From: Pontibacter sp. G13
GTDB taxonomy: Bacteria > Bacteroidota > Bacteroidia > J057
Direction: 5' to 3'
Assembly (NCBI RefSeq): GCF_031851795.1
Contig: NZ_CP134696.1
Span: 3,182,501-3,246,500 of the forward strand
DNA length: 64,000 nucleotides
Below the pieces are notes generated by a model. The model had not been told where the DNA came from, ran no database searches, and saw only the letters and a program-made list of their open reading frames with translations. A program made the position numbers and the translations under genes. Each line of letters starts with the position of its first letter. The stretch's first letter is position 1. Below are positions 1 to 64,000 of the stretch, one piece after another.

Positions 1-87
1 AGCGGGTTCCGGTTCGATATGGCCACTGAGGAGGAACGTTCTAGATTCCTTCAGAAGTTCCAGAAGCGATTCGGAAAGCCAGAATAA
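1..87 (+). CDS. C-terminal end of an unidentified protein (partial)
   Basis: An open frame enters from the left edge and ends at a TAA at 85-87, giving 28 residues. The tail is charged and probably helical (EEERSRFLQKFQKRFGKPE). It is followed 20 bp later by a strong hairpin with a T-run, which fits the real 3' end of a gene. The family cannot be recognised from so short a tail. The reading frame is supported by the stop and the terminator only. Confidence 0.55.
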   Translation, partial: SGFRFDMATEEERSRFLQKFQKRFGKPE

Positions 88-108
88 TGGAGTTTCGATT
101 CCCAGTAA

Positions 109-147
109 GACAGTCGACTCCACATACGGGGTCGACTGTCCGTTTTT
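109..147 (+). terminator. Rho-independent terminator
   Basis: A perfect 10-bp inverted repeat (109-118 with 131-140, arm GACAGTCGAC) has a 12-nt loop and is followed by CGTTTTT. It closes the gene entering from the left and separates it from rpsT. Confidence 0.85.
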
Positions 148-227
148 GGGGGGAATCCATGTTATCGCTGCCAGAAATCAAAGGATTAGGTTGGGTAACA
201 AATATTTAGACAATTGCCGCCTACCGT

Positions 228-257
228 TTGGCTTTTGGAAACAGGTTTGTATATTTG
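228..257 (+). promoter_or_regulatory. Bacteroidota-type promoter of rpsT
   Basis: TATATTTG at 250-257 matches the Bacteroidota -7 consensus TAnnTTTG exactly. TTTG at 228-231 lies 18 nt upstream and fits the -33 box. The start codon of rpsT is 39 bp downstream. The boxes are seen directly; promoter activity is inferred. Confidence 0.6.
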
Positions 258-296
258 CAATCCGTTTAGGAGAAGACTTGAGATTAGACGAATTAT

Positions 297-551
297 ATGG
301 CACATCATAAGTCCGCGAAGAAGAGAATTCGCCAGAATGCCAAGCGAAGACTGAGAAACCGCTTCAAGAAGGCGACTATGCGTACCGCTATCAAGCGTCT
401 GCGCTTGGAAACAGATAAGGGTGAAGCAGAAAAAATGCTTCCATCCGTGGTATCTACCATCGACAGAGTTGCTAAAACCAACTTGATCCACAAGAAGAAC
501 GCTGCTAACCTGAAGAGCAAGTTGACCAAGCACGTCAACAAGCTTGCCTAA
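297..551 (+). CDS. rpsT: 30S ribosomal protein S20
   Basis: The 84-residue product is bS20, a primary 16S rRNA-binding protein of the small subunit. The start MAHHKSAKKRIRQNAKRRLRN is the typical S20 N-terminus, and the protein is very Lys/Arg rich and helical, ending KLTKHVNKLA as in the family. Length matches the usual 83-90 residues. It is monocistronic by position: a clear promoter lies upstream and radC follows after 149 bp. An antisense frame over the same bases is a shadow. Confidence 0.98.
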   Translation: MAHHKSAKKRIRQNAKRRLRNRFKKATMRTAIKRLRLETDKGEAEKMLPSVVSTIDRVAKTNLIHKKNAANLKSKLTKHVNKLA

Positions 552-700
552 GGGATAATAGCATATATGCGTGCTATTCGCACGGATTCTCCAAAAAATC
601 AGCTCGGCCATTTTGGTACGGGCTTTTTTGGTTACTTATCGCTTCATTTGTCCATCGATGATCCAAGGGTTTCCTGCATCTTGAGGAAATACACATCATC

Positions 701-1393
701 ATGGACCTCCTATCCTACAAACCCATCCACACCTGGGCCGTGGAAGACCGCCCACGTGAGAAACTGGCTGAGAAAGGCCTAGATGCCCTCACAGACGCCG
801 AATTGCTGGCCATCATCCTAGGCTCCGGCACCCGCAATCAATCTGCCCTTGACCTCGCCAGAAGCCTACTGGACTCCCATCAAAACCTACAAGGCCTTGC
901 AGCGGCTTCCTCCAAGGCCCTTACCAAGATCCGGGGAATCGGCCCCGTCAAGGCCCAAATCATTTTGGTCGTCTTCGAACTCGGCAGGCGCAAATCACAA
1001 CATGAGGCCAAACGAAGGCATATTCGGCATAGTCGAGACGCCGCCAAGTATCTCCAAGAAAAACTGGCAGACCGAAAGCAGGAGGTTTTTTGGGCGATTT
1101 TCCTGAACCAAAATCATGAGATTGTCCATGAACAACAATTCTTCGAAGGAGGAATTGCCAGCACAGTGATCGATACACGGGTCATCATGCATGTCGCCTT
1201 GGAGCATCTGGCAGCAGCCATGATCATTTGCCACAATCATCCATCCGGCAATCTCCGTCCCAGTGCCGCAGACCGGGCCATTACCCGCAAAATAAAATCA
1301 GGAGCCGACATCTTCGATATTCGGCTCCTGGATCATATTATCGTCTCCCATCGGGGATATTACTCATTCACTGACGAAGGATTGCTGGACTAA
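701..1393 (+). CDS. radC: RadC family JAB-domain protein
   Basis: The 230-residue protein has an N-terminal helix-hairpin-helix part (around residues 20-85, including IRGIGPVKAQ) and a C-terminal JAB/MPN-type domain. The metal motif H178-N-H180-P-S-G with D191 is complete. RadC proteins were named for DNA repair, but their biochemical role is unsettled; they resemble metal-dependent JAMM proteins. The ATG at 701 gives the usual family N-terminus ('W..EDRPREKL'). Its stop codon overlaps the stop of the convergent M1 peptidase by 4 bp, so the two genes share their 3' ends with no room for a terminator. Confidence 0.95.
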   Translation: MDLLSYKPIHTWAVEDRPREKLAEKGLDALTDAELLAIILGSGTRNQSALDLARSLLDSHQNLQGLAAASSKALTKIRGIGPVKAQIILVVFELGRRKSQHEAKRRHIRHSRDAAKYLQEKLADRKQEVFWAIFLNQNHEIVHEQQFFEGGIASTVIDTRVIMHVALEHLAAAMIICHNHPSGNLRPSAADRAITRKIKSGADIFDIRLLDHIIVSHRGYYSFTDEGLLD

Positions 1394-3321
1394 TCCTTGG
1401 TGGTTTTTCGGAAATCCAACTTGTTGTCCTTGGGATAGCTATCCGGAATATCATATCTACCGAGGGTAATACGCTGTACTTTCGCGTCGAAGGATTCTGT
1501 GATTTCAAGCTCTCGCTGGTTCTTCCAGACCGCAGGACTGAGATGCTTTTCAATCGTCTGACCGTTGGCCAATTCAAAGGAAAGGTGAACGGGTACCGGC
1601 ATACCTCCTTTGTTTTGGATGACCAAGCTGATATTCTTCTTTTTCCGGTCGATCAATCTCAGCTTGAGATCAGGCGTTGGGGACTCGAAGAACCAAGGCT
1701 TCCAGAACCATCCGAGGTCCTCTCCTGACGCCTCATTGAAAGTAAAGAAGAAGTCATAGGGAATAGGGTGCTTACCTGACCAGCGATCAATATACATCTG
1801 CATACCAAGGCGGAATACTGAATCGCCCAGTACTTCATGAAGCATGGAATATGCCACGGCTGGATGGCTGTAAGCATAGGTGTAATAGGCCGTTCCCTTC
1901 AGTTCATGGGTATTGGTCATCAGCGGAGGGTAATTGCCCTTGGCAACTTTTTGGAAGGTCAGGGTATTCAAAAGGGCTGGTCGATCTCCGTGCCCCAGTT
2001 CCTTTGTCAAATTCATCGGCAAATAGGAAGCCCAACCTTCGTCCATCCACGCATACCGCCGTTCATTGATTCCCATCAGGAATGGGAAATAGGTGTGGGC
2101 AATCTCATGATACACAAGTTGAAAGGTCGCCCCTTTGTGGTATGAAATGGAGTTGTTGACCATCATGGGATACTCCATTCCCCCACCGCCTTTGCCTCCT
2201 TGAAAAACCGTTAGCTTGGGATATGGATAGGCAACCCCGGGGGTATTCTTGGACAAATCCTCCACACTCTGTTGGGCAAATTCCGCTACATACTCAAAAT
2301 AGGTAGCTCCCGGCGCATAGCAAGTTTCGGTCAATACCCTTCTCCCCTCATCGTCTACCTTGGCACTGGTCGCATCCCAGAAATAATAGTTGGACAGACA
2401 AAAAGCAAAATCTGGAACTCCCTCAGCTTCAAAGCTCCAGGTATGGGTTCCTTCGCTATCTAGCGTAATCTGGGCTTTCTTACGGATATCCTCATAATCG
2501 ACGATTCTCACGACGGAATCCGTTTCCCATGCTTCTTGGTAACGAGACAAATAAGTCGGTTTAAGAATATCAGCAGGGTTTTGCCACTTTCCGGTAGACC
2601 ACACCAAAAATGATTCCGGAGCGGTGATCGACACCTTGAAGTCCCCAAAATCCTGATAGAACTCGTGCAGACCGTTGTAATCGTATTCATCCCATCCGAC
2701 AATGTCGTCGTACACCGCTACTTGGGGATACCAATAAGCCAAGAAATAGGCGAGATCCTTATTCTTTCCATAAGATCCCATACGCATATCTCCGCCTGCC
2801 GAAATCTGGAAATGCCAGGCAATCTCCACCTCTATAGAGTCCCCCGGAGCCAAGCCACTTTCTAGTGGAATAAATAGATTGGTCCCTTGGCGTTTGACCT
2901 CTCCAGATTTCTCGATCAAATCAAGCGTATCTCCGGCCAGTACGACCCGATCCAATTCCAGCCCGTCCGTCATATCCCCCGGAGCGATACGCATATCGCG
3001 GTCAAATTCGGGTTTGTAGAAATCCTGATAAGTACGAAAAACCAACTTGCTCAGGGTATCGGGGCTTTGGTTGAAATAGGTGACTACCTCAGCGCCTGAC
3101 AAGACTCGATCATCTGGATCAATAGACACCTGAATGTCATAATCTGCATGATTTTGGAAATATGCCTCACCGGGCTTGCCGTCGAGACTGCGAGAATGTT
3201 GCTCATAGGCGGATTCGAATGGAGCTTCCATCGGGAGTGCCTGGGGGGTAGGAGCCTGACCAAATACAGCCAGACATGTACCTGTCAGCGAGAGGATGCT
3301 TACGGCCTGTTTGAGATTCAT
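1390..3321 (-). CDS. M1 family zinc aminopeptidase, exported
   Basis: The 643-residue product begins with a Sec signal peptide (cleavage near FGQ-APTP, about residue 22), so it acts in the periplasm or outside. The gluzincin motif H405-E406-I-A-H409 with E428 in WMDEGW is intact, and GGMEYP replaces the classical GAMEN substrate-binding loop. M1 enzymes remove N-terminal residues from peptides. A longer frame exists upstream to 3474, but the ATG at 3321 is chosen because it places the signal peptide at the N-terminus. The gene is convergent with radC and divergent from the CHAT block. Confidence 0.93.
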   Translation of the reverse strand: MNLKQAVSILSLTGTCLAVFGQAPTPQALPMEAPFESAYEQHSRSLDGKPGEAYFQNHADYDIQVSIDPDDRVLSGAEVVTYFNQSPDTLSKLVFRTYQDFYKPEFDRDMRIAPGDMTDGLELDRVVLAGDTLDLIEKSGEVKRQGTNLFIPLESGLAPGDSIEVEIAWHFQISAGGDMRMGSYGKNKDLAYFLAYWYPQVAVYDDIVGWDEYDYNGLHEFYQDFGDFKVSITAPESFLVWSTGKWQNPADILKPTYLSRYQEAWETDSVVRIVDYEDIRKKAQITLDSEGTHTWSFEAEGVPDFAFCLSNYYFWDATSAKVDDEGRRVLTETCYAPGATYFEYVAEFAQQSVEDLSKNTPGVAYPYPKLTVFQGGKGGGGMEYPMMVNNSISYHKGATFQLVYHEIAHTYFPFLMGINERRYAWMDEGWASYLPMNLTKELGHGDRPALLNTLTFQKVAKGNYPPLMTNTHELKGTAYYTYAYSHPAVAYSMLHEVLGDSVFRLGMQMYIDRWSGKHPIPYDFFFTFNEASGEDLGWFWKPWFFESPTPDLKLRLIDRKKKNISLVIQNKGGMPVPVHLSFELANGQTIEKHLSPAVWKNQRELEITESFDAKVQRITLGRYDIPDSYPKDNKLDFRKTTKD

Positions 3322-3727
3322 GGGTAGGAAAATTGATAAATGATGGAGCCAAGTCGAAAGAAAGTTGGGTTCAGGATGTGTCCCAACCCCGAAACAACGA
3401 GCGACCGGAAAAGGATCGTATGCTACCATTCTGGAGTGCCAATCTCGCTTCCAAGCAGTGATCAGCAGGAACAATTACGGAAAAAAGCACCAAATCAGCA
3501 GAATGCTCCGAGTAGGATTCGAGGAATCAGGAGCGAATTCGCAAGAAATTTATTTTCCATTTTCGCATCAATCCTTGCAACTCATCAGGCGGGAATCCGG
3601 TTTTCTCACGGAAATCCCTAAATTAAGCGAATCAAATTATCATTCCCCCGCCAATTGGGGACTACTCATTTCCCAAACCTCCCATCCTACCTACTGGGGG
3701 ACGCTATGCTAACTCACTAATTTCAAT
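3322..3727. other. Divergent intergenic region between M1 peptidase and CHAT block
   Basis: About 400 bp separate two divergent genes, so the promoters of both should lie here. No exact TAnnTTTG box was found; TAATTTCA just before the CHAT start is one mismatch away but too close to the ATG to be convincing. No RNA gene, repeat or credible small gene was seen. Confidence 0.5.
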
Positions 3728-5560
3728 ATGCCCGAACGCGAGATTTCCACTGCTATCCTGGTTGCTACCGCCAACAGCTACGGCGAGCCGGACCGTTTGG
3801 AAATTCTCCATCAGGAGATGGACGATATCGCGGGTATATTCGAGGCATCAGCCACCCCGTTGGGCGTAGAGGTGATCCTAGAATCTCCCTCGGAGGGAAT
3901 CTTTCTATTTGACCAATTTCGATCATTCAGCCATCGGCCAGGCTTGAGCATCCTGCATCTGGCAGGTTTTGCTTCGGAAAATCATGTCCAGATTGAAGGA
4001 GGGCTAGGTTCGGAGCCATTGACCCCGGAGACCTTTGCCTCCATGACGGCCAAGCTCCCCGATCTCAAGGTCCTGTTTCTCAACGGCAGCGCAACCAAGG
4101 ACTTGATCACGGCCTTTTTGCAACAGGATATTCCGGCAATTTTCGCGACACATGCGAAACAGGATCGAGCCTTGTTGGGAGAAATTGCCACACATTTCTA
4201 CCAGAGCCTCGCCAAAGGGAATACCATCCAGCAGGCTTGCCAGCATGTGCGCAGAAACTGTGGGGTAGCATTTCCGATTGTGGAAGTCAGCTATGATCTG
4301 GAACAGGATGAGTTCATTTGGTCCCACAACGATGCTGATCCACCCAACTGGGGGATCTATATTCTCAAGGACAATCTGCATCACCTAGATTGGCATCTGC
4401 CTATTTTCCCAGAAAAAGAGCCTGTACCTGAGCGAAAGAATTGGTTGCGCCCCTTGGCCAAGCCGATATTGGGAGGAATTGTGGTAAGTGCGCTCCTGAG
4501 CATGGCCTTGTACCTTTGGGTAGTCAATCCTCGAATCCTGCATGATTGGGGGCTTTTCCCTGATCCATGCACCTTCCAATCTCCGGATGACTACAACATT
4601 ATCCTCCTGCCCATTCACCGAGAATCGGACTGTATTGTCCAAGATGAGAAAATCAATCTAAGCGTCTATCGGCGACTGGACAGAATTCACGGCGATCAAG
4701 AAGTCATCCAGATCCCGTCTCAAAGATGCCCTGTAGATGTACCGCACGAAATCAGTGGGTATTTCAATGCATGTGGAGCTGACTTGATCCTATGGGGGAG
4801 CTATATGCCCGAAGGCGATCTGCACGAGTTGCAAGGCATCAAATTCATGTATGCCTACAGAGGTATTGCAGACTCGCTGAAATGGGGAAGTATCAAGCTG
4901 TGGATGGAGAAAAGCCTCTTTCTTCCAGAGAACGAGAAGTCCCTATCCGCGGTAGAAGACGTCCTGCATTGGGTCAAAAGTACGCAGTATTTCGAGCGAG
5001 GCTTGTACGAGGAGACCATTCAGGAATTGTCCTCGATGAGGCAAGTACGTTCCCGCATATTGTTGGAGATTCCCGAACGGCTCATCACTTGCTATTTGGC
5101 CGTGGAGGAATGGGAAAAGGCGATCCAACAGTATGATCAAATCCTCACCATCCCCGGATTGCGGGACAAACAGTATGCACTCGAACGAGGTATGCTGTTG
5201 CAACGTGTGGGCCGACATGCCGAGGCTGTTTTGGATTTTGATATGGTGCTGGATCGCGATCCGTCTCTATTGGAAGTCCGGTTGGCGAGGGCCAAAAGCC
5301 TCATGGCGACCAATCGTCCAGAAGCTGCCAAGGTCGATCTCAATTATGCTTTGGAGAAACAGCCTCGTAATGGTCAGACCCATCTGTTGATGGCTGCGCT
5401 TTTTGCTTCCAATCAACAACGGGACTCCATGATTCACTCCTTCCAACGTGCACTTGCATACGGCGCCAATCGCCAACAATTCAAGCCTTGGTCTCCCACA
5501 TTTCGCCCTTATGACCTTGATTCTGAGCTTCAGGAGCTCATCGGTCAGATGCAAGAATAA
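3728..5560 (+). CDS. Membrane pseudo-CHAT protein with C-terminal TPR region
   Basis: The 610-residue protein has a CHAT-like (caspase-HetF-associated) fold at residues 8-215, one membrane helix at about 247-266, a middle region with four Cys (about 280-390), and TPR-like helical repeats from about 420 to the end. The catalytic pair is missing: LHLAGF81 stands where LHFTGH81 stands in the next gene, and LNGS121 where that protein has LSGC121. Arg/Lys before the helix suggest a cytoplasmic CHAT part and a periplasmic tail. It may act as a scaffold or regulator of the intact CHAT protein downstream. The family assignment is strong from the paralogue; the role is inference. Confidence 0.8.
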   Translation: MPEREISTAILVATANSYGEPDRLEILHQEMDDIAGIFEASATPLGVEVILESPSEGIFLFDQFRSFSHRPGLSILHLAGFASENHVQIEGGLGSEPLTPETFASMTAKLPDLKVLFLNGSATKDLITAFLQQDIPAIFATHAKQDRALLGEIATHFYQSLAKGNTIQQACQHVRRNCGVAFPIVEVSYDLEQDEFIWSHNDADPPNWGIYILKDNLHHLDWHLPIFPEKEPVPERKNWLRPLAKPILGGIVVSALLSMALYLWVVNPRILHDWGLFPDPCTFQSPDDYNIILLPIHRESDCIVQDEKINLSVYRRLDRIHGDQEVIQIPSQRCPVDVPHEISGYFNACGADLILWGSYMPEGDLHELQGIKFMYAYRGIADSLKWGSIKLWMEKSLFLPENEKSLSAVEDVLHWVKSTQYFERGLYEETIQELSSMRQVRSRILLEIPERLITCYLAVEEWEKAIQQYDQILTIPGLRDKQYALERGMLLQRVGRHAEAVLDFDMVLDRDPSLLEVRLARAKSLMATNRPEAAKVDLNYALEKQPRNGQTHLLMAALFASNQQRDSMIHSFQRALAYGANRQQFKPWSPTFRPYDLDSELQELIGQMQE

Positions 5561-5730
5561 CCGCCAATTCTTACATGTCGATAATTTCACCATTCCCTTC
5601 TGAGGGAGGAATTATTCAAGTTTGGGCAAAAAAACCATTGACCATTTACGCGATCCTTTTGACCGATCATTCCTTTTCACGTATAGCCTTTCACAAAAAG
5701 ACGTTACTTCAGATTGTTGCATTTGACTAA

Positions 5731-5746
5731 ATACCCATTTGGGTAT
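5731..5746. promoter_or_regulatory. Candidate operator palindrome before the CHAT protease gene
   Basis: ATACCCA-TT-TGGGTAT is a perfect 7-bp inverted repeat with a 2-nt spacer, ending 40 bp before the start of the CHAT gene. The size and position suit a dimeric repressor site. No regulator gene is adjacent, so the role is a guess. Confidence 0.3.
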
Positions 5747-5786
5747 ACATTCAAATTCATCCGTTCTTACTTGTAATCCTATTCCT

Positions 5787-6623
5787 ATGTTGGCATCATC
5801 GCGTGTGCCTGTTGTATTTCTTGCTTGCGTAAACAGTTACCGGCATGGAAAGCGGCTCAGGTACTTGGTACATGAGCGCAAGTCCATCGCCAAGATTCTT
5901 CAATTCGATCCAAACGCACCGCTTTACGAGCCCATCCAAAAGGGCAATCTTGCTAACCAGGTTTTCTTCAAATTACTCAACAAGCGGACTCATGCATCTC
6001 GAGTGACCGGCCTACACTTCACGGGCCACTGGGATGCACATCAGTTCAAACTGGAGTCGGACGAACTCGAGACCCCGATTACCCTCAAGGCACTTTCTGA
6101 CCTGATCGGGCAGCTCCCCAACCTCAAATGGGTATTTCTCAGTGGGTGTGCCAATCCGGCACTGGTGGAATTATTGTTGGCACGAGATGTACCAGCAGTC
6201 ATTGTCACCCAATCCAACGAGAAGGACCCTGCATGTCGGGCCATCGCCCAAACCTTTTATCAGCACCTCGCTCAAGGGCGGAGTATCATGGATGCATTCG
6301 ACAAGGTCGCCAGCATCCATCCTGAAATGCTCCCCATCTCGGCGCAATACGATGTGGAAGACAACACCTTCGATTGGATTGGAAAAACAGGCATGTTCAG
6401 CGACATGAAAATGCCTTGGGGCCTTTACTATCTCCCCGCCAATCAAGACCGGTTGTTGAAACCCGTAGAAACCCGCAGGATCATTCCGTTTCCTGTCCGC
6501 AATCCCAAAAGCAACGGTTGGCGGACAAGCGTATGGGCCAACGGACTTCAATGGGCAGCAGGCGTATTGGCTTTGGGCCTCCTTGCTGCTGGCATAACCA
6601 TGTTCCTCTATCCACCTTTTTGA
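5787..6623 (+). CDS. CHAT-domain protease-like protein, tail-anchored
   Basis: The 278-residue protein is almost all CHAT domain (residues 6-220) followed by a C-terminal membrane helix (about 254-274). The caspase-type dyad is present: H81 in LHFTGH and C121 in FLSGC. CHAT peptidases are cysteine proteases found in regulated cell-death and defence systems such as those with TPR or nucleotide-sensing partners. The ATG at 5787 is preferred to an in-frame ATG at 5739 because it starts just before the first beta strand and aligns residue by residue with the upstream paralogue (H81/F81, C121/S121). The short hydrophobic tail predicts anchoring with the protease in the cytoplasm. Confidence 0.85.
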   Translation: MLASSRVPVVFLACVNSYRHGKRLRYLVHERKSIAKILQFDPNAPLYEPIQKGNLANQVFFKLLNKRTHASRVTGLHFTGHWDAHQFKLESDELETPITLKALSDLIGQLPNLKWVFLSGCANPALVELLLARDVPAVIVTQSNEKDPACRAIAQTFYQHLAQGRSIMDAFDKVASIHPEMLPISAQYDVEDNTFDWIGKTGMFSDMKMPWGLYYLPANQDRLLKPVETRRIIPFPVRNPKSNGWRTSVWANGLQWAAGVLALGLLAAGITMFLYPPF

Positions 6624-6653
6624 TGAAATCATCCCATTACTCACCTTGCTAGT

Positions 6654-6685
6654 GCGCCAAGTCCTCCGAGATTTGGCGCTTTTTT
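6654..6685 (+). terminator. Terminator after the CHAT gene
   Basis: GCGCCAA (6654-6660) pairs with TTGGCGC (6673-6679) and is followed by TTTTTT. It ends the CHAT transcript 30 bp after the stop codon. Confidence 0.85.
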
Positions 6686-6754
6686 GTTGCCCACATCGTT
6701 ATCAGCGCATCTAAATTGCGTACATTTCGGCAGTTGGCCGGAGTCAACCCTTTA

Positions 6755-6784
6755 GAATTTCCCATTATTCAAAATGGGAAATTC
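6755..6784. repeat. 12-bp perfect inverted repeat
   Basis: GAATTTCCCATT (6755-6766) and AATGGGAAATTC (6773-6784) are exact reverse complements with a 6-nt spacer. It lies about 280 bp before the TPR-metallopeptidase start and after a separate terminator, so it is more likely an operator or leader hairpin than the end of the CHAT gene. ATTTTTC follows after a short gap. Confidence 0.5.
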
Positions 6785-7051
6785 CAGATTTTTCAAACTA
6801 GCAGGTAGGTTTTCAGTTGTTTTTGGCATGGAATCGATTGATGGTTTTCATTCAGGCTGTAAACGTCCATTTTCAACCTCTCAATAAGTCAACATCGGGT
6901 GCGTAGTATCCTACGTTCCCCACATTGGCGGCTTGAAAAGCTTAGAAAGCTCGTTTTCGCCTCGGACCCAAAACCTTCATCGACTTCGTAGAAGTTATGT
7001 AGAAACTCTCCCTTCACTCACTTGATCGACCCTAAACCTCTTTGCTCATTT

Positions 7052-7057
7052 AAGGAG
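7052..7057 (+). promoter_or_regulatory. Ribosome-binding site AAGGAG
   Basis: AAGGAG ends 5 nt before the ATG at 7063. Strong Shine-Dalgarno sequences are uncommon in this window, and this one fixes the start of the TPR-metallopeptidase gene. Confidence 0.65.
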
Positions 7058-7062
7058 ATGCT

Positions 7063-9993
7063 ATGAGAATTTTGCAGATCCTCTCGATTTGCCTGTTATA
7101 CTACCTGACCGGATTTCCCCCTGTCTTTGCACAACAGATTAATCCAGATGATATCAACGCCGCTTTTGACCTGCGGGCCAACATGCACAAGCGGGCACTG
7201 GCAGATCAAGATCTCAACCGACAACTCCGCTCGCTCATAGAGCTTGGGTATTGGGAAGAAGCTGCTGATCTGATTCAGAATCACGACCAACCTCCCCAAA
7301 TTGCGGAATCTCTCGTCCTCTGGGACCTTCGAAACAATCGGTACCAACAGGCACAAACGCGCGTTTCAGCGCACCTAGGCCAAGAAGCGGACTCCAAAAT
7401 ATGGAACCTGTACCAGGTCGAATTGGATATCGCCAAATGGGACCTCCCACATGCCAAAAGTCTCAGCGAACAATTGCTCAAACGCTACCCCGAAGACCCC
7501 GAAGTGGGCTATCAATTGGGGCAGGTGTTGATCATGAGCAAATCATACGAGGACGCGTTGGCACTAGCGAAACGCATGCAAGGCTGGGAAAATCCCAATG
7601 GCAATGCTTGGTTGCTCGAATCCGACGCACACTTTTGGATGCAACATCCGGCAGAGGCGCTGGAGGCACTGACGACCAGCCTGAAAATGAATCCACTTGA
7701 TGCAGATGCTCGATTTGCCTACGGGTATGCGATATGGAGAGAGGTTGATGCCAGCAAGCTTCCTGACATGGCTCGTCAATGGGAACTCGCCTTGGCATTG
7801 CATCCCCTGCACTATCGAACGCATTGGCACTGGGGAAATGGCCATACCCATCTGACCTTTTCCGACTATGCCGATCCGGAGGAATACGCCATCCGAAATG
7901 CATTGATTCCCGCGGAGGAGATGATGTCCCTGAACGACATGGCAGAAGCTCGGAACTGGATCAAGAAAGTTTCTCAGACCTATCCCAATTCCGTGATTCC
8001 AGATTTGTATCTGGGGTCTGCATGGTATCTAGATGAAGAGCCCAACCGAGCTGCGAATCTCGATTCCGCAGAAAGGATCTTTGAGAAAATACTCATCCAA
8101 AAACCCCACTATGGTCCCGCTCACAATGGGTTGGCAGCGGTGATCAAAGCCAAAAGGTTTCCATTTTTGATGGCTTATGATTCGTTGGAGGAAGCCATTG
8201 CCCAAACGGTCATCACAGACAAAGAGAGTTTCCATCAGGTATTCCCAGATGCGGCATGGTATCCGGGCGATCGGGTCGAACACATGATCTGGAATCAGCT
8301 CTACACCTCGGTGGCCTACTTCCCAATGTTGGCCAAGTTGGATCGAACCTTTGTGATTCCGCCCCTTCATCGAGATTTGGCGATCAGCATGGACAATCTT
8401 TACTTTCGAGGTGCCACCACCTTTGACAATCGTCAGTGGATGGATATCCGAGGCGTGGGAAGTGGCGCTACGGGAATCGAATACGTTGAGCGAGGAGCCC
8501 ACCTAGAGCGTAATGTCACCTGCCACGAGTATGTTCACCTATTCCACAGCATGTTGCTTTCGGATGAGGAAGCACGAGCCGTCAGGGCACATTATTTCCA
8601 TGCCATGGAGAAAGGTCTGACATTGGATTACTATTCTGCCAATAATGAATTTGAATATTTCGCGCAGACCTATCCGGCCTATTTCATTCGCCAAAAGGCC
8701 CATCCCCTCAATCACAAATCTCTGAACGTTCGAAGCGATCTAGCAGAAAAAGATCCAGAGATGTTCAACTTCATTGACCGACTCGTCGCCAAACAAAGTG
8801 CCGCGCTGGCGGGAGATTCCACCGCACTGGCTGACAATTGGTCACAAATCTATGTACGCCTTGCCCGCCAAGAATTGGTGATGTCCAATTTCGAGGAAGC
8901 TCAGGCATACTTGGATACCGCGCTCTCATGGAAGCCCGACTACCTCCCAGCCCTCCTGACTACAGCGGATCTCCATATCCAATCTGGAAATTGGGACATG
9001 GCGCTGGAATGGATCGAGGAGGCCAAACGACTAGATCAGGACTACGCGCCCATATATCTCAAAATGGCCGCACTGGCAGAGGCTCAAGGGAAAGCGGAAA
9101 AACTCCCGGAAAATGATATTCGAAAAGATGTTGCCCGATACTACCGCATGGCTGCTGATCGCGAAACCGATTTGCAGGAATTGAGCATGATCAACCAACA
9201 GTATCGTCAGTTGCTCAAAGAGCAAGGCCAGTTTGAGGAGGCGGTAGAAACCGCAATTTCCTATGGCAAACAGGCTCCGACCATCTCCACGTATCTGCGA
9301 GACCAACGAGATCAAGCGCTTGCATTTGGGTATGAGATCTTGGGCACCATAGGGCAATCAGCACCTTCTTTGGAGTATTTTCAGGCATTGGTCACACGCA
9401 AACCTCAGGTATTCAGGCATCGTGAACAATATGCCCGAGTGTTGGCGGCCAATGGTCAATATGAAGCTGCCATCCTCACCCTCAGTGAAGCACAAGAGAT
9501 CCTTGCAGCATCGGGTCGCCCTAGTCAGACCTTCATGGGGTTATGCGCCACTTATGCATTGGCGCAGGGAGATACTTCTGCGGCAAAAGAATTTATCAAA
9601 CCCGTTTCCCTCGACCTCGGCGCTCCCTCTGGAGACCCCTTGCTGTGGGTGAGATTGATGATTCAGATGGGAGAACTAAATACTGCCGAGCAATTGCTGG
9701 GTCAGGCTCCTCCATCAAATTCTGTCATCAGGCAAGCCGATTCCTTGTACACAGCAAGCCTTTTAGCAGCAGCAACGGGACAAAACCAGCAAGCGATTGT
9801 GGGATTGCGGAAAACGATCTCGATCCACCCTTATCACTTGGAGGCGCGACTGGAACTAGCACAACTCCTGCTCGAATCCGGAGACGCCGAATCGGCATCT
9901 ATTGCCGCCCTTGAAGGAACTCTGTTGCCGATGCAGCCCGGTGCTATCTGGATGGAAAGATTTCAGGCATTCATCCCCCAGCAGGATCGATGA
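7063..9993 (+). CDS. Exported TPR protein with gluzincin-type metallopeptidase motif
   Basis: The 976-residue protein has a Sec signal peptide (cleavage near VFA-QQ, residue 24) and TPR-like helical repeats on both sides of a central peptidase-like segment. H488-E-Y-V-H492 is a zinc-binding HExxH, and NEFEYFAQTYPAYF about 36 residues later supplies an acidic third ligand (E529 or E531); the EYFAQ form is like the E-x-FA motif of lethal-factor-like peptidases. The protein should be periplasmic or surface-exposed. It follows the two CHAT genes on the same strand but after a terminator and 439 bp, so it is a neighbour rather than a proven operon member. Substrate unknown. Confidence 0.8.
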   Translation: MRILQILSICLLYYLTGFPPVFAQQINPDDINAAFDLRANMHKRALADQDLNRQLRSLIELGYWEEAADLIQNHDQPPQIAESLVLWDLRNNRYQQAQTRVSAHLGQEADSKIWNLYQVELDIAKWDLPHAKSLSEQLLKRYPEDPEVGYQLGQVLIMSKSYEDALALAKRMQGWENPNGNAWLLESDAHFWMQHPAEALEALTTSLKMNPLDADARFAYGYAIWREVDASKLPDMARQWELALALHPLHYRTHWHWGNGHTHLTFSDYADPEEYAIRNALIPAEEMMSLNDMAEARNWIKKVSQTYPNSVIPDLYLGSAWYLDEEPNRAANLDSAERIFEKILIQKPHYGPAHNGLAAVIKAKRFPFLMAYDSLEEAIAQTVITDKESFHQVFPDAAWYPGDRVEHMIWNQLYTSVAYFPMLAKLDRTFVIPPLHRDLAISMDNLYFRGATTFDNRQWMDIRGVGSGATGIEYVERGAHLERNVTCHEYVHLFHSMLLSDEEARAVRAHYFHAMEKGLTLDYYSANNEFEYFAQTYPAYFIRQKAHPLNHKSLNVRSDLAEKDPEMFNFIDRLVAKQSAALAGDSTALADNWSQIYVRLARQELVMSNFEEAQAYLDTALSWKPDYLPALLTTADLHIQSGNWDMALEWIEEAKRLDQDYAPIYLKMAALAEAQGKAEKLPENDIRKDVARYYRMAADRETDLQELSMINQQYRQLLKEQGQFEEAVETAISYGKQAPTISTYLRDQRDQALAFGYEILGTIGQSAPSLEYFQALVTRKPQVFRHREQYARVLAANGQYEAAILTLSEAQEILAASGRPSQTFMGLCATYALAQGDTSAAKEFIKPVSLDLGAPSGDPLLWVRLMIQMGELNTAEQLLGQAPPSNSVIRQADSLYTASLLAAATGQNQQAIVGLRKTISIHPYHLEARLELAQLLLESGDAESASIAALEGTLLPMQPGAIWMERFQAFIPQQDR

Positions 9994-10014
9994 ATTTCCT
10001 GCTGGCATGCGCAG

Positions 10015-10053
10015 GTGGGATTTGGGTTTAGGCTCAAATCCCACATTTTTTTT
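10015..10053 (+). terminator. Terminator after the TPR-metallopeptidase gene
   Basis: GTGGGATTT (10015-10023) pairs with AAATCCCAC (10036-10044), followed by A and eight T. Confidence 0.88.
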
Positions 10054-10119
10054 AGCCCGAAATAAACCTTGATCCAGTGGATTCCTCTAAGAGGTACAAA
10101 CACAGAAAAAATAGAGCAA

Positions 10120-10431
10120 ATGAAGCGTACCGTATTTACCCTCGTTTTGACTTGTGCCTTGGGGATGGGCACCTTGATGGCCCAGTCTGGTGTCCGTCAG
10201 ACTCAGCGAAGCCAAGCCAATCGAATTACTCAGGGCATAGCCACTGGAGAACTGACGAGGCGTGAGGCGTGCCAGCTCACCAAGCAGCAGAAACGCATTC
10301 AGAAAACCAAACGCGCTGCCAAGGCGGATGGGGTCGTCACACCGGGAGAACGAGCCGTCTTGAATCGACAGCAGCAACAAGCCAGCAGAGCGATCTACCG
10401 GCAAAAGCATGATGGACAGAATCGTCCATAA
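10120..10431 (+). CDS. Small exported basic protein of unknown function
   Basis: The 103-residue product starts with a signal peptide (cleavage near LMA-QS, residue 21). The mature part is Gln/Arg/Lys rich and helical, with ITQGIATGELTRREA and a later ADGVVTPGER segment, an arrangement seen in small secreted bacterial proteins where an acidic EF-hand-like loop sits between two helices. The ATG at 10120 is chosen over an in-frame start at 10069 because it begins the signal peptide. It is monocistronic, with a terminator 67 bp downstream. No function can be assigned. Confidence 0.75.
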   Translation: MKRTVFTLVLTCALGMGTLMAQSGVRQTQRSQANRITQGIATGELTRREACQLTKQQKRIQKTKRAAKADGVVTPGERAVLNRQQQQASRAIYRQKHDGQNRP

Positions 10432-10497
10432 TGTATTCAGGCCAATATCACGAAGAAACTCAACCAGAAGGTCTTACGGCAGATCTTCTACAGCGGA

Positions 10498-10534
10498 AAG
10501 GGGTTGCCTTTAAAGGTAGCTCCTTGTTTGTTTG
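10498..10534 (+). terminator. Terminator with G-U pairs
   Basis: A 12-bp stem (10498-10509 with 10514-10525) with three G-U wobbles and loop TTAA is followed by GTTTGTTTG. It lies 67 bp after the small exported protein. Confidence 0.6.
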
Positions 10535-10560
10535 TAGAAAATGCTGAGGCTTCATGAAAG

Positions 10561-10770
10561 GTGCGGCTGGCAGGTGTGGCGTGAGGCACTTGGAGGATTC
10601 AGTCGGTGAAGAGATCCAGCCTGTCTCCTTTCAAGTTTTAGGGCTTTGGGGGCATTCTGTTCAAGCTATCCAACCATCCGCCGACCGAGCATCGCGAGTC
10701 CGGAAAACGCCGACCCGGCGACCATCATCCCGAGAAGTGCTGTCTATTCCGAGCACGCCGGGGCACGCCC
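10561..10770 (+). repeat. GC-rich dispersed repeat, copy A
   Basis: The best conserved part is 10683-10770: GCGAGTCCGGAAAACGCCG, then CCCGGCG (10714-10720) pairing with CGCCGGG (10756-10762), ending GCACGCCC. The same order of blocks appears in copies B (18796-18893, opposite strand) and C (19031-19188). The left boundary is uncertain. Confidence 0.55.
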
Positions 10771-10788
10771 AAATCAAGAAATACCAAA

Positions 10789-10820
10789 GTAAAAGGGCCT
10801 ATCCGAATCCGGAAAGGCCC
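10789..10820 (-). terminator. Terminator of the 10846-11250 gene
   Basis: On the minus strand GGGCCT (10820-10815) pairs with AGGCCC (10800-10795), followed by TTTTACTTT. The gene's stop codon lies 26 bp before it. Confidence 0.65.
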
Positions 10821-10845
10821 TAATCATTTATGGGAGCATTGGAGA

Positions 10846-11250
10846 TCAATCGACGTCCAATGATTCTATCGCTTGCTCTGCACCTGATCCGTCCACATCG
10901 TAAGGGACGAATACAAACTGTCCTACCTCCTCGGTCAGCACAAAGATGCATGCCTTCTCAGCGGGATCGCCAAATGCTTCCTTGAACTTCTGCACATTCT
11001 CGGAGGTGACGACCTGACGGCTGACGAATTCCTCGAGGATGGAGGCATTGAAGAACCAGTTGAGTGCGATCGAATCTCGGTCGAAAATGGGTTTGCCCAT
11101 GTCAACCAAAGTCTGTGAGGCAATGAATACGGGATAATCGGAGATACCTTCGCTGATGACTCTTTGTGCGATCATCTTGAGCGTTTCCCCCACTTGCGCG
11201 ACATCATTCTGGACAGACTCCAGCACCAAATTTGGTTGTGAATCAGACAT
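10846..11250 (-). CDS. Conserved-looking cytoplasmic protein, function unknown
   Basis: The 134-residue product is soluble and acidic, with no signal peptide or membrane segment. A mixed alpha/beta pattern is visible, with a hydrophobic KACIFVLTEEVGQFVFVPYD strand region near the C-terminus. The family is not recognised. It starts at an ATG at 11250 and is followed 68 bp upstream by the gene for an exported protein on the same strand, so the two may be cotranscribed. Good codon structure and its own terminator support that it is real. Confidence 0.7.
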   Translation of the reverse strand: MSDSQPNLVLESVQNDVAQVGETLKMIAQRVISEGISDYPVFIASQTLVDMGKPIFDRDSIALNWFFNASILEEFVSRQVVTSENVQKFKEAFGDPAEKACIFVLTEEVGQFVFVPYDVDGSGAEQAIESLDVD

Positions 11251-11318
11251 ATCTATTCAAATACAGCTGTGATTTGAGCGCAAAGATACGAAGGGATCGC
11301 AAACTCTTGGGATTCACG

Positions 11319-11993
11319 TCAATTGTCTTCCCAATAATTGAGGTCTTTGGTTCGCCTTCGCTTGGCTTTGTCCACCACATACTGCAAGAGCTGTACCGCT
11401 GCAACCGGATCGAATCCTACTGTGGGGAGCAAGTTCTTGCGGGTATAGTTGTCAAAATATGTCTGGCGGGCCACCATCAGACGTTCACCTCCATCGACCG
11501 GCAAGGTCTCCATGAGCAGGTGAAGCGTACTGGGGTCCATATTGTCTTCAGCAATCGCGGTCAATGGATCGACATCGAGGTCAAGATTGACGACGGCTGT
11601 ACGAAGTTCTTCAGGAGTGTCGTAGGGAAAGATGACTACGGAGTCAGTCTGGAAAGTGTCTTCCAGCATATAGTGGATAGCGTAGATATATTGGCTTTTG
11701 TCGCCCTGATACTCTTCCATGTAATCGCCCACGATGAGCTTGCTGGCATGGAAGCCCAAATGGGACAGATAGAGCGTATCACCCAATCCGACGGGAATGC
11801 TGTAAAAGCCTTCGGAGTTGGAGACGGCCCCCCTTCTGGTGTGATTGACTTGAATCCGGACGTATGGGATCGGCTCACTGGTGGTCTTGCTGATAATCAA
11901 GCCAGAGAATTGATACACCTTGTCCTCATCTTGTGCGGAAACGACCAATGGAAGGAGCCATAACAAGCAGAGAAGGAGTGGTCGAATATTCAT
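11319..11993 (-). CDS. Exported protein with carboxypeptidase-regulatory-like beta-sandwich
   Basis: The 224-residue protein has a signal peptide (cleavage near VSA-QDE, residue 20) followed by a CarboxypepD_reg-like domain (about residues 26-100; motif 'F.G.I....EPIPYVRIQV....GAVSNSEGFYSIPV..GDTL'). This beta-sandwich is usual at the N-terminus of Bacteroidota outer membrane proteins, but here no TonB-dependent barrel follows; the remaining 120 residues look helical and end with a basic KRRR segment. It probably sits in the periplasm or on the envelope. The precise role is unknown. Confidence 0.82.
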   Translation of the reverse strand: MNIRPLLLCLLWLLPLVVSAQDEDKVYQFSGLIISKTTSEPIPYVRIQVNHTRRGAVSNSEGFYSIPVGLGDTLYLSHLGFHASKLIVGDYMEEYQGDKSQYIYAIHYMLEDTFQTDSVVIFPYDTPEELRTAVVNLDLDVDPLTAIAEDNMDPSTLHLLMETLPVDGGERLMVARQTYFDNYTRKNLLPTVGFDPVAAVQLLQYVVDKAKRRRTKDLNYWEDN

Positions 11994-12496
11994 ATAGGTA
12001 AAGATAATACAATTGGTTCCGGAATGAAATCGAGTTGGCCCGATGCGATAACTCCCTATCTAAAAGGGGATAAGTGGGCGAAGAGCTCTTCAAATCAATC
12101 CCACGATCGAGCGGATAAAGCTTGCTATTTCTGCAAAAACGGTCTTTCGCAAAGGCTAGGTTCTCCAATTCAAGAACTCAGCCGCACTACAGACTTCCCA
12201 AATGGCAGCCTGAGAACCAAAAACCTGATCGTTTTTGGCTCAAAACTTCAAGCCTTTATCTGCTTCGTGAAATGAAAACGAAGATTGTCCTTCCCATGTT
12301 TGGGTGATATTTGGCCTTGAGGGAGCTGATCTTTGATTGTATCTGCATCTCATTTGCCTTCACTGGCGGAAAGTTGGTACCTTTCGATTCATAATTCGTA
12401 TGAACTCGAATCAATCTCCCCGTGCAATCGGACATGTTTCGATGGATGGGCCATGTATTTACACATGCCAGATGATGAGTAGGCTGGGGAGGTTGC
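11994..12496. other. Divergent intergenic region, no gene seen
   Basis: About 500 bp separate the divergent 11319-11993 and 12497-13507 genes. The only promoter-like string on the plus strand is TACCTTTC at 12377-12384, one mismatch from TAnnTTTG, with TTTG 21 nt before it. No stable hairpin with T-run, RNA gene or repeat was seen, and the short frames have no protein-like character. Confidence 0.45.
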
Positions 12497-13507
12497 ATGA
12501 CCGATTCGAACGATCGTAAACACATGAAATTCCGAACGGATATATCGCTGGAAGCTTCCAAGCTTCAAATTTCCCACCAGACACCTGTGGTGAGCATGGG
12601 GTCCTGCTTTGCGGATTCGATGGGTAAACGACTGGGGCTCGCCAAAGTCCCCACCACGGTGAACCCCTTGGGAATCGCCTACAACCCCTTGTCGATCTCA
12701 CGACTCCTGCAGTTGGCGATGGAGCCTGACCAGCTTCCAGAGGCTCAATATTCCGAACAGGCGCGCATGTGGCATTCGTTCGATCTACACAGTTCCTTCA
12801 ATCATCCCGAAAAAGAAGTCTTCATCCAGCGGATGCAAACTGCCTTTCAGCGTACCCATACTGCTTTGCGCGAGGCCAAAGTTCTTATGCTGACGTTTGG
12901 GACGGCGATGGTTTGGCGGAGATTCGACAATCACGATGTAGTGACCAATTGCCACAAATATCCGGCGGCCTTCTTCAATCGGGATTTGTTGGAACCCAAT
13001 CTCATCTCGGATGCTCTGTACAAACTAGTCAAGCAGATTCAGGGCTTCAATCCCGATCTACAGATCTTGCTGACGGTATCTCCAGTGCGCCATATCAAGG
13101 ATACGATCAAGATGAATTCGGTCTCCAAGGCCATTCTTCGGTTGGAATGCCATCGTGCGGAGTTATCCTTCCCCAATGTCCACTATTTCCCGGCTTTTGA
13201 GATCATGATGGACGACCTGCGCGACTATCGATTCTATCAGGATGATTTGATTCATCCGACGGAATTTGCGCAGAATTACATCTGGGAGAAGTTTCTGGAT
13301 TGCCATGTGGATTCGCATACCCTGGATCTTATGGAACGCTGGCAACTGATCTCCCGGGACTTCAACCACCGGCCTATTCACCCCGAAAGTGAAGGCCACC
13401 TCAGATTTCTCAAAAAGCTCAAATCTCGCCTTGATCGCGTGAAAAACGATATCGACTGCGAGCAGGAAATCAAGATCGTGGAGCAGAAAATTGCGGATTT
13501 CGCGTAA
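12497..13507 (+). CDS. GSCFA domain protein
   Basis: The 336-residue cytoplasmic protein carries the diagnostic GSCFADSMG motif (G35-S36-C37-F38-A39) near the N-terminus and matches the GSCFA family, which resembles SGNH-type hydrolases; Ser36 would sit at the nucleophile position. DDLIHPTEFAQNYIWEKF near residues 247-264 is the matching C-terminal D..H block of SGNH enzymes. Substrate is not known. GGGGAGG a few bases before 12497 supports that ATG over the in-frame ATG at 12524. rmuC follows after 83 bp on the same strand. Confidence 0.92.
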   Translation: MTDSNDRKHMKFRTDISLEASKLQISHQTPVVSMGSCFADSMGKRLGLAKVPTTVNPLGIAYNPLSISRLLQLAMEPDQLPEAQYSEQARMWHSFDLHSSFNHPEKEVFIQRMQTAFQRTHTALREAKVLMLTFGTAMVWRRFDNHDVVTNCHKYPAAFFNRDLLEPNLISDALYKLVKQIQGFNPDLQILLTVSPVRHIKDTIKMNSVSKAILRLECHRAELSFPNVHYFPAFEIMMDDLRDYRFYQDDLIHPTEFAQNYIWEKFLDCHVDSHTLDLMERWQLISRDFNHRPIHPESEGHLRFLKKLKSRLDRVKNDIDCEQEIKIVEQKIADFA

Positions 13508-13590
13508 ATTGTTCTGACCGATGTACCCATCCTGAATATTCACCTTGCCATTTTGGGGGAATTGCCCTGAAATGCGCCCTTACGTATCCT

Positions 13591-14946
13591 ATGAATCCTT
13601 GGCTCCTCTTTTGCCTCGGTATCGGTATCGGTACCCTCTCAACCCTCTGTGTTTCGCTCATCTTGGCCAGTCGCAAGCGCAAATCCCAAGACGCTATCCT
13701 CGCACAATCTCAGGCGCAGCTCGACCTACTCAGCCAGCAGCATACCCAGCTCCAACAAGACCATACCCGACAAGCTGAACACATTCGTGAATTTCAAGCA
13801 CAGGCGCTGGACATGACCACCAAAATCACCCGATATGAGGTGGAACAAGCTCAGTACCAAAGGCAGCTGGATGCCCGTGCCGCAGATCTGGATGCCCTTC
13901 AAAAACAGTCCCAATACGAATTCCAGCGTCTAGCCAATGAGATTCTCGACAAGAGCGCTTCTAGGCTACAGCAGACTCAACAAACCCAAATGGGTCAATT
14001 ACTTGATCCGTTGAAAGAGCGCCTGAGGCACTTCGAGCAAAAAGTGGAGCAGACTTACCATCAGGAGACCCGAGAGCGGTCGGCTCTTCAGGAGCAAATC
14101 AAAACCCTCGCAGAACTCAATCGCCAGATGAGCACAGATGCCCAGCAATTGGTGCAAGCCCTCAAGGGAGATACCAAGATTCAGGGGAATTGGGGAGAAT
14201 TGATCCTGACGAGATTGCTGGAATCTTCGGGGTTGCGGGAAGGAAGCGAATTCACCCTCCAAGGCAAGGACCTCAACCTGACCGATGTCAATGGGCAGCG
14301 ATTCCAACCAGATGTCGTCATTCAGCTTCCAGAGAGTCGCCATCTGATCATCGATAGCAAGGTATCGCTCGTGGCATTCGAACGATATTCAAGCGCATCC
14401 GACTTGGAGGAACAGGCTCGTCAGATGAGCATGCACCTCAAATCTATTGAAACCCATATCCGTCAGTTGAGCGACAAGCATTACGCTGCCCTCCAAGGAG
14501 TGAATGCCCCCGATTTCGTGATGCTGTTCATCCCGATCGAACCGGCATTCCATGCAGCCATTCAGGCCAAGGGCGATTTGTTCCAATTTGCCTGGGACCG
14601 CAAAATTGTACTCGTCAGCCCTACCACCCTGCTCGCGACACTCAAAACGGTAGCCTCTATCTGGAAACTTGAGCATCAAAACCAGCATGCGATGGAGATC
14701 GCCCGAGTCGGTGGAGCGCTCTACGACAAGTTTGTGGGATTTGTAGAAGATCTGGAAAAAATCGGCAAGCGGATCGATGGGACAGCTGCTGCCTACGAAC
14801 AAGCACGATCCAAACTCATGCACGGCAGAGGCAGTCTCGCATCTCAGGCAGAAAAATTGAGACTGCTGGGAGTCAAGCACAAGAAGCAATTGTCGGAGGA
14901 TGCGATGAATCAGGCACAACTCCCTGATCAGCAAGAAAAAGCCTAG
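13591..14946 (+). CDS. rmuC: DNA recombination protein RmuC
   Basis: The 451-residue protein has an N-terminal membrane helix (about residues 3-24), a long Gln-rich coiled coil to about residue 190, and the RmuC core with IQGNWGELILTRLLESSGL, PDVVIQLPESRHLIIDSKVS and the FVMLFIPIEPAF block. RmuC proteins contain a restriction-like nuclease fold (the D...DSKV motif is intact) and limit recombination between inverted repeats. Length is in the usual 400-500 range. It is probably cotranscribed with the GSCFA gene. Confidence 0.95.
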   Translation: MNPWLLFCLGIGIGTLSTLCVSLILASRKRKSQDAILAQSQAQLDLLSQQHTQLQQDHTRQAEHIREFQAQALDMTTKITRYEVEQAQYQRQLDARAADLDALQKQSQYEFQRLANEILDKSASRLQQTQQTQMGQLLDPLKERLRHFEQKVEQTYHQETRERSALQEQIKTLAELNRQMSTDAQQLVQALKGDTKIQGNWGELILTRLLESSGLREGSEFTLQGKDLNLTDVNGQRFQPDVVIQLPESRHLIIDSKVSLVAFERYSSASDLEEQARQMSMHLKSIETHIRQLSDKHYAALQGVNAPDFVMLFIPIEPAFHAAIQAKGDLFQFAWDRKIVLVSPTTLLATLKTVASIWKLEHQNQHAMEIARVGGALYDKFVGFVEDLEKIGKRIDGTAAAYEQARSKLMHGRGSLASQAEKLRLLGVKHKKQLSEDAMNQAQLPDQQEKA

Positions 14947-15013
14947 AAAATATTTCACAAAAAAACGAATAGAGGTATATTTCACTGAAATAAACCAACA
15001 ACCTCTTTACACC

Positions 15014-15529
15014 GTGAAAAAATTATTTTCCTTGCTGTCTGTATGCATCCTCGTTGCCGCATGCCAGCCCGACCAAACCCAGTCTGAACCTGCCCTCCCA
15101 GCTACCCATCTGGAATTGATGGATTCCCAAGGTGGGACTATTTCAGTCATTTACCATCCGGGATCGGAAAACATCCTCACCTCAATTCCTGCCTACACGG
15201 AAATGGCTTTGCAACTCGAGCCATCGGTAGTGACCGTTGAAAAAGTACGGTTGAAGTTCAATGAGGACAAGAAGTTCTACTACCTCGTTTTTTGGGTGAC
15301 CAATCAAGCGGGATCTATGTATCCCATTGGTGGGGTATTGAATGAAGTGTCGGCTAGTCCTACAGAAATTGGGACCATGAAACTAGACACTTCTTGTAGC
15401 CATTTTTGTGCTGCGAATGTGGGCGCGCATCATTGCGACCTAGTCATCTATGATCCTTGCAGGCAAGCCACTTGCAAATGTCTGGATGATTGCGACGGAG
15501 GAACCTGCAATATCGGTATCAGAACTTAA
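15014..15529 (+). CDS. Lipoprotein with Cys-rich C-terminus
   Basis: The 171-residue product begins at a GTG (15014) with a lipoprotein signal peptide; the lipobox is LVAAC with Cys17. After a beta-rich middle part come eight cysteines within the last 45 residues, including CKCLDDCDGGTC, suggesting a small disulfide-rich or metal-binding knot. The near-consensus promoter box TATATTTC at 14977-14984 lies 30 bp upstream. It faces the outer membrane protein gene at 15615 across a hairpin. The family is not recognised. Confidence 0.75.
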   Translation: MKKLFSLLSVCILVAACQPDQTQSEPALPATHLELMDSQGGTISVIYHPGSENILTSIPAYTEMALQLEPSVVTVEKVRLKFNEDKKFYYLVFWVTNQAGSMYPIGGVLNEVSASPTEIGTMKLDTSCSHFCAANVGAHHCDLVIYDPCRQATCKCLDDCDGGTCNIGIRT

Positions 15530-15554
15530 TGTCCAGCTTACCTCCAACCAAATA

Positions 15555-15583
15555 CGCGGAGCCCAAGGGCTCCGCGTTCCGTT
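15555..15583 (+). terminator. Strong hairpin between convergent genes
   Basis: CGCGGAGCCC (15555-15564) and GGGCTCCGCG (15567-15576) form a 10-bp GC-rich hairpin, followed by TTCCGTTT. The T-run is weak. It could serve both the lipoprotein gene and the convergent beta-barrel gene. Confidence 0.6.
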
Positions 15584-15614
15584 TGACCTCTACCTAGAGG
15601 TATCCGAGATATAT

Positions 15615-16130
15615 TTATTCGCCGAGGACGTAGCGGATGGAAAATGCACCGTAATCAGCACGGAATCCAGTTACAAAGGTATCGCCAAGGAAGAAGGTGG
15701 GGGCCCAGTCCGTAGAAAGCGTCACAGGAATATCTTGGAAAGTGTACTGCAATCCCAAAACACCCATCACGACCAAGGAGGTAGAAGAATAGTTGCTGAT
15801 ATTGAAATCGTTGAAGTAGGTCCAGAATACAGCACCTGCTCCACCGCCTACATACCATTCCAACCCATCGACACTAAATTCTCCCAGTTCGAGGTCCTTG
15901 TGCCATTCGAGCAATCCCCCCACCTGAATCCAGCGGTAGGAAGAGCTGACGCCACGGACTCCGACATTGGCTTCCAAGGCAACAGGACCAGTGATAAACG
16001 TCTTGAATGACGCCGAGGTAGGATATCCGAATCTCAGGCCGATAGCGGATTTGTAGTATTGAGCTTGCGCTTGTTGAGCGGTCAAAGCCACCCCGAGGAA
16101 TACGAGTGTGAGGATGAAAAACCTTTTCAT
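15615..16130 (-). CDS. Outer membrane beta-barrel protein
   Basis: The 171-residue product has a signal peptide (MKRFF...; cleavage near AQA-QYYK, residue 22) and then alternating amphipathic strands rich in Gly and aromatic residues (GLRFGYPTS, VGGGAGAVFW, ADYGAFSIRYVLGE), as in small eight-strand OmpX/OmpA-like barrels. It ends in a strand, as outer membrane proteins do. The frame extends upstream to 16232, but the ATG at 16130 starts the signal peptide and is chosen. Function beyond an envelope location is unknown. Confidence 0.85.
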   Translation of the reverse strand: MKRFFILTLVFLGVALTAQQAQAQYYKSAIGLRFGYPTSASFKTFITGPVALEANVGVRGVSSSYRWIQVGGLLEWHKDLELGEFSVDGLEWYVGGGAGAVFWTYFNDFNISNYSSTSLVVMGVLGLQYTFQDIPVTLSTDWAPTFFLGDTFVTGFRADYGAFSIRYVLGE

Positions 16131-16469
16131 GTGATTGAATATTAAGCAGCTAACGAATTGAGAATAAATTCCTTGGAAAGATAGAATATCGGGACGACTG
16201 AATCTAGTCGCACCCCCGAAATATCCAGCCAAACCCCCTATTGGTGGGGATGGAGAAAGGACCTATCCAAAACTTATTCGTTGTAGGTATGAGTGCCTGA
16301 CTCGGAAGGTTGGTAAACTGCTCCTTCGCACAATTCTTGATTCCGCCAAAATCATATCTGCTACTGCTATGGGGAAAAATGGTGGATAAAGGCAGGAGAG
16401 AAGGCCCCAAAAAATGGTGGGATTGTCGTCGCAGGGAGTATATTTGGAACTTCAATCGGAATATCCCAC
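16131..16469. other. Divergent intergenic region before tex
   Basis: The 339-bp gap holds the probable tex promoter (TATATTTG at 16439-16446) at its right end and should hold the promoter of the beta-barrel gene at its left. Short frames here run into tex out of phase and are not called. Confidence 0.5.
16439..16446 (+). promoter_or_regulatory. -7 promoter box of tex
   Basis: TATATTTG fits the Bacteroidota TAnnTTTG consensus exactly and lies 24 bp before the tex ATG. No good TTTG -33 box is visible at the right spacing, so activity is uncertain. Confidence 0.45.
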
Positions 16470-18728
16470 ATGGCACATTCCCATCAAACGACTATTGCAA
16501 CAGAGCTGGGCTTAAGCCCCAGACAGGTAGCTGCGACCTTGGATCTCATCAACGAGGGAGCCACCATTCCATTCATGGCCCGATACCGAAAAGAGGTAAC
16601 TGGGAGCCTGGATGAAGTCCAATTGGCACAAATCCGCGACCGTGCCGAGGCCTTGGCCCAACTGGACAAGCGACGGGAGGCAATCCTCAAATCACTGGAA
16701 GAGCGCGAATTGCTCTCCGATGAATTGAAAGCCTCTATCGATGGCGCGGAGTCTCTCACCAAATTGGAGGACCTTTACCTCCCCTACAAACCCAAGCGTA
16801 GGACCAAGGCGACCATTGCCCGCGAAAAAGGCCTCGAACCGCTCGCCAAGGATATCATGGAACAAATGAAATCCGGCAGCCCCGATGACCTCGCCAACGC
16901 ATTTATCGATGCGGAAAAAGGGGTGGAAGATGTTGCAGCGGCCCTCCAAGGTGCCAGAGACATCATCGCCGAATGGGTCAACGAAGACGCGGACGCTCGG
17001 GCAGACATGCGGAAATTGTTTGTCAAAAAGGGAACCATCTCCACCAAGGTCATGCGCGGCAAGGAAGAAGATGGCGCCAAATACAAGGACTATTTCGAGT
17101 GGAATGAATCCGTGGACAAAGTGCCTTCCCACCGTCTATTGGCTATGCGCCGCGGTGAAAAGGAGCTGATCCTGTCGCTCTCTATCCGCCCGGATGACGA
17201 AGATGCCGTCGAGCAACTGGATCGCCGATTTGTCAAAGGCAATTCTCCGATCTCCGAGCAGGTTCGCGAGGCCGTTCAGGATTCCTACAAGCGACTCATG
17301 GCTCCCTCTATGGAGACTGAGGTGCGGATCGTCAGCAAAGACAAGGCCGACGAAGAAGCCATCAAGGTGTTTGCCGACAACTTGCGCCAGCTTCTCTTGG
17401 CGGCTCCTTTGGGTGAAAAATCCGTACTGGCGCTCGACCCGGGCTTCCGGACAGGCTGTAAATTGGTCTGCCTTGACAAGCAAGGACGACTGCTGGAGCA
17501 CACGGCCATTTTCCCCAATCCTCCTCAAAAACGCACCTACGAGTCTGGCGAAACCCTCAAAGCCTTGGTTCAGCGCCACGGCATCGAAGTCATCGCCATT
17601 GGCAACGGAACCGCCAGCCGCGAAACTGAAAGCTTCGTGAAGGAGCTCAAGATCCCCGGTATTTCTGTGGTGATGGTCAATGAGAGTGGGGCCTCCATCT
17701 ATTCTGCTTCCGAAGTGGCGCGTGAGGAATTTCCCAACGAGGATGTTACCGTTCGTGGAGCAGTTTCCATCGGCCGTCGCTTGATGGACCCATTGGCGGA
17801 GCTTGTCAAGCTCGACCCCAAATCCATCGGAGTCGGTCAATATCAGCACGATGTCGACCAGACTCTCCTCAAGAAAAGTCTCGATGATACGGTGGTTTCC
17901 TGTGTGAATGCCGTCGGAGTCGAAGTGAATACCGCCTCCAAACAGCTCTTGACCTACGTTTCTGGCCTCGGACCTTCCCTCGCCAAAAACATCGTGGCCT
18001 ACCGCGACGAGAATGGGCCGTTTGCGACTCGCAAAGAATTGATGAAAGTGCCACGTCTCGGCGCCAAGGCATTCGAGCAATGTGCCGGCTTCCTGCGAAT
18101 TCGCGATGCCAAAAATCCGCTCGATGCTTCCGCAGTTCACCCGGAAAGCTACAAGATTGTCGAGGCGATGGCCAAAGATCTGGGAGTAGCCGTTGCCGAT
18201 CTCATCTCCAAAGATGATCTGCGCAAGCAAATCAACCTCAACCAATATGTGACGGACACCGTGGGACTTCCGACGCTCAAGGACATCTTGGAGGAATTGG
18301 CGAAACCCGGCCGAGATCCTCGCGAGAAGTTCGAGATGTTCTCATTTGCGGAGGGCGTCAATGAAATGTCTGACCTGCGCGAAGGCATGGTACTGCCGGG
18401 CATCGTCACCAATATCACGGATTTTGGGGCATTTGTCGATATCGGTGTGCATCAGGATGGCTTGGTTCACTTGAGCCAATTGGCCAACCGATTTGTGCAG
18501 CACCCAAGTGAGGTCGTCAAAGTGCATCAGCCGGTTTCGGTGAAGGTCGTTTCCGTGGATATGGCCCGCAAGCGGATCGGATTGTCCATGAAGACCGAGG
18601 AATCCGGTCCAAGGCCCAAGTCCCAAAAGCGTCGCCGCAATCAGGACAATCGCCGAAATTCCGGCCCTTCCAAATTGGAGGAAAACGAATTCTTCCGTGT
18701 CAAACCCAAACAGCGCAAAAATCGCTAG
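16470..18728 (+). CDS. tex: Tex-family RNA-binding transcription accessory protein
   Basis: The 752-residue protein has the full Tex layout: N-terminal helical part (EGATIPFMARYRKEVTGSLD), a YqgF/RNase H-like domain around residues 325-450 (LALDPGFRTGCKL), helix-hairpin-helix repeats around 490-560 (YVSGLGPSLAKNIVAYRDENG is the region), and a C-terminal S1 RNA-binding domain at about 638-710 (GIVTNITDFGAFVDIGVHQD). It ends with a very basic tail. Tex binds nucleic acid and RNA polymerase-associated complexes. The length agrees with the family (700-780). A 369-codon antisense frame is a shadow of its biased codon use. Confidence 0.97.
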   Translation: MAHSHQTTIATELGLSPRQVAATLDLINEGATIPFMARYRKEVTGSLDEVQLAQIRDRAEALAQLDKRREAILKSLEERELLSDELKASIDGAESLTKLEDLYLPYKPKRRTKATIAREKGLEPLAKDIMEQMKSGSPDDLANAFIDAEKGVEDVAAALQGARDIIAEWVNEDADARADMRKLFVKKGTISTKVMRGKEEDGAKYKDYFEWNESVDKVPSHRLLAMRRGEKELILSLSIRPDDEDAVEQLDRRFVKGNSPISEQVREAVQDSYKRLMAPSMETEVRIVSKDKADEEAIKVFADNLRQLLLAAPLGEKSVLALDPGFRTGCKLVCLDKQGRLLEHTAIFPNPPQKRTYESGETLKALVQRHGIEVIAIGNGTASRETESFVKELKIPGISVVMVNESGASIYSASEVAREEFPNEDVTVRGAVSIGRRLMDPLAELVKLDPKSIGVGQYQHDVDQTLLKKSLDDTVVSCVNAVGVEVNTASKQLLTYVSGLGPSLAKNIVAYRDENGPFATRKELMKVPRLGAKAFEQCAGFLRIRDAKNPLDASAVHPESYKIVEAMAKDLGVAVADLISKDDLRKQINLNQYVTDTVGLPTLKDILEELAKPGRDPREKFEMFSFAEGVNEMSDLREGMVLPGIVTNITDFGAFVDIGVHQDGLVHLSQLANRFVQHPSEVVKVHQPVSVKVVSVDMARKRIGLSMKTEESGPRPKSQKRRRNQDNRRNSGPSKLEENEFFRVKPKQRKNR

Positions 18729-18750
18729 GACACACAGCTTCTAAGCCAAG

Positions 18751-18782
18751 AGCGGGAACTTCCAGTTGAGGGAGTTCCCGCT
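18751..18782 (+). terminator. Hairpin after tex
   Basis: AGCGGGAACT (18751-18760) pairs with AGTTCCCGCT (18773-18782) over a 12-nt loop, 22 bp after the tex stop. There is no proper T-run, so it may be a processing or stabilising hairpin rather than a true terminator. Confidence 0.5.
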
Positions 18783-18795
18783 CGGCATGTTTAGA

Positions 18796-18893
18796 GGGGG
18801 GATTTGGGGGTGTCCCGGCGTGCTTGGGTTGGGAGATGTCTCTCGGCATATCAGACGCCGGGCCGCTCCCTTCCGGACTCGCCAGAGGCTCGG
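18796..18893 (-). repeat. GC-rich dispersed repeat, copy B
   Basis: Read on the minus strand, it runs CCGAGCCTCTGGCGAGTCCG, then GCGGCCCGGCG, then after a short loop CACGCCGGGACACCCCC. These are the same blocks in the same order as copies A and C. Confidence 0.55.
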
Positions 18894-19030
18894 TTGGGGG
18901 GGAAACTCGGTTGGACATGCATACCTGTCCGATCCTCTCGCTAGTCTTGGGCACATAAGCTTTTTCCCCAACTGAATCCTACAGGCAGCTCACCCCGCCA
19001 CCAGCAGCCGCACATCCAGATGAACCTGTG

Positions 19031-19188
19031 CGGATGGCCCGTGCGGTGTGAGGGATGGGAACGGTGCGAGGTACGAGCAGTCCGGAGCCTTCAGCGGAGG
19101 ACGGAGCGATAGCGACCCGTGGAACAGCCCGACCCGGCGCTAGAGATTTTCAGCGGGACATGTGTGCCCAGATCGCCGGGGCACACCC
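19031..19188 (+). repeat. GC-rich dispersed repeat, copy C
   Basis: It carries GTGCGGTGTGAGGGATGGGA, then GGAGCGATAGCGACCCGTGG, GCCCGACCCGGCG (ending 19139) and, after about 35 nt, CGCCGGGGCACACCC (19174-19188). This is the longest copy and probably closest to the full element. Confidence 0.6.
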
Positions 19189-19203
19189 TCATGCACCGAA
19201 GCA

Positions 19204-20943
19204 TTAAGCTCCAGTTGCTAGCTGATGCTCGGCGATGGCTCTTTTGAGACTGGCAATCGGCTTGGGAGAGATCTCCAGCAATGGCCGAAAATGCTCCATC
19301 ATGGCTCGGTAGGTCCCCTCATCGGCAAGTGAAGCGCTTGCTTCTTGACCCTTGAGGTACACTTGGCCAGCGGTCTCCCTGACCCACACTTGTGCCATCT
19401 CGATTCCCATCGGAATAGGCGAACCCGATTGTTCGGCTTTGGCGATTCGCAAGATCATAGATTCTGCGTGGTAGATCCCGATGAGACAATCCGCGAGTGC
19501 CAGGCAGATCTGCTGCTGATTTCTCAATCCCGCCCCAAACGTCTCCATCGCCACCATCAGTACTTGCAGCGTCGCTCGTTTCATCTGGATGATGGCCTGA
19601 TATTCCGCATCGAGAATTGCCATACTCCACGGAGCAGGCTCCAGAAATTGTGGGGCGATCTTGCCTTGGGCAATCCGTTTGGCGAGCGTATTGACGGTCA
19701 GGATGCGATTGATCTCAGAAGTACCCTCGTAGATGCGCACAATCCGGCTATCCCGGTAGCATCGCTCGATGGGATATTCCGCCGAGTAGCCATTTCCACC
19801 ATGAATCTGGACCCCTTGATCCACACAGAAATCGAGCACCTCGGAGCCAAATACTTTGGTCATGGCACACTCCATAGCATAGGCGTCGGCAGCCCCGAGC
19901 AACGCTTCATTGTGGGAGAGTCCTTGAGATAGTAACTGCTGTTCTTGATCGTCGATATCTTGGGTCGCACGGTAGACGGCGCTTTCCAGCACAAAAATCC
20001 GTGTGGTCATATCGGCCAGTTTCTGCTGGATCGCACCAAACTTGGCGATCGGCTGCTTGAATTGGACCCGTTGCTTGGCATATTCCGCTGACAATTCCAG
20101 CGCACGTTGCGCACCGGAGATACAAGCAGCTGCCATTTTGATGCGGCCGATATTGAGTGCCGCAAAGGCGATGAGATGCCCTTTGCCGACCTGCCCGATC
20201 AGATTTTCTACGGGCACCTTGGCATCGGCATAAAATACCTGGCGGGTAGAAGAGCCTTTGATTCCGAGTTTCTTTTCCTCGTCTCCAAGGGTCAATCCCG
20301 GCGTATCGGCAGGCACGACAAAACAGGAGAACTGGTTGCCCTCGACTTGGGCAAAGACCATGAATAGATCCGCGAATCCACTATTGGTAATCCAACATTT
20401 CTGTCCATTGAGGATATAATGCGACCCATCGTCCGAAAGATCTGCGCGTGTTTTGCCGCTGAGCGCATCCGATCCTGCGTTGGGTTCGGTGAGATTGTAG
20501 CATGGTTTTGCGGTACCATCGGCGATTCCGGGGAGGAATTTGGCTTTCTGCTCAGGGGTCCCAAAATATTGGACAGGGTATGTGCCAATCCCCGTATGCG
20601 CTGCAAAAGCGGTAGCGAAGGCATGCGCTTGTCCCAGTCCTTGCTGGATGAGCATTTGGGTGGGAAAATCCATCCCAAGGCCGCCATACTGTTCATCAAT
20701 TCCGGCCCCCAGCAGTCCCAATTCTGCGGCCTGATCCAGCAGGGATTCCATGAATCCGGGTTCCAAGGCATCCATTCGTTCGAGATTGGGAAAAATATGA
20801 GCGGCCACGAACTCGCGACACATATCGAGGATGGATAGCTGTTCTTCATTGAACTGCTCAGGAACATATATTTCGCTGGGAGAAAGATGGCGAAACAGGA
20901 ACGTACCGCCCTGTACGGATTGGAGGTGCGACGATTGGGGCAT
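19204..20943 (-). CDS. Acyl-CoA dehydrogenase family protein
   Basis: The 579-residue flavoprotein has the three acyl-CoA dehydrogenase parts: an N-terminal helical domain, the middle beta domain with CYNLTEPNAGSDALSGKTRA and WITNSGFADLFMVFAQV, and the C-terminal helical domain with QIHGGNGYSAEYPIERCYRD, where RIYEGTSEINR follows. It oxidises acyl-CoA to enoyl-CoA in fatty acid or amino acid breakdown. An extra 170-residue C-terminal region makes it longer than short-chain enzymes, as in the ACAD9/VLCAD-like bacterial group. The ATG at 20943 is used; the frame upstream only offers TTG at 21003. Confidence 0.94.
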   Translation of the reverse strand: MPQSSHLQSVQGGTFLFRHLSPSEIYVPEQFNEEQLSILDMCREFVAAHIFPNLERMDALEPGFMESLLDQAAELGLLGAGIDEQYGGLGMDFPTQMLIQQGLGQAHAFATAFAAHTGIGTYPVQYFGTPEQKAKFLPGIADGTAKPCYNLTEPNAGSDALSGKTRADLSDDGSHYILNGQKCWITNSGFADLFMVFAQVEGNQFSCFVVPADTPGLTLGDEEKKLGIKGSSTRQVFYADAKVPVENLIGQVGKGHLIAFAALNIGRIKMAAACISGAQRALELSAEYAKQRVQFKQPIAKFGAIQQKLADMTTRIFVLESAVYRATQDIDDQEQQLLSQGLSHNEALLGAADAYAMECAMTKVFGSEVLDFCVDQGVQIHGGNGYSAEYPIERCYRDSRIVRIYEGTSEINRILTVNTLAKRIAQGKIAPQFLEPAPWSMAILDAEYQAIIQMKRATLQVLMVAMETFGAGLRNQQQICLALADCLIGIYHAESMILRIAKAEQSGSPIPMGIEMAQVWVRETAGQVYLKGQEASASLADEGTYRAMMEHFRPLLEISPKPIASLKRAIAEHQLATGA

Positions 20944-21070
20944 GCGAGTAGGTAATTGATTGACAATCTGAGGGATGGTCCTCACATAGAAATTACCGCT
21001 CAAATGGTCTTTCTACAAGCGTAATGCAGGGATGGAGCAACATCTCTTGCCCAAAGGTCCAAAAACACAT

Positions 21071-21095
21071 ACAGGTGTGGCAATGCCACACCTGT
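21071..21095 (-). terminator. Hairpin, probable terminator of the comA-like gene
   Basis: ACAGGTGTGGC (21071-21081) and GCCACACCTGT (21085-21095) form a perfect 11-bp stem with a 3-nt loop. Read on the minus strand it is followed by ATGTGTTTTT, which suits termination after the phosphosulfolactate synthase gene. Confidence 0.65.
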
Positions 21096-21115
21096 AGATC
21101 CTTTTCAGTTACGGG

Positions 21116-21187
21116 AACCGACCCTTTAGAAAATTCTTGATCCCAATGTGCCTAGGCCTTAGGGGTCAGGTCGGTTTTTTTGAATGA
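21116..21187 (+). other. Second hairpin with T-run, no obvious gene
   Basis: On the plus strand ACCGACCC pairs with GGGT..GGTCGGT at the end of a 35-nt loop region, followed by TTTTTTT (ending near 21182). No plus-strand gene precedes it. It may be the 3' end of a short RNA, or an incidental palindrome. Confidence 0.3.
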
Positions 21188-21211
21188 AACGCCTAAGATG
21201 GCGTATTTTTT

Positions 21212-21979
21212 TTAATTGTCAAGGAATGTGTGAAAAGTATCTCCACGCAATCCCAATCTCAAGGTTTCCAATGGGATCGCTTCCGCAGGAGCGATGTTCC
21301 CTAGATTGACATTGGAGCCCAACAATTTGATAAACCACACTTGCTGAGACTTTTGTGGAGCCTCCCACATGATTTTTTCAGAAGGGACATCCTTGAGAAT
21401 CTCCTCGATGAGGTCGCTACGGATCTCGCCACCGGAGCGGAACATCCCCACGGTACCGCTTTCGCGCGCTTCGGCGATGACTTTCCAAGAACCTGCGTCC
21501 AATTCACGCTGCATCATTTCCACCCATTTGTATGGAGGGATGACGGTATTTTCATCCTTAGAACCGACCTCAGAGAGCACCGTGAAGTTTTCTTTGGCGA
21601 GTCGGGTGATGAGGTTGCATTTATCAAATTCGGAAATTTCGATCGATCCGTCGGAAACCTCTACGAGCGTAACACCATATTCATGCAGAATTTGGATGTA
21701 GTCTTCGATTTGCCCACGGATGTAGAAAGCTTCGAGGAGCGTTCCACCGAAATAGAAGGGAATATCGTATTTGCGATACACATCCAATTTCGCCTTGAGG
21801 TTGGGAGTGACAACGGATGTAGCCCATCCCAACTTGACAATGTCGGTATAATCAGCTGAAACACTCAGGAAGTCTTCTGCTTGACGAACGCTAAGGCCTT
21901 TGTCCATAATCATGGTCACGCCTTCACGCCTAGGCTTGGCAGATCTTTCCGGAATTTGTGTTAAGGGGAAATTGATCAT
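21212..21979 (-). CDS. comA: Phosphosulfolactate synthase (ComA family)
   Basis: The 255-residue TIM-barrel protein matches ComA, which adds sulfite to phosphoenolpyruvate to give (R)-phosphosulfolactate. Family blocks are clear: PRREGVTMIMDKGL at the N-terminus, DIVKLGWATSVV, PFYFGGTLLEAFYIRGQ, VEVSDGSIEIS, VLSEVGSKDE and IMWEAPQKSQQ. In archaea this begins coenzyme M synthesis. In Bacteroidota a more likely fate is sulfolactate or cysteate, the head group precursor of sulfonolipids such as capnine; that link is inference. Length is normal (250-260). It is divergent from the Pmp3-like genes. Confidence 0.9.
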   Translation of the reverse strand: MINFPLTQIPERSAKPRREGVTMIMDKGLSVRQAEDFLSVSADYTDIVKLGWATSVVTPNLKAKLDVYRKYDIPFYFGGTLLEAFYIRGQIEDYIQILHEYGVTLVEVSDGSIEISEFDKCNLITRLAKENFTVLSEVGSKDENTVIPPYKWVEMMQRELDAGSWKVIAEARESGTVGMFRSGGEIRSDLIEEILKDVPSEKIMWEAPQKSQQVWFIKLLGSNVNLGNIAPAEAIPLETLRLGLRGDTFHTFLDN

Positions 21980-22102
21980 CTGTGTTAAGTTTCAGTGCCA
22001 GAATAATGGCACGAAAGCTAAGGCGCATGTTGGGAAAATCCAAAATCGCATATCCGGATTGCTGCCCAAATTCATTGATTTGGGGGAACAAAAACGAGTT
22101 CT

Positions 22103-22498
22103 ATGCGCTTGACAATCATTATTTGCTCCCTCCTCTTGTTGTTTGTGATGCCAAGTCCCACGGCCTTTGCAGGGCAAGCACCTACAGGATCTCATACTGC
22201 ATTGAATGCTGGCGATGAGGCACCTCGTGAATTCACACGAGCAGAACGCAAAGCAGCCAAGAAAAAACTGAAGCAAGCTCTGAAGGATGCTCGCCAAGCA
22301 GCCAAGGATCCCAATAGTACCACTAAGGCTCCATATTGGTTGATCGTCATCTTGGCGATTCTCCTACCACCGCTTGGCGTTTTCCTGTATGACGAGGAGA
22401 TCAACAATCGATTCTGGATTTCATTGCTCCTAACCATCTTGTTTTGGATACCCGGAGCGATCTATGCAATCTTGATCGTTACTGACACGATCAAATAG
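22103..22498 (+). CDS. Pmp3/YqaE-like membrane protein with exported linker (copy 1)
   Basis: The 131-residue protein has a signal peptide (cleavage near AFA-GQA, residue 23), a basic helical linker full of Lys/Ala (residues 45-70), and a C-terminal Pmp3/YqaE domain with two membrane helices (ILLPPLGVFLYDEEINNRFW, then LLTILFWIPGAIYAILIV). Classical Pmp3 proteins are only about 55 residues and affect membrane potential or salt stress. The long N-terminal extension is the unusual part. A paralogue with the same layout follows 113 bp downstream. Confidence 0.85.
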   Translation: MRLTIIICSLLLLFVMPSPTAFAGQAPTGSHTALNAGDEAPREFTRAERKAAKKKLKQALKDARQAAKDPNSTTKAPYWLIVILAILLPPLGVFLYDEEINNRFWISLLLTILFWIPGAIYAILIVTDTIK

Positions 22499-22574
22499 GC
22501 GGGGAAATTTTGGCCGATTGAGCAGGTCATGAATAGCATTTTCAGAGATTTTTGCTACTTGCGGTAAAACCATT

Positions 22575-22593
22575 CTGTCGAATGTTTCGACAG
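22575..22593. promoter_or_regulatory. Inverted repeat upstream of Pmp3-like copy 2
   Basis: CTGTCGAA-TGT-TTCGACAG is a perfect 8-bp inverted repeat ending 18 bp before the ATG at 22612. It could be an operator or a leader hairpin covering the translation start. Confidence 0.35.
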
Positions 22594-22611
22594 GGTAAAA
22601 ACCGCTAGCTT

Positions 22612-23004
22612 ATGAATCGTATCTGGATTTGCCTAATGGTTTGGATGTTTGGAATGACTGCAGTGTCCTTCGCCGGACAGGCTCCTGCCAGTCATCCTGC
22701 CACCCAAACCGAAACCATCGTTGAGACTCCTGCTCCAGCTGAGCAAATGTCCAAAAAGGACATGAAGGCCCAGAAAAAGGCCCTCAGAAAAGCCGCACGC
22801 AAGGCGTTCTGGCAATCGCTCAAGCAAAAAGACGGTGCAGAGATGCTCCTGATCATCATCGTCACCATCTTCATTCCCTTTTTGGGGGTGTTGCTCTATG
22901 ATGAGTACCTATCCAATCGGGTATTGATCAGCTTGCTGCTCACCTTCCTGTTTTTTATCCCGGGCCTCATCTATAGCTTGTTGGTAGTAACAGGGGCCAT
23001 CTAG
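22612..23004 (+). CDS. Pmp3/YqaE-like membrane protein with exported linker (copy 2)
   Basis: The 130-residue protein repeats the layout of the preceding gene: signal peptide (cleavage near SFA-GQA, residue 22), Pro/Glu then Lys/Ala-rich linker, and two C-terminal membrane helices with FIPFLGVLLYDEYLSNRVL and LLTFLFFIPGLIYSLLVV. The domains of the two copies are clearly homologous while the linkers differ, which indicates an old tandem duplication. A terminator follows at 23030. Function in the envelope is unknown. Confidence 0.85.
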   Translation: MNRIWICLMVWMFGMTAVSFAGQAPASHPATQTETIVETPAPAEQMSKKDMKAQKKALRKAARKAFWQSLKQKDGAEMLLIIIVTIFIPFLGVLLYDEYLSNRVLISLLLTFLFFIPGLIYSLLVVTGAI

Positions 23005-23029
23005 GCCAACCCATTCTTGAAAAAATACC

Positions 23030-23061
23030 GGCGCAATTCTTACGAGTTGCGCCATTTTTTT
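23030..23061 (+). terminator. Terminator after the Pmp3-like pair
   Basis: GGCGCAATTC (23030-23039) pairs with GAGTTGCGCC (23044-23053) with one G-U pair and a 4-nt loop, followed by ATTTTTTT. Confidence 0.88.
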
Positions 23062-23114
23062 CGGCACGTCAATCCATCACAGATTGAGCCTTGCCCCCAA
23101 AATGGTTCGACTCC

Positions 23115-25394
23115 ATGACGCTACTTCGGAGAGAACCCGTCCTTACCTTGCTGTTGATTTGCTTGTATTCAGTGGGCTCGCTATCGGCCCAAGTATCTGA
23201 TACCTTGTCCCCCAAGCGGCCCAAAATCGGGCTTGTGCTAAGCGGGGGTGGGGCCAAAGGGCTTGCGCACGTAGGCGTCATACGTGTTTTGGAACAATGC
23301 GGGATCATCCCCGATATGATCACGGGTACCAGTATGGGAAGTGTAGTTGGCGGGCTCTATGCATCGGGATATTCCTCGCAAGAACTATCTGCCATCAATG
23401 CCTCCTCCGATTGGGAATTTCTACTCAGCGATCGGGTTCCACTGACTGCCATCAACATCGAGGAGAAGTCGGAATACTACCATTACTTGGCTGAATTCAC
23501 GGTCAGAAACCTCAATATCGAATTGCCCTCTGGGGTGATACAGGGCCAGCAAATCGACAATTACTTCCTCAATTTATTCCTTCCGGTCGTCGATATCACA
23601 GACTTTGACAGCCTGCCCATTCCCTTTCGATGTGTCTCCGTGGATCTGCTCCAAGGAGATGTAGTCGTCCACAAGTCTGGGGATCTTCCCTTGGCTTTGC
23701 GATCCTCGATGGCCATTCCGAGTATTTTCACGCCCGTGCGGTGGGAGGACAGATTATTGGTGGATGGTGGGGTCATCCGAAACTTTCCGGTTCAGGAAGT
23801 TCGAGATATGGGCGCAGATATTGTGATTGGCGTCTATGTCGGCGGGACGAGTGCCGATTCCACCGAATACAATTCCCTGCTTTCGATCTTGAGTTACATG
23901 ACGTTCTTTGTGGGATCATTCGATTCCAAGGAGCAGTTTCAGCTATTGGATTATCTCATGTGGCCGGATTTGAAAGGATATTCTGCAGCCAGTTTCTCCA
24001 GCAGCGGCCTCATCGAAGAAAGAGGAAGACTTTCAGCGGATTCGTTTCGAAATGTCATGGTCAGGCTGGCGGATTCATTGGACCAAATTGCCCCTAGAGC
24101 CCCTGTCATTCGAAAAAATGCCCCCGATTCCCTTTGGATCAATCAGATCGAAATCACCGGAAATAATTGGGTAAGCGATAAACTGATTCAAGACCAACTG
24201 GGAATTAGTCCGGGGAATTGGCTGACCCGCCAGCAAATGAACGATGGTCGGGATTTGCTCTATGGCTTGCGCTATTTTGACAAGATCCATTACTACTTCG
24301 AGCCTCAGGGCAAAGGATACAAATTGCACGTCCAAGTTATAGAGCGGCCCCCAAACCGACTAAAACTGTCCCTTTACTTCGATTCGGACTACAACTTCAG
24401 CCTCATCGCAGGATTGGTCATGAGGAATCTGGTCTTCCCGGACACTAGATTGGCACTCAAAGGTGAAATCTCTAGGGCTCCTCGTATCAAGCTCGCTTAC
24501 TCCAACTACTTTGGCCCCGCCAAATCCAAGGTGGGGTACTTCCGTGCCCTGTATGAAAACAATCCTTATCCAATCCTGAGTGGAGAACGAGTGATCGGTT
24601 CCCTGAAGCAAGATTTGGTAGTGCTAGATGTAGGATTCAGGGAATTGCTAGGACTCAATCTCCGATCTGGATTGGGCCTCAGATATGAATTTTCAAAGGT
24701 CAATACGGATAATTCGATTCAGGATGAGTTGGTATATGGATTTCGGAATTGGCGTTTTCAGAATATCCATGCTCATCTATTTTTAGAATGGAACACCCTG
24801 AATAAGCAATATTTTCCCACACGTGGTCTCAAGCTCTCGCTTGATCTTCGAGGGGTTTTGGCAATGAGTGAGCGAGTGCGCGTTTCGGAAGATTCCACCA
24901 TTTCGGCTGCCAAGCTCAATCAAGATCCCTATGCCAAAGCGCTTCTAGACATTACCCACTACAACCAATTCGGGGAAAAATGGACGCTAGAGGAAAATCT
25001 CACCTTGGCCACTACTTTTGGGGATTCCATCTCGGTGTTGGATGGCTATTTCTTGGGGGGAATGGGATATAATCTGAGGTATCAGGACCGGGCATTTTGG
25101 GGCTTTCAGACTAAGCAGCTTTTTTCGCCTGAATTTATCACGGGGAGATTCGTCCTTTCCTACCGCATCAATTCAGTTTTCCGTGTCCAAGGAGCCATCA
25201 ATGCTGCCCATTTAGGATTCAATCAGGAGCAGCGGAATTTTGGTTCCTTCGTGAGCGAGGGGTTTCCTGTGATATTCGGAGGGGGATTTGCCTTGCAAAT
25301 GAACACCTTACTGGGTCCAATCGCCCTGAGCGTCACTGACAATACATTTGATTGGACCTTGAGATTGGCCATCAACGCCGGTTTCACCTTTTGA
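23115..25394 (+). CDS. Patatin-like phospholipase fused to outer membrane beta-barrel
   Basis: The 759-residue product has a signal peptide, a patatin domain (residues about 37-240) and a C-terminal BamA-like surface-antigen barrel (about 410-759) joined by a POTRA-like segment (NQIEITGNNWVSDKLIQDQL). Catalytic elements are intact: oxyanion loop GLVLSGGGAKGLAHVG, nucleophile S73 in GTSMG, and D217 in VDGG. This matches the PlpD-like type Vd architecture, in which the barrel sits in the outer membrane and the lipase acts outside or in the periplasm. The ATG at 23115 is preferred to a TTG at 23091. Confidence 0.93.
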   Translation: MTLLRREPVLTLLLICLYSVGSLSAQVSDTLSPKRPKIGLVLSGGGAKGLAHVGVIRVLEQCGIIPDMITGTSMGSVVGGLYASGYSSQELSAINASSDWEFLLSDRVPLTAINIEEKSEYYHYLAEFTVRNLNIELPSGVIQGQQIDNYFLNLFLPVVDITDFDSLPIPFRCVSVDLLQGDVVVHKSGDLPLALRSSMAIPSIFTPVRWEDRLLVDGGVIRNFPVQEVRDMGADIVIGVYVGGTSADSTEYNSLLSILSYMTFFVGSFDSKEQFQLLDYLMWPDLKGYSAASFSSSGLIEERGRLSADSFRNVMVRLADSLDQIAPRAPVIRKNAPDSLWINQIEITGNNWVSDKLIQDQLGISPGNWLTRQQMNDGRDLLYGLRYFDKIHYYFEPQGKGYKLHVQVIERPPNRLKLSLYFDSDYNFSLIAGLVMRNLVFPDTRLALKGEISRAPRIKLAYSNYFGPAKSKVGYFRALYENNPYPILSGERVIGSLKQDLVVLDVGFRELLGLNLRSGLGLRYEFSKVNTDNSIQDELVYGFRNWRFQNIHAHLFLEWNTLNKQYFPTRGLKLSLDLRGVLAMSERVRVSEDSTISAAKLNQDPYAKALLDITHYNQFGEKWTLEENLTLATTFGDSISVLDGYFLGGMGYNLRYQDRAFWGFQTKQLFSPEFITGRFVLSYRINSVFRVQGAINAAHLGFNQEQRNFGSFVSEGFPVIFGGGFALQMNTLLGPIALSVTDNTFDWTLRLAINAGFTF

Positions 25395-25530
25395 TCTATA
25401 CCTTCCTAAAACTTCGTTTTCCTCAGCGCTTTGACATGCATACACCTAATTTGGAATCATGGCCCAATACATTCAGGAACAATGGCTTCCCTTGCAGGTT
25501 TTGATGGTATTGTATGGCTAATGAAAACAC

Positions 25531-28218
25531 ATGGAATCTACCAATCGGTGGCATTTGCTATCCCCTGCCGAGGTCCTGAAATCAGTGGATACCCATCCCA
25601 ACGTGGGGCTTTCCCCCCAAGAGCTTGCTAAACGGAGGGAGACGTTTGGAGAAAACGTCATTACTCAGAAAAAAGGAGATGGTGCGCTGGTCCTGCTCCT
25701 CAAGCAATTCAATCAGCCCTTGATCTATATCCTACTGGTAGCGGCAGTAGGTGTCGCTATTTTGGGGGAATGGGTGGAGATGTGGGTGATCCTTGCCGTA
25801 GTCATTGTCAATGCCATCATCGGGTTTGTGCAAGAAGCTCGTGCCCTCAAGGCTATCGAAGCGCTATCCAAAGACCTCAATGCCCAAACTCAGGTTCTCC
25901 GAGAAGGTCAGCCCAAATTAGTCCCTGTGTCGGAATTGGTACCCGGGGATGTAGTCTTGCTCCATTCTGGGGATCGGGTTCCCGCCGACTTGCGAATCCT
26001 ACAAGAACGTCAGCTCCAAATCGACGAATCTGCCTTGACGGGTGAATCACTTCCTGTGGAGAAACAACCCAATGCGTTGGAATCAGAAGCAGCGATCGGG
26101 GATAGAACCAATATGGCTTACTCCTCCACCATGGTAACCTATGGAACAGGCCGTGGCGTGGTGGTTTCCACTGGAGACCATACACAAATTGGTCAGATCA
26201 ACCGCATGATTGCTTCGGCAGACGTATTGGCAACTCCACTCACCCAAAAGATCAATCAGTTTAGCCATATCATGCTTTGGGTGATTCTCGCACTCGCAGG
26301 CATGACGGTTGTCTCTGGCATTTTGCGCGGTTTTTCCCTGAATAATGTCCTGCTCGAAGGCGTAGCGCTTGCGGTAGGTTCCATTCCAGAAGGGCTTCCA
26401 GCGGTAGTCACCATCACCTTGGCTATCGGCGTGTCAAGAATGGCCAAGCGAAAAGCCATCATCCGGAAACTTCCCGCAGTGGAAACTCTCGGTAGCACCA
26501 CCGTAATTTGTTCGGACAAAACTGGTACTCTCACTCAAAATGAGATGACTGTCCAGAAGATTTGGACAGGAGGCACATTGTACGACGTAAGTGGAGTGGG
26601 CTATGATCCCCAAGGAAAAATCCATTTATCAAATGCTACCGAACCCCTGCATCATCCATTACCGATGCCGATGCAGCGAATTCTGGAAGCAGGAATCTTG
26701 TGCAACGATTCAAGGCTGGTAGAAAAGACAGATGGCTGGATCGTGGAAGGCGATCCTACCGAGGGGGCGCTTATTACCTCTGCGTGGAAAGGGGATTGCC
26801 ATCCCGATTATCGGCGATTGGATACCATCCCCTTTGAGTCGGAATACCAATATATGGCGACGCTGAATCAGGTAGGTGCAGACCGTATCATGTTTATCAA
26901 GGGTTCGGTGGAGCGGGTTCTACCGGCTTGTGAAGACATGTTGACCACAGATGGCACTGCTGCTTTTTCTTCCGAGGATATTCAGGCAGAAGTCACTCGA
27001 CTGGCCGGCAAAGGACTTCGTGTACTTGCCTTTGCCCAGAAAAACCTGGCAGCTGACACTGCATCCATTGATCATCCAGATGTACGAAATGGCCTTACTT
27101 TCTTGGGACTTCAGGCCATGATCGATCCTCCTCGTCCTGAAGCGATTCAAGCTGTACAAGCTTGCCAAGAAGCTGGTGTTCAGGTCAAGATGATCACAGG
27201 CGACCACCTCGGCACAGCCGTGGCCATTGCCAAAAAGTTGGGGATTGAGCACCTAGGAGGAGCCGATGAACCAGTTGGGATTACGGGGATGGATATGGCA
27301 CAGCTCAATGATGAAGACTTCGTCCGGGTAGCTCGGGAAAAATCCGTTTTTGCACGTGTCAGCCCTGCCCAGAAATTGGAATTGGTCAAAGCCCTGCAAG
27401 CCGAGGGGCATATCGCTGCTATGACCGGAGATGGTGTCAATGACGCTCCTGCCTTGAGACAAGCCAATATCGGAGTGGCGATGGGAATCACTGGGACAGA
27501 GGTTGCCAAGGAGACGGCGGATATGATTTTGACGGATGACAATTTTGCCAGCATTGAGGCCGCGGTGGAAGAGGGTCGCAGTGTCTTCGACAACATCGTC
27601 AAATTCATCACCTGGACGCTTCCCACCAATATCTCGGAGGGATTGGTCATTTTGATTGCCTCTTTGTTGGGGAGGGATCTCCCCATTACTCCCCTTCAAA
27701 TTCTTTGGATCAATTTGACCACTGCCGTTTTTCTGGGAGCCACCCTCGCATTCGAAGACAAAGAGCCGGGGATCATGAGGCGTCTTCCGAGAAAACCCGG
27801 ACAGCCACTGCTGGGGCAAGACCTCATATTTCGGATCATCTGGGTCAGCTTGGTACTCGTAGCGGGTGTTTACATTCTCTATGAGGTCATCGTCCAGCGT
27901 GGCTATGATCTGGAAGTAGCCCGTACAGCTGCCGTAAACCTGATCGTCTTTGGGGAATTGTTCTACCTGTTCAACTGTCGATCCTTGACACTTCCTCCCC
28001 ATCGGCTAGGATTCTATTCCAATCGATGGTTATTGATTGGTGTGGCTGTCATGATTGGACTCCAGATGCTGTTTACCTATGCCCCTTGGATGAATCGCAT
28101 TTTTGGGACAGAACCAATTGGTCCCAGAGCTTGGGTGGCCATATTGGGTATGTCCTTTCTGCTCTTTGGATTGGTAGAAATCGAGAAATCCATTCGCAGG
28201 AGAAGTCCCCAGAATTAG
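25531..28218 (+). CDS. P-type cation-transporting ATPase (P2 class)
   Basis: The 895-residue pump has an N-terminal cation-ATPase domain, about ten membrane helices, the actuator motif LTGESLPVEK, the phosphorylation site D329 in CSDKTGTLT, and the hinge motif MTGDGVNDAPAL. M4 carries VGSIPEGLPAV, the PEGLP form typical of Ca2+ (and some Na+/K+) P2 ATPases rather than heavy-metal pumps. It likely exports Ca2+ or a related cation, but the ion cannot be fixed from sequence. The ATG at 25531 gives the usual WH..S..E N-terminus. It faces the minus-strand kinase gene across a terminator. Confidence 0.93.
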   Translation: MESTNRWHLLSPAEVLKSVDTHPNVGLSPQELAKRRETFGENVITQKKGDGALVLLLKQFNQPLIYILLVAAVGVAILGEWVEMWVILAVVIVNAIIGFVQEARALKAIEALSKDLNAQTQVLREGQPKLVPVSELVPGDVVLLHSGDRVPADLRILQERQLQIDESALTGESLPVEKQPNALESEAAIGDRTNMAYSSTMVTYGTGRGVVVSTGDHTQIGQINRMIASADVLATPLTQKINQFSHIMLWVILALAGMTVVSGILRGFSLNNVLLEGVALAVGSIPEGLPAVVTITLAIGVSRMAKRKAIIRKLPAVETLGSTTVICSDKTGTLTQNEMTVQKIWTGGTLYDVSGVGYDPQGKIHLSNATEPLHHPLPMPMQRILEAGILCNDSRLVEKTDGWIVEGDPTEGALITSAWKGDCHPDYRRLDTIPFESEYQYMATLNQVGADRIMFIKGSVERVLPACEDMLTTDGTAAFSSEDIQAEVTRLAGKGLRVLAFAQKNLAADTASIDHPDVRNGLTFLGLQAMIDPPRPEAIQAVQACQEAGVQVKMITGDHLGTAVAIAKKLGIEHLGGADEPVGITGMDMAQLNDEDFVRVAREKSVFARVSPAQKLELVKALQAEGHIAAMTGDGVNDAPALRQANIGVAMGITGTEVAKETADMILTDDNFASIEAAVEEGRSVFDNIVKFITWTLPTNISEGLVILIASLLGRDLPITPLQILWINLTTAVFLGATLAFEDKEPGIMRRLPRKPGQPLLGQDLIFRIIWVSLVLVAGVYILYEVIVQRGYDLEVARTAAVNLIVFGELFYLFNCRSLTLPPHRLGFYSNRWLLIGVAVMIGLQMLFTYAPWMNRIFGTEPIGPRAWVAILGMSFLLFGLVEIEKSIRRRSPQN

Positions 28219-28226
28219 GCGCTTCA

Positions 28227-28259
28227 ACAAAAAGGCCAGCTCCGAAGTGGAACTGGCCT
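28227..28259 (-). terminator. Terminator of the BLUF-module kinase gene
   Basis: AGGCCAG (28233-28239) pairs with CTGGCCT (28253-28259), with further pairing inside. Read on the minus strand it is followed by TTTTTGTTG. It lies 20 bp after the kinase stop codon. Confidence 0.8.
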
Positions 28260-28278
28260 GAATCTATGTATGCTTACC

Positions 28279-31200
28279 TTAATGTTCTGGTTTCGGCGGA
28301 ATGCTCAGATAGAAGGTCGCCCCTTGACCAAGTTGGGAAATGACCCAAATATTACCTCCTTGGAGCTCTACTGCTTTTTTGACAATAGAAAGCCCCACAC
28401 CCGAACCGTAGCTAGCCTTGCCTTCATGCAGTCGATGGAACACTTCAAAAATGTGCTCCAGTTGCTTCGGATCCATCCCTACGCCATTGTCTTTGATGAA
28501 TAAGATGAGGTCATCTTTGTTCTGCTCCTTGTAGGTTCCGATCTCCACCCGGCAATTGTTCCCGAGTCGATGCTTGAGTGCATTGGAGAGTAAGTTGTGC
28601 AGGATCTTCCTCATCATCACCAAATCTGCCCATACAGGTGAAAGATCTCTGAATATCAATTCGGCATCCGCCTCTGGATGCGTTGCAATCAATTCAGCCC
28701 ATACCTCCTCGATCAATACTTTGAGATCCAACCACTCCTTGTGAACCTTGGAGATTTTCAGGTTGGAGTAGGTGATCAGCCCATCGAGCGTTTGGTTCAT
28801 TTTGTTGAGCTGAATTTGCAGGGCAGAGAATGCAGATTCATCAAATTCTGCTTCTCGGGAAATCTTGTCGGTGATTCGATCCGCGCGACGTAACTCATTC
28901 CGGAGATCTTCTGCGAATGATTGGGAGATGTACCGATTTTCTTCCTGCGTTTCTTCGAAGGCCTTCTTGGCCATTTCAAGCTGAGCCAATTCCAATGCCT
29001 CTTGAGCCTCTGCATGTTGCCCGTTGCCATTTTTCACAGGAAATGCCAACGTACCAATCTGGGGAGATCCATCAGACCCGACAATTGGGTATTTGACGAC
29101 ATTGAGGGTAATCTGCTTGCCACCGAGATTAAAGGATTCAAAGGTATGTAGCTCTTTAGCTTCTGCGAGGACCTGCTGATCTTCTTCTCTGATTTTGACG
29201 GCATCTGCTTCAGGAAGCAACGCAAAATCGCTCGCACCAATCATCCCTTGCACATTGGTTTCGAGTAATTTCTGGTAGGACTGATTGGCGTATACGTACT
29301 TGAAATCTTGATTTTTAATCGAGGTATAAATTTCCGGCTGATCAAGGATCTGCTGGTAAAAAGTAAAGGTTTCCAGAGATTCCGCAGGAATGAATCGCTC
29401 CTGCTGGATATTCTGGCTCACCATCAAGATTTCTGTAGAAGATTGGCTGCTGTTGTGTCGAGGAATGAAGGTATGGCGATACATGGTCTCCTTGGAATCC
29501 AACCAAGGAGATTCAATCTTCATTTTGGTGTGATAGTCTGCGCGGGATACCTGTGCCAATGCATTCTTGGCCAGTCCCTTGTAGGGTTCATCCAAGTAGT
29601 CCAGGAAGTTGCTATGCAAAACTACTTCTTTCTGGTGCTGGGCTCCTGACTGATTGATATAGATGATCTTGCCATCCGGTTCCAGCACAGAAATGAAGAA
29701 AGGAATCTCATCGAGGATCTGATGCTGATTATTCAATGCCTTGTGCAGTGCGCTCTCGGCCAAGACCCGCTTGGAGATATCGATGATGGAGATAATCGCG
29801 CCACCGATGTCCTTGCGTTTGTGGATGAATGGATTGATCCGAACCAGCCAGTGCTGGGCTTTTCGGTTGCCTTTGATCTCGCGTTCTTTTTGAATGCCTT
29901 GATCCATCACCTCAATGACATCCTCTTGAAAATGAGGATAGTCCCACTTCAGCCTGAACTTTTCGATAGAGGTTCCGAGGTCTCGGTCAGTCAAATCAAT
30001 CACCTCTGAAATCTGAGGGGTGAAGAACTTGATATGAAGGCGATTATCGAGGAACAAGGTGCCGATCTGCGATCCCATCAACAAGTTGTCAATGGTGGAG
30101 TTCGCATCCAGCAGTTCCTGATTTCTTGCCTGCAACTCCGAGTTGACTGTGTACAACTCTTCATTGACAGACTGTAGTTCTTCGTTGGTACTTTGCAACT
30201 CTTCATTGGCTGCAAGCAATTCTTCGTTGGAGGCCTGAAGCTCCTCATTGGTGGTCTCCAATTCCTCCAAGGAGTTTTGCACCTCTTCCTTGGCGAGTAC
30301 CAATTCTTTCTGGAGATCCCGGATAATGGAGTAGGACTCAGAGTCCAGCGAAGGTCCTTGGATAATGGTTTTGCGCTCCTCCAGATCGGCCTTATTTGGC
30401 TCGATCCATTGAATGAGATAGAGATTCTGATCCGACATGGAATCAATGCGCTCCACCGAGATATCCCGAAGCATTTCGGGATGATTGTCCGAAACAGGAA
30501 CGTCCGGATACAGAAAAGGCCCAGATTCTTGGGTAAATCTCCTCAGGCTATCTCGAAGGACCAACACGGTAGGCCGTGAAACCATGCTCAAAAGGTCTCC
30601 TTTGAGTTCCATATCAGGAAGATGGAGAAATTGGCCAGCACCCCCCGTGAGATAAAGGAGTAGAAAATGATCGTCGATCAAAACCGAAACTGGCGCAAAT
30701 CGATCCAACAGGATTTTGGGGTAGGATACACGCGCATTTCGGTAAGTAACCTGATCCAATTTGTTGAGCATGGATGCGCTAGGCAATCCCGAAGTCCTTC
30801 GGACTTTGCTCATCTGGGCGAGGTTGTAGTATTTTCTTGCCTTAGGAGTCTCTCCATGCGCTTGGAATACTTTCCACTTTTCGTCCAAAGCGGTAAAGCT
30901 ATGCTTGTAGTCGAGGACATTCTCACTAGAGCCCAACCACAAGAATCCACCGGGTTTAAGTCCAAAATGGAAATTGAGCAACAATCTACGTTGGATAGGA
31001 GAATCCAAATAGATCAGGAGGTTTCGGCAGATCACGAAATCCAGATTGATGAATGGAGGGTCCATCGTTGCATCGTTCCGAGCAAAAATGATTTTGTCTC
31101 GGTAGAATCCGCGGATCTCATATTGTCCTTCATCAAAATGGAAATATTTATTTCGGATTTCCTCGGGGATATGGGCAAGGCTTGAAGCAGGGTATACTCC

Positions 31201-32289
31201 TTTACTCGCAATGGCTAGAGCCTTGTCATTGATGTCGGTTGCGAGAATGGTGTATTTGGGGGAAATGTTGTGCTTGTTGGCGTACTCATTCAGCGCAATG
31301 CTGATCGAATACACCTCTTCGCCGGTCGAGCATCCGCAAATCCAAACCCTCAAGTCCTGATGACCAGCATCTGCTTTCATCAAGTTTGGGAATACAATCT
31401 CTTCCAATGCATCGTATGCGAGGGGATCTCGGAAGAAGTCTGTCACCCCGATAAGGAGCTCATAGTACAGTTCCTCTACCCGAGAAATCTGCTGGACGAG
31501 ATATTCATAGTATTTGGTGAAGCTCGTGATATTGAGCATCGCCATATGCTTTTCGATCCTTCTCCGGATGGTCTTAGGCTTGTAGAGGGTGAAGTCCACT
31601 TGATGGTACTTCTGCACAAGCCGGAGAATCGGCACAAATTCCAGCTGAAACAGCTTGTCCTCATCCGAGATTTCAGACAGATTTTTCTCCTGACGGAATG
31701 TCTCTATGCCTACTTCCCCAATTTGGGCCAATACTTTGGAAATCTCCTCTGGGGTCAATACCATATCTACTGATTTGGTATCGATCGAGCTGATGGGCAT
31801 TCCATCAAATTCTGCGCTTTCGGGGTGCTGTACGATGACGAGTCCACCCTGATCCTTGACCGTTTGGATGCCTCTTGATCCATCTGAGCCCGTACCTGAG
31901 AGAATGACCGCGATCGATTTATCTTGGGCATTGTCACCCAATGAATGCAGAAATTCGTCAATCACGAATCTTGGGCCTGCACTTTCGGGCAGCTCTTCCA
32001 ACCGGATTTTGCGCTCATCCAAAGTCAATGAAGAACCCGCGGGAATCAAATACACATGATCCGGCTGAATCTCCATGTCTTCCTCAGCCATGACAATGGG
32101 CATCCCGGAGTCCTTGGATAGGATCTCCTGCATCAAGCTTTTAAACTTACGGGGAAGGTGCTGAATGATAATGAAAGACATGCCCGTATAGCTGGGCAAA
32201 TATGCAAGCAGCTCCTCAATGGCTTTCAGACCACCAGCTGATGCTCCGATGCCGACAATGGGAAAGTCGGCCTTTTGAGAATGCGACAT
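28279..32289 (-). CDS. CheB-CheR-PAS-histidine-kinase fusion lacking the phospho-accepting His (paralogue A)
   Basis: The 1336-residue protein has a CheB methylesterase domain (8-195; S18, H44, D136 intact), a CheR methyltransferase (about 215-490; [13 protein letters not shown]), a heptad coiled coil (about 665-735), three PAS-like domains (about 735-1100) and a kinase core. The ATP-binding part is complete ([27 protein letters not shown]), but the H-box reads FAEDLRNEL, with Glu at 1127 where paralogue B has His1127. It is cytoplasmic, without membrane helices. The ATG at 32289 is used; the frame above only offers TTG. It lies 114 bp after BLUF on the same strand, so the two are probably cotranscribed. 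Confidence 0.92.
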
Positions 32290-32403
32290 GATGTTGAGGT
32301 GTTGGAGTAGATGTGAATTCAAGGGAATTTAGCCAAGAATATGCAAGCATAAAAATAAATATACAGCCAAATAATTCCCAATAACGAATGTTTTTATCGC
32401 CAG

Positions 32404-32856
32404 TTAGAATACCATCCGTTGATGATTCTCTGATAGTTTTTCGACCATATTCCAAACGAGGGTTTCCGTCGAACTCTGGTAGCCCGGGTCCTCTCTGCCA
32501 ATGAATCTCATATAATCAAAAATGACATCCTGCATTTTGATCTCGATAAGCGATGTTTTGGTCAAGTATTGCATCGACCAGGTAGGAAATCTTCGGTTGG
32601 CGACTTCTGGCTCCCCTACCTGATGGAGAATTTTGTGGCGCTCATCTCCAGCAATATTCGTAACCAGCTGATCTATATGCTCCTTAGGCCCTTCGATATA
32701 TTGCAAGAAACGGCGTTTCTCAAAATACAGATAGCCCGTGATGCCAAATTCTTCATTTTTGGAGGAGGCAAATTGAGCCAATTCCTTCAACGCAGGGACA
32801 TCAAATTCCTGAACGGCTTCGCTTACGTATAGCACACTGATAAGTGGAGAGGTCAT
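32404..32856 (-). CDS. BLUF-domain blue-light photoreceptor
   Basis: The 150-residue protein is a short BLUF sensor that binds FAD and responds to blue light. All flavin-pocket residues are in place with the same spacing as AppA: Y10, N34, Q52, W93 and M95 (AppA Y21, N45, Q63, W104, M106). Family blocks ISVLYVSEA, FGITGYLYF and FLQYIEGPKE are clear. The 50 residues after the domain are helical and could contact a partner. There is no output domain, so it should signal through another protein; the CheB-CheR kinase starting 114 bp downstream and the receiver encoded 167 bp upstream are the obvious candidates. Confidence 0.95.
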   Translation of the reverse strand: MTSPLISVLYVSEAVQEFDVPALKELAQFASSKNEEFGITGYLYFEKRRFLQYIEGPKEHIDQLVTNIAGDERHKILHQVGEPEVANRRFPTWSMQYLTKTSLIEIKMQDVIFDYMRFIGREDPGYQSSTETLVWNMVEKLSENHQRMVF

Positions 32857-33023
32857 GAGTTCTTGGTAAGTGGTTTAGAGAATAAACAATCAGGCGTTTT
32901 TGTTGATCCGAAAAACCATCGGCGGGCAGTAATGTACGAAATTCCTATTACAGCTCCGCAACCAAAAGCCTCAAAATCAAAAAGGCCCTCCGAGGAGGGC
33001 CTAGTATCTTTCATATCAATCAG

Positions 33024-33446
33024 CTAAACAGGCAGGAACTGTCCGATCAAGTGCTTGAATACCTTGATGTTCTCCTTGAACCCAATGGGTTTTTGAAGGA
33101 AGTCATCAGCCCCAAGCTGTTTGGATCGAACGATGTCCTCGTTTAACATGGAAGTAGAGCAAATCACCACCGGAAACTTCTTCAGGTTCTCAGTCCTGAG
33201 GATTTCCAGTACTTGAAAGCCATTTAACCCTGGCATGTGAAGATCCAGCACCATCAAGTCCGGGACAGGATCTCCGGGCTGCAAGTCTGACAAATAATTG
33301 ATGGCTGGCATGCCACTCTGAAAAGTCTGGATGTTCAAGGGGATGTTAAGACGATTCAGAGCAATGCAATTCAGCTCAAGGTCAGCCCAGTTATCGTCGA
33401 CGAGCATGATATTAGATTCTCGCAGGTTCAGTTTTTGGGGAATCAT
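33024..33446 (-). CDS. Single-domain response regulator (REC), BLUF module
   Basis: The 140-residue receiver has the acidic pair in IMLVDDN, the phospho-acceptor D68 in MVLDLHMPG, and K119 in FLQKP, so it can be phosphorylated. There is no output domain. It resembles the receiver at 38378-38797 (similar DDN.ADLELN and QKP/EKPIG blocks) and takes the same place before its kinase. It probably takes phosphate from one of the two CheB-CheR kinases. A 167-bp gap separates it from BLUF. Confidence 0.93.
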   Translation of the reverse strand: MIPQKLNLRESNIMLVDDNWADLELNCIALNRLNIPLNIQTFQSGMPAINYLSDLQPGDPVPDLMVLDLHMPGLNGFQVLEILRTENLKKFPVVICSTSMLNEDIVRSKQLGADDFLQKPIGFKENIKVFKHLIGQFLPV

Positions 33447-34084
33447 GCGGTAGTAAGGTTAATAGAGGCTTCCCTCTCTCAGTTTGACTTGATACAAATA
33501 TTCCCAATTGGCCCCTAGTTTCAAGGGAATGATATGGAGCGACATTACCTAAATGTAATGCGAAAAAATCGTCAAATGATGACCTCTCTCTTGCCTGCAA
33601 CTTTTTCTCCAATGTATTGGATGATCCATCTTGGAGAATGTATAGATGGTGGGTTGTCAATTTGTGGTTGCAAATCTGTCTGTGCTCGTTATTTGTATTT
33701 ACCAAATTGTCTCTCATTCAGGGAGCAGATCAAGGGATTTCTACATCCACCGACAGAATCAGCCTAAATGACTGATAATCAATAATTATTTTCTATTAGG
33801 TTCAAATTAGCCTATTGGAGACACCCGATAAACTATACCCTATATATTTTTCTTGATGGAATAGATTTAGGCGGTATTATCCCTCTAGCCTGACAATGTG
33901 AGAATTCCCTCGTTTTCATGTGAAAATCAAATGCTATAAAATCCGCAAAAAAGCGCCTCCCATTATCATGAAAGGCGCTTTTCTCTGCTTGGAGCTGATT
34001 TAGATTCGAAATATTTTAAGGCGATTTCCAACAACATTCCCCATTATGGACCCTCAAAAAATCATCCCCATTTCAGGCGATGGG
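33447..34084. other. AT-rich gap between the two sensory modules
   Basis: This 638-bp region separates the receiver of the BLUF module from the 3' end of paralogue B. It contains the terminator at 33946-33980 and presumably the promoter of the BLUF module near its left end. Apart from that it is AT-rich without a convincing frame, RNA gene or repeat. Confidence 0.5.
33946..33980 (-). terminator. Terminator between the sensory modules
   Basis: AAGCGCCT (33951-33958) pairs with AGGCGCTT (33973-33980). On the minus strand TTTTTTGCGG follows, ending the paralogue B transcript; on the plus strand TTTTC also follows. It shows that the two modules are separate transcription units. Confidence 0.75.
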
Positions 34085-37000
34085 TCAGCTAAAATTGAGG
34101 GTAGAGGATTTCGTGGGGAACTCAAGGAAGAATTCAGCATATTCCCCCAACACAGAACTGGCCCGTACTTGCCCTCCAAGCCGTTCCATGGACTTTTTGA
34201 CGATGGAAAGCCCAATACCTGAACCTTCCACATTTCGTGCTTCGTGCAATCGCTCAAAAACCTGAAATATTCGTTCGCCATCTTTGAGGTCAAACCCGAT
34301 TCCATTGTCGCGGCAGAAATACGTGATTCGACCAGGATGGTCTTGATAGGCGCCAAACTCCACCTCGCACGGCCTATCGGGGTGTTGATATTTGATAGCA
34401 TTGCCAAACAGGTTGGAGATGATTTGCTTGACCAGCATAAGGTCCGTCCAGACCGGTGGGCAATCTCGGATAATCAGCTTGGGAGCCGGCTCCTCTTGAA
34501 AGCCTTTCAAATCCTCCCAGATTTCAAGCGCCACCAATTTCATGTCGATCCATTCCTTCCGCACATCGATTCCTCCCAATTTCACATAGGACAACAGTCC
34601 ATCCAGAATCTGTCCCATCCGATGAGACTGCCTCAATAGGCTATCCAGATACGATTTATTTTCATCCCCCAACTGATCCTGGATATTGAATTCCAGCAGT
34701 TCTCCATAGGTGTGAATTGCTCGGAGTGGCGCTCTCAAATCGTGCGCCATAGATCTTGTAATCGTCCTCAATTCTGCATTGGTGGCCATCCAAGATTCTG
34801 TACGCTCATCGATCAGGCGCTGCAATTCCTGTTGCACCTCATCTGGATTCACATCATCGATTTCCTGATCAGGCTGAATGATTGAAATTTGGGCGACCCG
34901 ATGACCTCCATTTGGATCTTCAATCGGAAATTTCAGGGTCATTCCCTTGGTTTGCTCATCTTGCCGATTGTAGTATTCCATGATCACCTGCTCCTGAAAT
35001 TCTTGAAGCACCCGCTCGTCATTCTTCCGGAGTTGAGAGGCGACATCTTGGCTGAAGAGGGCAAAATCATTGATCCCTGAGATCATTTCCTGAGGTTTGT
35101 TGAGCAGATTGGCAAAGCCCTTGTTGGCAAACACATAGGAATACTCCTCATCCTTCACACTGACGATCAGCTTGGGGTTTCTCAAAATCTGTTTGAGAAT
35201 CTGGAACTGCTCGTATTCGGAAGCCTGGATGATCTTTTCTTCAGAAATATTGAGGCAGGCGACCAATACTTCTGTGGAAGGTTGATGATTTTGGGAAATG
35301 GGGACCAAAATCATTTGATACCTGCTGAATGATTGGTCGTCAAAGGAGAGTTCAATCTCAAAAGATTGAGAATGCTGTTGGTCGAGAATATGTCTGAACT
35401 GGGCCTGTGTATAAGCCCGATGGCTCGGAGAGACTAGATCAAAGAGCGATTGCCCCAAAATGATGCCCTCTGCCTGATCCGAGGCCATTCGGTTGGAGTA
35501 TCGGATAACTCCTTCGGCATCTGCAATCGTGATGATAAAAGGCACAAAGTCAAGCACCAGTCGCTGTTGGGCCTCTACTCGTTTCAATTGAGATTCGGCT
35601 TCCTTCTGATCGGTGATGTCCATCAGGTTGATCACGACCCCGTCCATTTTCCGATTGCTCATAAATGGCTGCATAGTCAACCGAAAATTCCGTTTGGGAG
35701 CGCCTCCCTCGATTTCTCTTTCAATCCGCTTTCCAGAAATCAAAATTTCATTGAGATCCTTGAAGAAAGAAGGATACTTCCAATTGATCTGAAATTTCTG
35801 AATGCCATTGCCGATATCCGACTCATTCAATTGGATAATTTCAGAAAACAAAGGCGTGTACAGCTTGATTCGTAGCTCTTTATCCAAAAACAACGTCCCA
35901 AAAACCGAAGTCCCCAGCAAATTGTCAATGGTGGAATTGGCTTCTGTGAGTTCTCGGTTTCGGGATTGAAGCTCTGCATTGACTGTGTAGAGTTCCTCAT
36001 TGACAGATTGGAGCTCCTCATTGGTACTTTGAAGCTCCTCATTTGCGGCGAGCAATTCCTCATTGGAAGCCTGTAATTCTTCATTACTGGTCTCAAGCTC
36101 CTCCAAATTGGTCTGGATTTCCTGCCTCGCCATGCCCAACTCATTATGCAGATCCTGAATAATGGCGTAGGCATCAGAGTCCTCCACACGCGAATCGATC
36201 TGCAAGACCGAAGTTGGGGTCGCATCGTCTTCCGTTATAGAAAGCCACTCAACCACGTAAATCGGATAGTGAGGATCAAAGTCAATTTGATCCACCCTAA
36301 CATCCATGATTTGCGGATCAGCGGATTCATCTGATTGACTAATCCCTGTATACTGGAGGGCCCCACTTTCTTCGGCAATGCGTGACACCGCATCCCGAAG
36401 GATCAGCCCCATAGCTTTGGAAGTCATGCTCAGCAAATCCTGATGAAGATCCATATCGGGCATCCTCAAGTAACGCCCTGCTCCACCGGAGAGAAACAGC
36501 AGATTAAATTCACGGTCAAATAGCGCACAGGTCGGTGCGTATTTATCTATAAGGAGTTTCCCAAAGGAAAATTTACTGCGTTGATATTGAGTAGTTGGGG
36601 TCTGAAAGGCGACTTGGCTCGTAGCAGATGCCCCTTTTTGGATTTGTCGTCTGAAGGATCGTTTAAGATCGAAAATTTTGCGGGATTTGGGCGTCTCGCC
36701 TTTGGATTGGAAGATTTTCCACTTTTCGGACACCGAAGCAAAATGGGTCCTGAGATCCAGTATATTTTCACTTGGTCCTAGCCAGAGGATTCCATCTTTT
36801 TTCAGGCCAAAATGGAAATTCAGCAAGATCCGCTCCTGGACAGCCGGCTCAATGTAGATCAGCATATTTCTACAGCTGATCAGATCGAGATTGATAAAAG
36901 GAGGATCTGCAGTGGCGTCATTTCGGGCAAAGATAATGTTGTCACGGACAAACGACCGAATCTGATACTGCTTGCCATCGAATTCGAAATAACGCTCTAG

Positions 37001-38122
37001 AAGATTGGTCGGAAAACTCTTCAAATAATTCGGTGAATACGATCCGCGACTAGCGTGAGCCAATGCCTGCTCGTTCACATCTGTTGCCAAAATCGTAAAT
37101 CGGGGAGCCTTGTTGTGCGCAATGACGAACTCGTGTAGCTGAATCGCCAAAGAGTACACTTCTTCCCCTGTGGAGCAACCACAGACCCAAATCCTCAAAT
37201 CTTCTGCGGACCGATCATCCAACAATAGTTGAGGGAACGCGAGTTTGGATAATTCCTCATAAGCTCCCTTGTCTCTGAAAAACTCGGTCACCCCAATCAG
37301 CAAGTCTCGATACAGGTTCTCCAACACGACGGGATTCTCAGACAGCATCAAATAGTAGGATTCATACTCATGATGTCCATGGAGACTCATGTGCTTTTCG
37401 ATCCTTCTGAGAACGGTGTTGGATTTGTACAGGGTGAAATCTACGCTGTGGTGTTTTTGGATCAGTCTCAGTACGTGGATCAGCTCTGGGTTGTGGGGAA
37501 TGGAAGATTCTTCCCTTTTCAATTCTTCCTGAATCCGACCGGGTGCCAACTGCGCCAGCTGAGATAGCTTTTCCGCAATTCCCTTGGGGGGCAGGATGTA
37601 ATCCACGATTCTCGTATCGATGGCACTGCGTGGCATACCGTCGAATTCTCCCGAGTTGGGGTCCTGAGCAAAAACAATCCCTCCATGGTTTTTCACATTC
37701 AGAATTCCCCGAGACCCATCGGAACCTGTTCCTGACAAAATCACCGCAATCGCCTGATCGCCCAAGTCTTGGGCCAACGAATCGAGCAAAGTGTCCACCA
37801 CAAAATGGCTCGCTCGATCTATGGGAATGGGTTCCAAATATAAGACCCGCTGTTGAATCGTCAATTCGTAGGCAGGCGGAATGAGATAGATATGATCTGG
37901 TTCCACATGCATACCGTGCTCGGCAAGCTTCACCGTCATGCGGGTATCTTTGGCAAGAATTTCTTGCATGAGGCTTTTGAATCGTCGAGAGAGGTGCTGG
38001 ACGATGATATATGCCATTCCAGTATTGGGAGGCAGATTGATCAAAAGCTCTTCAATGGCCTTCAATCCGCCAGCGGAGGCTCCAATGCCAACGATCGGAA
38101 AAGGGGTGGGTTCAGCGGCCAT
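34085..38122 (-). CDS. CheB-CheR-PAS-histidine kinase fusion (paralogue B)
   Basis: The 1345-residue protein has CheB (5-195; S17, H43, D135), CheR (about 215-490; [13 protein letters not shown]), a coiled coil with repeated NEELQ heptads (about 670-745), PAS domains (about 745-1100) and a complete kinase core with H1127 in MAHDLRAPLRA, NLFGNAIKY, DNGIGFD and GSGIGLSIVKK. It is cytoplasmic. CheB/CheR modules remove and add methyl groups on chemoreceptors; fused forms of this kind are often not next to chemoreceptor genes, and none is seen here. It follows a stand-alone receiver gene on the same strand. Confidence 0.94.
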   Translation of the reverse strand: MAAEPTPFPIVGIGASAGGLKAIEELLINLPPNTGMAYIIVQHLSRRFKSLMQEILAKDTRMTVKLAEHGMHVEPDHIYLIPPAYELTIQQRVLYLEPIPIDRASHFVVDTLLDSLAQDLGDQAIAVILSGTGSDGSRGILNVKNHGGIVFAQDPNSGEFDGMPRSAIDTRIVDYILPPKGIAEKLSQLAQLAPGRIQEELKREESSIPHNPELIHVLRLIQKHHSVDFTLYKSNTVLRRIEKHMSLHGHHEYESYYLMLSENPVVLENLYRDLLIGVTEFFRDKGAYEELSKLAFPQLLLDDRSAEDLRIWVCGCSTGEEVYSLAIQLHEFVIAHNKAPRFTILATDVNEQALAHASRGSYSPNYLKSFPTNLLERYFEFDGKQYQIRSFVRDNIIFARNDATADPPFINLDLISCRNMLIYIEPAVQERILLNFHFGLKKDGILWLGPSENILDLRTHFASVSEKWKIFQSKGETPKSRKIFDLKRSFRRQIQKGASATSQVAFQTPTTQYQRSKFSFGKLLIDKYAPTCALFDREFNLLFLSGGAGRYLRMPDMDLHQDLLSMTSKAMGLILRDAVSRIAEESGALQYTGISQSDESADPQIMDVRVDQIDFDPHYPIYVVEWLSITEDDATPTSVLQIDSRVEDSDAYAIIQDLHNELGMARQEIQTNLEELETSNEELQASNEELLAANEELQSTNEELQSVNEELYTVNAELQSRNRELTEANSTIDNLLGTSVFGTLFLDKELRIKLYTPLFSEIIQLNESDIGNGIQKFQINWKYPSFFKDLNEILISGKRIEREIEGGAPKRNFRLTMQPFMSNRKMDGVVINLMDITDQKEAESQLKRVEAQQRLVLDFVPFIITIADAEGVIRYSNRMASDQAEGIILGQSLFDLVSPSHRAYTQAQFRHILDQQHSQSFEIELSFDDQSFSRYQMILVPISQNHQPSTEVLVACLNISEEKIIQASEYEQFQILKQILRNPKLIVSVKDEEYSYVFANKGFANLLNKPQEMISGINDFALFSQDVASQLRKNDERVLQEFQEQVIMEYYNRQDEQTKGMTLKFPIEDPNGGHRVAQISIIQPDQEIDDVNPDEVQQELQRLIDERTESWMATNAELRTITRSMAHDLRAPLRAIHTYGELLEFNIQDQLGDENKSYLDSLLRQSHRMGQILDGLLSYVKLGGIDVRKEWIDMKLVALEIWEDLKGFQEEPAPKLIIRDCPPVWTDLMLVKQIISNLFGNAIKYQHPDRPCEVEFGAYQDHPGRITYFCRDNGIGFDLKDGERIFQVFERLHEARNVEGSGIGLSIVKKSMERLGGQVRASSVLGEYAEFFLEFPTKSSTLNFS

Positions 38123-38264
38123 GAATCTTGAATTGGTGAGGCTTGTTCCATTTGGGAAATCATCTGAATCTATTCGAAATTTGCCTCAAATTCAAGGAAT
38201 TGAATCTTTTTATTTTTATGTCATAAATATTTTATCCGATCATTTTATTTACCCACAACCACAA

Positions 38265-38314
38265 AACCAAAAGACTATGATCGCCTAATCATGGTTGTGT
38301 TTAGGCGATCATAG
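38265..38314 (-). terminator. 14-bp perfect hairpin between receiver and paralogue B
   Basis: CTATGATCGCCTAA (38275-38288) and TTAGGCGATCATAG (38301-38314) are exact inverted copies with a 12-nt loop. On the minus strand TCTTTTGGTTTTG follows. It may end or attenuate the receiver transcript before the kinase gene, or act as an operator for the kinase. Confidence 0.55.
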
Positions 38315-38377
38315 ACATGTATTATTTTACAAATCGTTGTTATCTTTTCATCCTCGAATTCACTCCGGAAAAAAGGC

Positions 38378-38797
38378 TCACAAGGGTTTTTCCACAAAGT
38401 TGAGATACGTGTTTCCCACACGTCGAAACATCTCGATATTTTCGTTCAGACCAATCGGTTTTTCTACAAACTTATCTGCCCCTAGCTGCAAGGCCCTCAC
38501 CTTGTCTTCCTCCAGACATGAGCTGGAAAGTACGACAATGGGAAACCGCTTGAGCTGTTGTTCCATGATGCGCTCCAAAACCTCAAAGCCATTCATCCCT
38601 GGCATCTTCAGGTCAAGAACCATCAAACTGGGCCATGCGCCCCCAATGGATTCTTGCGTAAGGTATTCTAACGCTTGACTACCCGAAAGGAATTGACGGA
38701 TATCCAGCTCTGAATAAGTATGCATCAAGGTAAGACGGTTGAGCTCAAGGTCGGCCTTATTGTCATCGACTAAGACGACGATAGGTTTAGCATTCAT
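38378..38797 (-). CDS. Single-domain response regulator (REC), second module
   Basis: The 139-residue receiver has the acidic pair in VVLVDDN, D62 in MVLDLKMPG and K113 in FVEKP, so it is phosphorylation-competent. It lacks an output domain. The ATG at 38797 (MNAKPIVVLVDDN) is used in place of an upstream start at 38848 that adds an unrelated tail. It is the homologue of the receiver at 33024-33446 and precedes the paralogue B kinase by 255 bp. Confidence 0.93.
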   Translation of the reverse strand: MNAKPIVVLVDDNKADLELNRLTLMHTYSELDIRQFLSGSQALEYLTQESIGGAWPSLMVLDLKMPGMNGFEVLERIMEQQLKRFPIVVLSSSCLEEDKVRALQLGADKFVEKPIGLNENIEMFRRVGNTYLNFVEKPL

Positions 38798-39149
38798 AAA
38801 TTGCAGGATAGTTGAGAGGCAATAGTTTCGAGGTATAATTATCCCCAATTCTAGCTAGCTTTATCAGGCGAAATCGGCCCTATACTTACCATTTTGACGG
38901 TTTTCATTCACACAACCCAGATAGACCATGAGAGTGAATTGATTTAGCGAATATTTGGAATATTTCATTTACTGCGCTGAATGGACGATTTCTTCCCCTC
39001 TTTTTAGGGATTCGAAGCAAACAGCCTTCTTCCTCATGAGCACGCCACTATCCATAAGACTGAATTTCAATCACTTGTAGCGAAAAATCATTTCCCCAAA
39101 ACGCACCCCAAAAACCAATAGTTTGAATGGTTTTCATTTTGACAGGATA

Positions 39150-39272
39150 ATGTTTCTGCTGTTCGCAGGACTTTATTTCCTCCTAATCGTGGTAGGCACG
39201 ATACTCCTTTCCGCAGCCAAATCCCGCACCAAATTGTCTAATTTATGTCAAAACCTTTCAGGAATGAGGTAA
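39150..39272 (+). CDS. Possible 40-residue single-helix membrane peptide
   Basis: ATG at 39150 opens a 40-codon frame ending in TAA. The peptide starts MFLLFAGLYFLLIVVGTILL, one membrane helix, and then has a short basic tail. The hydrophobic composition is unlike random sequence of this base content, but there is no good ribosome-binding site or promoter. It could be chance. Confidence 0.3.
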   Translation: MFLLFAGLYFLLIVVGTILLSAAKSRTKLSNLCQNLSGMR

Positions 39273-39351
39273 AAAGGAGATATGACCCCTCAGGGGATGT
39301 AGGATCAAATGCGCTTATTCGCATAAGTATAAATACCGATCACGTCCAAGT

Positions 39352-39382
39352 AAAAACACCCGACACAAAACTGGTCGGGTGT
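39352..39382 (-). terminator. Terminator of icmF
   Basis: ACACCCGAC (39356-39364) pairs with GTCGGGTGT (39374-39382). On the minus strand it is followed by TTTTTACTTGG, 41 bp after the icmF stop. Confidence 0.85.
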
Positions 39383-39422
39383 TCTCGTTGGTATCGGCCT
39401 GAGGCCTATGCAGAAAAATTCG

Positions 39423-42400
39423 TTACATGCTTCGGCGATATTGGCCGCCAACCTCATACAGAGCTCGGGTAATCTGACCGAGTGAGGCATATTTGGCCGC
39501 TTCCATGAGTGCTTCAAACAAGTTGCCATTCTGGATCGCAGTCTGCTGAAGATGCTTCAATGCAGTCTGAGCAGCCTCTGTATCTCGGCTGTGGAGGGCC
39601 TGAAGATTCTGGATTTGGGCTTCTTTCTCTTCGGTGGTAGAACGAATCACCTCCTTTGGGATGACCGTTGGAGAGCCTTCATCCGACAGGAAAGTATTCA
39701 CCCCAATGATCGGGAACTCCCCGGAATGCTTGAGATGCTCGTAATAGAGAGATTCCTCCTGAATCTTGCCACGCTGGTACATGGTCTCCATCGCTCCCAA
39801 AACACCGCCGCGCTCCGTGATACGATCAAATTCCATCAGTACCGCTTCCTCAACCAGATCAGTCAATTCTTCGATGATGAACGCTCCTTGAATCGGGTTC
39901 TCGTTTTTCGCCAAGCCCAACTCACGGTTGATGATCAACTGGATGGCCATGGCACGACGCACAGACTCCTCCGTAGGCGTAGTAATTGCCTCATCGTAGG
40001 CGTTGGTATGCAGCGAGTTACAGTTGTCGTAGATCGCATACAATGCCTGCAAGGTGGTCCGAATATCATTGAAGGAGATCTCCTGGGCGTGCAAGGAGCG
40101 GCCAGAAGTCTGAATGTGGTATTTCAGCTTTTGCGCACGATCACCTGCCTTGTACTTCTGCTTCAATGCCTTGGCCCAGATCCGTCTCGCCACTCGACCA
40201 ATCACCGCATACTCGGGATCGACCCCATTGGAGAAGAAGAAGGAGAAGTTCGGAGCAAACTTGTTTATGTCCATTCCTCTCGAAGCGTAGTACTCCAAGA
40301 AGGTAAAGCCATTGGCCAAGGTAAAGGCCAACTGCGTAATCGGATTGGCCCCTGCCTCTGCAATGTGATACCCGGAAATCGAAACCGAGTAGAAGTTCCG
40401 CACATTCTGGTCGATGAAATACTGCTGTACATCTCCCATGAGTTTCAGCGAAAACTCGGTGGAGAAAATACAAGTATTCTGTGCCTGGTCTTCCTTGAGG
40501 ATATCCGCCTGAACCGTTCCGCGGGTTTGAGTCAGCGTACGAGCTTTGATCTCGGCATATACATCCGCCGGAAGCACCTGATCGCCTGTCACTCCGAGGA
40601 GCATCAATCCCAATCCGTCATTTCCTTCAGGCAGTTCCCCTTGATAAACAGGTCTTGGAACCCCCTTTTCAGCATAGATAGCCTCGATTTTGGCTTCTAC
40701 TTCCGCTTCCAATCCATGCTCCTTGATGTACAGCTCACATTGCTGATCGATCGCAGCATTGAGGAAAAAACTCAAAACGGTAGACGCAGGGCCATTGATG
40801 GTCATGGATACCGAAGTGGTTTTGTCACAGAGATTAAATCCTGAGTAGAGCTTCTTGGCATCATCCAGGCAGCAAATACTCACGCCGGAGTTACCGATCT
40901 TCCCGTAGATATCCGGTCGATGGTCGGGATCTTCTCCATAAAGCGTTACAGAATCAAATGCCGTGGAGAGGCGCTTTGCAGGCATTCCAAGGGATACATA
41001 GTGGAATCGCTTGTTGGTTCGCTCTGGGCCACCTTCTCCCGCAAACATCCGGGTAGGATCTTCCCCTTCACGCTTGAATGGAAACACGCCGGCGGTATAT
41101 GGATACTCGCCCGGGACATTTTCCTGTAGATTCCACTTGAGGATATCTCCCCAGCCCTCGTATTTCGGCAGGGAAATTTTCGGGATCTTATTTTGGGAAA
41201 GGGAAGTGTGGAAGGTTTTGACCTTAATGTCCTTGTTGCGGACTTGGTAGACAAATTCATCGGCTGCGTATTGGGATTTACGGTCCTCCCATTGCTCGAT
41301 GACTTGCTGATTATGCTTATCGAGATCCAAGCTAATGGCCTCGTACAATTCTTCCAATTGCTTGATCATGCGATCCTGATCCTCAGGCTGAGCCTCCTTG
41401 ATCGAATCGATGGTCTTGCGAATGCCATACAGGCGTTGAGCAATGTCTCCCTGAGAATCACTCCAATCGTTGTACTCTCGGATGGTCTCGGAAATCTCGG
41501 AGAGATAACGCACACGTGCTGGCGGAATGATGTAGATCTTTTGGGACTGATCTTCTGAAACCTCGATTTCGCTCTTGAGCTCGGCGCCGGTCTTGTCCGC
41601 AATGGTATTCATCACCTCTTTATACAGGCGATTCATCCCCGGATCATTGAACTGAGAAGCGATTGTTCCATGTACAGGCACCTCATCATCTTTGGCATCC
41701 CATAGCTGATGGTTACGCTTGAACTGCTTACGCACATCGCGAAGGGCATCTTGCGCACCACGCTTGTCGAATTTGTTCAGGGCAATCACATTGGCGTAAT
41801 CGAGCATGTCGATTTTCTCCAACTGGGTAGCTGCTCCATATTCAGGCGTCATGACATACAGAGACACGTCGGAGTAGTCGATGATCTCGGTATCCGACTG
41901 CCCAATCCCGGAAGTCTCCAGAATGATCAGGTCAAACTGGGCTGTTTTCAGGATATTGAGTACTTCGGGAATATGCTTGGACAAGGCCAAATTGGATTGG
42001 CGGGTAGCCAATGAACGCATGTAGACCCGATCGTGGTTGACGGAATTCATCCGAATACGATCTCCCAGCAATGCCCCGCCTGTTTTTCTTTTGGAGGGGT
42101 CCACCGAAACGACCGCGATATGCTTGTCCTCGAATTCCATAAGGAATCTCCGAACCAATTCATCCACGAGCGAAGATTTACCCGCACCACCAGTACCTGT
42201 GATCCCCAAAACGGGTGGATGTGGTAGTCCTTCCAATCTTTGATGTACCTCTCGCATAATTGGAGCGACGAGATCCGGGTTGTTTTCCACCGCAGAAATG
42301 AGTCGACCCAATGCACGCGCACTGATCTTCTGATTGATTTGAGGAATCACCGCTACCGATCCATTGGGCTTGGGCATATCGCCGTAAGCCTCCTCGATGG

Positions 42401-42869
42401 CGGTTTTCCATTTAGCCACATCCAGATTGCCGGTTGGGAAATCTGATTGTTCGAGGAGATCATTGATCATTCCTTGAAGGCCCATCGTGCGGCCGTCATC
42501 AGGGGAGTAGATCCGATCGATTCCGTATGCGTGGAGTTCCTCGATTTCGGTAGGCAGGATGGTACCGCCACCTCCACCGAAGAGTTTGATATGACCGCAC
42601 CCGCGCTCGCGAAGCAGGTCATACATATATTTGAAGAATTCCACGTGCCCTCCCTGATAGGAAGTGATGGCAATGGATTGGGCATCTTCTTGAATGGCGG
42701 TATTGACAATCTCCTGGACGGAACGGTTGTGGCCGAGGTGAATGACTTCGGCACCTGAACTTTGGATGATCCGGCGCATGATGTTGATGGCGGCATCATG
42801 GCCATCAAACAAAGAAGCAGCCGTGACAATCCTTACCTTATGCTTGGGCTTGTAGATAGTCGCGTTCAT
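39423..42869 (-). CDS. icmF: Fused isobutyryl-CoA/acyl-CoA mutase IcmF
   Basis: The 1148-residue enzyme has an N-terminal adenosylcobalamin-binding domain (DGHDAA, axial ligand H24), a MeaB-like G-protein chaperone domain (Walker A GTGGAGKS, about 225-232), and the mutase TIM barrel. IcmF interconverts isobutyryl-CoA and n-butyryl-CoA (some also pivalyl- or isovaleryl-CoA) using B12, and its G domain loads and protects the cofactor. The domain order B12 / G protein / mutase separates it from methylmalonyl-CoA mutase. No cobalamin riboswitch is visible upstream. An 8-bp inverted repeat at 42898-42931 lies before the start. Confidence 0.96.
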
Positions 42870-42897
42870 AATCCGTTTGGCTGATTAGGGATTTGTT

Positions 42898-42931
42898 GAT
42901 GAATAGCCGATTCCATTAACAGTTATTCATC
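42898..42931. promoter_or_regulatory. Inverted repeat upstream of icmF
   Basis: GATGAATA (42898-42905) and TATTCATC (42924-42931) form a perfect 8-bp inverted repeat with an 18-nt spacer, about 30 bp before the icmF start on the minus strand. It may be an operator; no regulator is adjacent. Confidence 0.25.
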
Positions 42932-43033
42932 AAAGCCATTTGGTGGATAATAGCTTGTAAAAGGCTATTTTTCAATCTTCAATTATACGGGTAAACGCCA
43001 TCTTTTTCAAGCTAAGGGAGCTCAGCAGGGCGA

Positions 43034-44515
43034 TCATTCGACTGGATGATTTTCAAACCAAGTCTGCAACGTTTGATGTTGGAGCGGAGCCAAAGGCCGC
43101 TGTTCGGACTTGGATTGTATCCAGCAATCGTACCTGATCACCTCAGACGGATAGTATTGCCACTCCGGCTGATTTTGAAGCCATACCAGTGATTCTTGGA
43201 AGCTTGGATTCTCCAGATCTAACTCAAATCCCGTACGAGCCAACTGCTGAAGAAACTTGAACATCCGGATGGGCCGCTCCCGGGTCCCATACCGATTGAC
43301 GTGCTTTCGCATGGAGTCCAGCTTCATGAACACCTGGTCAATCCTTTCGCAGTCAATCAGAATCATGATTTCCAATATCCTCAGGTCGAGATTCCAGCCA
43401 GCCTTGTATTGGTAGAGATGGGATATTTGAAGAAATTCTCGGCGTGCTTGCTCTGGCTCCCCTTTGAGAAACCAAATACAGCAACACAAATAGACGAGCA
43501 TATCGGACTTGTCAGGCATCAAGGAAGTAGATTCAAGCGCCTTCAGATAGAGCATGAGCTCCTCCGCATCATCAAGGCGATTGAGGAAAATCAAGCTATG
43601 AAGCTCATGTATCCCTGCCGTCAAATGATTGGTTCTCGTCGGAGCCACCAATGCGAGCGCCTTGGAGGCAGCTTGTCGAGCATCGAAAAACCGCCCACAG
43701 GTAAGTTCGAGATTCGCCAGCTGGATATGCGGAATGGCCATCCGGTGCTGGGTCTGTAGGCCTCTATGAGATTCTAGAAAGTGAATCAGGGCATTAAGGT
43801 CAATTCGGGCTTGGGGCGTGTTTCCCGATTCGAGGGAATGCAGGCTTTTGAGTGAAAGGTGAAAGAAGGTACCTCTTGGGCTCAGGTCCTCAAGCTCCGT
43901 ATTCGAGAAGTCATTTACATAGGACCGAAGAGATTCTTCCAAGATATCGGACATCGGATCTTCGGTAGATAGAATCGTACGATACTCTTCATATTTGCCT
44001 ACCACCTTCAGATCGGCCACATATTGAGCCAAGGTTTGCTGGATCTCATCGGTCAAAGTCTGCCTCTCCTGATTGTTGCCATTGGACATACTCCGCCTAA
44101 GCAGCAGGGCCTTGAGCTGGAATTCAGGCATGGAGCTGGATTTGGCTTGTTGGATGCATTTCTCCAACACCTCCTCGGCAAGGTCATAAAGCCCTTTTTG
44201 CCGAAGTACCTGAGCATATTCCAACTGCTTGTACAATTTGATGGATTCAAAAGCAGCGGGATCTTCGAGATAGGAAGGATTGTAGGAGAAGTTGACGGAA
44301 AGGGTCAAGGATTCGTACATCCGCTCAAGCAATCTTTTCTTGAGCATGATGAAGGCCTTCGCCTTTTGATCCTTGTACAGCACTTTGGCCAATTGCCCAT
44401 TCTCCATGTCTGGATGTTTGAGCAATAATTCGATCAATTCAAGTTGTCTATTTCTTCCTTTGTTATGAAAAGCCGTCAGGTATTGTTTCAAATACCGGAT
44501 TTCGGCCCTGTTCAT
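43034..44515 (-). CDS. Large helical-repeat (TPR-like) protein, function unknown
   Basis: The 493-residue product is almost entirely alpha-helical with TPR-like pairs (for example LRQKGLYDLAEEVLEKCIQQA and LNRLDDAEELMLYLKAL regions). It has no signal peptide or membrane segment, so it is cytoplasmic. The N-terminus (NRAEIRYLKQYLTAF) and spacing recall large Bacteroidota proteins of unknown role. A GTG at 44545 would add ten residues; the ATG at 44515 is used. It lies 165 bp upstream of icmF on the same strand. No function can be assigned. Confidence 0.75.
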   Translation of the reverse strand: MNRAEIRYLKQYLTAFHNKGRNRQLELIELLLKHPDMENGQLAKVLYKDQKAKAFIMLKKRLLERMYESLTLSVNFSYNPSYLEDPAAFESIKLYKQLEYAQVLRQKGLYDLAEEVLEKCIQQAKSSSMPEFQLKALLLRRSMSNGNNQERQTLTDEIQQTLAQYVADLKVVGKYEEYRTILSTEDPMSDILEESLRSYVNDFSNTELEDLSPRGTFFHLSLKSLHSLESGNTPQARIDLNALIHFLESHRGLQTQHRMAIPHIQLANLELTCGRFFDARQAASKALALVAPTRTNHLTAGIHELHSLIFLNRLDDAEELMLYLKALESTSLMPDKSDMLVYLCCCIWFLKGEPEQARREFLQISHLYQYKAGWNLDLRILEIMILIDCERIDQVFMKLDSMRKHVNRYGTRERPIRMFKFLQQLARTGFELDLENPSFQESLVWLQNQPEWQYYPSEVIRYDCWIQSKSEQRPLAPLQHQTLQTWFENHPVE

Positions 44516-45071
44516 ATTCTGTAGGACGCGGCGGATTCGATGCACAGTAACGTAACCTTGTTATGCCAAAGGTATTTCGGGTAGGAAACTCAATTTAGCA
44601 ATTTATCGGGATATTTGGCGACAATTGACTTTTCGACCCTCTTTATCCATCGAAAAATCAAAATCCGCAGATTCCTCATTTTTGCAAAAATCTGAAAAAC
44701 AGACAGTTACAAAAGCAACCAATAATCACGACTCATCACATTTTGCATCCAATGCATGTTAGGGAGCTATTTTTAATGTTACCATTGGGCCCTGTCTTTC
44801 CATGACTTTTACAAAACGGCATTTTATATTTAAGTCGTGTTAGGGAAAAGCACGTAATACTTCTGTTTAAGAAAGGGAACCTGGTGGAGCAATCCATCAG
44901 GTTTTTCTATTCAAAAGGGAAGGATTAACAAGATTCGACCATTTAGGCTACCCTAGAATTCCTTAAATTAAAGGAATGAATCAGATCGAGACCTGATCAG
45001 ATTTCCCATTAATCAATAAGTGTTTCTAGGGCCTCATTGGCACCCAAATCAAACCAGATCAACCCACCTAT
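44516..45071. other. Divergent intergenic region with orphan terminator
   Basis: About 550 bp between the helical-repeat gene and the M3 peptidase gene. It contains a good plus-strand hairpin with T-run (44878-44907) without a gene before it, so a short RNA transcribed from about 44800 is possible. No protein-like frame was seen. Confidence 0.45.
44878..44907 (+). terminator. Orphan terminator, possible end of a small RNA
   Basis: AACCTGGTGGA (44878-44888) pairs with TCCATCAGGTT (44893-44903), one G-U pair and a 4-nt loop, followed by TTTCT. The nearest plus-strand gene upstream is far away. Confidence 0.6.
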
Positions 45072-46802
45072 ATGCAGCAGTATTTGCAAATTAGAGATCG
45101 TAAAGCCGAGCGTACCTTCGTTCCTGTGGATTTCCAAATTACAGATTGGGAGAGTCTCGAGCCTTTTTACCAACATTTGCTTTCGGAGGAAGTACAATCG
45201 CTGGAAGATTTGGAGAACTTCCTGAAAATGCGAAATGAGTTGGATGCGATGGTGGAAGAAGAATTGGCATGGCGCTACATTCGGATGACCTGCCACATCG
45301 ACGACGAGGACCTGAAATCAGCATATAGCTATTATGTAGAGCAAATTTGGCCTAAGGTCACCATCCAAAGTGATCTCCTGAACCGCAAGATCGCCGAGCA
45401 TCCCGCTTTCTCCCAGTTGCCGGATCAGCCTTATTTGACCTATGTCCGCAAACTCAAACGCCAGATTGCCCTTTTCCACGAAGAGAATATTCCCCTGATC
45501 ACCAAGTCTCAAACCCTCTCACGCGAGCACGGAAATATCATGGGAGCCATGACCATCACCCATGAAGGAAAAGAGCTGACCATCCAGCAGGCTTCCAAAT
45601 TGCTGGAAGCGCCCGACCGGACCTTGCGGGAGGAGGCATGGAGCAAAATTCACGCTCGCAGAAATCAAGATGCGGAGAGACTGCAAGATGTATTCGACGA
45701 ACTATTGGAGCTACGCAATCAAATTGCCGTCAATGCCGGATATCCCAACTACACGCAGTACAAGTTTGACCAGCTGGGAAGATTTGACTATACCTTAGAG
45801 GATACCCACCTGTTCCATGATGCGGTTGAAGCTGAGGTGAAACCAATTTATGAAGCCCTGCTCCGCGAGCGTCAGGGAAAACTCGGTCTGGATACCCTCC
45901 GTCCTTGGGATCTCTCGGTAGATATTTTTGGAAGCTCTCCTCTACACCCGTTTGATTCGGCGGAAGAACTCCGGGACAAGACTATTGACATTCTGCGCCG
46001 CATCAAACCAGAACTGGGCGATATGATCCAAATCATGGTGGACCGCGGATTCATGGATCTGGAAAGCAGAAAAGGAAAGGCTCCCGGCGGCTACAATTAT
46101 CCCCTGATGGAATCTGGTGTTCCCTTCATTTTTATGAATGCAGCTGGAACGCAAGTGGATGTCACCACCATTCTGCACGAAGCGGGGCACGCCATTCATT
46201 CCTTCTTCACCAGCAAAATTCCTATCAATGCATTGAAGCAGACACCTTCTGAGGTCGCGGAGCTTGCCTCCATGTCAATGGAACTACTTTCGTTGGATGG
46301 GTATGATGAATTCTACTCAAGTGAAGCAGATCGCGCCCGCGCCAAAAAGAATCAATTGCTTCGCTGTATTTCTGTCATCCCTTGGATTGCCACAATTGAC
46401 GCCTTCCAACAATGGCTATACAACAACCCTACGCATACACGTGAGGAGCGTGCTGCCAAATGGCGCGAATGCTACCACCGATTCCACGGAAATCTAGTGG
46501 ATTGGACAGGATTCGAGGGATACTTTGACCAGTTTTGGATCAAGCAAGGCCACGTATTTGATGTGCCATTTTACTACATCGAATATGGTCTCGCTCAATT
46601 GGGGGCATTGGCTGTGTGGAAAAACTATCGCCAAAACCCAGCAGAAGGTCTTGAGGCATACTTATCAGCCTTGCAATTGGGATACATGGCCCCAATTCCC
46701 AAAATCTATGAGCAGGCTGGGATCGAGTTCAACTTCTCCAAGGATTACGTGCGTGAATGCATGACCTATTGCAAGGAATCCTACGATGAACTAGCGGTAT
46801 AG
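45072..46802 (+). CDS. M3 family oligoendopeptidase
   Basis: The 576-residue cytoplasmic enzyme belongs to the M3 (oligoendopeptidase F-like) metallopeptidases, which cut short peptides. The zinc motif H369-E370-A-G-H373 is intact and E397 in SEVAELAS is the likely third ligand. The GTQVDVTTILHEAGHAIHSF block and the C-terminal YYIEYGLAQLGALAVW block are family hallmarks. Length is usual for the bacterial subgroup (about 560-600). It stands alone on the plus strand. Confidence 0.95.
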   Translation: MQQYLQIRDRKAERTFVPVDFQITDWESLEPFYQHLLSEEVQSLEDLENFLKMRNELDAMVEEELAWRYIRMTCHIDDEDLKSAYSYYVEQIWPKVTIQSDLLNRKIAEHPAFSQLPDQPYLTYVRKLKRQIALFHEENIPLITKSQTLSREHGNIMGAMTITHEGKELTIQQASKLLEAPDRTLREEAWSKIHARRNQDAERLQDVFDELLELRNQIAVNAGYPNYTQYKFDQLGRFDYTLEDTHLFHDAVEAEVKPIYEALLRERQGKLGLDTLRPWDLSVDIFGSSPLHPFDSAEELRDKTIDILRRIKPELGDMIQIMVDRGFMDLESRKGKAPGGYNYPLMESGVPFIFMNAAGTQVDVTTILHEAGHAIHSFFTSKIPINALKQTPSEVAELASMSMELLSLDGYDEFYSSEADRARAKKNQLLRCISVIPWIATIDAFQQWLYNNPTHTREERAAKWRECYHRFHGNLVDWTGFEGYFDQFWIKQGHVFDVPFYYIEYGLAQLGALAVWKNYRQNPAEGLEAYLSALQLGYMAPIPKIYEQAGIEFNFSKDYVRECMTYCKESYDELAV

Positions 46803-46844
46803 TCTGCGCCAACAAATTTTCTTCCACGGCTCCCTGAATGAATG

Positions 46845-47546
46845 TTAGGAGGTCGTGGAAGTTTCTTTTTGGGGAGTATCGGGGAGATCTAGGTGATGAT
46901 AAATGATTTCCAGCAGGTGGGCTTCTTCGGGTGCCAATTCCTGATCCGCATGTGCAATGGCATCTAGGTAATCGAACAATTGCTGGCGTTCGTCTGGTGT
47001 CAACAAATGGCACATCAGTCTAGCTAGATCAGCGGGCTGAGGAAGTTTGCGATGATTGTGAACTAGATGTCGGAAGGCCTCTTCATCGAAATGACCAAAG
47101 AGTTCCTGACCAAGACTGATTGCTGTCTGAATTTCATGCTCATCAATCTTGCCATCAGCAGTGATCATAGATGTTGCCATGGAATAACTCAATTGTACGA
47201 TATCCGCATCCCCAGCAACCTCTGGAATACCTGCTTGCTTGAGGTGCTTTCTCGCTCTTTTGGGATTCTCCCGGAGAAAACCTCCCCTGAACACATTGTA
47301 CACCACGCAAAATGGATTGGATATCAGTGCCGTAATACTAAACCACCCCAAAAGCATAGATCTTCCAGCTTCTTTGAAGACTTCGCGACGGACACAGCGC
47401 ACACAGCCAATAAAGCGCTTATAACCGAACGAGTATACGATCAAGTATCCTCGCACATAAGGTGAAGTGGCTGAAGTAGTTACCGTTTTGGATTGGCAAT
47501 ACGGACAAGGCAAAGGAATAGCAGTAGCGTCAGATTGAGATGGCAT
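46845..47546 (-). CDS. Zinc-ribbon, membrane and TerB-like domain protein
   Basis: The 233-residue protein starts with a zinc ribbon (C14-P-Y-C17 and C48-V-R-C51), followed by a hydrophobic segment (about 65-90, SMLLGWFSITALISNPFCVV) that may span or touch the membrane, and a C-terminal all-helical TerB-like domain (about 130-225; SMITADGKIDEHEIQ and AHADQELAPEEAHLLEIIY are its two acidic metal-site-like repeats). The ATG at 47546 is used; the longer frame to 47651 adds an unrelated tail. TerB-like domains occur in stress and phage-defence contexts, but here the role is unknown. Confidence 0.78.
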   Translation of the reverse strand: MPSQSDATAIPLPCPYCQSKTVTTSATSPYVRGYLIVYSFGYKRFIGCVRCVRREVFKEAGRSMLLGWFSITALISNPFCVVYNVFRGGFLRENPKRARKHLKQAGIPEVAGDADIVQLSYSMATSMITADGKIDEHEIQTAISLGQELFGHFDEEAFRHLVHNHRKLPQPADLARLMCHLLTPDERQQLFDYLDAIAHADQELAPEEAHLLEIIYHHLDLPDTPQKETSTTS

Positions 47547-47803
47547 GCGGCTAGGGTTGGAGTGTTGAAAAATGCCACAACAGGAGGAGCTGTGGGCCTC
47601 GGCAATCCAGATCACACCATTCAATTTTATGCAAATTTTCGAAAATGTCAATCCTATGAATAGGATTGATGCGCTCGGTTCTCAAAATGCTGGATGCGTG
47701 CTTTAGGAGCTGGATTTTTTTCAGAAAGCACTGTTTATGTATTTTGTGACTTCTGAAACTTGGAGCTCTATCCTCCCCAAAAGATTCATTTATCTACCCT
47801 ACT

Positions 47804-48910
47804 ATGAACTACGCACAAGCCAAAATCACACTGGGCGCCATCCAAATGGGCTTCTTGCTGACCTTGTCCGCACTATTTGTGGTTTTTGACTTCGGATCTC
47901 AACTCGATCTCTGGGCAGGCTCGCTTTCCATGCCGGTAGCTTGGGCCCTGCTGATCGTCGGATTTGTGCTCGTGAGCCTTCCATTTGATCTCATTGGGGG
48001 ATATATACTTCCTCACAAATTCGGCCGCACCACGGAGACCCTAGGCGAATGGGTCATTGGGATGTTGCGAGGGGTTGGAGTTCAGGGCTTTTACTTTTTC
48101 ATTCAGGGCCTCATCTTGTCTTGGATAGGTGGCTGGCTGGGGCCTTGGGGGGCTGTCGGCTGGGTAGCCATTAGCATGATTTTGCTGACAGGGCTTCAGT
48201 TCTACATCGCGAGGCTGGTGTATGGATTCGAGTGGCGCATGGAATCCCATCAGGGTCGTTGGGTGTACTTCTTCGATAGTCAGGATCGAGCATTTTCAGG
48301 GGGAGTATGTGGTTTTCCCGGCAAGGAATCGATCGTGATCCCCGAGTACTGGGTTCAACGATTTCCGGCGGCAGTTACCAAAATGATGATTACCCGCAGA
48401 ATTGGCGCGATCCAATCAGGCAGTCACGGTCGCGGCATTGGCGTCGCCTATATCGTAAATCTTTTGGCATTTACAGGGGCCGTATTCCTATCTCCCCTTC
48501 CCCTGACAACGCTAGGCGGCTTGGTCGCTACCGTCTGCATATTCGCCGGATTTTCTGCTTTGGCCATGGTAGGATTGATTCCTTGGTTGAGTCGCAAAGG
48601 CGTTTTCGAAATTGACCGTTGGGTTTATTACAAACGCGTGGATATCGATGCCTTGAGAGAATCATTTGACCTGACTCATAGACTACAGGAAGATATGGGT
48701 GGAAAAAGCCCAGTAGCTGCGGTCCTTACTTCCGTCCCCACTCAATCCATGAGACAAGCATATCTTCAGTCCCAAGCCCCTGTCAAGGGAGCATGGCAAG
48801 CCTCTCGTCATGCTATTTTCACCTCATGGGCAGGAATCAATTTGCTTGCAAGAGCTTCCTATCTCAACCAAGGCAGACCCGCTTTATGGGTATTCCTTCC
48901 CGGAGATTGA
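47804..48910 (+). CDS. Multi-pass membrane protein, possible inactive M48-like relative
   Basis: The 368-residue protein has about six membrane helices (about 10-30, 42-62, 90-112, 118-140, 218-240, 245-268). The pattern PEYWVQRFPAAVTKMMITRR before the fourth-to-fifth helix stands where M48 membrane peptidases carry HExxH, but no HExxH is present. PFDLIGGYILPHKFG also recalls that group. If related, it would be a pseudo-enzyme; the link is tentative. It starts divergently from the zinc-ribbon gene and its stop is 1 bp from that of the convergent cytochrome gene. Confidence 0.7.
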   Translation: MNYAQAKITLGAIQMGFLLTLSALFVVFDFGSQLDLWAGSLSMPVAWALLIVGFVLVSLPFDLIGGYILPHKFGRTTETLGEWVIGMLRGVGVQGFYFFIQGLILSWIGGWLGPWGAVGWVAISMILLTGLQFYIARLVYGFEWRMESHQGRWVYFFDSQDRAFSGGVCGFPGKESIVIPEYWVQRFPAAVTKMMITRRIGAIQSGSHGRGIGVAYIVNLLAFTGAVFLSPLPLTTLGGLVATVCIFAGFSALAMVGLIPWLSRKGVFEIDRWVYYKRVDIDALRESFDLTHRLQEDMGGKSPVAAVLTSVPTQSMRQAYLQSQAPVKGAWQASRHAIFTSWAGINLLARASYLNQGRPALWVFLPGD

Positions 48911-48911
48911 T

Positions 48912-50372
48912 CTACAGAGTCTTCAAGTATTCAATAACAGCTTTTCGTTCTGCATCAGAGAAATGATCCCCGAAGGTGTGGCCCTGATTGCCATAGCCTT
49001 CTTCTCGGGTATCATACGTCTCAAGGTCCTGCTTCTCTGCCATTCCCTCGTATACCCAGCCCACGGCTTCATGATCATACTCCCGATCCGTGAATGATCG
49101 TCTCCAGAGTGTAGGACGAGCTTGGCTATTGAGTACGCCTTCCAAGGTCGGGACAGAACCATTGTGGAAATAAGGGGCTGTCACCCACACTCCATCCAAT
49201 GGAGGAGCCACATACCCGGGCTCTATCGTCAGGGCTGCTGCTTGACTTCCTTGACTGAACCAACTCTCCTTGTACCAATCAACAAATGGCGCGAAAGCAA
49301 AATTCTCATGAGCCAAGCTGGGGTCGGTCCCAATGGTAGGAAGATCTACTAGGAGATTCGGATAGGTTTCCTCTGTACCGTATGTACCGTGACACTTGCT
49401 ACAGGTCTCTGCGAATAAAACTTCTCCAATTGCCACCAAAGAATCATCCACCTGTTCTGGGTAAGTGGGAGCTTCCAGACTTTGGATGTAGGCCACGACA
49501 TCTTCAAAATGCCGGTCGATCCGCCGAGCTTCACCTGAGTCCGAAAGGGTCATCAAACTCGCCGTCATGAGGAATTTTGCGAAATCCCCACGCCCAGCAC
49601 CATTGTAGTACAGGGCATGTTTCTTTTTCATGTGCCACCAGGGCGGGACATCCGTAGGAATCGGGGTCAACGGAAAACTCCCCAAAGAGGTATCAGACCA
49701 CGCCAAGGTATTTGGATCGCGGTGCAGCGCCAAAATCAGTGAAATTTGATCAGCCGGATTCACCCCCAATGTTGGCATGGTTGAATACGGCCCGGTTGCC
49801 AACATGCTCTTTCGGACCGGCTCCCATGCCTCCCATTCGGGAGAAGGATTGCCATAGACCAATTGAATCCCAGCGTCAATTTGGGGAACCATGGTACTCA
49901 CATCGAAAGTGAAATCCCCATGCGCATTTCCGAGACCGACAATTAATTCGCCATTGTAGGTATCGGCATGACACTGGAGGCAATTCGCTCCGACAATACG
50001 AACTCCATTCGGAGCATCTACAGCGGTATAGGCATAGTTGAGCACTCGGTTATCACCGATTCGGTCCAATTCGTTCGTGGGGTCTTGACCTTGGACAAAT
50101 AGGAAAGCAGCATACGGAATTCCCGATCGCAAATAATCTCCATAAATCAGGTAATCACGGCCTGATTCGGGATCACCAATCCGTTGAGGGGAAGCGGGGA
50201 TCACATGCGTTCCAATGGGAATCTCCACCTCCACTTCCGTTGTGTCAGGCACTTCCGGTGGTTCAGGGATGTCTGGATCGGGCGTATCTGGACGCTGGCA
50301 ATGAGACAGCGTTCCTAGCATGAGGCATGCGGCGATGGCCAACAGGGTCCTCCTACAGGAAATTTGGAGCAT
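48912..50372 (-). CDS. Di-haem c-type cytochrome, exported lipoprotein-like
   Basis: The 486-residue protein has two covalent haem sites, C131-L-Q-C-H135 and C324-S-K-C-H328. The N-terminus is a signal peptide with Cys25 as possible lipidation site, although SHC is a poor lipobox. A Pro-rich stretch (residues 28-46) then links to the cytochrome domains. The second half resembles the C-terminal half of cytochrome c peroxidase/thiol-oxidoreductase-like proteins. It should carry electrons or reduce a peroxide in the periplasm. The ATG at 50372 is used in place of a TTG two codons upstream. Confidence 0.9.
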   Translation of the reverse strand: MLQISCRRTLLAIAACLMLGTLSHCQRPDTPDPDIPEPPEVPDTTEVEVEIPIGTHVIPASPQRIGDPESGRDYLIYGDYLRSGIPYAAFLFVQGQDPTNELDRIGDNRVLNYAYTAVDAPNGVRIVGANCLQCHADTYNGELIVGLGNAHGDFTFDVSTMVPQIDAGIQLVYGNPSPEWEAWEPVRKSMLATGPYSTMPTLGVNPADQISLILALHRDPNTLAWSDTSLGSFPLTPIPTDVPPWWHMKKKHALYYNGAGRGDFAKFLMTASLMTLSDSGEARRIDRHFEDVVAYIQSLEAPTYPEQVDDSLVAIGEVLFAETCSKCHGTYGTEETYPNLLVDLPTIGTDPSLAHENFAFAPFVDWYKESWFSQGSQAAALTIEPGYVAPPLDGVWVTAPYFHNGSVPTLEGVLNSQARPTLWRRSFTDREYDHEAVGWVYEGMAEKQDLETYDTREEGYGNQGHTFGDHFSDAERKAVIEYLKTL

Positions 50373-50577
50373 GCCCAAATGAGCAAAATTCGTATATCAT
50401 CAAAAAATGGCAATTACTGGTTTTCGTACATAATTAAGCTCGTCCACTTATCCGCCTAGGACTTCCGCCAAACCGCTGATCGTCCGTTTGGTCTGCTTCA
50501 TTCCCAATACAAGCTTTCAAAGCTCTGCACTTCCAACCTACAAGTCCCGAATTTCCCTGTCCCATTTCCCAAAAAAG

Positions 50578-50612
50578 AAAGAAGACCACCCAAAGGGCGG
50601 CCTTCTGTATAT
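50578..50612 (-). terminator. Terminator of the O-antigen-ligase-like gene
   Basis: On the minus strand GAAGGCCGCCC pairs with GGGTGGTCTTC (two G-U pairs) around TTT, followed by TTTCTTTTTT. It lies 25 bp after the stop codon. Confidence 0.8.
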
Positions 50613-50629
50613 GCTTGATGGATTGATTG

Positions 50630-52147
50630 CTAGTAAATATGCGCAAATGTGGACTTGGGTAACTCAGCTTGATATCTAGCTGAGTAGCTGATCCAAGCAC
50701 CAGCGCCTAGGCAACATGCCACGATCAATACCGGCTCCTCAAATACTGGATGGAAAAACTGGCAAATGATCATCGCAGATATTCCTCCGAAGAAGGCCGC
50801 AACCCAACCTTTTTGCTTGGCGTCAGCTGATCTGAAGTAAATCCGAATTCCCGTCACCCAGATAGAAATCATCAACAACATGTAGAATACGAGTCCGATC
50901 CATCCAGACTCAAGCGCAATTCGAAGGTACGTACCTTGCCATTCCATGTCGAAAAGCTGAGTTGTGGTGATATTCGACCCAGAAAGGGACCCTAGTCCTG
51001 AACCAATCGCATGATGTTGAATCCAGTAATGAAGTGGCTGCATGGAAGTATCGGCGATCGGTGCCCACAATTGATCAAGCGCCCAACCTGCCTGAGCCGC
51101 TTGCGTGAGATGCCAGCTTTCGGGCATCCAAGTCAATCCAAAAGCCAAAAGGATGATACCCGCAGACATTCCAATCACTGAAATCCGCAAGCTCAACAAG
51201 GACAACATTCCCAATCCGATGATCATCGCGGCAATGCCAATGGTCGAGGCGGTGAAAGTCAGCGTAATCAGCAAGAGTAACATGCCGGCTCCCAAGGCAA
51301 TCCGGGTAGGAAGGGCCACATCATGGTAGGCTTGAATCGCTACCATGAGGGGAAGGCCAAAGGCGAGGAAAGTGCCAAGTGTATCCGGATGGTCGAAAAA
51401 GGAGATAGGCCGAATCCATGTTCCTAAATGAAGAGCCTCATATCGCGAGGGGACTTCCATCATCCAATCAAACAATGCGGGCTGAAATCCTTGAACCACC
51501 TGAATCAAACCAAAACAGGCAGAAAGCCCCATCAGTCCAATCAAGATGTAACCGATATCAGATAGCGCATTGCTGTGATAGAATACGAAGGCGGCCACCA
51601 AGATGAGCGATAGCCAAGAGGCATCTCCCATGAGGCCAGAGTGCGGGGAGGATGTGAATGTGAGGTAAGGTATCATCCACATGAATGCACAATGCCCCAA
51701 CCAAAGCAGCAATACAAAGATGGTGCTTTGCTGGAGAAAACGCCAATCCCGACGTTGGAGATGTTGAATGACCATGCCCAATAGCAAAACGGTCACAGAG
51801 ACATTCATCATCTCCATCATGGGGATCGTACCCGACGAAAACTTAATCGCGGGAAGCAGGCAAGAAGCGATCAGGATCAATACCAATCCCCACCTCACCT
51901 GCAAAAAAGACCATAGCAGCAAGGGGACGAACACCACGATTCCCAGTAGGGAAGTGGCGAGCTCCAAGGTTCCGTGACCTAGTATGTAGGCCAAGGCAAG
52001 GGCAAAACTGACCATGAGGATGTAGCCTGCTGAGGAATCTAGCTTGGGATAGACCACTTGGTCCATCAGCCATTCCTTGAACATTTGCTTCAACCCCTTT
52101 TTACGCGGTTGGTCATCTTTGCCGAGATCAAACAAGAATTGTGGCAT
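50630..52147 (-). CDS. O-antigen ligase/polymerase-like membrane protein
   Basis: The 505-residue protein has about 12 membrane helices and a large periplasmic loop between late helices (about 345-420, GWALDQLWAPIADTSMQ), the layout of the Wzy/WaaL O-antigen ligase family. It probably joins or polymerises polysaccharide repeat units at the outer face of the inner membrane. The next genes upstream on the same strand are a 41-residue membrane protein and a sugar transferase, which supports an exopolysaccharide group. Polymerase and ligase cannot be separated from sequence alone. Confidence 0.85.
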   Translation of the reverse strand: MPQFLFDLGKDDQPRKKGLKQMFKEWLMDQVVYPKLDSSAGYILMVSFALALAYILGHGTLELATSLLGIVVFVPLLLWSFLQVRWGLVLILIASCLLPAIKFSSGTIPMMEMMNVSVTVLLLGMVIQHLQRRDWRFLQQSTIFVLLLWLGHCAFMWMIPYLTFTSSPHSGLMGDASWLSLILVAAFVFYHSNALSDIGYILIGLMGLSACFGLIQVVQGFQPALFDWMMEVPSRYEALHLGTWIRPISFFDHPDTLGTFLAFGLPLMVAIQAYHDVALPTRIALGAGMLLLLITLTFTASTIGIAAMIIGLGMLSLLSLRISVIGMSAGIILLAFGLTWMPESWHLTQAAQAGWALDQLWAPIADTSMQPLHYWIQHHAIGSGLGSLSGSNITTTQLFDMEWQGTYLRIALESGWIGLVFYMLLMISIWVTGIRIYFRSADAKQKGWVAAFFGGISAMIICQFFHPVFEEPVLIVACCLGAGAWISYSARYQAELPKSTFAHIY

Positions 52148-52171
52148 GTGAATTGTGAATGAGTCTCTCGA

Positions 52172-52297
52172 CTACAGAATCATGATCTTCACAAAGAATA
52201 CCAAGCAAATTCCGATACAGACGCCGAGCAAGATGTATTCGTGAACTCGCTCGGTCGGAGACAAGGCATGCGTTCTGGTTTTGGGCATCTTTTTCAT
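52172..52297 (-). CDS. 41-residue single-helix membrane protein of the polysaccharide group
   Basis: The ATG at 52297 starts MKKMPKTRTHALSPTERVHE and leads into one membrane helix (YILLGVCIGICLVFFVKIMI), with the N-terminus cytoplasmic by charge. It ends 24 bp before the O-antigen-ligase-like gene and is on the same strand, so translational linkage is likely. The ORF track frame starting further upstream (52369) lacks protein character before this point. Tiny membrane proteins often accompany polysaccharide polymerases; the role is unknown. Confidence 0.55.
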   Translation of the reverse strand: MKKMPKTRTHALSPTERVHEYILLGVCIGICLVFFVKIMIL

Positions 52298-52532
52298 AGT
52301 CCTGGATATTGAGTCGTGTTTGTCCAACTGTTGGGTGGTGCCTCCGTCGGACCATACATAATTACACAATATCCTCTTCCAAACGCATTCCTTCTCTCTT
52401 ATTGGTCAGATTTCTCCGATGAGTGGTCAGTTTGCTCTCCTTGATTGTAAGCTGTTTTTTGAGTGTCCAATTTTCGTGAACAGGAAATAGTACGCTCAAA
52501 TGCCTGAAAATGCGCAGTTAATGGATCTTTTT

Positions 52533-53654
52533 CTATTCGCTGTACGATTTTTGTACAGCACGCAATTCGTCAGACACTCCAGATTTCCCCCCTCTTTTTC
52601 TGCTGAAAACCAGAGGAAGCGTTTTCAAAATCAAGCCCAAATCAGTCCGCAGACTCATTCGTTGTGAATAAGTCGTATCCAGATGCGCACGTACTTCGGT
52701 AGGAGCTTCGGGACTTTGTTGCCGCTTGAGTTGCCACATCCCTGTGATCCCCGCAGGTGCCAAAAACCTCCCTGCCCAATCATCTGTTGTCAGCGTTTCC
52801 GCCTCATCCATACTCAGCGGGCGATTTCCCACGATAGACATATCTCCCCGAAACACATTCCAGAGCATCGGCGCATCGCTAAAATGGCTCGTCCATAGCC
52901 GAGAAGTACTTCTCGTAGAATTTTTCCCATGAAATTGCCAGCAATGGATCAATTCGTAGCCACGACCGACCTTGACGAGGGATTCAAACAAAGGTCCACG
53001 TGATCTTCCCCGATGAATGATGGCCATTCCGAGAATAAATGGACCAAGCAGCAACAACCCCAGACTTGCCAACACCAAATCCATCGTTCGCTTCCAAATA
53101 GGGAGCGGGCTCACATTCGGTTTTCCCGAAGTGATAGGTCTGGATTCGAAAGTCGGCTTAAACGTCACTAGAAATGAGATCCGGCTGTGGATCTGGAAGG
53201 CGTTGACAGTCGGTCCGTACAGATCATCTATTCCAGTCTGAATGGCGCGCTCCCACAGAAGACGATCTATCGGTTCGTCATGCAGCAGGATGGTTGGAAT
53301 CTCTGAGCATTCAGGCAACTCTCTGATTTTGCCGATCAGGTCCCACCCGTCTCCATCAGGAAGGGAAGTACCGCAAAGGATCGCCACAGGTAGTGGATGC
53401 ATGGCAAATGGGGTAGCATGCAGCCTTTCAGCATCATTGACTTTTTGCTCCAACCAGACGAAAGCCCGAAAAGCCGTTTGGGTCTGATGAAGTCGATATC
53501 CCTGTTGTTCGAGATCTTCCTTGAGCGTTTTGGGAAAATCTCCAATCACCAACAGAAGCTTGGCTGTGGGGACTTGTATATGTTGAGCGGTGGTAGAATG
53601 GGATTGCTGGGCGTATGAAGGAGAAATGGGCTCCTTGGAGATGGACCGTTTCAT
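52533..53654 (-). CDS. Sugar transferase fused to a degenerate receiver domain
   Basis: The 373-residue protein has an N-terminal receiver-like domain (about 30-165) and a C-terminal bacterial sugar transferase domain (about 185-360; WKRTMDLVLASLGLLLLGPF membrane helix, then LWNVFRGDMSIVGNRPL and AGITGMWQL). The sugar transferase puts the first hexose-1-phosphate on undecaprenyl phosphate to start a polysaccharide unit. In the receiver the phospho-acceptor Asp is Gly95 (LCGTSLPDGDG) and the conserved Lys is also gone (YGPT), so it cannot be phosphorylated normally. The ATG at 53654 is used; upstream only TTG at 53693. An intact receiver gene lies just upstream. Confidence 0.9.
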   Translation of the reverse strand: MKRSISKEPISPSYAQQSHSTTAQHIQVPTAKLLLVIGDFPKTLKEDLEQQGYRLHQTQTAFRAFVWLEQKVNDAERLHATPFAMHPLPVAILCGTSLPDGDGWDLIGKIRELPECSEIPTILLHDEPIDRLLWERAIQTGIDDLYGPTVNAFQIHSRISFLVTFKPTFESRPITSGKPNVSPLPIWKRTMDLVLASLGLLLLGPFILGMAIIHRGRSRGPLFESLVKVGRGYELIHCWQFHGKNSTRSTSRLWTSHFSDAPMLWNVFRGDMSIVGNRPLSMDEAETLTTDDWAGRFLAPAGITGMWQLKRQQSPEAPTEVRAHLDTTYSQRMSLRTDLGLILKTLPLVFSRKRGGKSGVSDELRAVQKSYSE

Positions 53655-53715
53655 GGAAAGTAAATCATAGACAGCTAGGAATCGAAATGTCAACGTGTAG
53701 GAGAGAGGAGAAAAA

Positions 53716-54144
53716 CTAGGAAATGGTGGGCCCTTTGGCCTGCCGCCACGCCCTTAGGCTGTAACCGGCAAATGGAGTTGATTCAATGGCAGCAGCGATT
53801 TCGCGCTTGACAATTTCAGGATTGAACGGCTTGAGCAAATATGCGCTGGCTCCTTGCTGAAAGCATGCCTCCCGAGTTTTGGGTGTCTCAAATCCCGACA
53901 GGATCACGAAGGGTAGATTCCGCCATAGACCACTCATCCGGATATGCGAAAGCAATTCAAATCCCGTCATCTTAGGCATATCCAAGTCCGCAATGATCAA
54001 ATCCGGTATTTCGCCGGAAGCAAGTTGGGCAAGGGCTTCCCAGCCGTTTTCACAGGTTGAAACCCGATATTGCTGTTTGAGAATGAAGGTCAGCAGCATG
54101 CGGATGCTCGCGTCGTCATCCACAATGAGAATATGCTTTTTCAT
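53716..54144 (-). CDS. Single-domain response regulator next to sugar transferase
   Basis: The 142-residue receiver has ILIVDDD, phospho-acceptor D53 in IIADLDMPKMTG and K105 in YLLKP, all intact. No output domain follows. The ATG at 54144 (MKKHILIVDDD) is used rather than 54222, which adds an unrelated tail. It is 61 bp upstream of the sugar transferase fusion, so it may control polysaccharide synthesis by protein contact; this is inference. Confidence 0.92.
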   Translation of the reverse strand: MKKHILIVDDDASIRMLLTFILKQQYRVSTCENGWEALAQLASGEIPDLIIADLDMPKMTGFELLSHIRMSGLWRNLPFVILSGFETPKTREACFQQGASAYLLKPFNPEIVKREIAAAIESTPFAGYSLRAWRQAKGPTIS

Positions 54145-54408
54145 GCGTGGCAGGCCATTGAGTATGTGAAGAATGTCCGTTCGGGTTTGATCAAGTGTTG
54201 CTACTTTTAGGATATTTCCCATTTCGGCTTATCCATAAACAACACTTTCTTGGGGACAATAATCAAGCCGCAGGGGAAAATCATTTGACGATCCACGAAA
54301 GCATGTATGATATATGGGAATTGTGTCATCAGTGACTGATTTTTCCCTTGCGCAAGACCGCTTGTTGTGGATATTTGTGACTCATCTTGACCTCCGGAAT
54401 TTGTCACT

Positions 54409-55041
54409 ATGAATCATCGTCAATCATCCATCTCATTCTGGGCCGTCTGTCTGGCCCTATTTGCATGCCTAAGCCTTGCCAGCGGCTGTGAAGATCCCTG
54501 TGACGGCAAAATCTGCGAAAATGGGGGAACCTGTATCGATGGGGAATGCGAATGCCCCGAAGGATTTATTGGCCCAAATTGCAATATCAACTTGGATCCC
54601 TGTGCCAATAAAAACTGCGATCCCACCGGTACCGAAAACTGTGTCTCCGGCGCCAATGGGAACGCGTATTGTCAATGTAAGGATGGATACGAAGGTGACT
54701 TCTGCGAATTGACCTGGACACGGAAGTTCATCCGTATCTGGGAAGCCACTGAGGATTGCATGGCTGCAGAAACTTTTTTCGACGTACAGGTGGAAGATGG
54801 GCCCGAGTTCAAGAAATTCACCATCGCCAATTTTCACAACGAGGCCAATACCAACACGACTGCCAAAATCGTATGTCGCATGATTTCATCGAATTCATTC
54901 GACATCCCTGAGCAAATCATGCCATTTGGTACCGTAACAGGGATCGGAAGCTTTCAAGCAAGTGGGACCGTTGGCCTCAACTACACCATCATTCGAGGCA
55001 AGGATACCCTGAATTGCCAAGCGACCCTTGCTCCGAATTAA
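54409..55041 (+). CDS. Lipoprotein with EGF-like repeats
   Basis: The 210-residue product has a lipoprotein signal peptide (LASGC, Cys27) and two EGF-like modules (about residues 27-100): CDGKICENGGTCIDGECEC and then a second with CQCKDGYEGDFC. Each has the EGF C-x-C...G pattern. A C-terminal beta-rich region without Cys clusters follows (about 110-210). It should be anchored in the outer membrane and face the surface, perhaps for adhesion or protein contact. A terminal function is not known. Confidence 0.88.
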   Translation: MNHRQSSISFWAVCLALFACLSLASGCEDPCDGKICENGGTCIDGECECPEGFIGPNCNINLDPCANKNCDPTGTENCVSGANGNAYCQCKDGYEGDFCELTWTRKFIRIWEATEDCMAAETFFDVQVEDGPEFKKFTIANFHNEANTNTTAKIVCRMISSNSFDIPEQIMPFGTVTGIGSFQASGTVGLNYTIIRGKDTLNCQATLAPN

Positions 55042-55055
55042 GGATAGTTTCCTGA

Positions 55056-55418
55056 CTAGCGATCTGAAAGCTGGTATTCCGCAAACACCATTTCTTCGCC
55101 GCGATGCTTGATTGTGAAACCGATATTCTCGTCGGTTTCATACACTTTGGGCTCTAGATCCTCAGCAATCGTAGCCTGAGGGGTAACCACCGGTCGGCGG
55201 AACTCTGACTCCATCTGGTAGACGGCCATCAGAAAATCGTCGAGGATGGTATCTCTAGAGACGAGAAAATCCAATGCTTTCGGAGACATCTGCATGCCTA
55301 GATCCGTGATCATGTTGCGGGCATCCTCCAGGGTGTGATGCTTGCCTACTGGACGTGAGAAGTTGGGCATCCAGCTACGCACAAGGCGCTTGAATCGATT
55401 GAATTCTGGTAGATCCAT
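55056..55418 (-). CDS. Small cytoplasmic protein, function unknown
   Basis: The 120-residue product has no signal peptide or membrane segment. The N-terminal 70 residues are helical (LPEFNRFKRLVRSWMPNF, then a helix-rich middle), and the end is a short beta-like region (IGFTIKHRGEEMVFAEYQL). No family is recognised. It is 8 bp downstream of the exonuclease gene on the same strand and is very likely cotranscribed with it, so a role alongside that enzyme is possible. Confidence 0.65.
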   Translation of the reverse strand: MDLPEFNRFKRLVRSWMPNFSRPVGKHHTLEDARNMITDLGMQMSPKALDFLVSRDTILDDFLMAVYQMESEFRRPVVTPQATIAEDLEPKVYETDENIGFTIKHRGEEMVFAEYQLSDR

Positions 55419-55426
55419 AAGTTATA

Positions 55427-56146
55427 TCAGGCTTCCTGCATATTGACGAGTGGGAGTCTGCTCATTTTCAGGACTACTTGAGCCGTAGTCAAGACATCCT
55501 TTTCGCAGTAGTTTTTGATTCGTTCGTGGGCCCCTTCCACCCAGAAGGTATGGGACACCATGCTACCATCGATATCGTCTTTGGGAGAAGGAATATCCAT
55601 GACCGCTGCGATCAAATCCAAACTGGTATAGGATTTATAATCCCCAAACTTCCAGAGCTCCATCGTATCCACAAAGCTCGTTTCCCAAGGCTTTTTCCCC
55701 TGTACCTGTAGGATGTCCGGAATCGGAAGACCATGGATCATGTATCTGCGGCCCAAATACGGAAAATCGAACTCCTTGCCATTGTGGGCGCAAAGTCGAT
55801 AGCCCGGCCGCTTCTCCTGATAGCCCTGAAGCATCGCGCCGAACTCTACCAGTGTTTTCCGCTCGTCGGGCCCAAAGTAGGATTGCACATGGAAATGTGG
55901 TTGATCTCCTTCGAATCTCAACACGCCAGCGGAGATACATACTACTTTCCCAAACTCCGCAAAAATGGCAGCCTTTTGGGCATACAGATCTTCCGGAGAA
56001 GTATCGGGATCGGAAAATCGGAACTTGTTGGCCTTTCGTTCCCAGAGCTTCTGCATCCTTTCGGATAAATCTTCAAATTGGGCATGGGAGGAGGCGGTCT
56101 CGATATCCACGAATAGTAGGTTCTCGAGCTGATTCGAGGTAAACAT
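55427..56146 (-). CDS. DnaQ-like 3'-5' exonuclease (predicted PolB-like)
   Basis: The 239-residue protein has the three exonuclease motifs of the RNase H-like fold: Exo I FVDIETA, Exo II LCAHNGKEFDFPYL and Exo III YCEKDVLTTAQV. The short form with an Exo III YxxxD fits the predicted 3'-5' exonuclease group found without a polymerase domain in Bacteroidota. It may proof-read or process DNA or RNA ends. The ATG at 56146 is used; TTG at 56152 is the only alternative. It is probably in an operon with the small downstream gene. Confidence 0.92.
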   Translation of the reverse strand: MFTSNQLENLLFVDIETASSHAQFEDLSERMQKLWERKANKFRFSDPDTSPEDLYAQKAAIFAEFGKVVCISAGVLRFEGDQPHFHVQSYFGPDERKTLVEFGAMLQGYQEKRPGYRLCAHNGKEFDFPYLGRRYMIHGLPIPDILQVQGKKPWETSFVDTMELWKFGDYKSYTSLDLIAAVMDIPSPKDDIDGSMVSHTFWVEGAHERIKNYCEKDVLTTAQVVLKMSRLPLVNMQEA

Positions 56147-56265
56147 AGACAAAATGATATGCGGGTTTCGAACTAAAGGCTAGGGACACATCGTGCAGGA
56201 TGTCCGGGGAGGTAGGCCCTTGCGAGCAAGTCAAATATACGGGATCTCGTGCATTCAACCAATCA

Positions 56266-56310
56266 GCAAACAGAAGCCGCTCCCCAGTCTTAGAGACCCA
56301 GAGAGCGGCT
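56266..56310 (-). terminator. Probable terminator of the processing protease gene
   Basis: AGCCGCT (56275-56281) pairs with AGCGGCT (56304-56310). Read on the minus strand TTCTGTTT follows. It lies 20 bp after the stop codon. Confidence 0.6.
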
Positions 56311-56329
56311 TTACGATATTTTGAGCCAA

Positions 56330-57970
56330 TTAGTTGGCGATGCTGAACTGTCCAGTTTCTTCCAACTCCGAAGAGAAAGGCATCAACTTACGAGCGCGTT
56401 GGATGACCTGATCCGTCTTGTGGATCACAGGCCAGAATCCTTCTTCACCATGAAGACGACGGCCAATGTAAGCCATGATCCGGTTGTCGATGTATTTCTT
56501 CGAAGTCTCATAATCCTCCGCTACGAATGGCACTTCTCTCGCCTCTGCGAAGGAAATGAACTCATTGAGTAGAGACTGCGTAACCGCAAATTTCTCGTAA
56601 TAATCGCGGGGTTCGGGATAGGTACTGGCCAACGTCTTGTGAGAATCCACATAGTGTGCGGCAAATCTGCGGAACATATCCTGAATCCGGAGATCGGTGA
56701 AATACTTGGAACCACCCGTGGTATCGTCTGGCACAAATACGTCTGGATAAATTCCCCCACCGCCATAAACGATGCGTCCTGCGTCCGTACGGAATGTCAA
56801 GGAATCGGGCACTTGAATCTTGGTCTCGTCGAAGATCTCCCCAGACTGGAATCGCTCGGAGATTTCTGCGTCGTATTCTTCAGAAGTCTTGTCATAAGGC
56901 TTCTGGATGCACCGGCCACTTGGGGTGTAATATTTGGAAACGACAATTCGGATGGCAGAACCGTCTTCAAACTCTTCCTGAATCTGCACCAGCCCTTTAC
57001 CAAAAGAGCGTACGCCCACGATCAAGCCGCGGTCGTGATCTTGGATGGCTCCAGAAACGATTTCACTCGCAGAAGCAGAGCTATAGTCAATAAGGACAAT
57101 CAAGCCTCCTTTTTCGAATTCACCCACCTCATCGGTAGATTCATAGGATTGTTGACTATTGGGAATACGGCCTTCTGTGGAGACGATACCCATTCCACCC
57201 TTGAGGAATTCGTCGGCGATATGATACGCTTGGGTCATGTAGCCACCGGGGTTTCCGCGAAGATCCAAAATCAGGGATTCCATGCCCTGTTCTTTGAGGG
57301 CGACCAGCTGCTCGTGGAACTCCTGGAAGGTGGTCTCAGCAAATCGGGTGATACGGATATACCCCATACCATTGCTGATCATGTAGGCATAATCTACACT
57401 GTTGAGCGGAATCTTGTCGCGTGTGATATTGAATTCGAGGAGATCTTCGAAACCACTTCTGAGAATTCCCACCAGCACTTGCGTACCCTTCGGGCCTTTC
57501 AGGTATTTGGTGACGTCGGAGTTGGTGATGCCGATACCGGCGACATTTTCGCCGTCAACTGTTACAATTCGATCACCAGCCATGATCCCAAGCTTTTCAC
57601 TAGGGCCACCGGAGAGCGGAGTTTCGACATATATGGTATCCTCCAAAATGTTGAATTGGATGCCAATCCCCTCAAAACTGCCGTTCATCTGCTCCCGCAT
57701 CTGTTTCATTTCAGAGGCGGGAATATAGAAAGAGTGAGGATCGAGTCCTTCCATGACTCCTTGAATCGCATCGTCCACCAGTTTGTTGGCGGCAACGTCT
57801 TCCACATAATTATTTTGGATAAACTGAAGGGTATGTTGAAGCTTGCCTACCCCGGAGTAGATACTCATTCCTTGGGGCGATCCTTGATTTTCTTTAATCT
57901 TAAATCCCGCGAGCAACCCTACCACGATGAATGCAAGGCCAAAGAGGAAATACTTGATGACTTTGTTCAT
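56330..57970 (-). CDS. S41 family C-terminal processing protease with PDZ domain
   Basis: The 546-residue protein has an N-terminal membrane helix or signal anchor (about 6-23), a PDZ domain (about 85-175; MAGDRIVTVDGENVAGIG) and an S41 peptidase domain. The catalytic Ser lies in SASASEIVSGA and the general-base Lys in SFGKGLVQ. It belongs to the CtpA/Prc group, which trims C-termini of periplasmic proteins. A further helical C-terminal region (about 420-546) is present, as in other Bacteroidota forms. The ATG at 57970 is used rather than a TTG two codons earlier. Confidence 0.95.
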   Translation of the reverse strand: MNKVIKYFLFGLAFIVVGLLAGFKIKENQGSPQGMSIYSGVGKLQHTLQFIQNNYVEDVAANKLVDDAIQGVMEGLDPHSFYIPASEMKQMREQMNGSFEGIGIQFNILEDTIYVETPLSGGPSEKLGIMAGDRIVTVDGENVAGIGITNSDVTKYLKGPKGTQVLVGILRSGFEDLLEFNITRDKIPLNSVDYAYMISNGMGYIRITRFAETTFQEFHEQLVALKEQGMESLILDLRGNPGGYMTQAYHIADEFLKGGMGIVSTEGRIPNSQQSYESTDEVGEFEKGGLIVLIDYSSASASEIVSGAIQDHDRGLIVGVRSFGKGLVQIQEEFEDGSAIRIVVSKYYTPSGRCIQKPYDKTSEEYDAEISERFQSGEIFDETKIQVPDSLTFRTDAGRIVYGGGGIYPDVFVPDDTTGGSKYFTDLRIQDMFRRFAAHYVDSHKTLASTYPEPRDYYEKFAVTQSLLNEFISFAEAREVPFVAEDYETSKKYIDNRIMAYIGRRLHGEEGFWPVIHKTDQVIQRARKLMPFSSELEETGQFSIAN

Positions 57971-58099
57971 ATCCAAATGTAAGCTGAAAAGGCCTGAATC
58001 AAAAGCCGAAAGTTGCGAGAGGGGATAGGTGTTGTGTGGAGGGGAAATCGGTGTTGGGGAGTCGTATTTTCAGTCGTACCTTTATCGTAATATCGCATC

Positions 58100-58660
58100 A
58101 TGCCGAATACACCCACTTTCAGGAGTCGTCCATTCCTCCCCATCTTGGCGCTTTTGGGCTGCCAAATAATGGCAATATGGGGCTGTGGAGGCAGCAAAGC
58201 CCTGAAATCCGCCGAAGTCTCACAATTCAAACTAGGCGAGCCCATGCCCGATCGGGCGGACATCCAGTTTGAGGATACACTTGTCAGAGATACCGTATTT
58301 GCGGAGGGCGGATACCAATGGCATGCTTGGGTACTGAAATATCCCGATGGGGACTTGATTGTCGAATCGGACTTTTTTGGGCATGATTTGGTCAATCGAA
58401 TCAGAATAGAAACCCCCTCATTGCCGGTTGCCAAGGATCTGGCGGTAGGACAGACGTTCGGAGATATCCAATCTGCTTTCAAGAAAGTGAATCTCATGTA
58501 CCTTTCGGCATACCAATTGGTGGATGTGGTACCGAAGCGTCAACCTCAATTGCATTTCCTGATCAAGGAGCCCACATTGTCCCCTGATCAGGGAGGAACG
58601 CTTCTCAACAAACATCAAATCTCCGATTCAGCCCAAATTGTGGCCATCGTAGTCATGTAA
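58100..58660 (+). CDS. Putative lipoprotein, function unknown
   Basis: The 186-residue product has a hydrophobic N-terminal segment with two possible lipidation cysteines (LLGC21 or WGC29); the charged start (RSRPF) fits a signal peptide. The rest is a mixed alpha/beta exported domain without recognised family features. It is divergent from the S41 protease gene and 27 bp before the beta-barrel gene on the same strand, so the pair is probably cotranscribed. Confidence 0.65.
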   Translation: MPNTPTFRSRPFLPILALLGCQIMAIWGCGGSKALKSAEVSQFKLGEPMPDRADIQFEDTLVRDTVFAEGGYQWHAWVLKYPDGDLIVESDFFGHDLVNRIRIETPSLPVAKDLAVGQTFGDIQSAFKKVNLMYLSAYQLVDVVPKRQPQLHFLIKEPTLSPDQGGTLLNKHQISDSAQIVAIVVM

Positions 58661-58687
58661 CCTTCTTGCACCTAACACTGGAATTCC

Positions 58688-59356
58688 ATGCGTCCGATTT
58701 TGACTATCCTGCTCTTTCTGTGCACCATTTCTTGGGGATGGTCCCAAAACTATGGTCCGCCGATGCAGATCGGGCTTGGACTATCGGGCATTACCTATGC
58801 AGGAGATTTGGCTGCACTCGATGATCCCATCAAACGAATCTCTGCGGGTTTCAACCTTTCCTTCGAAAAGGACCACAATCGCGTATGGAGAACTCGACTC
58901 AACTTGGGGTTAGGGTCCTTTTCGGAGCAATCTGATCGTATCGGAGCAAAAGTGAGTATTTCGCCAGATGGAGAATCCTTTGTGAGAACCCAATTCTACT
59001 TTGGGGATTTGACCCTTCTAGCACACCCTCTGCCCAACAAACGGATTCAGCCTTTTCTAGGTCTTGGTGCTGGCATTCTGCTATTCTACCCGAAAGATGC
59101 TCAGGGTACGCCACTCCATGTGGATGAACTCCAGAATCGCCTCTTTAATACTGCAGTGCCTCAAATTCCTGGGACCATCGGTGTCAAAGGAGAACTTACC
59201 CCTATGGTTTCTCTCTCAATGGGATACACCTACAGATTCATTCCTACAGATTTGTTGGATAGTACGGAAGTAGAATCTGGATTCGACGCTGTGCACACCC
59301 TCACGCTTCGGCTACTCATCACCATGATCTCCCCACGCCGAGCCATCCAGAAATAG
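58688..59356 (+). CDS. Outer membrane beta-barrel protein
   Basis: The 222-residue protein has a signal peptide (cleavage near GWS-QNY, residue 19) and repeated amphipathic strands with Gly (IGLGLSGITYAGDLAAL, ISAGFNLSFEKD, PFLGLGAGILLFYP, LSMGYTYRFIP), typical of Bacteroidota outer membrane barrels. It ends with a strand and a short basic tail. It follows a putative lipoprotein gene by 27 bp. The specific substrate or role is unknown. Confidence 0.85.
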   Translation: MRPILTILLFLCTISWGWSQNYGPPMQIGLGLSGITYAGDLAALDDPIKRISAGFNLSFEKDHNRVWRTRLNLGLGSFSEQSDRIGAKVSISPDGESFVRTQFYFGDLTLLAHPLPNKRIQPFLGLGAGILLFYPKDAQGTPLHVDELQNRLFNTAVPQIPGTIGVKGELTPMVSLSMGYTYRFIPTDLLDSTEVESGFDAVHTLTLRLLITMISPRRAIQK

Positions 59357-59847
59357 TTCGAGGATTTTGTAAGCATTCCCCCAAAAACTCGTGGGCACTT
59401 AACGCTTACTTGTCTACTTTGTTTGTATCGAATCATGGGAATTCCAACGTGCCAAACGGGGAGTCTCCATCAGTCATACTTCTTTGGGATGCCCTTTGAC
59501 GGGTATTCTTGCTTCCCGCCTCGACCCTACTTCCTTTGAACGAAGGCCCACCTTTGGCCTGATCGCTGGCGTACCAGTGAAAATGTCACTCGGTAGCTCC
59601 TCTTGCCATTTTTCGGCCAAACACTTGCTCCAAACAACGTTTCAGGTTTCCTCCGCCTCTTATGCGGTTTCATCGGCATCAAGTCCCGACACACCTCAAA
59701 TTCACTGAATTACTGAGAGTTAGATGACGGCTAATGTTTGATTTTGGATATTTTTTTCGTTGGAAAGTGACCACCTTGGCAATTTTTAGTCAAATAGGTA
59801 AACAAATTCCTTTCTCCTTTGGTAGCGCATTCGCTCAGAGATGGAAT
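59357..59847. other. Convergent intergenic region, no gene seen
   Basis: The 491-bp gap between the beta-barrel gene and the 59848-60645 gene has no clear terminator. A 74-codon frame at 59484-59708 is rich in Ser/Pro/Ala and reads like noise. The right third is AT-rich. Nothing else was recognised. Confidence 0.45.
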
Positions 59848-60645
59848 TTAGCTCTTTGAAGAAGTAAGTGTGAAGATCGAAAGCTCTGTGGGTGTAGGTA
59901 GTACCAAGAGGTGTTCTCCCATTACCATGGAAGTTTCCTTTGGGTGAGCGCCTTCAGATAGGTTGGTGTGTACCGGTTCGGAAGCGTTCTGGTGATAAAC
60001 ATAAGCTATACCACCTCCGCTCCTTGACAGGGTATATTCTACTAACCACAAAGCTTGCCGAGTGTTTGAAGCTCCTTCAGCCGATACATGCTGAGTAGAT
60101 GATTGAGGAGAAAGATTTTCCTCGGATTTGAATGCTCGCGCATCGGCTACTGGTTTCATCCGAGGCGCATGAATCCATGCCTTCGTTTTCGAAGCATAAG
60201 ACTCATCTGGATGTTGAAGGGCTTTGTTCCACAGGGTTCCATCTTTTAAAGATCTGTTGACGATATCAGCCAGCTTATCAGGTCTGCAAGTTAGGTACCC
60301 TGGAAAGACATCCTCCACGTGAGCTTGAGGATCTGTCCATACCAAGGATTGCTCATCTAGATGGTAGACATAGATACCGCGGGCGATCGGCATGGAGGGA
60401 TCGGGATAACGGGTGCAAACTAGATGCGCACCCACCAATGCGATGGGAATGTCCCACCAATCTAATTCGGTGGATGATGCTAAGGTCCACTGTGGTTCAG
60501 CTCCCAACTTCACCATACTTACTTCTGAGGATGGTTTATCACCATTCCGACAAATGACTGCCAATTGGTTTTCGTAGGGGTCTGGCACTATCGTCCAGAT
60601 CGTTGCGGGAAATTGGATATCGATGCTCTGTATTTGGTTATGCAT
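59848..60645 (-). CDS. Conserved-looking protein, possibly DUF4905-like
   Basis: The 265-residue cytoplasmic protein is beta-rich with repeated aromatic strands (FPATIWTIVPDPYENQLAV, WDIPIALVGAHLVCTRY, GIYVYHLDEQSLVW), suggesting a beta-propeller-like or repeated-sheet fold. The pattern 'IW.I..D....LAV..R' and 'WWD' near the N-terminus fits my recollection of the Bacteroidota family DUF4905, but this was not checked. It has no signal peptide. It is divergent from the ECF sigma gene; function is unknown. Confidence 0.65.
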   Translation of the reverse strand: MHNQIQSIDIQFPATIWTIVPDPYENQLAVICRNGDKPSSEVSMVKLGAEPQWTLASSTELDWWDIPIALVGAHLVCTRYPDPSMPIARGIYVYHLDEQSLVWTDPQAHVEDVFPGYLTCRPDKLADIVNRSLKDGTLWNKALQHPDESYASKTKAWIHAPRMKPVADARAFKSEENLSPQSSTQHVSAEGASNTRQALWLVEYTLSRSGGGIAYVYHQNASEPVHTNLSEGAHPKETSMVMGEHLLVLPTPTELSIFTLTSSKS

Positions 60646-60772
60646 GCTGAAAGTGAACAGTGATTTCAGGCAAATACGTCTTTTCCTCGCGAAAAACGGC
60701 CGATCACTCCCTAAAACCCTTGATTATTTTAGCCGTTTAGGCAATGGAATTGTTTTGTTTATTCTTTTTGGT

Positions 60773-60789
60773 AAATTGTTAAACAATTT
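60773..60789. promoter_or_regulatory. Palindrome upstream of the ECF sigma gene
   Basis: AAATTGTT-A-AACAATTT is a perfect 8-bp inverted repeat with a 1-nt centre, 55 bp before the sigma factor start. It shares the TTGTT/AACAA core with the palindrome downstream of the gene at 61374-61392. Confidence 0.45.
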
Positions 60790-60844
60790 CTGAGCTATGG
60801 CACAACGGCCCTCTTAGGACAAACTTTCAGAAAACGTAAAACCT

Positions 60845-61354
60845 ATGACTGCTTTGGAGTTTAACACGGCGGTAGTCAATCTCTACAAATCCCTGAAGCC
60901 GATTGCTTTCAAATTGACTAGGGATACCGAGGAAGCCAATGACCTGTTACAGGAGACCCTGCTCAAAGCCATTGCTAACAGGGACAAGTTCACTGATGGT
61001 ACCAACCTGAAGGCCTGGTTGTACACGATCATGAAAAACACGTTTATCACCAACTATCACAGATTGGTAAAACGTAAAACCTTCATCGATACAACTGAGA
61101 ACCTACACTTCATCAATTCATCCTTCCACGTAACTGAAAATGGTGCGGGATCTAAGTTGGCGATGGATGAAATTGATACGGCCATCAAAGATTTGAACCA
61201 CGAATACAAGACCCCATTCATGATGCACTACAAGGGGTACAAGTATTTTGAGATTGCAGACATCTTGAACATCCCTATCGGAACTGTCAAGAATCGCATT
61301 CACATTGCTCGGAAGGAATTGAAAGGAAAGCTGAAGAGCTACGCGAAGCCTTGA
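60845..61354 (+). CDS. ECF-type RNA polymerase sigma factor
   Basis: The 169-residue protein has sigma region 2 (RDTEEANDLLQETLLKAIANR, residues about 23-45) and region 4 with a helix-turn-helix (FEIADILNIPIGTVKNRIHI, about 138-157), the layout of extracytoplasmic-function sigma factors. No anti-sigma gene is adjacent. It stands upstream of crtB and crtW on the same strand, so it may switch on carotenoid synthesis under light or oxidative stress. Matching palindromes on both sides of the gene suggest control of itself and crtB. Confidence 0.93.
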   Translation: MTALEFNTAVVNLYKSLKPIAFKLTRDTEEANDLLQETLLKAIANRDKFTDGTNLKAWLYTIMKNTFITNYHRLVKRKTFIDTTENLHFINSSFHVTENGAGSKLAMDEIDTAIKDLNHEYKTPFMMHYKGYKYFEIADILNIPIGTVKNRIHIARKELKGKLKSYAKP

Positions 61355-61373
61355 GTAGATTGTGGAGGAAATT

Positions 61374-61392
61374 TTGTTTAATTATTAAACAA
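61374..61392. promoter_or_regulatory. 19-bp perfect palindrome before crtB
   Basis: TTGTTTAAT-T-ATTAAACAA is a perfect 9-bp inverted repeat. A further TAAACAA follows at about 61400. The same TAAACAA string is present in the palindrome upstream of the sigma gene, so one regulator (for example a MerR- or MarR-type protein) or the sigma factor could recognise both. Confidence 0.5.
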
Positions 61393-61424
61393 GGCTTTTA
61401 AACAAAAAATTCATTCTCTATATT

Positions 61425-61536
61425 GGGGTCCAGAAGGATGTAAACCATCCAAACGTTGGACACCGAATAGCTGTCAGGATAATCAGGACGGGTGCTTCCA
61501 ACGAGAAACGTGAAGGCACCCGTTCGATTTGTTTTG
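61425..61536 (+). ncRNA. Structured leader/terminator region before crtB
   Basis: Two hairpins are visible. The first is nested: GTCCA (61428-61432) pairs with TGGAC (61457-61461), and inside it GGATG (61436-61440) pairs with CATCC (61446-61450) around TAAAC. The second is a strong stem, ACGGGTGCTTC (61488-61498) with GAAGGCACCCGT (61512-61523), followed by TCGATTTGTTTT, as in a terminator. It lies 36 bp before crtB. It could be an attenuator, a riboregulator or the sigma gene terminator. It does not match a riboswitch I know. Confidence 0.4.
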
Positions 61537-61571
61537 GAATAACTTATTGTCCTCCACCAAACTTCGCTCTC

Positions 61572-62405
61572 ATGCAATTATTCTTGGAAACCTGTCAGGC
61601 TTGCAGCAAGGTGATCACAAATGCCTATAGCACATCATTCAGCCTTGGAATCAAAACGTTGAATCGGAAATATCGGGGGCCTATATACAATATATATGGT
61701 TTTGTCCGATTTGCCGATGAAATTGTAGATACTTTTCACGATTACGATAAAGCTGCGCTTCTCAGCCAGTTTCGCGAGGACACTTGGAAAGCAATAGAAG
61801 AGGGAATCAGCTTGAACCCTGTCCTTCATTCTTTCCAACAAGTCGTTCGTGAATACCAAATCGAGCGTGAGCTCATCGAAGCATTTCTCGACAGCATGGA
61901 AATGGATCTCCACCATGACCGCTATGATAGCCCGATGTACAATCAATACATCTATGGATCAGCGGAAGTGGTAGGGTTGATGTGCCTGAGAGTTTTCTGC
62001 GAAGGCGATGACGCTCAATACCAAGCATTACGCGCCCCTGCGAGAAGCCTTGGTCGCGCATTCCAAAAGGTGAACTTCCTCCGTGACATGCAGGCTGACT
62101 TTGAAGATCGTGGAAGACTGTACTTCCCGGGCGTGGAGATGAGCTCTTTTGACAAGGATTCCAAAAAGGCCATTGAGGAAGATATCCGCCAAGATTTCGA
62201 AGATGCCTACCTAGGGATTATCCGTCTTCCTGAAGGTGCCAGAGCTGGGGTTTTGTTGGCCTATCGCTACTACCTCAAGCTTTTCCGCAAAATCTGTGGC
62301 CTCTCGCCGACCAAGATCTTGGAAGAGCGAATCCGCATTCCAAACCCTGTTAAAATCTCCATTTTGGTGGGAACCTACTTCCGTCATTCCCTGAGCCTCC
62401 TGTAG
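61572..62405 (+). CDS. crtB: Phytoene/squalene synthase family protein (CrtB)
   Basis: The 277-residue enzyme has both Asp-rich motifs of trans-isoprenyl synthases, FADEIVDTF (about 52-60) and RDMQADFEDRGRLYFP (about 171-186), plus YGSAEVVGLMCL. CrtB condenses two geranylgeranyl diphosphate molecules to phytoene, the first step of carotenoid synthesis. Length is usual. It is followed by crtW after 71 bp and probably shares its transcript. No crtI desaturase or crtY cyclase lies in this window. Confidence 0.95.
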   Translation: MQLFLETCQACSKVITNAYSTSFSLGIKTLNRKYRGPIYNIYGFVRFADEIVDTFHDYDKAALLSQFREDTWKAIEEGISLNPVLHSFQQVVREYQIERELIEAFLDSMEMDLHHDRYDSPMYNQYIYGSAEVVGLMCLRVFCEGDDAQYQALRAPARSLGRAFQKVNFLRDMQADFEDRGRLYFPGVEMSSFDKDSKKAIEEDIRQDFEDAYLGIIRLPEGARAGVLLAYRYYLKLFRKICGLSPTKILEERIRIPNPVKISILVGTYFRHSLSLL

Positions 62406-62476
62406 GAATTCTCTCGCCGAATCGGTAATATTTCCCCGCATTCAGCACCAAAAGCTGTTTGTAGCGGCCCTTTGCA

Positions 62477-63208
62477 ATGAAAAAATTGACCCTGTATTTG
62501 GCAGACAAGCCCTTTGCCGGAACCGCCATAGGCGTTGTGCTCATCCTCACATGGGGGAGCCTATTGGGCTTTGCCTTGTCACGACCTTTGATCTGGACGG
62601 ACCCCATGATCATTTTCCTGATCTGGGGAATGACTCACCTATACACTGGCCTGTTCATCACGGCTCATGATGCCATGCATGGTACAGTCGCCAAAAACAA
62701 ACTCCTGAATGCATGGATGGGAAGGATTTGCACCTTCCTTTTTATGTTCAACAACTACGACCTGCTCCGGACCAAGCACTATCTGCATCACAGATTCCCG
62801 GGTACCGATCAGGACCCAGACTTTCACCGAGAAAAGGCAGGTTTCTGGTTTTGGTATGGATCGTTTCTACGACAGTATCTGGATTGGAAGCAATTCCTTG
62901 CAGCCGCTATCACCTTCAATGTAGCGGGCATTTGGATTGACAAGCCCAAGCTGGTGTTGTTTTGGATCATTCCCTCAGCGCTCAGTACGCTACAACTCTT
63001 CTATTTCGGGACATTTGTACCGCACATGGGAGAACATGCCCCCGAAAACAAGCACCGTGCCTCTTCCCAAAACCTCAATCACTTGAAGGCCTTCTTGACC
63101 TGCTATTTTTTCGGATATCACTACGAACATCACGAGTTGCCCCGTACCCCTTGGTGGCTACTTTGGCGAACCAAGGAGCAACTCTCGCCCCATACTACTT
63201 TACAATGA
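62477..63208 (+). CDS. crtW: Beta-carotene ketolase, CrtW type
   Basis: The 243-residue membrane enzyme has the di-iron His boxes of the desaturase/hydroxylase superfamily: H64-D-A-M-H68, H101-Y-L-H104-H105 and H215-Y-E-H218-H219. The block FVPHMGEHAPENKHRA and the end HHELPRTPWWLLW are typical of CrtW. It adds 4-keto groups to beta-carotene or zeaxanthin, giving canthaxanthin or astaxanthin-like pigments. It follows crtB and ends before a hairpin terminator. Confidence 0.94.
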   Translation: MKKLTLYLADKPFAGTAIGVVLILTWGSLLGFALSRPLIWTDPMIIFLIWGMTHLYTGLFITAHDAMHGTVAKNKLLNAWMGRICTFLFMFNNYDLLRTKHYLHHRFPGTDQDPDFHREKAGFWFWYGSFLRQYLDWKQFLAAAITFNVAGIWIDKPKLVLFWIIPSALSTLQLFYFGTFVPHMGEHAPENKHRASSQNLNHLKAFLTCYFFGYHYEHHELPRTPWWLLWRTKEQLSPHTTLQ

Positions 63209-63260
63209 CGCCGTTTCCGGTCCCTTTGGGATCAGGAACAGCCTTGCCAGAACGTCGAAA

Positions 63261-63296
63261 ACAGGGACCTCCCATTTGGGAAGTCCCTGTTTGTTT
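63261..63296 (+). terminator. Terminator after crtW
   Basis: ACAGGGAC (63261-63268) pairs with GTCCCTGT (63283-63290), with further CCCA/TGGG pairing inside, followed by TTGTTTG. It closes the crtB-crtW transcript 53 bp after the stop. Confidence 0.75.
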
Positions 63297-63328
63297 GAGG
63301 GGCTCATTTCGTACAGGAGGCAAGATAT

Positions 63329-64000
63329 CTACCAAACCTCCAATTCCTTCTGGAGGGTAACCGTCTCGCGGCAATGCTCATTCACGAAGATGGTCAAACG
63401 CACTTCGTAGGCACCGCTGAGCTTGTAGGTTTTGAGAGGATCACGCTCTGTGGAAGTTGTTCCATCCCCGAAATCCCAAAGGAATCGCTCGCAATAATCG
63501 CACTCAGCACGAAACCGGGTGGGGGTGTCGCGATTGACTCGATAGTTTTTGGCTCGGACAAAGATGCCCGCAGACATGGAATCCTCCGGGAATTCTTGAA
63601 TCTTCAGGAGCCAAAAGTCCTTATCGTGATTTTCGGATCGGGTAAATCGGTTTTCCTTGTCGCCGAGCGCATAATACACACCGGGACGATATTCCACGAC
63701 ATCCGCACAACGCTCGTAATGGCGACCGCCATAGGTTTTGCGCCATAGGATGTTGCCTTGTTCATCCGTACGCGTCAACCAGAAATCATCCCCTCCTTTG
63801 GAATAGAAACCCGTTCCTGAAACAGCCGTGGAATATCCAGCCATGATATAGCCGTTTTCACATCGGGCGTGAGAAACCAAATATTCATTCTCAGGACCAC
63901 TGTAGACTTTCTGCTGAATCATCACGCCGCGGGAATTCAGCTTCATCCACCAGAAATCCGCGGTTAGATCTGTCTCGGATTGATAGGTCCCCACCACCAT
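63329..64000 (-). CDS. Surface protein with repeat propeller and PKD domain (partial)
   Basis: At least 223 residues are visible; the start lies beyond the right edge. Repeated blocks such as DFWWMKLNSRGVMIQQKVYS and DFWLTRTDEQGNILWRKTYG, spaced by YxxxG segments, look like a beta-propeller repeat, followed by a PKD-type domain (about 140-223; FLWDFGDGTTSTERDP and KLSGAYEVRLTIF). Proteins of this type are secreted or surface-bound in Bacteroidota. The C-terminus ends at the PKD fold, so no separate T9SS sorting domain is seen. It is convergent with crtW. Confidence 0.85.
   Translation of the reverse strand: MVVGTYQSETDLTADFWWMKLNSRGVMIQQKVYSGPENEYLVSHARCENGYIMAGYSTAVSGTGFYSKGGDDFWLTRTDEQGNILWRKTYGGRHYERCADVVEYRPGVYYALGDKENRFTRSENHDKDFWLLKIQEFPEDSMSAGIFVRAKNYRVNRDTPTRFRAECDYCERFLWDFGDGTTSTERDPLKTYKLSGAYEVRLTIFVNEHCRETVTLQKELEVW

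Follow-up and report, generated by a model that had tools for sequence, protein, structure and literature searches.

CHAT proteases and inactive caspase-like domains

CHAT proteases are known from CRISPR-linked enzymes (PMC9729208, PMC11417357) and from HetF in cyanobacteria (PMC8406250). HetF of Anabaena is described as carrying a CHAT domain, one predicted transmembrane (TM) segment and TPRs in one protein, a domain order taken here from a figure legend and from the statement that CHAT spans aa 1-555; active-site mutation is described as leading to loss of function (PMC8406250). Pseudo-orthocaspases have a caspase-like fold with Y/S replacing H/C. As surveyed in PMC6426788, they are p20 proteins found mainly in Alphaproteobacteria and Cyanobacteria, and 10 of 1078 Bacteroidetes sequences are pseudo forms. 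Inactive caspase domains are also described as effectors of MoxR-vWA conflict systems, where decoy or dominant-negative roles have been proposed (PMC7159879).

How does the present locus compare? The window, a stretch of 64,000 nucleotides from Pontibacter sp. G13, carries two neighbouring genes on its + strand, and both reading frames are open from the starts, 3728 and 5787, given in the initial annotation. P0001 (3728..5560) encodes a large protein of 610 aa with the predicted order pseudo-CHAT, TM segment, periplasmic TolB-N-like domain and TPRs, as read from the open frame, blastp, Pfam and a structural model. P0002 (5787..6623) encodes a small protein of 278 aa, a CHAT domain with H81/C121 and a predicted C-terminal membrane anchor (open frame, blastp, Pfam). 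P0001 has the CHAT-TM-TPR order described for HetF, and in P0001 the TolB-N-like domain lies between TM segment and TPRs. HetF is described as losing its function when the active site is mutated, whereas P0001 has no active site, so P0001 is HetF-like in layout and is not filed as HetF.

P0001 resembles the pseudo-orthocaspases in having an aromatic residue for His, Ser for Cys and a caspase-like fold. Here, however, a CHAT fold is involved, a wide range of residues takes the place of the dyad, and the loss tracks one periplasmic domain. The closest solved CHAT structure, to the P0001/P0002 profile by sequence and to P0001 by fold, is SAVED-CHAT 8tl0. Unlike P0001, it has intact GHG and NAC motifs and is not known to have a TM segment or a periplasmic sensor. 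It also differs by its SAVED domain (PMC11417357). The Craspase TPR-CHAT protein (Csx29) likewise joins CHAT and TPR in one chain, but it is described as having a CRISPR partner, TPRs that precede CHAT and a dyad (H585/C627) that closes on activation (PMC9729208). With CadC-type one-component receptors P0001 shares a cytosolic output, one TM segment and a periplasmic sensor, whereas the CadC output binds DNA. CadC has a known periplasmic disulfide (PMC3096576); its periplasmic domain 3ly8 appears in the Foldseek list at rank 45 (E 2.4e-5), a loose likeness only, as the rmsd is 19.2 over 310 columns. In contrast to the MoxR-vWA systems, the dead domain here is the cytosolic end of a putative envelope receptor, and the neighbour genes examined showed no MoxR-vWA pair. 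The titles and abstract openings examined, with subscription journals largely outside this scope, yielded no inactive CHAT protein, CHAT protein with TolB or Saprospirales case like P0001.

Loss of the dyad and retention of the fold

The initial annotation had placed Phe81 and Ser121 of the large protein opposite His81 and Cys121 of the small one, and the alignment bears this out. Residue 81 is F in P0001 (codon 3968..3970; SILHLAGFASENHVQ) and H in P0002 (6027..6029; TGLHFTGHWDAHQFK); residue 121 is S in P0001 (4088..4090; KVLFLNGSATKDLIT) and C in P0002 (6147..6149; KWVFLSGCANPALVE). The numbering is identical because the alignment is nearly gap-free up to there. By blastp the two proteins are homologous beyond chance (28% identity, 212 columns, E 8e-23). 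A 15-row CHAT profile that includes both aligns to 8tl0 with E 1e-13, and the profile GH and GC fall on its GHG and NAC motifs; columns 81 and 121 are therefore the catalytic columns.

The CHAT fold of P0001 occupies the N-terminus (aa 1-223, 3728..4396), as indicated by the profile match and by comparison of the model with 8tl0 (Z 17.6, 196 residues, rmsd 3.1). Block means of pLDDT in this model are mostly 80-96, and in the prediction the domain retains its fold. Both proteins score below the cut-off of 24 bits for Pfam CHAT (PF12770), at 23.5 for P0002 and 12.2 for P0001; in a whole-genome search, the P0002 frame together with neighbouring stretches reaches 24.4. They belong to the CHAT family by fold and homology, with the Pfam cut-off missed. 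Judged by its residues, P0002 is probably a working protease, and P0001, with no H/C dyad, is a catalytically dead copy.

Predicted topology and the periplasmic domain

A single strongly hydrophobic segment stands out in each protein, at residues 247-265 in P0001 (4466..4522) and 256-274 in P0002 (6552..6608), the latter followed by a four-residue tail. The membrane anchoring proposed earlier for both is predicted on this basis, as is the periplasmic TPR tail of the dead copy (5081..5557) from Pfam, model and topology. In P0001, the 18 residues before the TM segment hold five K+R and those after it one. Summed over 15 proteins and up to 18 flanking residues, the counts are 62 before and 17 after, a contrast inflated by a C side shorter than 18 residues in most tail-anchored proteins. 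Only the fragment from genome G011 and G001_597 depart from the pattern of a richer N side, which the other 13 of the 15 show. On sequence and model, P0001 reads as a single-pass receptor with cytosolic CHAT, one TM segment, a periplasmic domain and TPRs, and P0002 is a predicted tail-anchored CHAT protein.

The predicted periplasmic domain (aa 278-451, 4559..5080) contains Cys302 and Cys334. Foldseek relates it to FlgT, TolB and PelC with probability 1.00 and E of about 1e-4 to 1e-3, but the TM-scores by query are only 0.36-0.50. Its Z is 10.0 to FlgT and to the TolB N-terminus, against Z 8 for tRNA synthetase anticodon-binding domains in the same comparison. The TolB-N/FlgT/PelC link of the modelled domain is put forward as a likeness of fold, with no claim to shared ancestry or function. 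The Cys pair was considered as an invariant and set aside: it is present in 17/17 domains of alignment A6, and in 17/20 when the G011 fragment, L067 and L236 are included.

Dyad states among relatives

The clade of P0001 has support of 99/86 on the tree, and its His is lost in all five CHAT domains, so the loss of this His is not a recent error. The point-for-point loss of both residues noted initially is not conserved across the clade. Cys121 is kept in three of the five; F/S occurs in the window copy alone, and the sisters (F/C, Y/C, F/C and I/F) rule it out as a conserved trait. Selection against catalysis is accordingly not proven for this clade, given the retained Cys. The small protein, taken initially to be the active copy, is H/C in the window and in 5/7 copies overall; the rest are not, e.g. 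P/C in G006. There both neighbours are dead (the large one I/F), and the large protein (G006_275) is without the sensor tail; the locus thus does not always require a live partner.

Could P0001 be a decaying copy whose CHAT part has no selected function? The Cys121 lost in the window and kept in three sisters would fit this, as would G006_275, which lost both dyad residues and the sensor tail, and sister CHAT domains that are only 24-34% identical to the window copy. Yet full open frames of 610-630 aa persist in four genera, and ten CHAT positions (H77, G80, P111, G120, D134, P136, Y158, G164, W211 and G212) are kept in both the large and the small clade, neither clade having more than one exception at a position. 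The widely kept periplasmic Cys pair and the confident CHAT fold of the P0001 model also speak against decay, which we consider very unlikely.

Dyad loss and the periplasmic domain

Among CHAT proteins with the periplasmic domain, the H/C dyad is intact in 1/16, against 66/75 of those with neither this domain nor a short tail anchor (Fisher p 3e-10, ignoring kinship). The survey covers the CHAT branch of P0001 and P0002 together with its closer relatives, this being the reach of the profile; the classical CHAT protein of the same genome, L001 (193 bits to Pfam), is outside the count. The 16 comprise 13 proteins, two from the extension (P/S and D/N) and L067. A 6-row periplasmic profile misses L067 and gives 0/13, whereas the 17-row profile, the basis of 1/16, finds it with E 4e-11. 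L067, from genome G001, is the single protein of CHAT-TM-periplasmic layout with H/C, and it lies outside the P0001 clade. The statement that no relative of this layout is intact was therefore dropped: intact H/C is absent from the five CHAT domains of the clade and is found once beyond it.

Rows with no readable His or Cys column were dropped (4/88 proteins; 4/21 in the extension), and the contig-edge match G002:C238 gave no row. The extension proteins L223, L227, L230 and L235 were scored H/C from two partial matches each. The contig-cut protein L178 (D/T), which may be a truncated receptor, was placed in the 'other' group. A kinship-aware count gives two independent pairs on starred branches and five on the best tree, with a sign test that is not significant; its pairs were set before L067 was relabelled and the two extension proteins were added. 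Few evolutionary events are behind the association of dyad loss with the periplasmic domain.

Membrane anchoring alone was rejected as the correlate: H/C is intact in all 11 CHAT rows longer than 320 aa that have a predicted hydrophobic segment but lack the periplasmic domain. Several of these segments are borderline; the clearest belong to L158, L159, L173 and a 1605-aa protein of L174. In L156, L158 and this 1605-aa protein, Pfam identifies nSTAND1 together with FGE or beta-propeller repeats. None of the collected CHAT proteins is a fusion of an intact with a dead CHAT domain; double matches in one protein are split single domains or chance stretches.

Judged by these sequences, dead-CHAT receptors are common in the examined genomes of the window's family, where the periplasmic domain is present in 8/13. 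At E <= 1e-8, it is found in 1/395 sampled genomes of the phylum, the window's own, which says little on the family because evidently few or no other family genomes are in the sample. At E <= 1e-35, the small-protein profile matches 6/395 sampled genomes of the class, all of the window's family, the matches in G001 and G007 not being small-type genes. A further search named 17 loci; outside three surveyed genomes, their CHAT matches are all H/C and are without this periplasmic domain.

Pairing of the two genes

In 13 genomes, both genes occur in six, the large one alone in one, the small one alone in none and neither in six (Fisher p 0.005 by genome, 0.033 by genus). They are adjacent, in the same order and strand, in four of the six (G000, the window's genome, and G005, G006 and G011, where the large gene is cut by a contig end before its CHAT). 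The co-occurrence and the four adjacent cases support the pairing proposed at the outset, but the pairing is not found everywhere: the large gene and the nearest small one are about 25 kb apart in G010, and in G012, as far as contigs permit, the two sit on separate contigs, the large gene being followed by a gene other than a small one. In G007 the large gene is alone; none of the matches at E <= 1e-20 in this genome is of the small type.

These exceptions suit another explanation, in which the dead-CHAT receptor bypasses its small neighbour, CHAT being a general dock for other cytosolic partners and adjacency a remnant of tandem duplication. The large and small proteins form neighbouring clades, as tandem duplication would leave, and in G007 and G010 the large gene stands alone or apart from the small one. 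Around four other dead-CHAT receptors (1230, 1136, 2375 and 1548 aa), the fetched stretches of 8-13.5 kb encode no further CHAT protein, the 597- and 1183-aa receptors of G001 adjoin only each other, both dead, and live CHAT proteins without an anchor are numerous in the genomes. On the other side, none of the six genomes having the small gene is without a gene of the large clade, and order and strand are identical in all four adjacent cases. The docking explanation is a possibility to be taken seriously, if tentatively.

Gene neighbourhood

CHAT proteases are described as acting in CRISPR-linked Craspase and SAVED-CHAT systems (PMC9729208, PMC11417357), and the initial annotation had raised a defence or cell-death role. 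Is the pair an anti-phage or abortive-infection device? The neighbours examined (RadC, an M1 peptidase, a TPR protein, GSCFA, RmuC, Tex and an acyl-CoA dehydrogenase) are housekeeping-type genes and not a defence island. PADLOC families gave no match for P0001 or P0002 at E <= 0.01. The radC-M1 setting is common to the window and G006, and M1 also to G007, which fits vertical inheritance. Nothing tested here supports a defence role, and such a device is highly improbable. As candidates for a sigma-factor partnership, ECF genes adjoin the small gene in G005 and lie two genes from the large one in G010; searching the fetched ORFs from the G010 seed only, no further such case came up. A candidate intrinsic terminator (10-pair stem and T run; consensus match) lies 3' of P0002 at 6654..6689 on the + strand; it carries little weight, as the scan found seven sites against 4.0 expected, and no site was listed between the two genes.

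A proposed dead-CHAT receptor and its putative partner

The reading preferred here, with a probability of roughly 0.4, is that P0001 and P0002 form a membrane-bound signalling pair in which the dead-CHAT receptor contacts and switches the live CHAT protein. The periplasmic TolB-N-like domain and TPRs of P0001 would face the envelope, one helix would cross the inner membrane, and the cytosolic output would be a caspase/separase-like CHAT fold that, its catalytic His lost, serves as a protein-contact module. P0002 would be tethered to the cytosolic side of that membrane by its C-terminal helix. An envelope signal would alter the state of P0001, whose dead CHAT would contact P0002, CHAT to CHAT, and switch its activity by activation or restraint; P0002 would then cleave a cytosolic or membrane substrate. 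In short, a HetF-like CHAT-TM-TPR layout may have been turned into a pseudo-protease receptor.

The signalling pair draws on what sequence and model provide: layout and fold, dyad states with His loss in 5/5, the K+R topology, co-occurrence, the retained fold and the class-wide link of dyad loss with the periplasmic domain. From these we infer the CHAT-CHAT contact, its direction, the activity of P0002, the signal and the substrate. Against it stand the two dead neighbours in G006, the lone large gene in G007, the separated genes in G010 and G012, the Cys121 kept in 3/5 and the few evolutionary events. The initial interpretation is thus supported in part.

A wider and rather doubtful extension is an envelope-receptor family with dead CHAT outputs in this Bacteroidota lineage, all acting through the tail-anchored live CHAT as their common downstream protease. 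This would parallel, at the membrane, the pseudo-caspase control exerted by cFLIP in animals. The locus offers a testable pair and a comparison set, including the one same-layout relative with an intact dyad. It points to a class of transmembrane receptors in which nearly every member seen is without the protease dyad and the fold is retained. If such a class holds up, bacteria would relay signals across the envelope through dead caspase-like domains.

Dead and live CHAT neighbours

The pairing of a dead CHAT protein (P0001, the large protein, 3728-5560, 610 aa) with a live one (P0002, its small neighbour, 5787-6623, 278 aa) is real. The two are homologous over ~212 columns (28%, E 8e-23), and the initial annotation was right that residues 81 and 121, H and C in P0002, are F and S in P0001. 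These are the catalytic columns: upon alignment, the GHG and NAC motifs of PDB 8tl0, described as a SAVED-CHAT protein (PMC11417357), fall on the H and C columns of a 15-row CHAT-domain profile. For TPR-CHAT, PMC9729208 names H585/C627 as the catalytic pair. The full P0001 model (pLDDT 87.6) matches SAVED-CHAT with Z 17.6 over 196 residues within 2-226, so the catalytically dead domain retains the CHAT fold.

How general is the loss? The window's family was sampled as 13 genomes (G000, the host, to G012). Full-length orthologues of P0001 are found in G005, G007 and G010; in G011 and G012 a contig end leaves only a fragment that lacks the dyad region. In a tree of 84 CHAT domains, one clade (99/86) unites four big proteins with a 275-aa G006 protein that has no tail, and another (98/97) comprises the seven small proteins; the two share a 13-row group with G001_597 (94/83; drawn open). 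Residues at the His/Cys columns of the big clade are F/S (window), F/C (G005, G010), Y/C (G007) and I/F (G006). Small proteins are H/C in G000, G005, G011, G012 and copy B of G010, with E/C in copy A of G010 and P/C in G006. Of the proposed point-for-point loss, then, only the His part is common to the big clade, and most but not all small copies are live. The syntenic G006 pair (L051:3170-4949) is dead on both sides, and its first member has no periplasmic tail. G010 carries two small CHAT genes in tandem (L045:3909-5857). As one copy is H/C and the other E/C, they make another dead-live neighbour pair, one that originated inside the small clade.

Gene neighbourhood

The supposed association of the two genes was borne out: both are present in 6/13 genomes, the big gene only in one (G007) and neither in six (Fisher p 0.005 by genome, 0.033 by genus), where the G006 275-aa protein and the two fragments are counted as big-clade genes and, as most relatives are draft genomes, an absence may be an assembly gap. 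Strict adjacency fared less well. The genes adjoin in G000, G005, G011 and G006, big first, on the same strand, with gaps of ~120-230 bp, but lie ~25 kb apart in G010, where the small gene is the tandem, and on different contigs in G012, where the gene downstream of the big one is not the small one. A scan for terminator-like sites listed one after P0002 and none between the P0001 and P0002 genes, which fits co-transcription without proving it.

The radC-M1 peptidase setting of the window recurs in G006, and M1 also in G007. ECF sigma factor genes adjoin the small gene in G005 (L042:2742-3308) and, in G010, are two genes away from the big one (L044:1836-2543). The next sizeable gene after the window's pair (7063-9993) encodes a large TPR protein; it includes an HEYVH stretch, and its only metallopeptidase-type match stays below the cut-off. 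Two similar minus-strand open reading frames of 1345-1347 aa (28279-32322 and 34085-38122) read, judging by their translations, like CheB-CheR-PAS-histidine kinase hybrids.

Predicted topology

P0001 consists of the CHAT fold, a single hydrophobic helix (247-265), a domain at 278-451 and TPRs. The 278-451 model (pLDDT 85.4) resembles FlgT, the TolB N-terminal domain and PelC, which are envelope proteins. Foldseek gives these a probability of 1.00 with TM-scores by query of 0.36-0.50; Z is 10.0 to both FlgT (131 residues) and TolB (116 residues), where unrelated anticodon-binding domains reach Z 8. Lysines and arginines in 15 related proteins total 62 before the helix and 17 after (N side richer in 13/15), a contrast inflated by the short tails of the small proteins; this bias predicts an N-in, C-out topology. 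P0002 has four residues beyond its helix, a predicted tail anchor.

Dyad loss and the periplasmic domain

A survey of one CHAT branch within this one family took matches of the 15-row profile in the 13 genomes plus loci from earlier searches (88 and 21 weaker, 109 proteins; both dyad columns readable in 101). The dyad is intact in 1/16 proteins with the periplasmic domain, in 5/10 short tail-anchored proteins (the seven small proteins, the G006 275-aa protein, a K/L protein of G005 and a D/T protein of G008) and in 66/75 of the remainder. Losses with the periplasmic domain are varied, namely F/S, F/C (twice), Y/C, T/C, T/M, M/M, D/A, E/G (twice), E/A, E/I, Q/V, P/S and D/N; the nine among the remaining 75 are S/C (three times), G/C, R/C, T/C, D/T, V/N and G/N. 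Fisher p is 3e-10 with the kinship of these related proteins ignored. Independent contrasts number two on well-supported branches and five on the best tree. These numbers do not suffice for significance, and they come from a tree that was labelled before L067 was recognized as a carrier of the domain and did not yet include the extension proteins. By count the association is strong, by events it is weak.

The sole intact case, L067:1480-2871 (G001), is a CHAT-TM-periplasmic protein with H/C, cut by a contig end. It shows that a live dyad can go with this layout; it also hints, though it does not prove, that the earlier form was live and HetF-like. L067 lacks the periplasmic Cys pair, which is kept in 17/20 domains; as L236 and the G011 fragment (its dyad unseen), on the dead side, also lack it, presence of the Cys pair is not tied to the state of the dyad.

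Among other CHAT proteins, three nSTAND1 proteins (L158:2760-6287, L156:3075-7214, L174:5917-10731) have an N-terminal CHAT match, all H/C, and FGE or beta-propeller C-termini. L054:1982-3637 (G000) fuses CHAT to a Ser/Thr kinase domain, with PD-T4-6 models as best PADLOC matches; H/C CHAT proteins of similar length recur in the family, and the one checked, L064, also matches these models.

A putative pseudo-protease receptor

The predicted P0001 layout, with cytosolic output, one TM, a periplasmic alpha/beta domain and helical repeats, is that of a one-component membrane receptor. Without its dyad, the CHAT domain presumably does not cut, so its output should be protein contact. By gene linkage and co-occurrence, the closest candidate partner is P0002, hence the proposal that P0001 steers P0002 via CHAT-CHAT contact at the inner membrane. 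With both copies dead in G006 and no small gene found in G007, this pair model is not universal.

Dead protease domains that act as regulators have general precedents, cFLIP being an animal case. PMC8195603 mentions cFLIP as having an inactive caspase domain; further precedents are pseudo-orthocaspases (PMC6426788) and the inactive caspase domains of conflict systems (PMC7159879). HetF, described as CHAT, one TM and TPR, is the closest published layout noticed; its active-site mutants lose function (PMC8406250). The suggestion of a defence system found no support in what was tested. Proteins of the P0001 type are best filed as HetF-like CHAT membrane proteins that have become pseudo-protease receptors and are accompanied by a tail-anchored protein, in most cases a live one.
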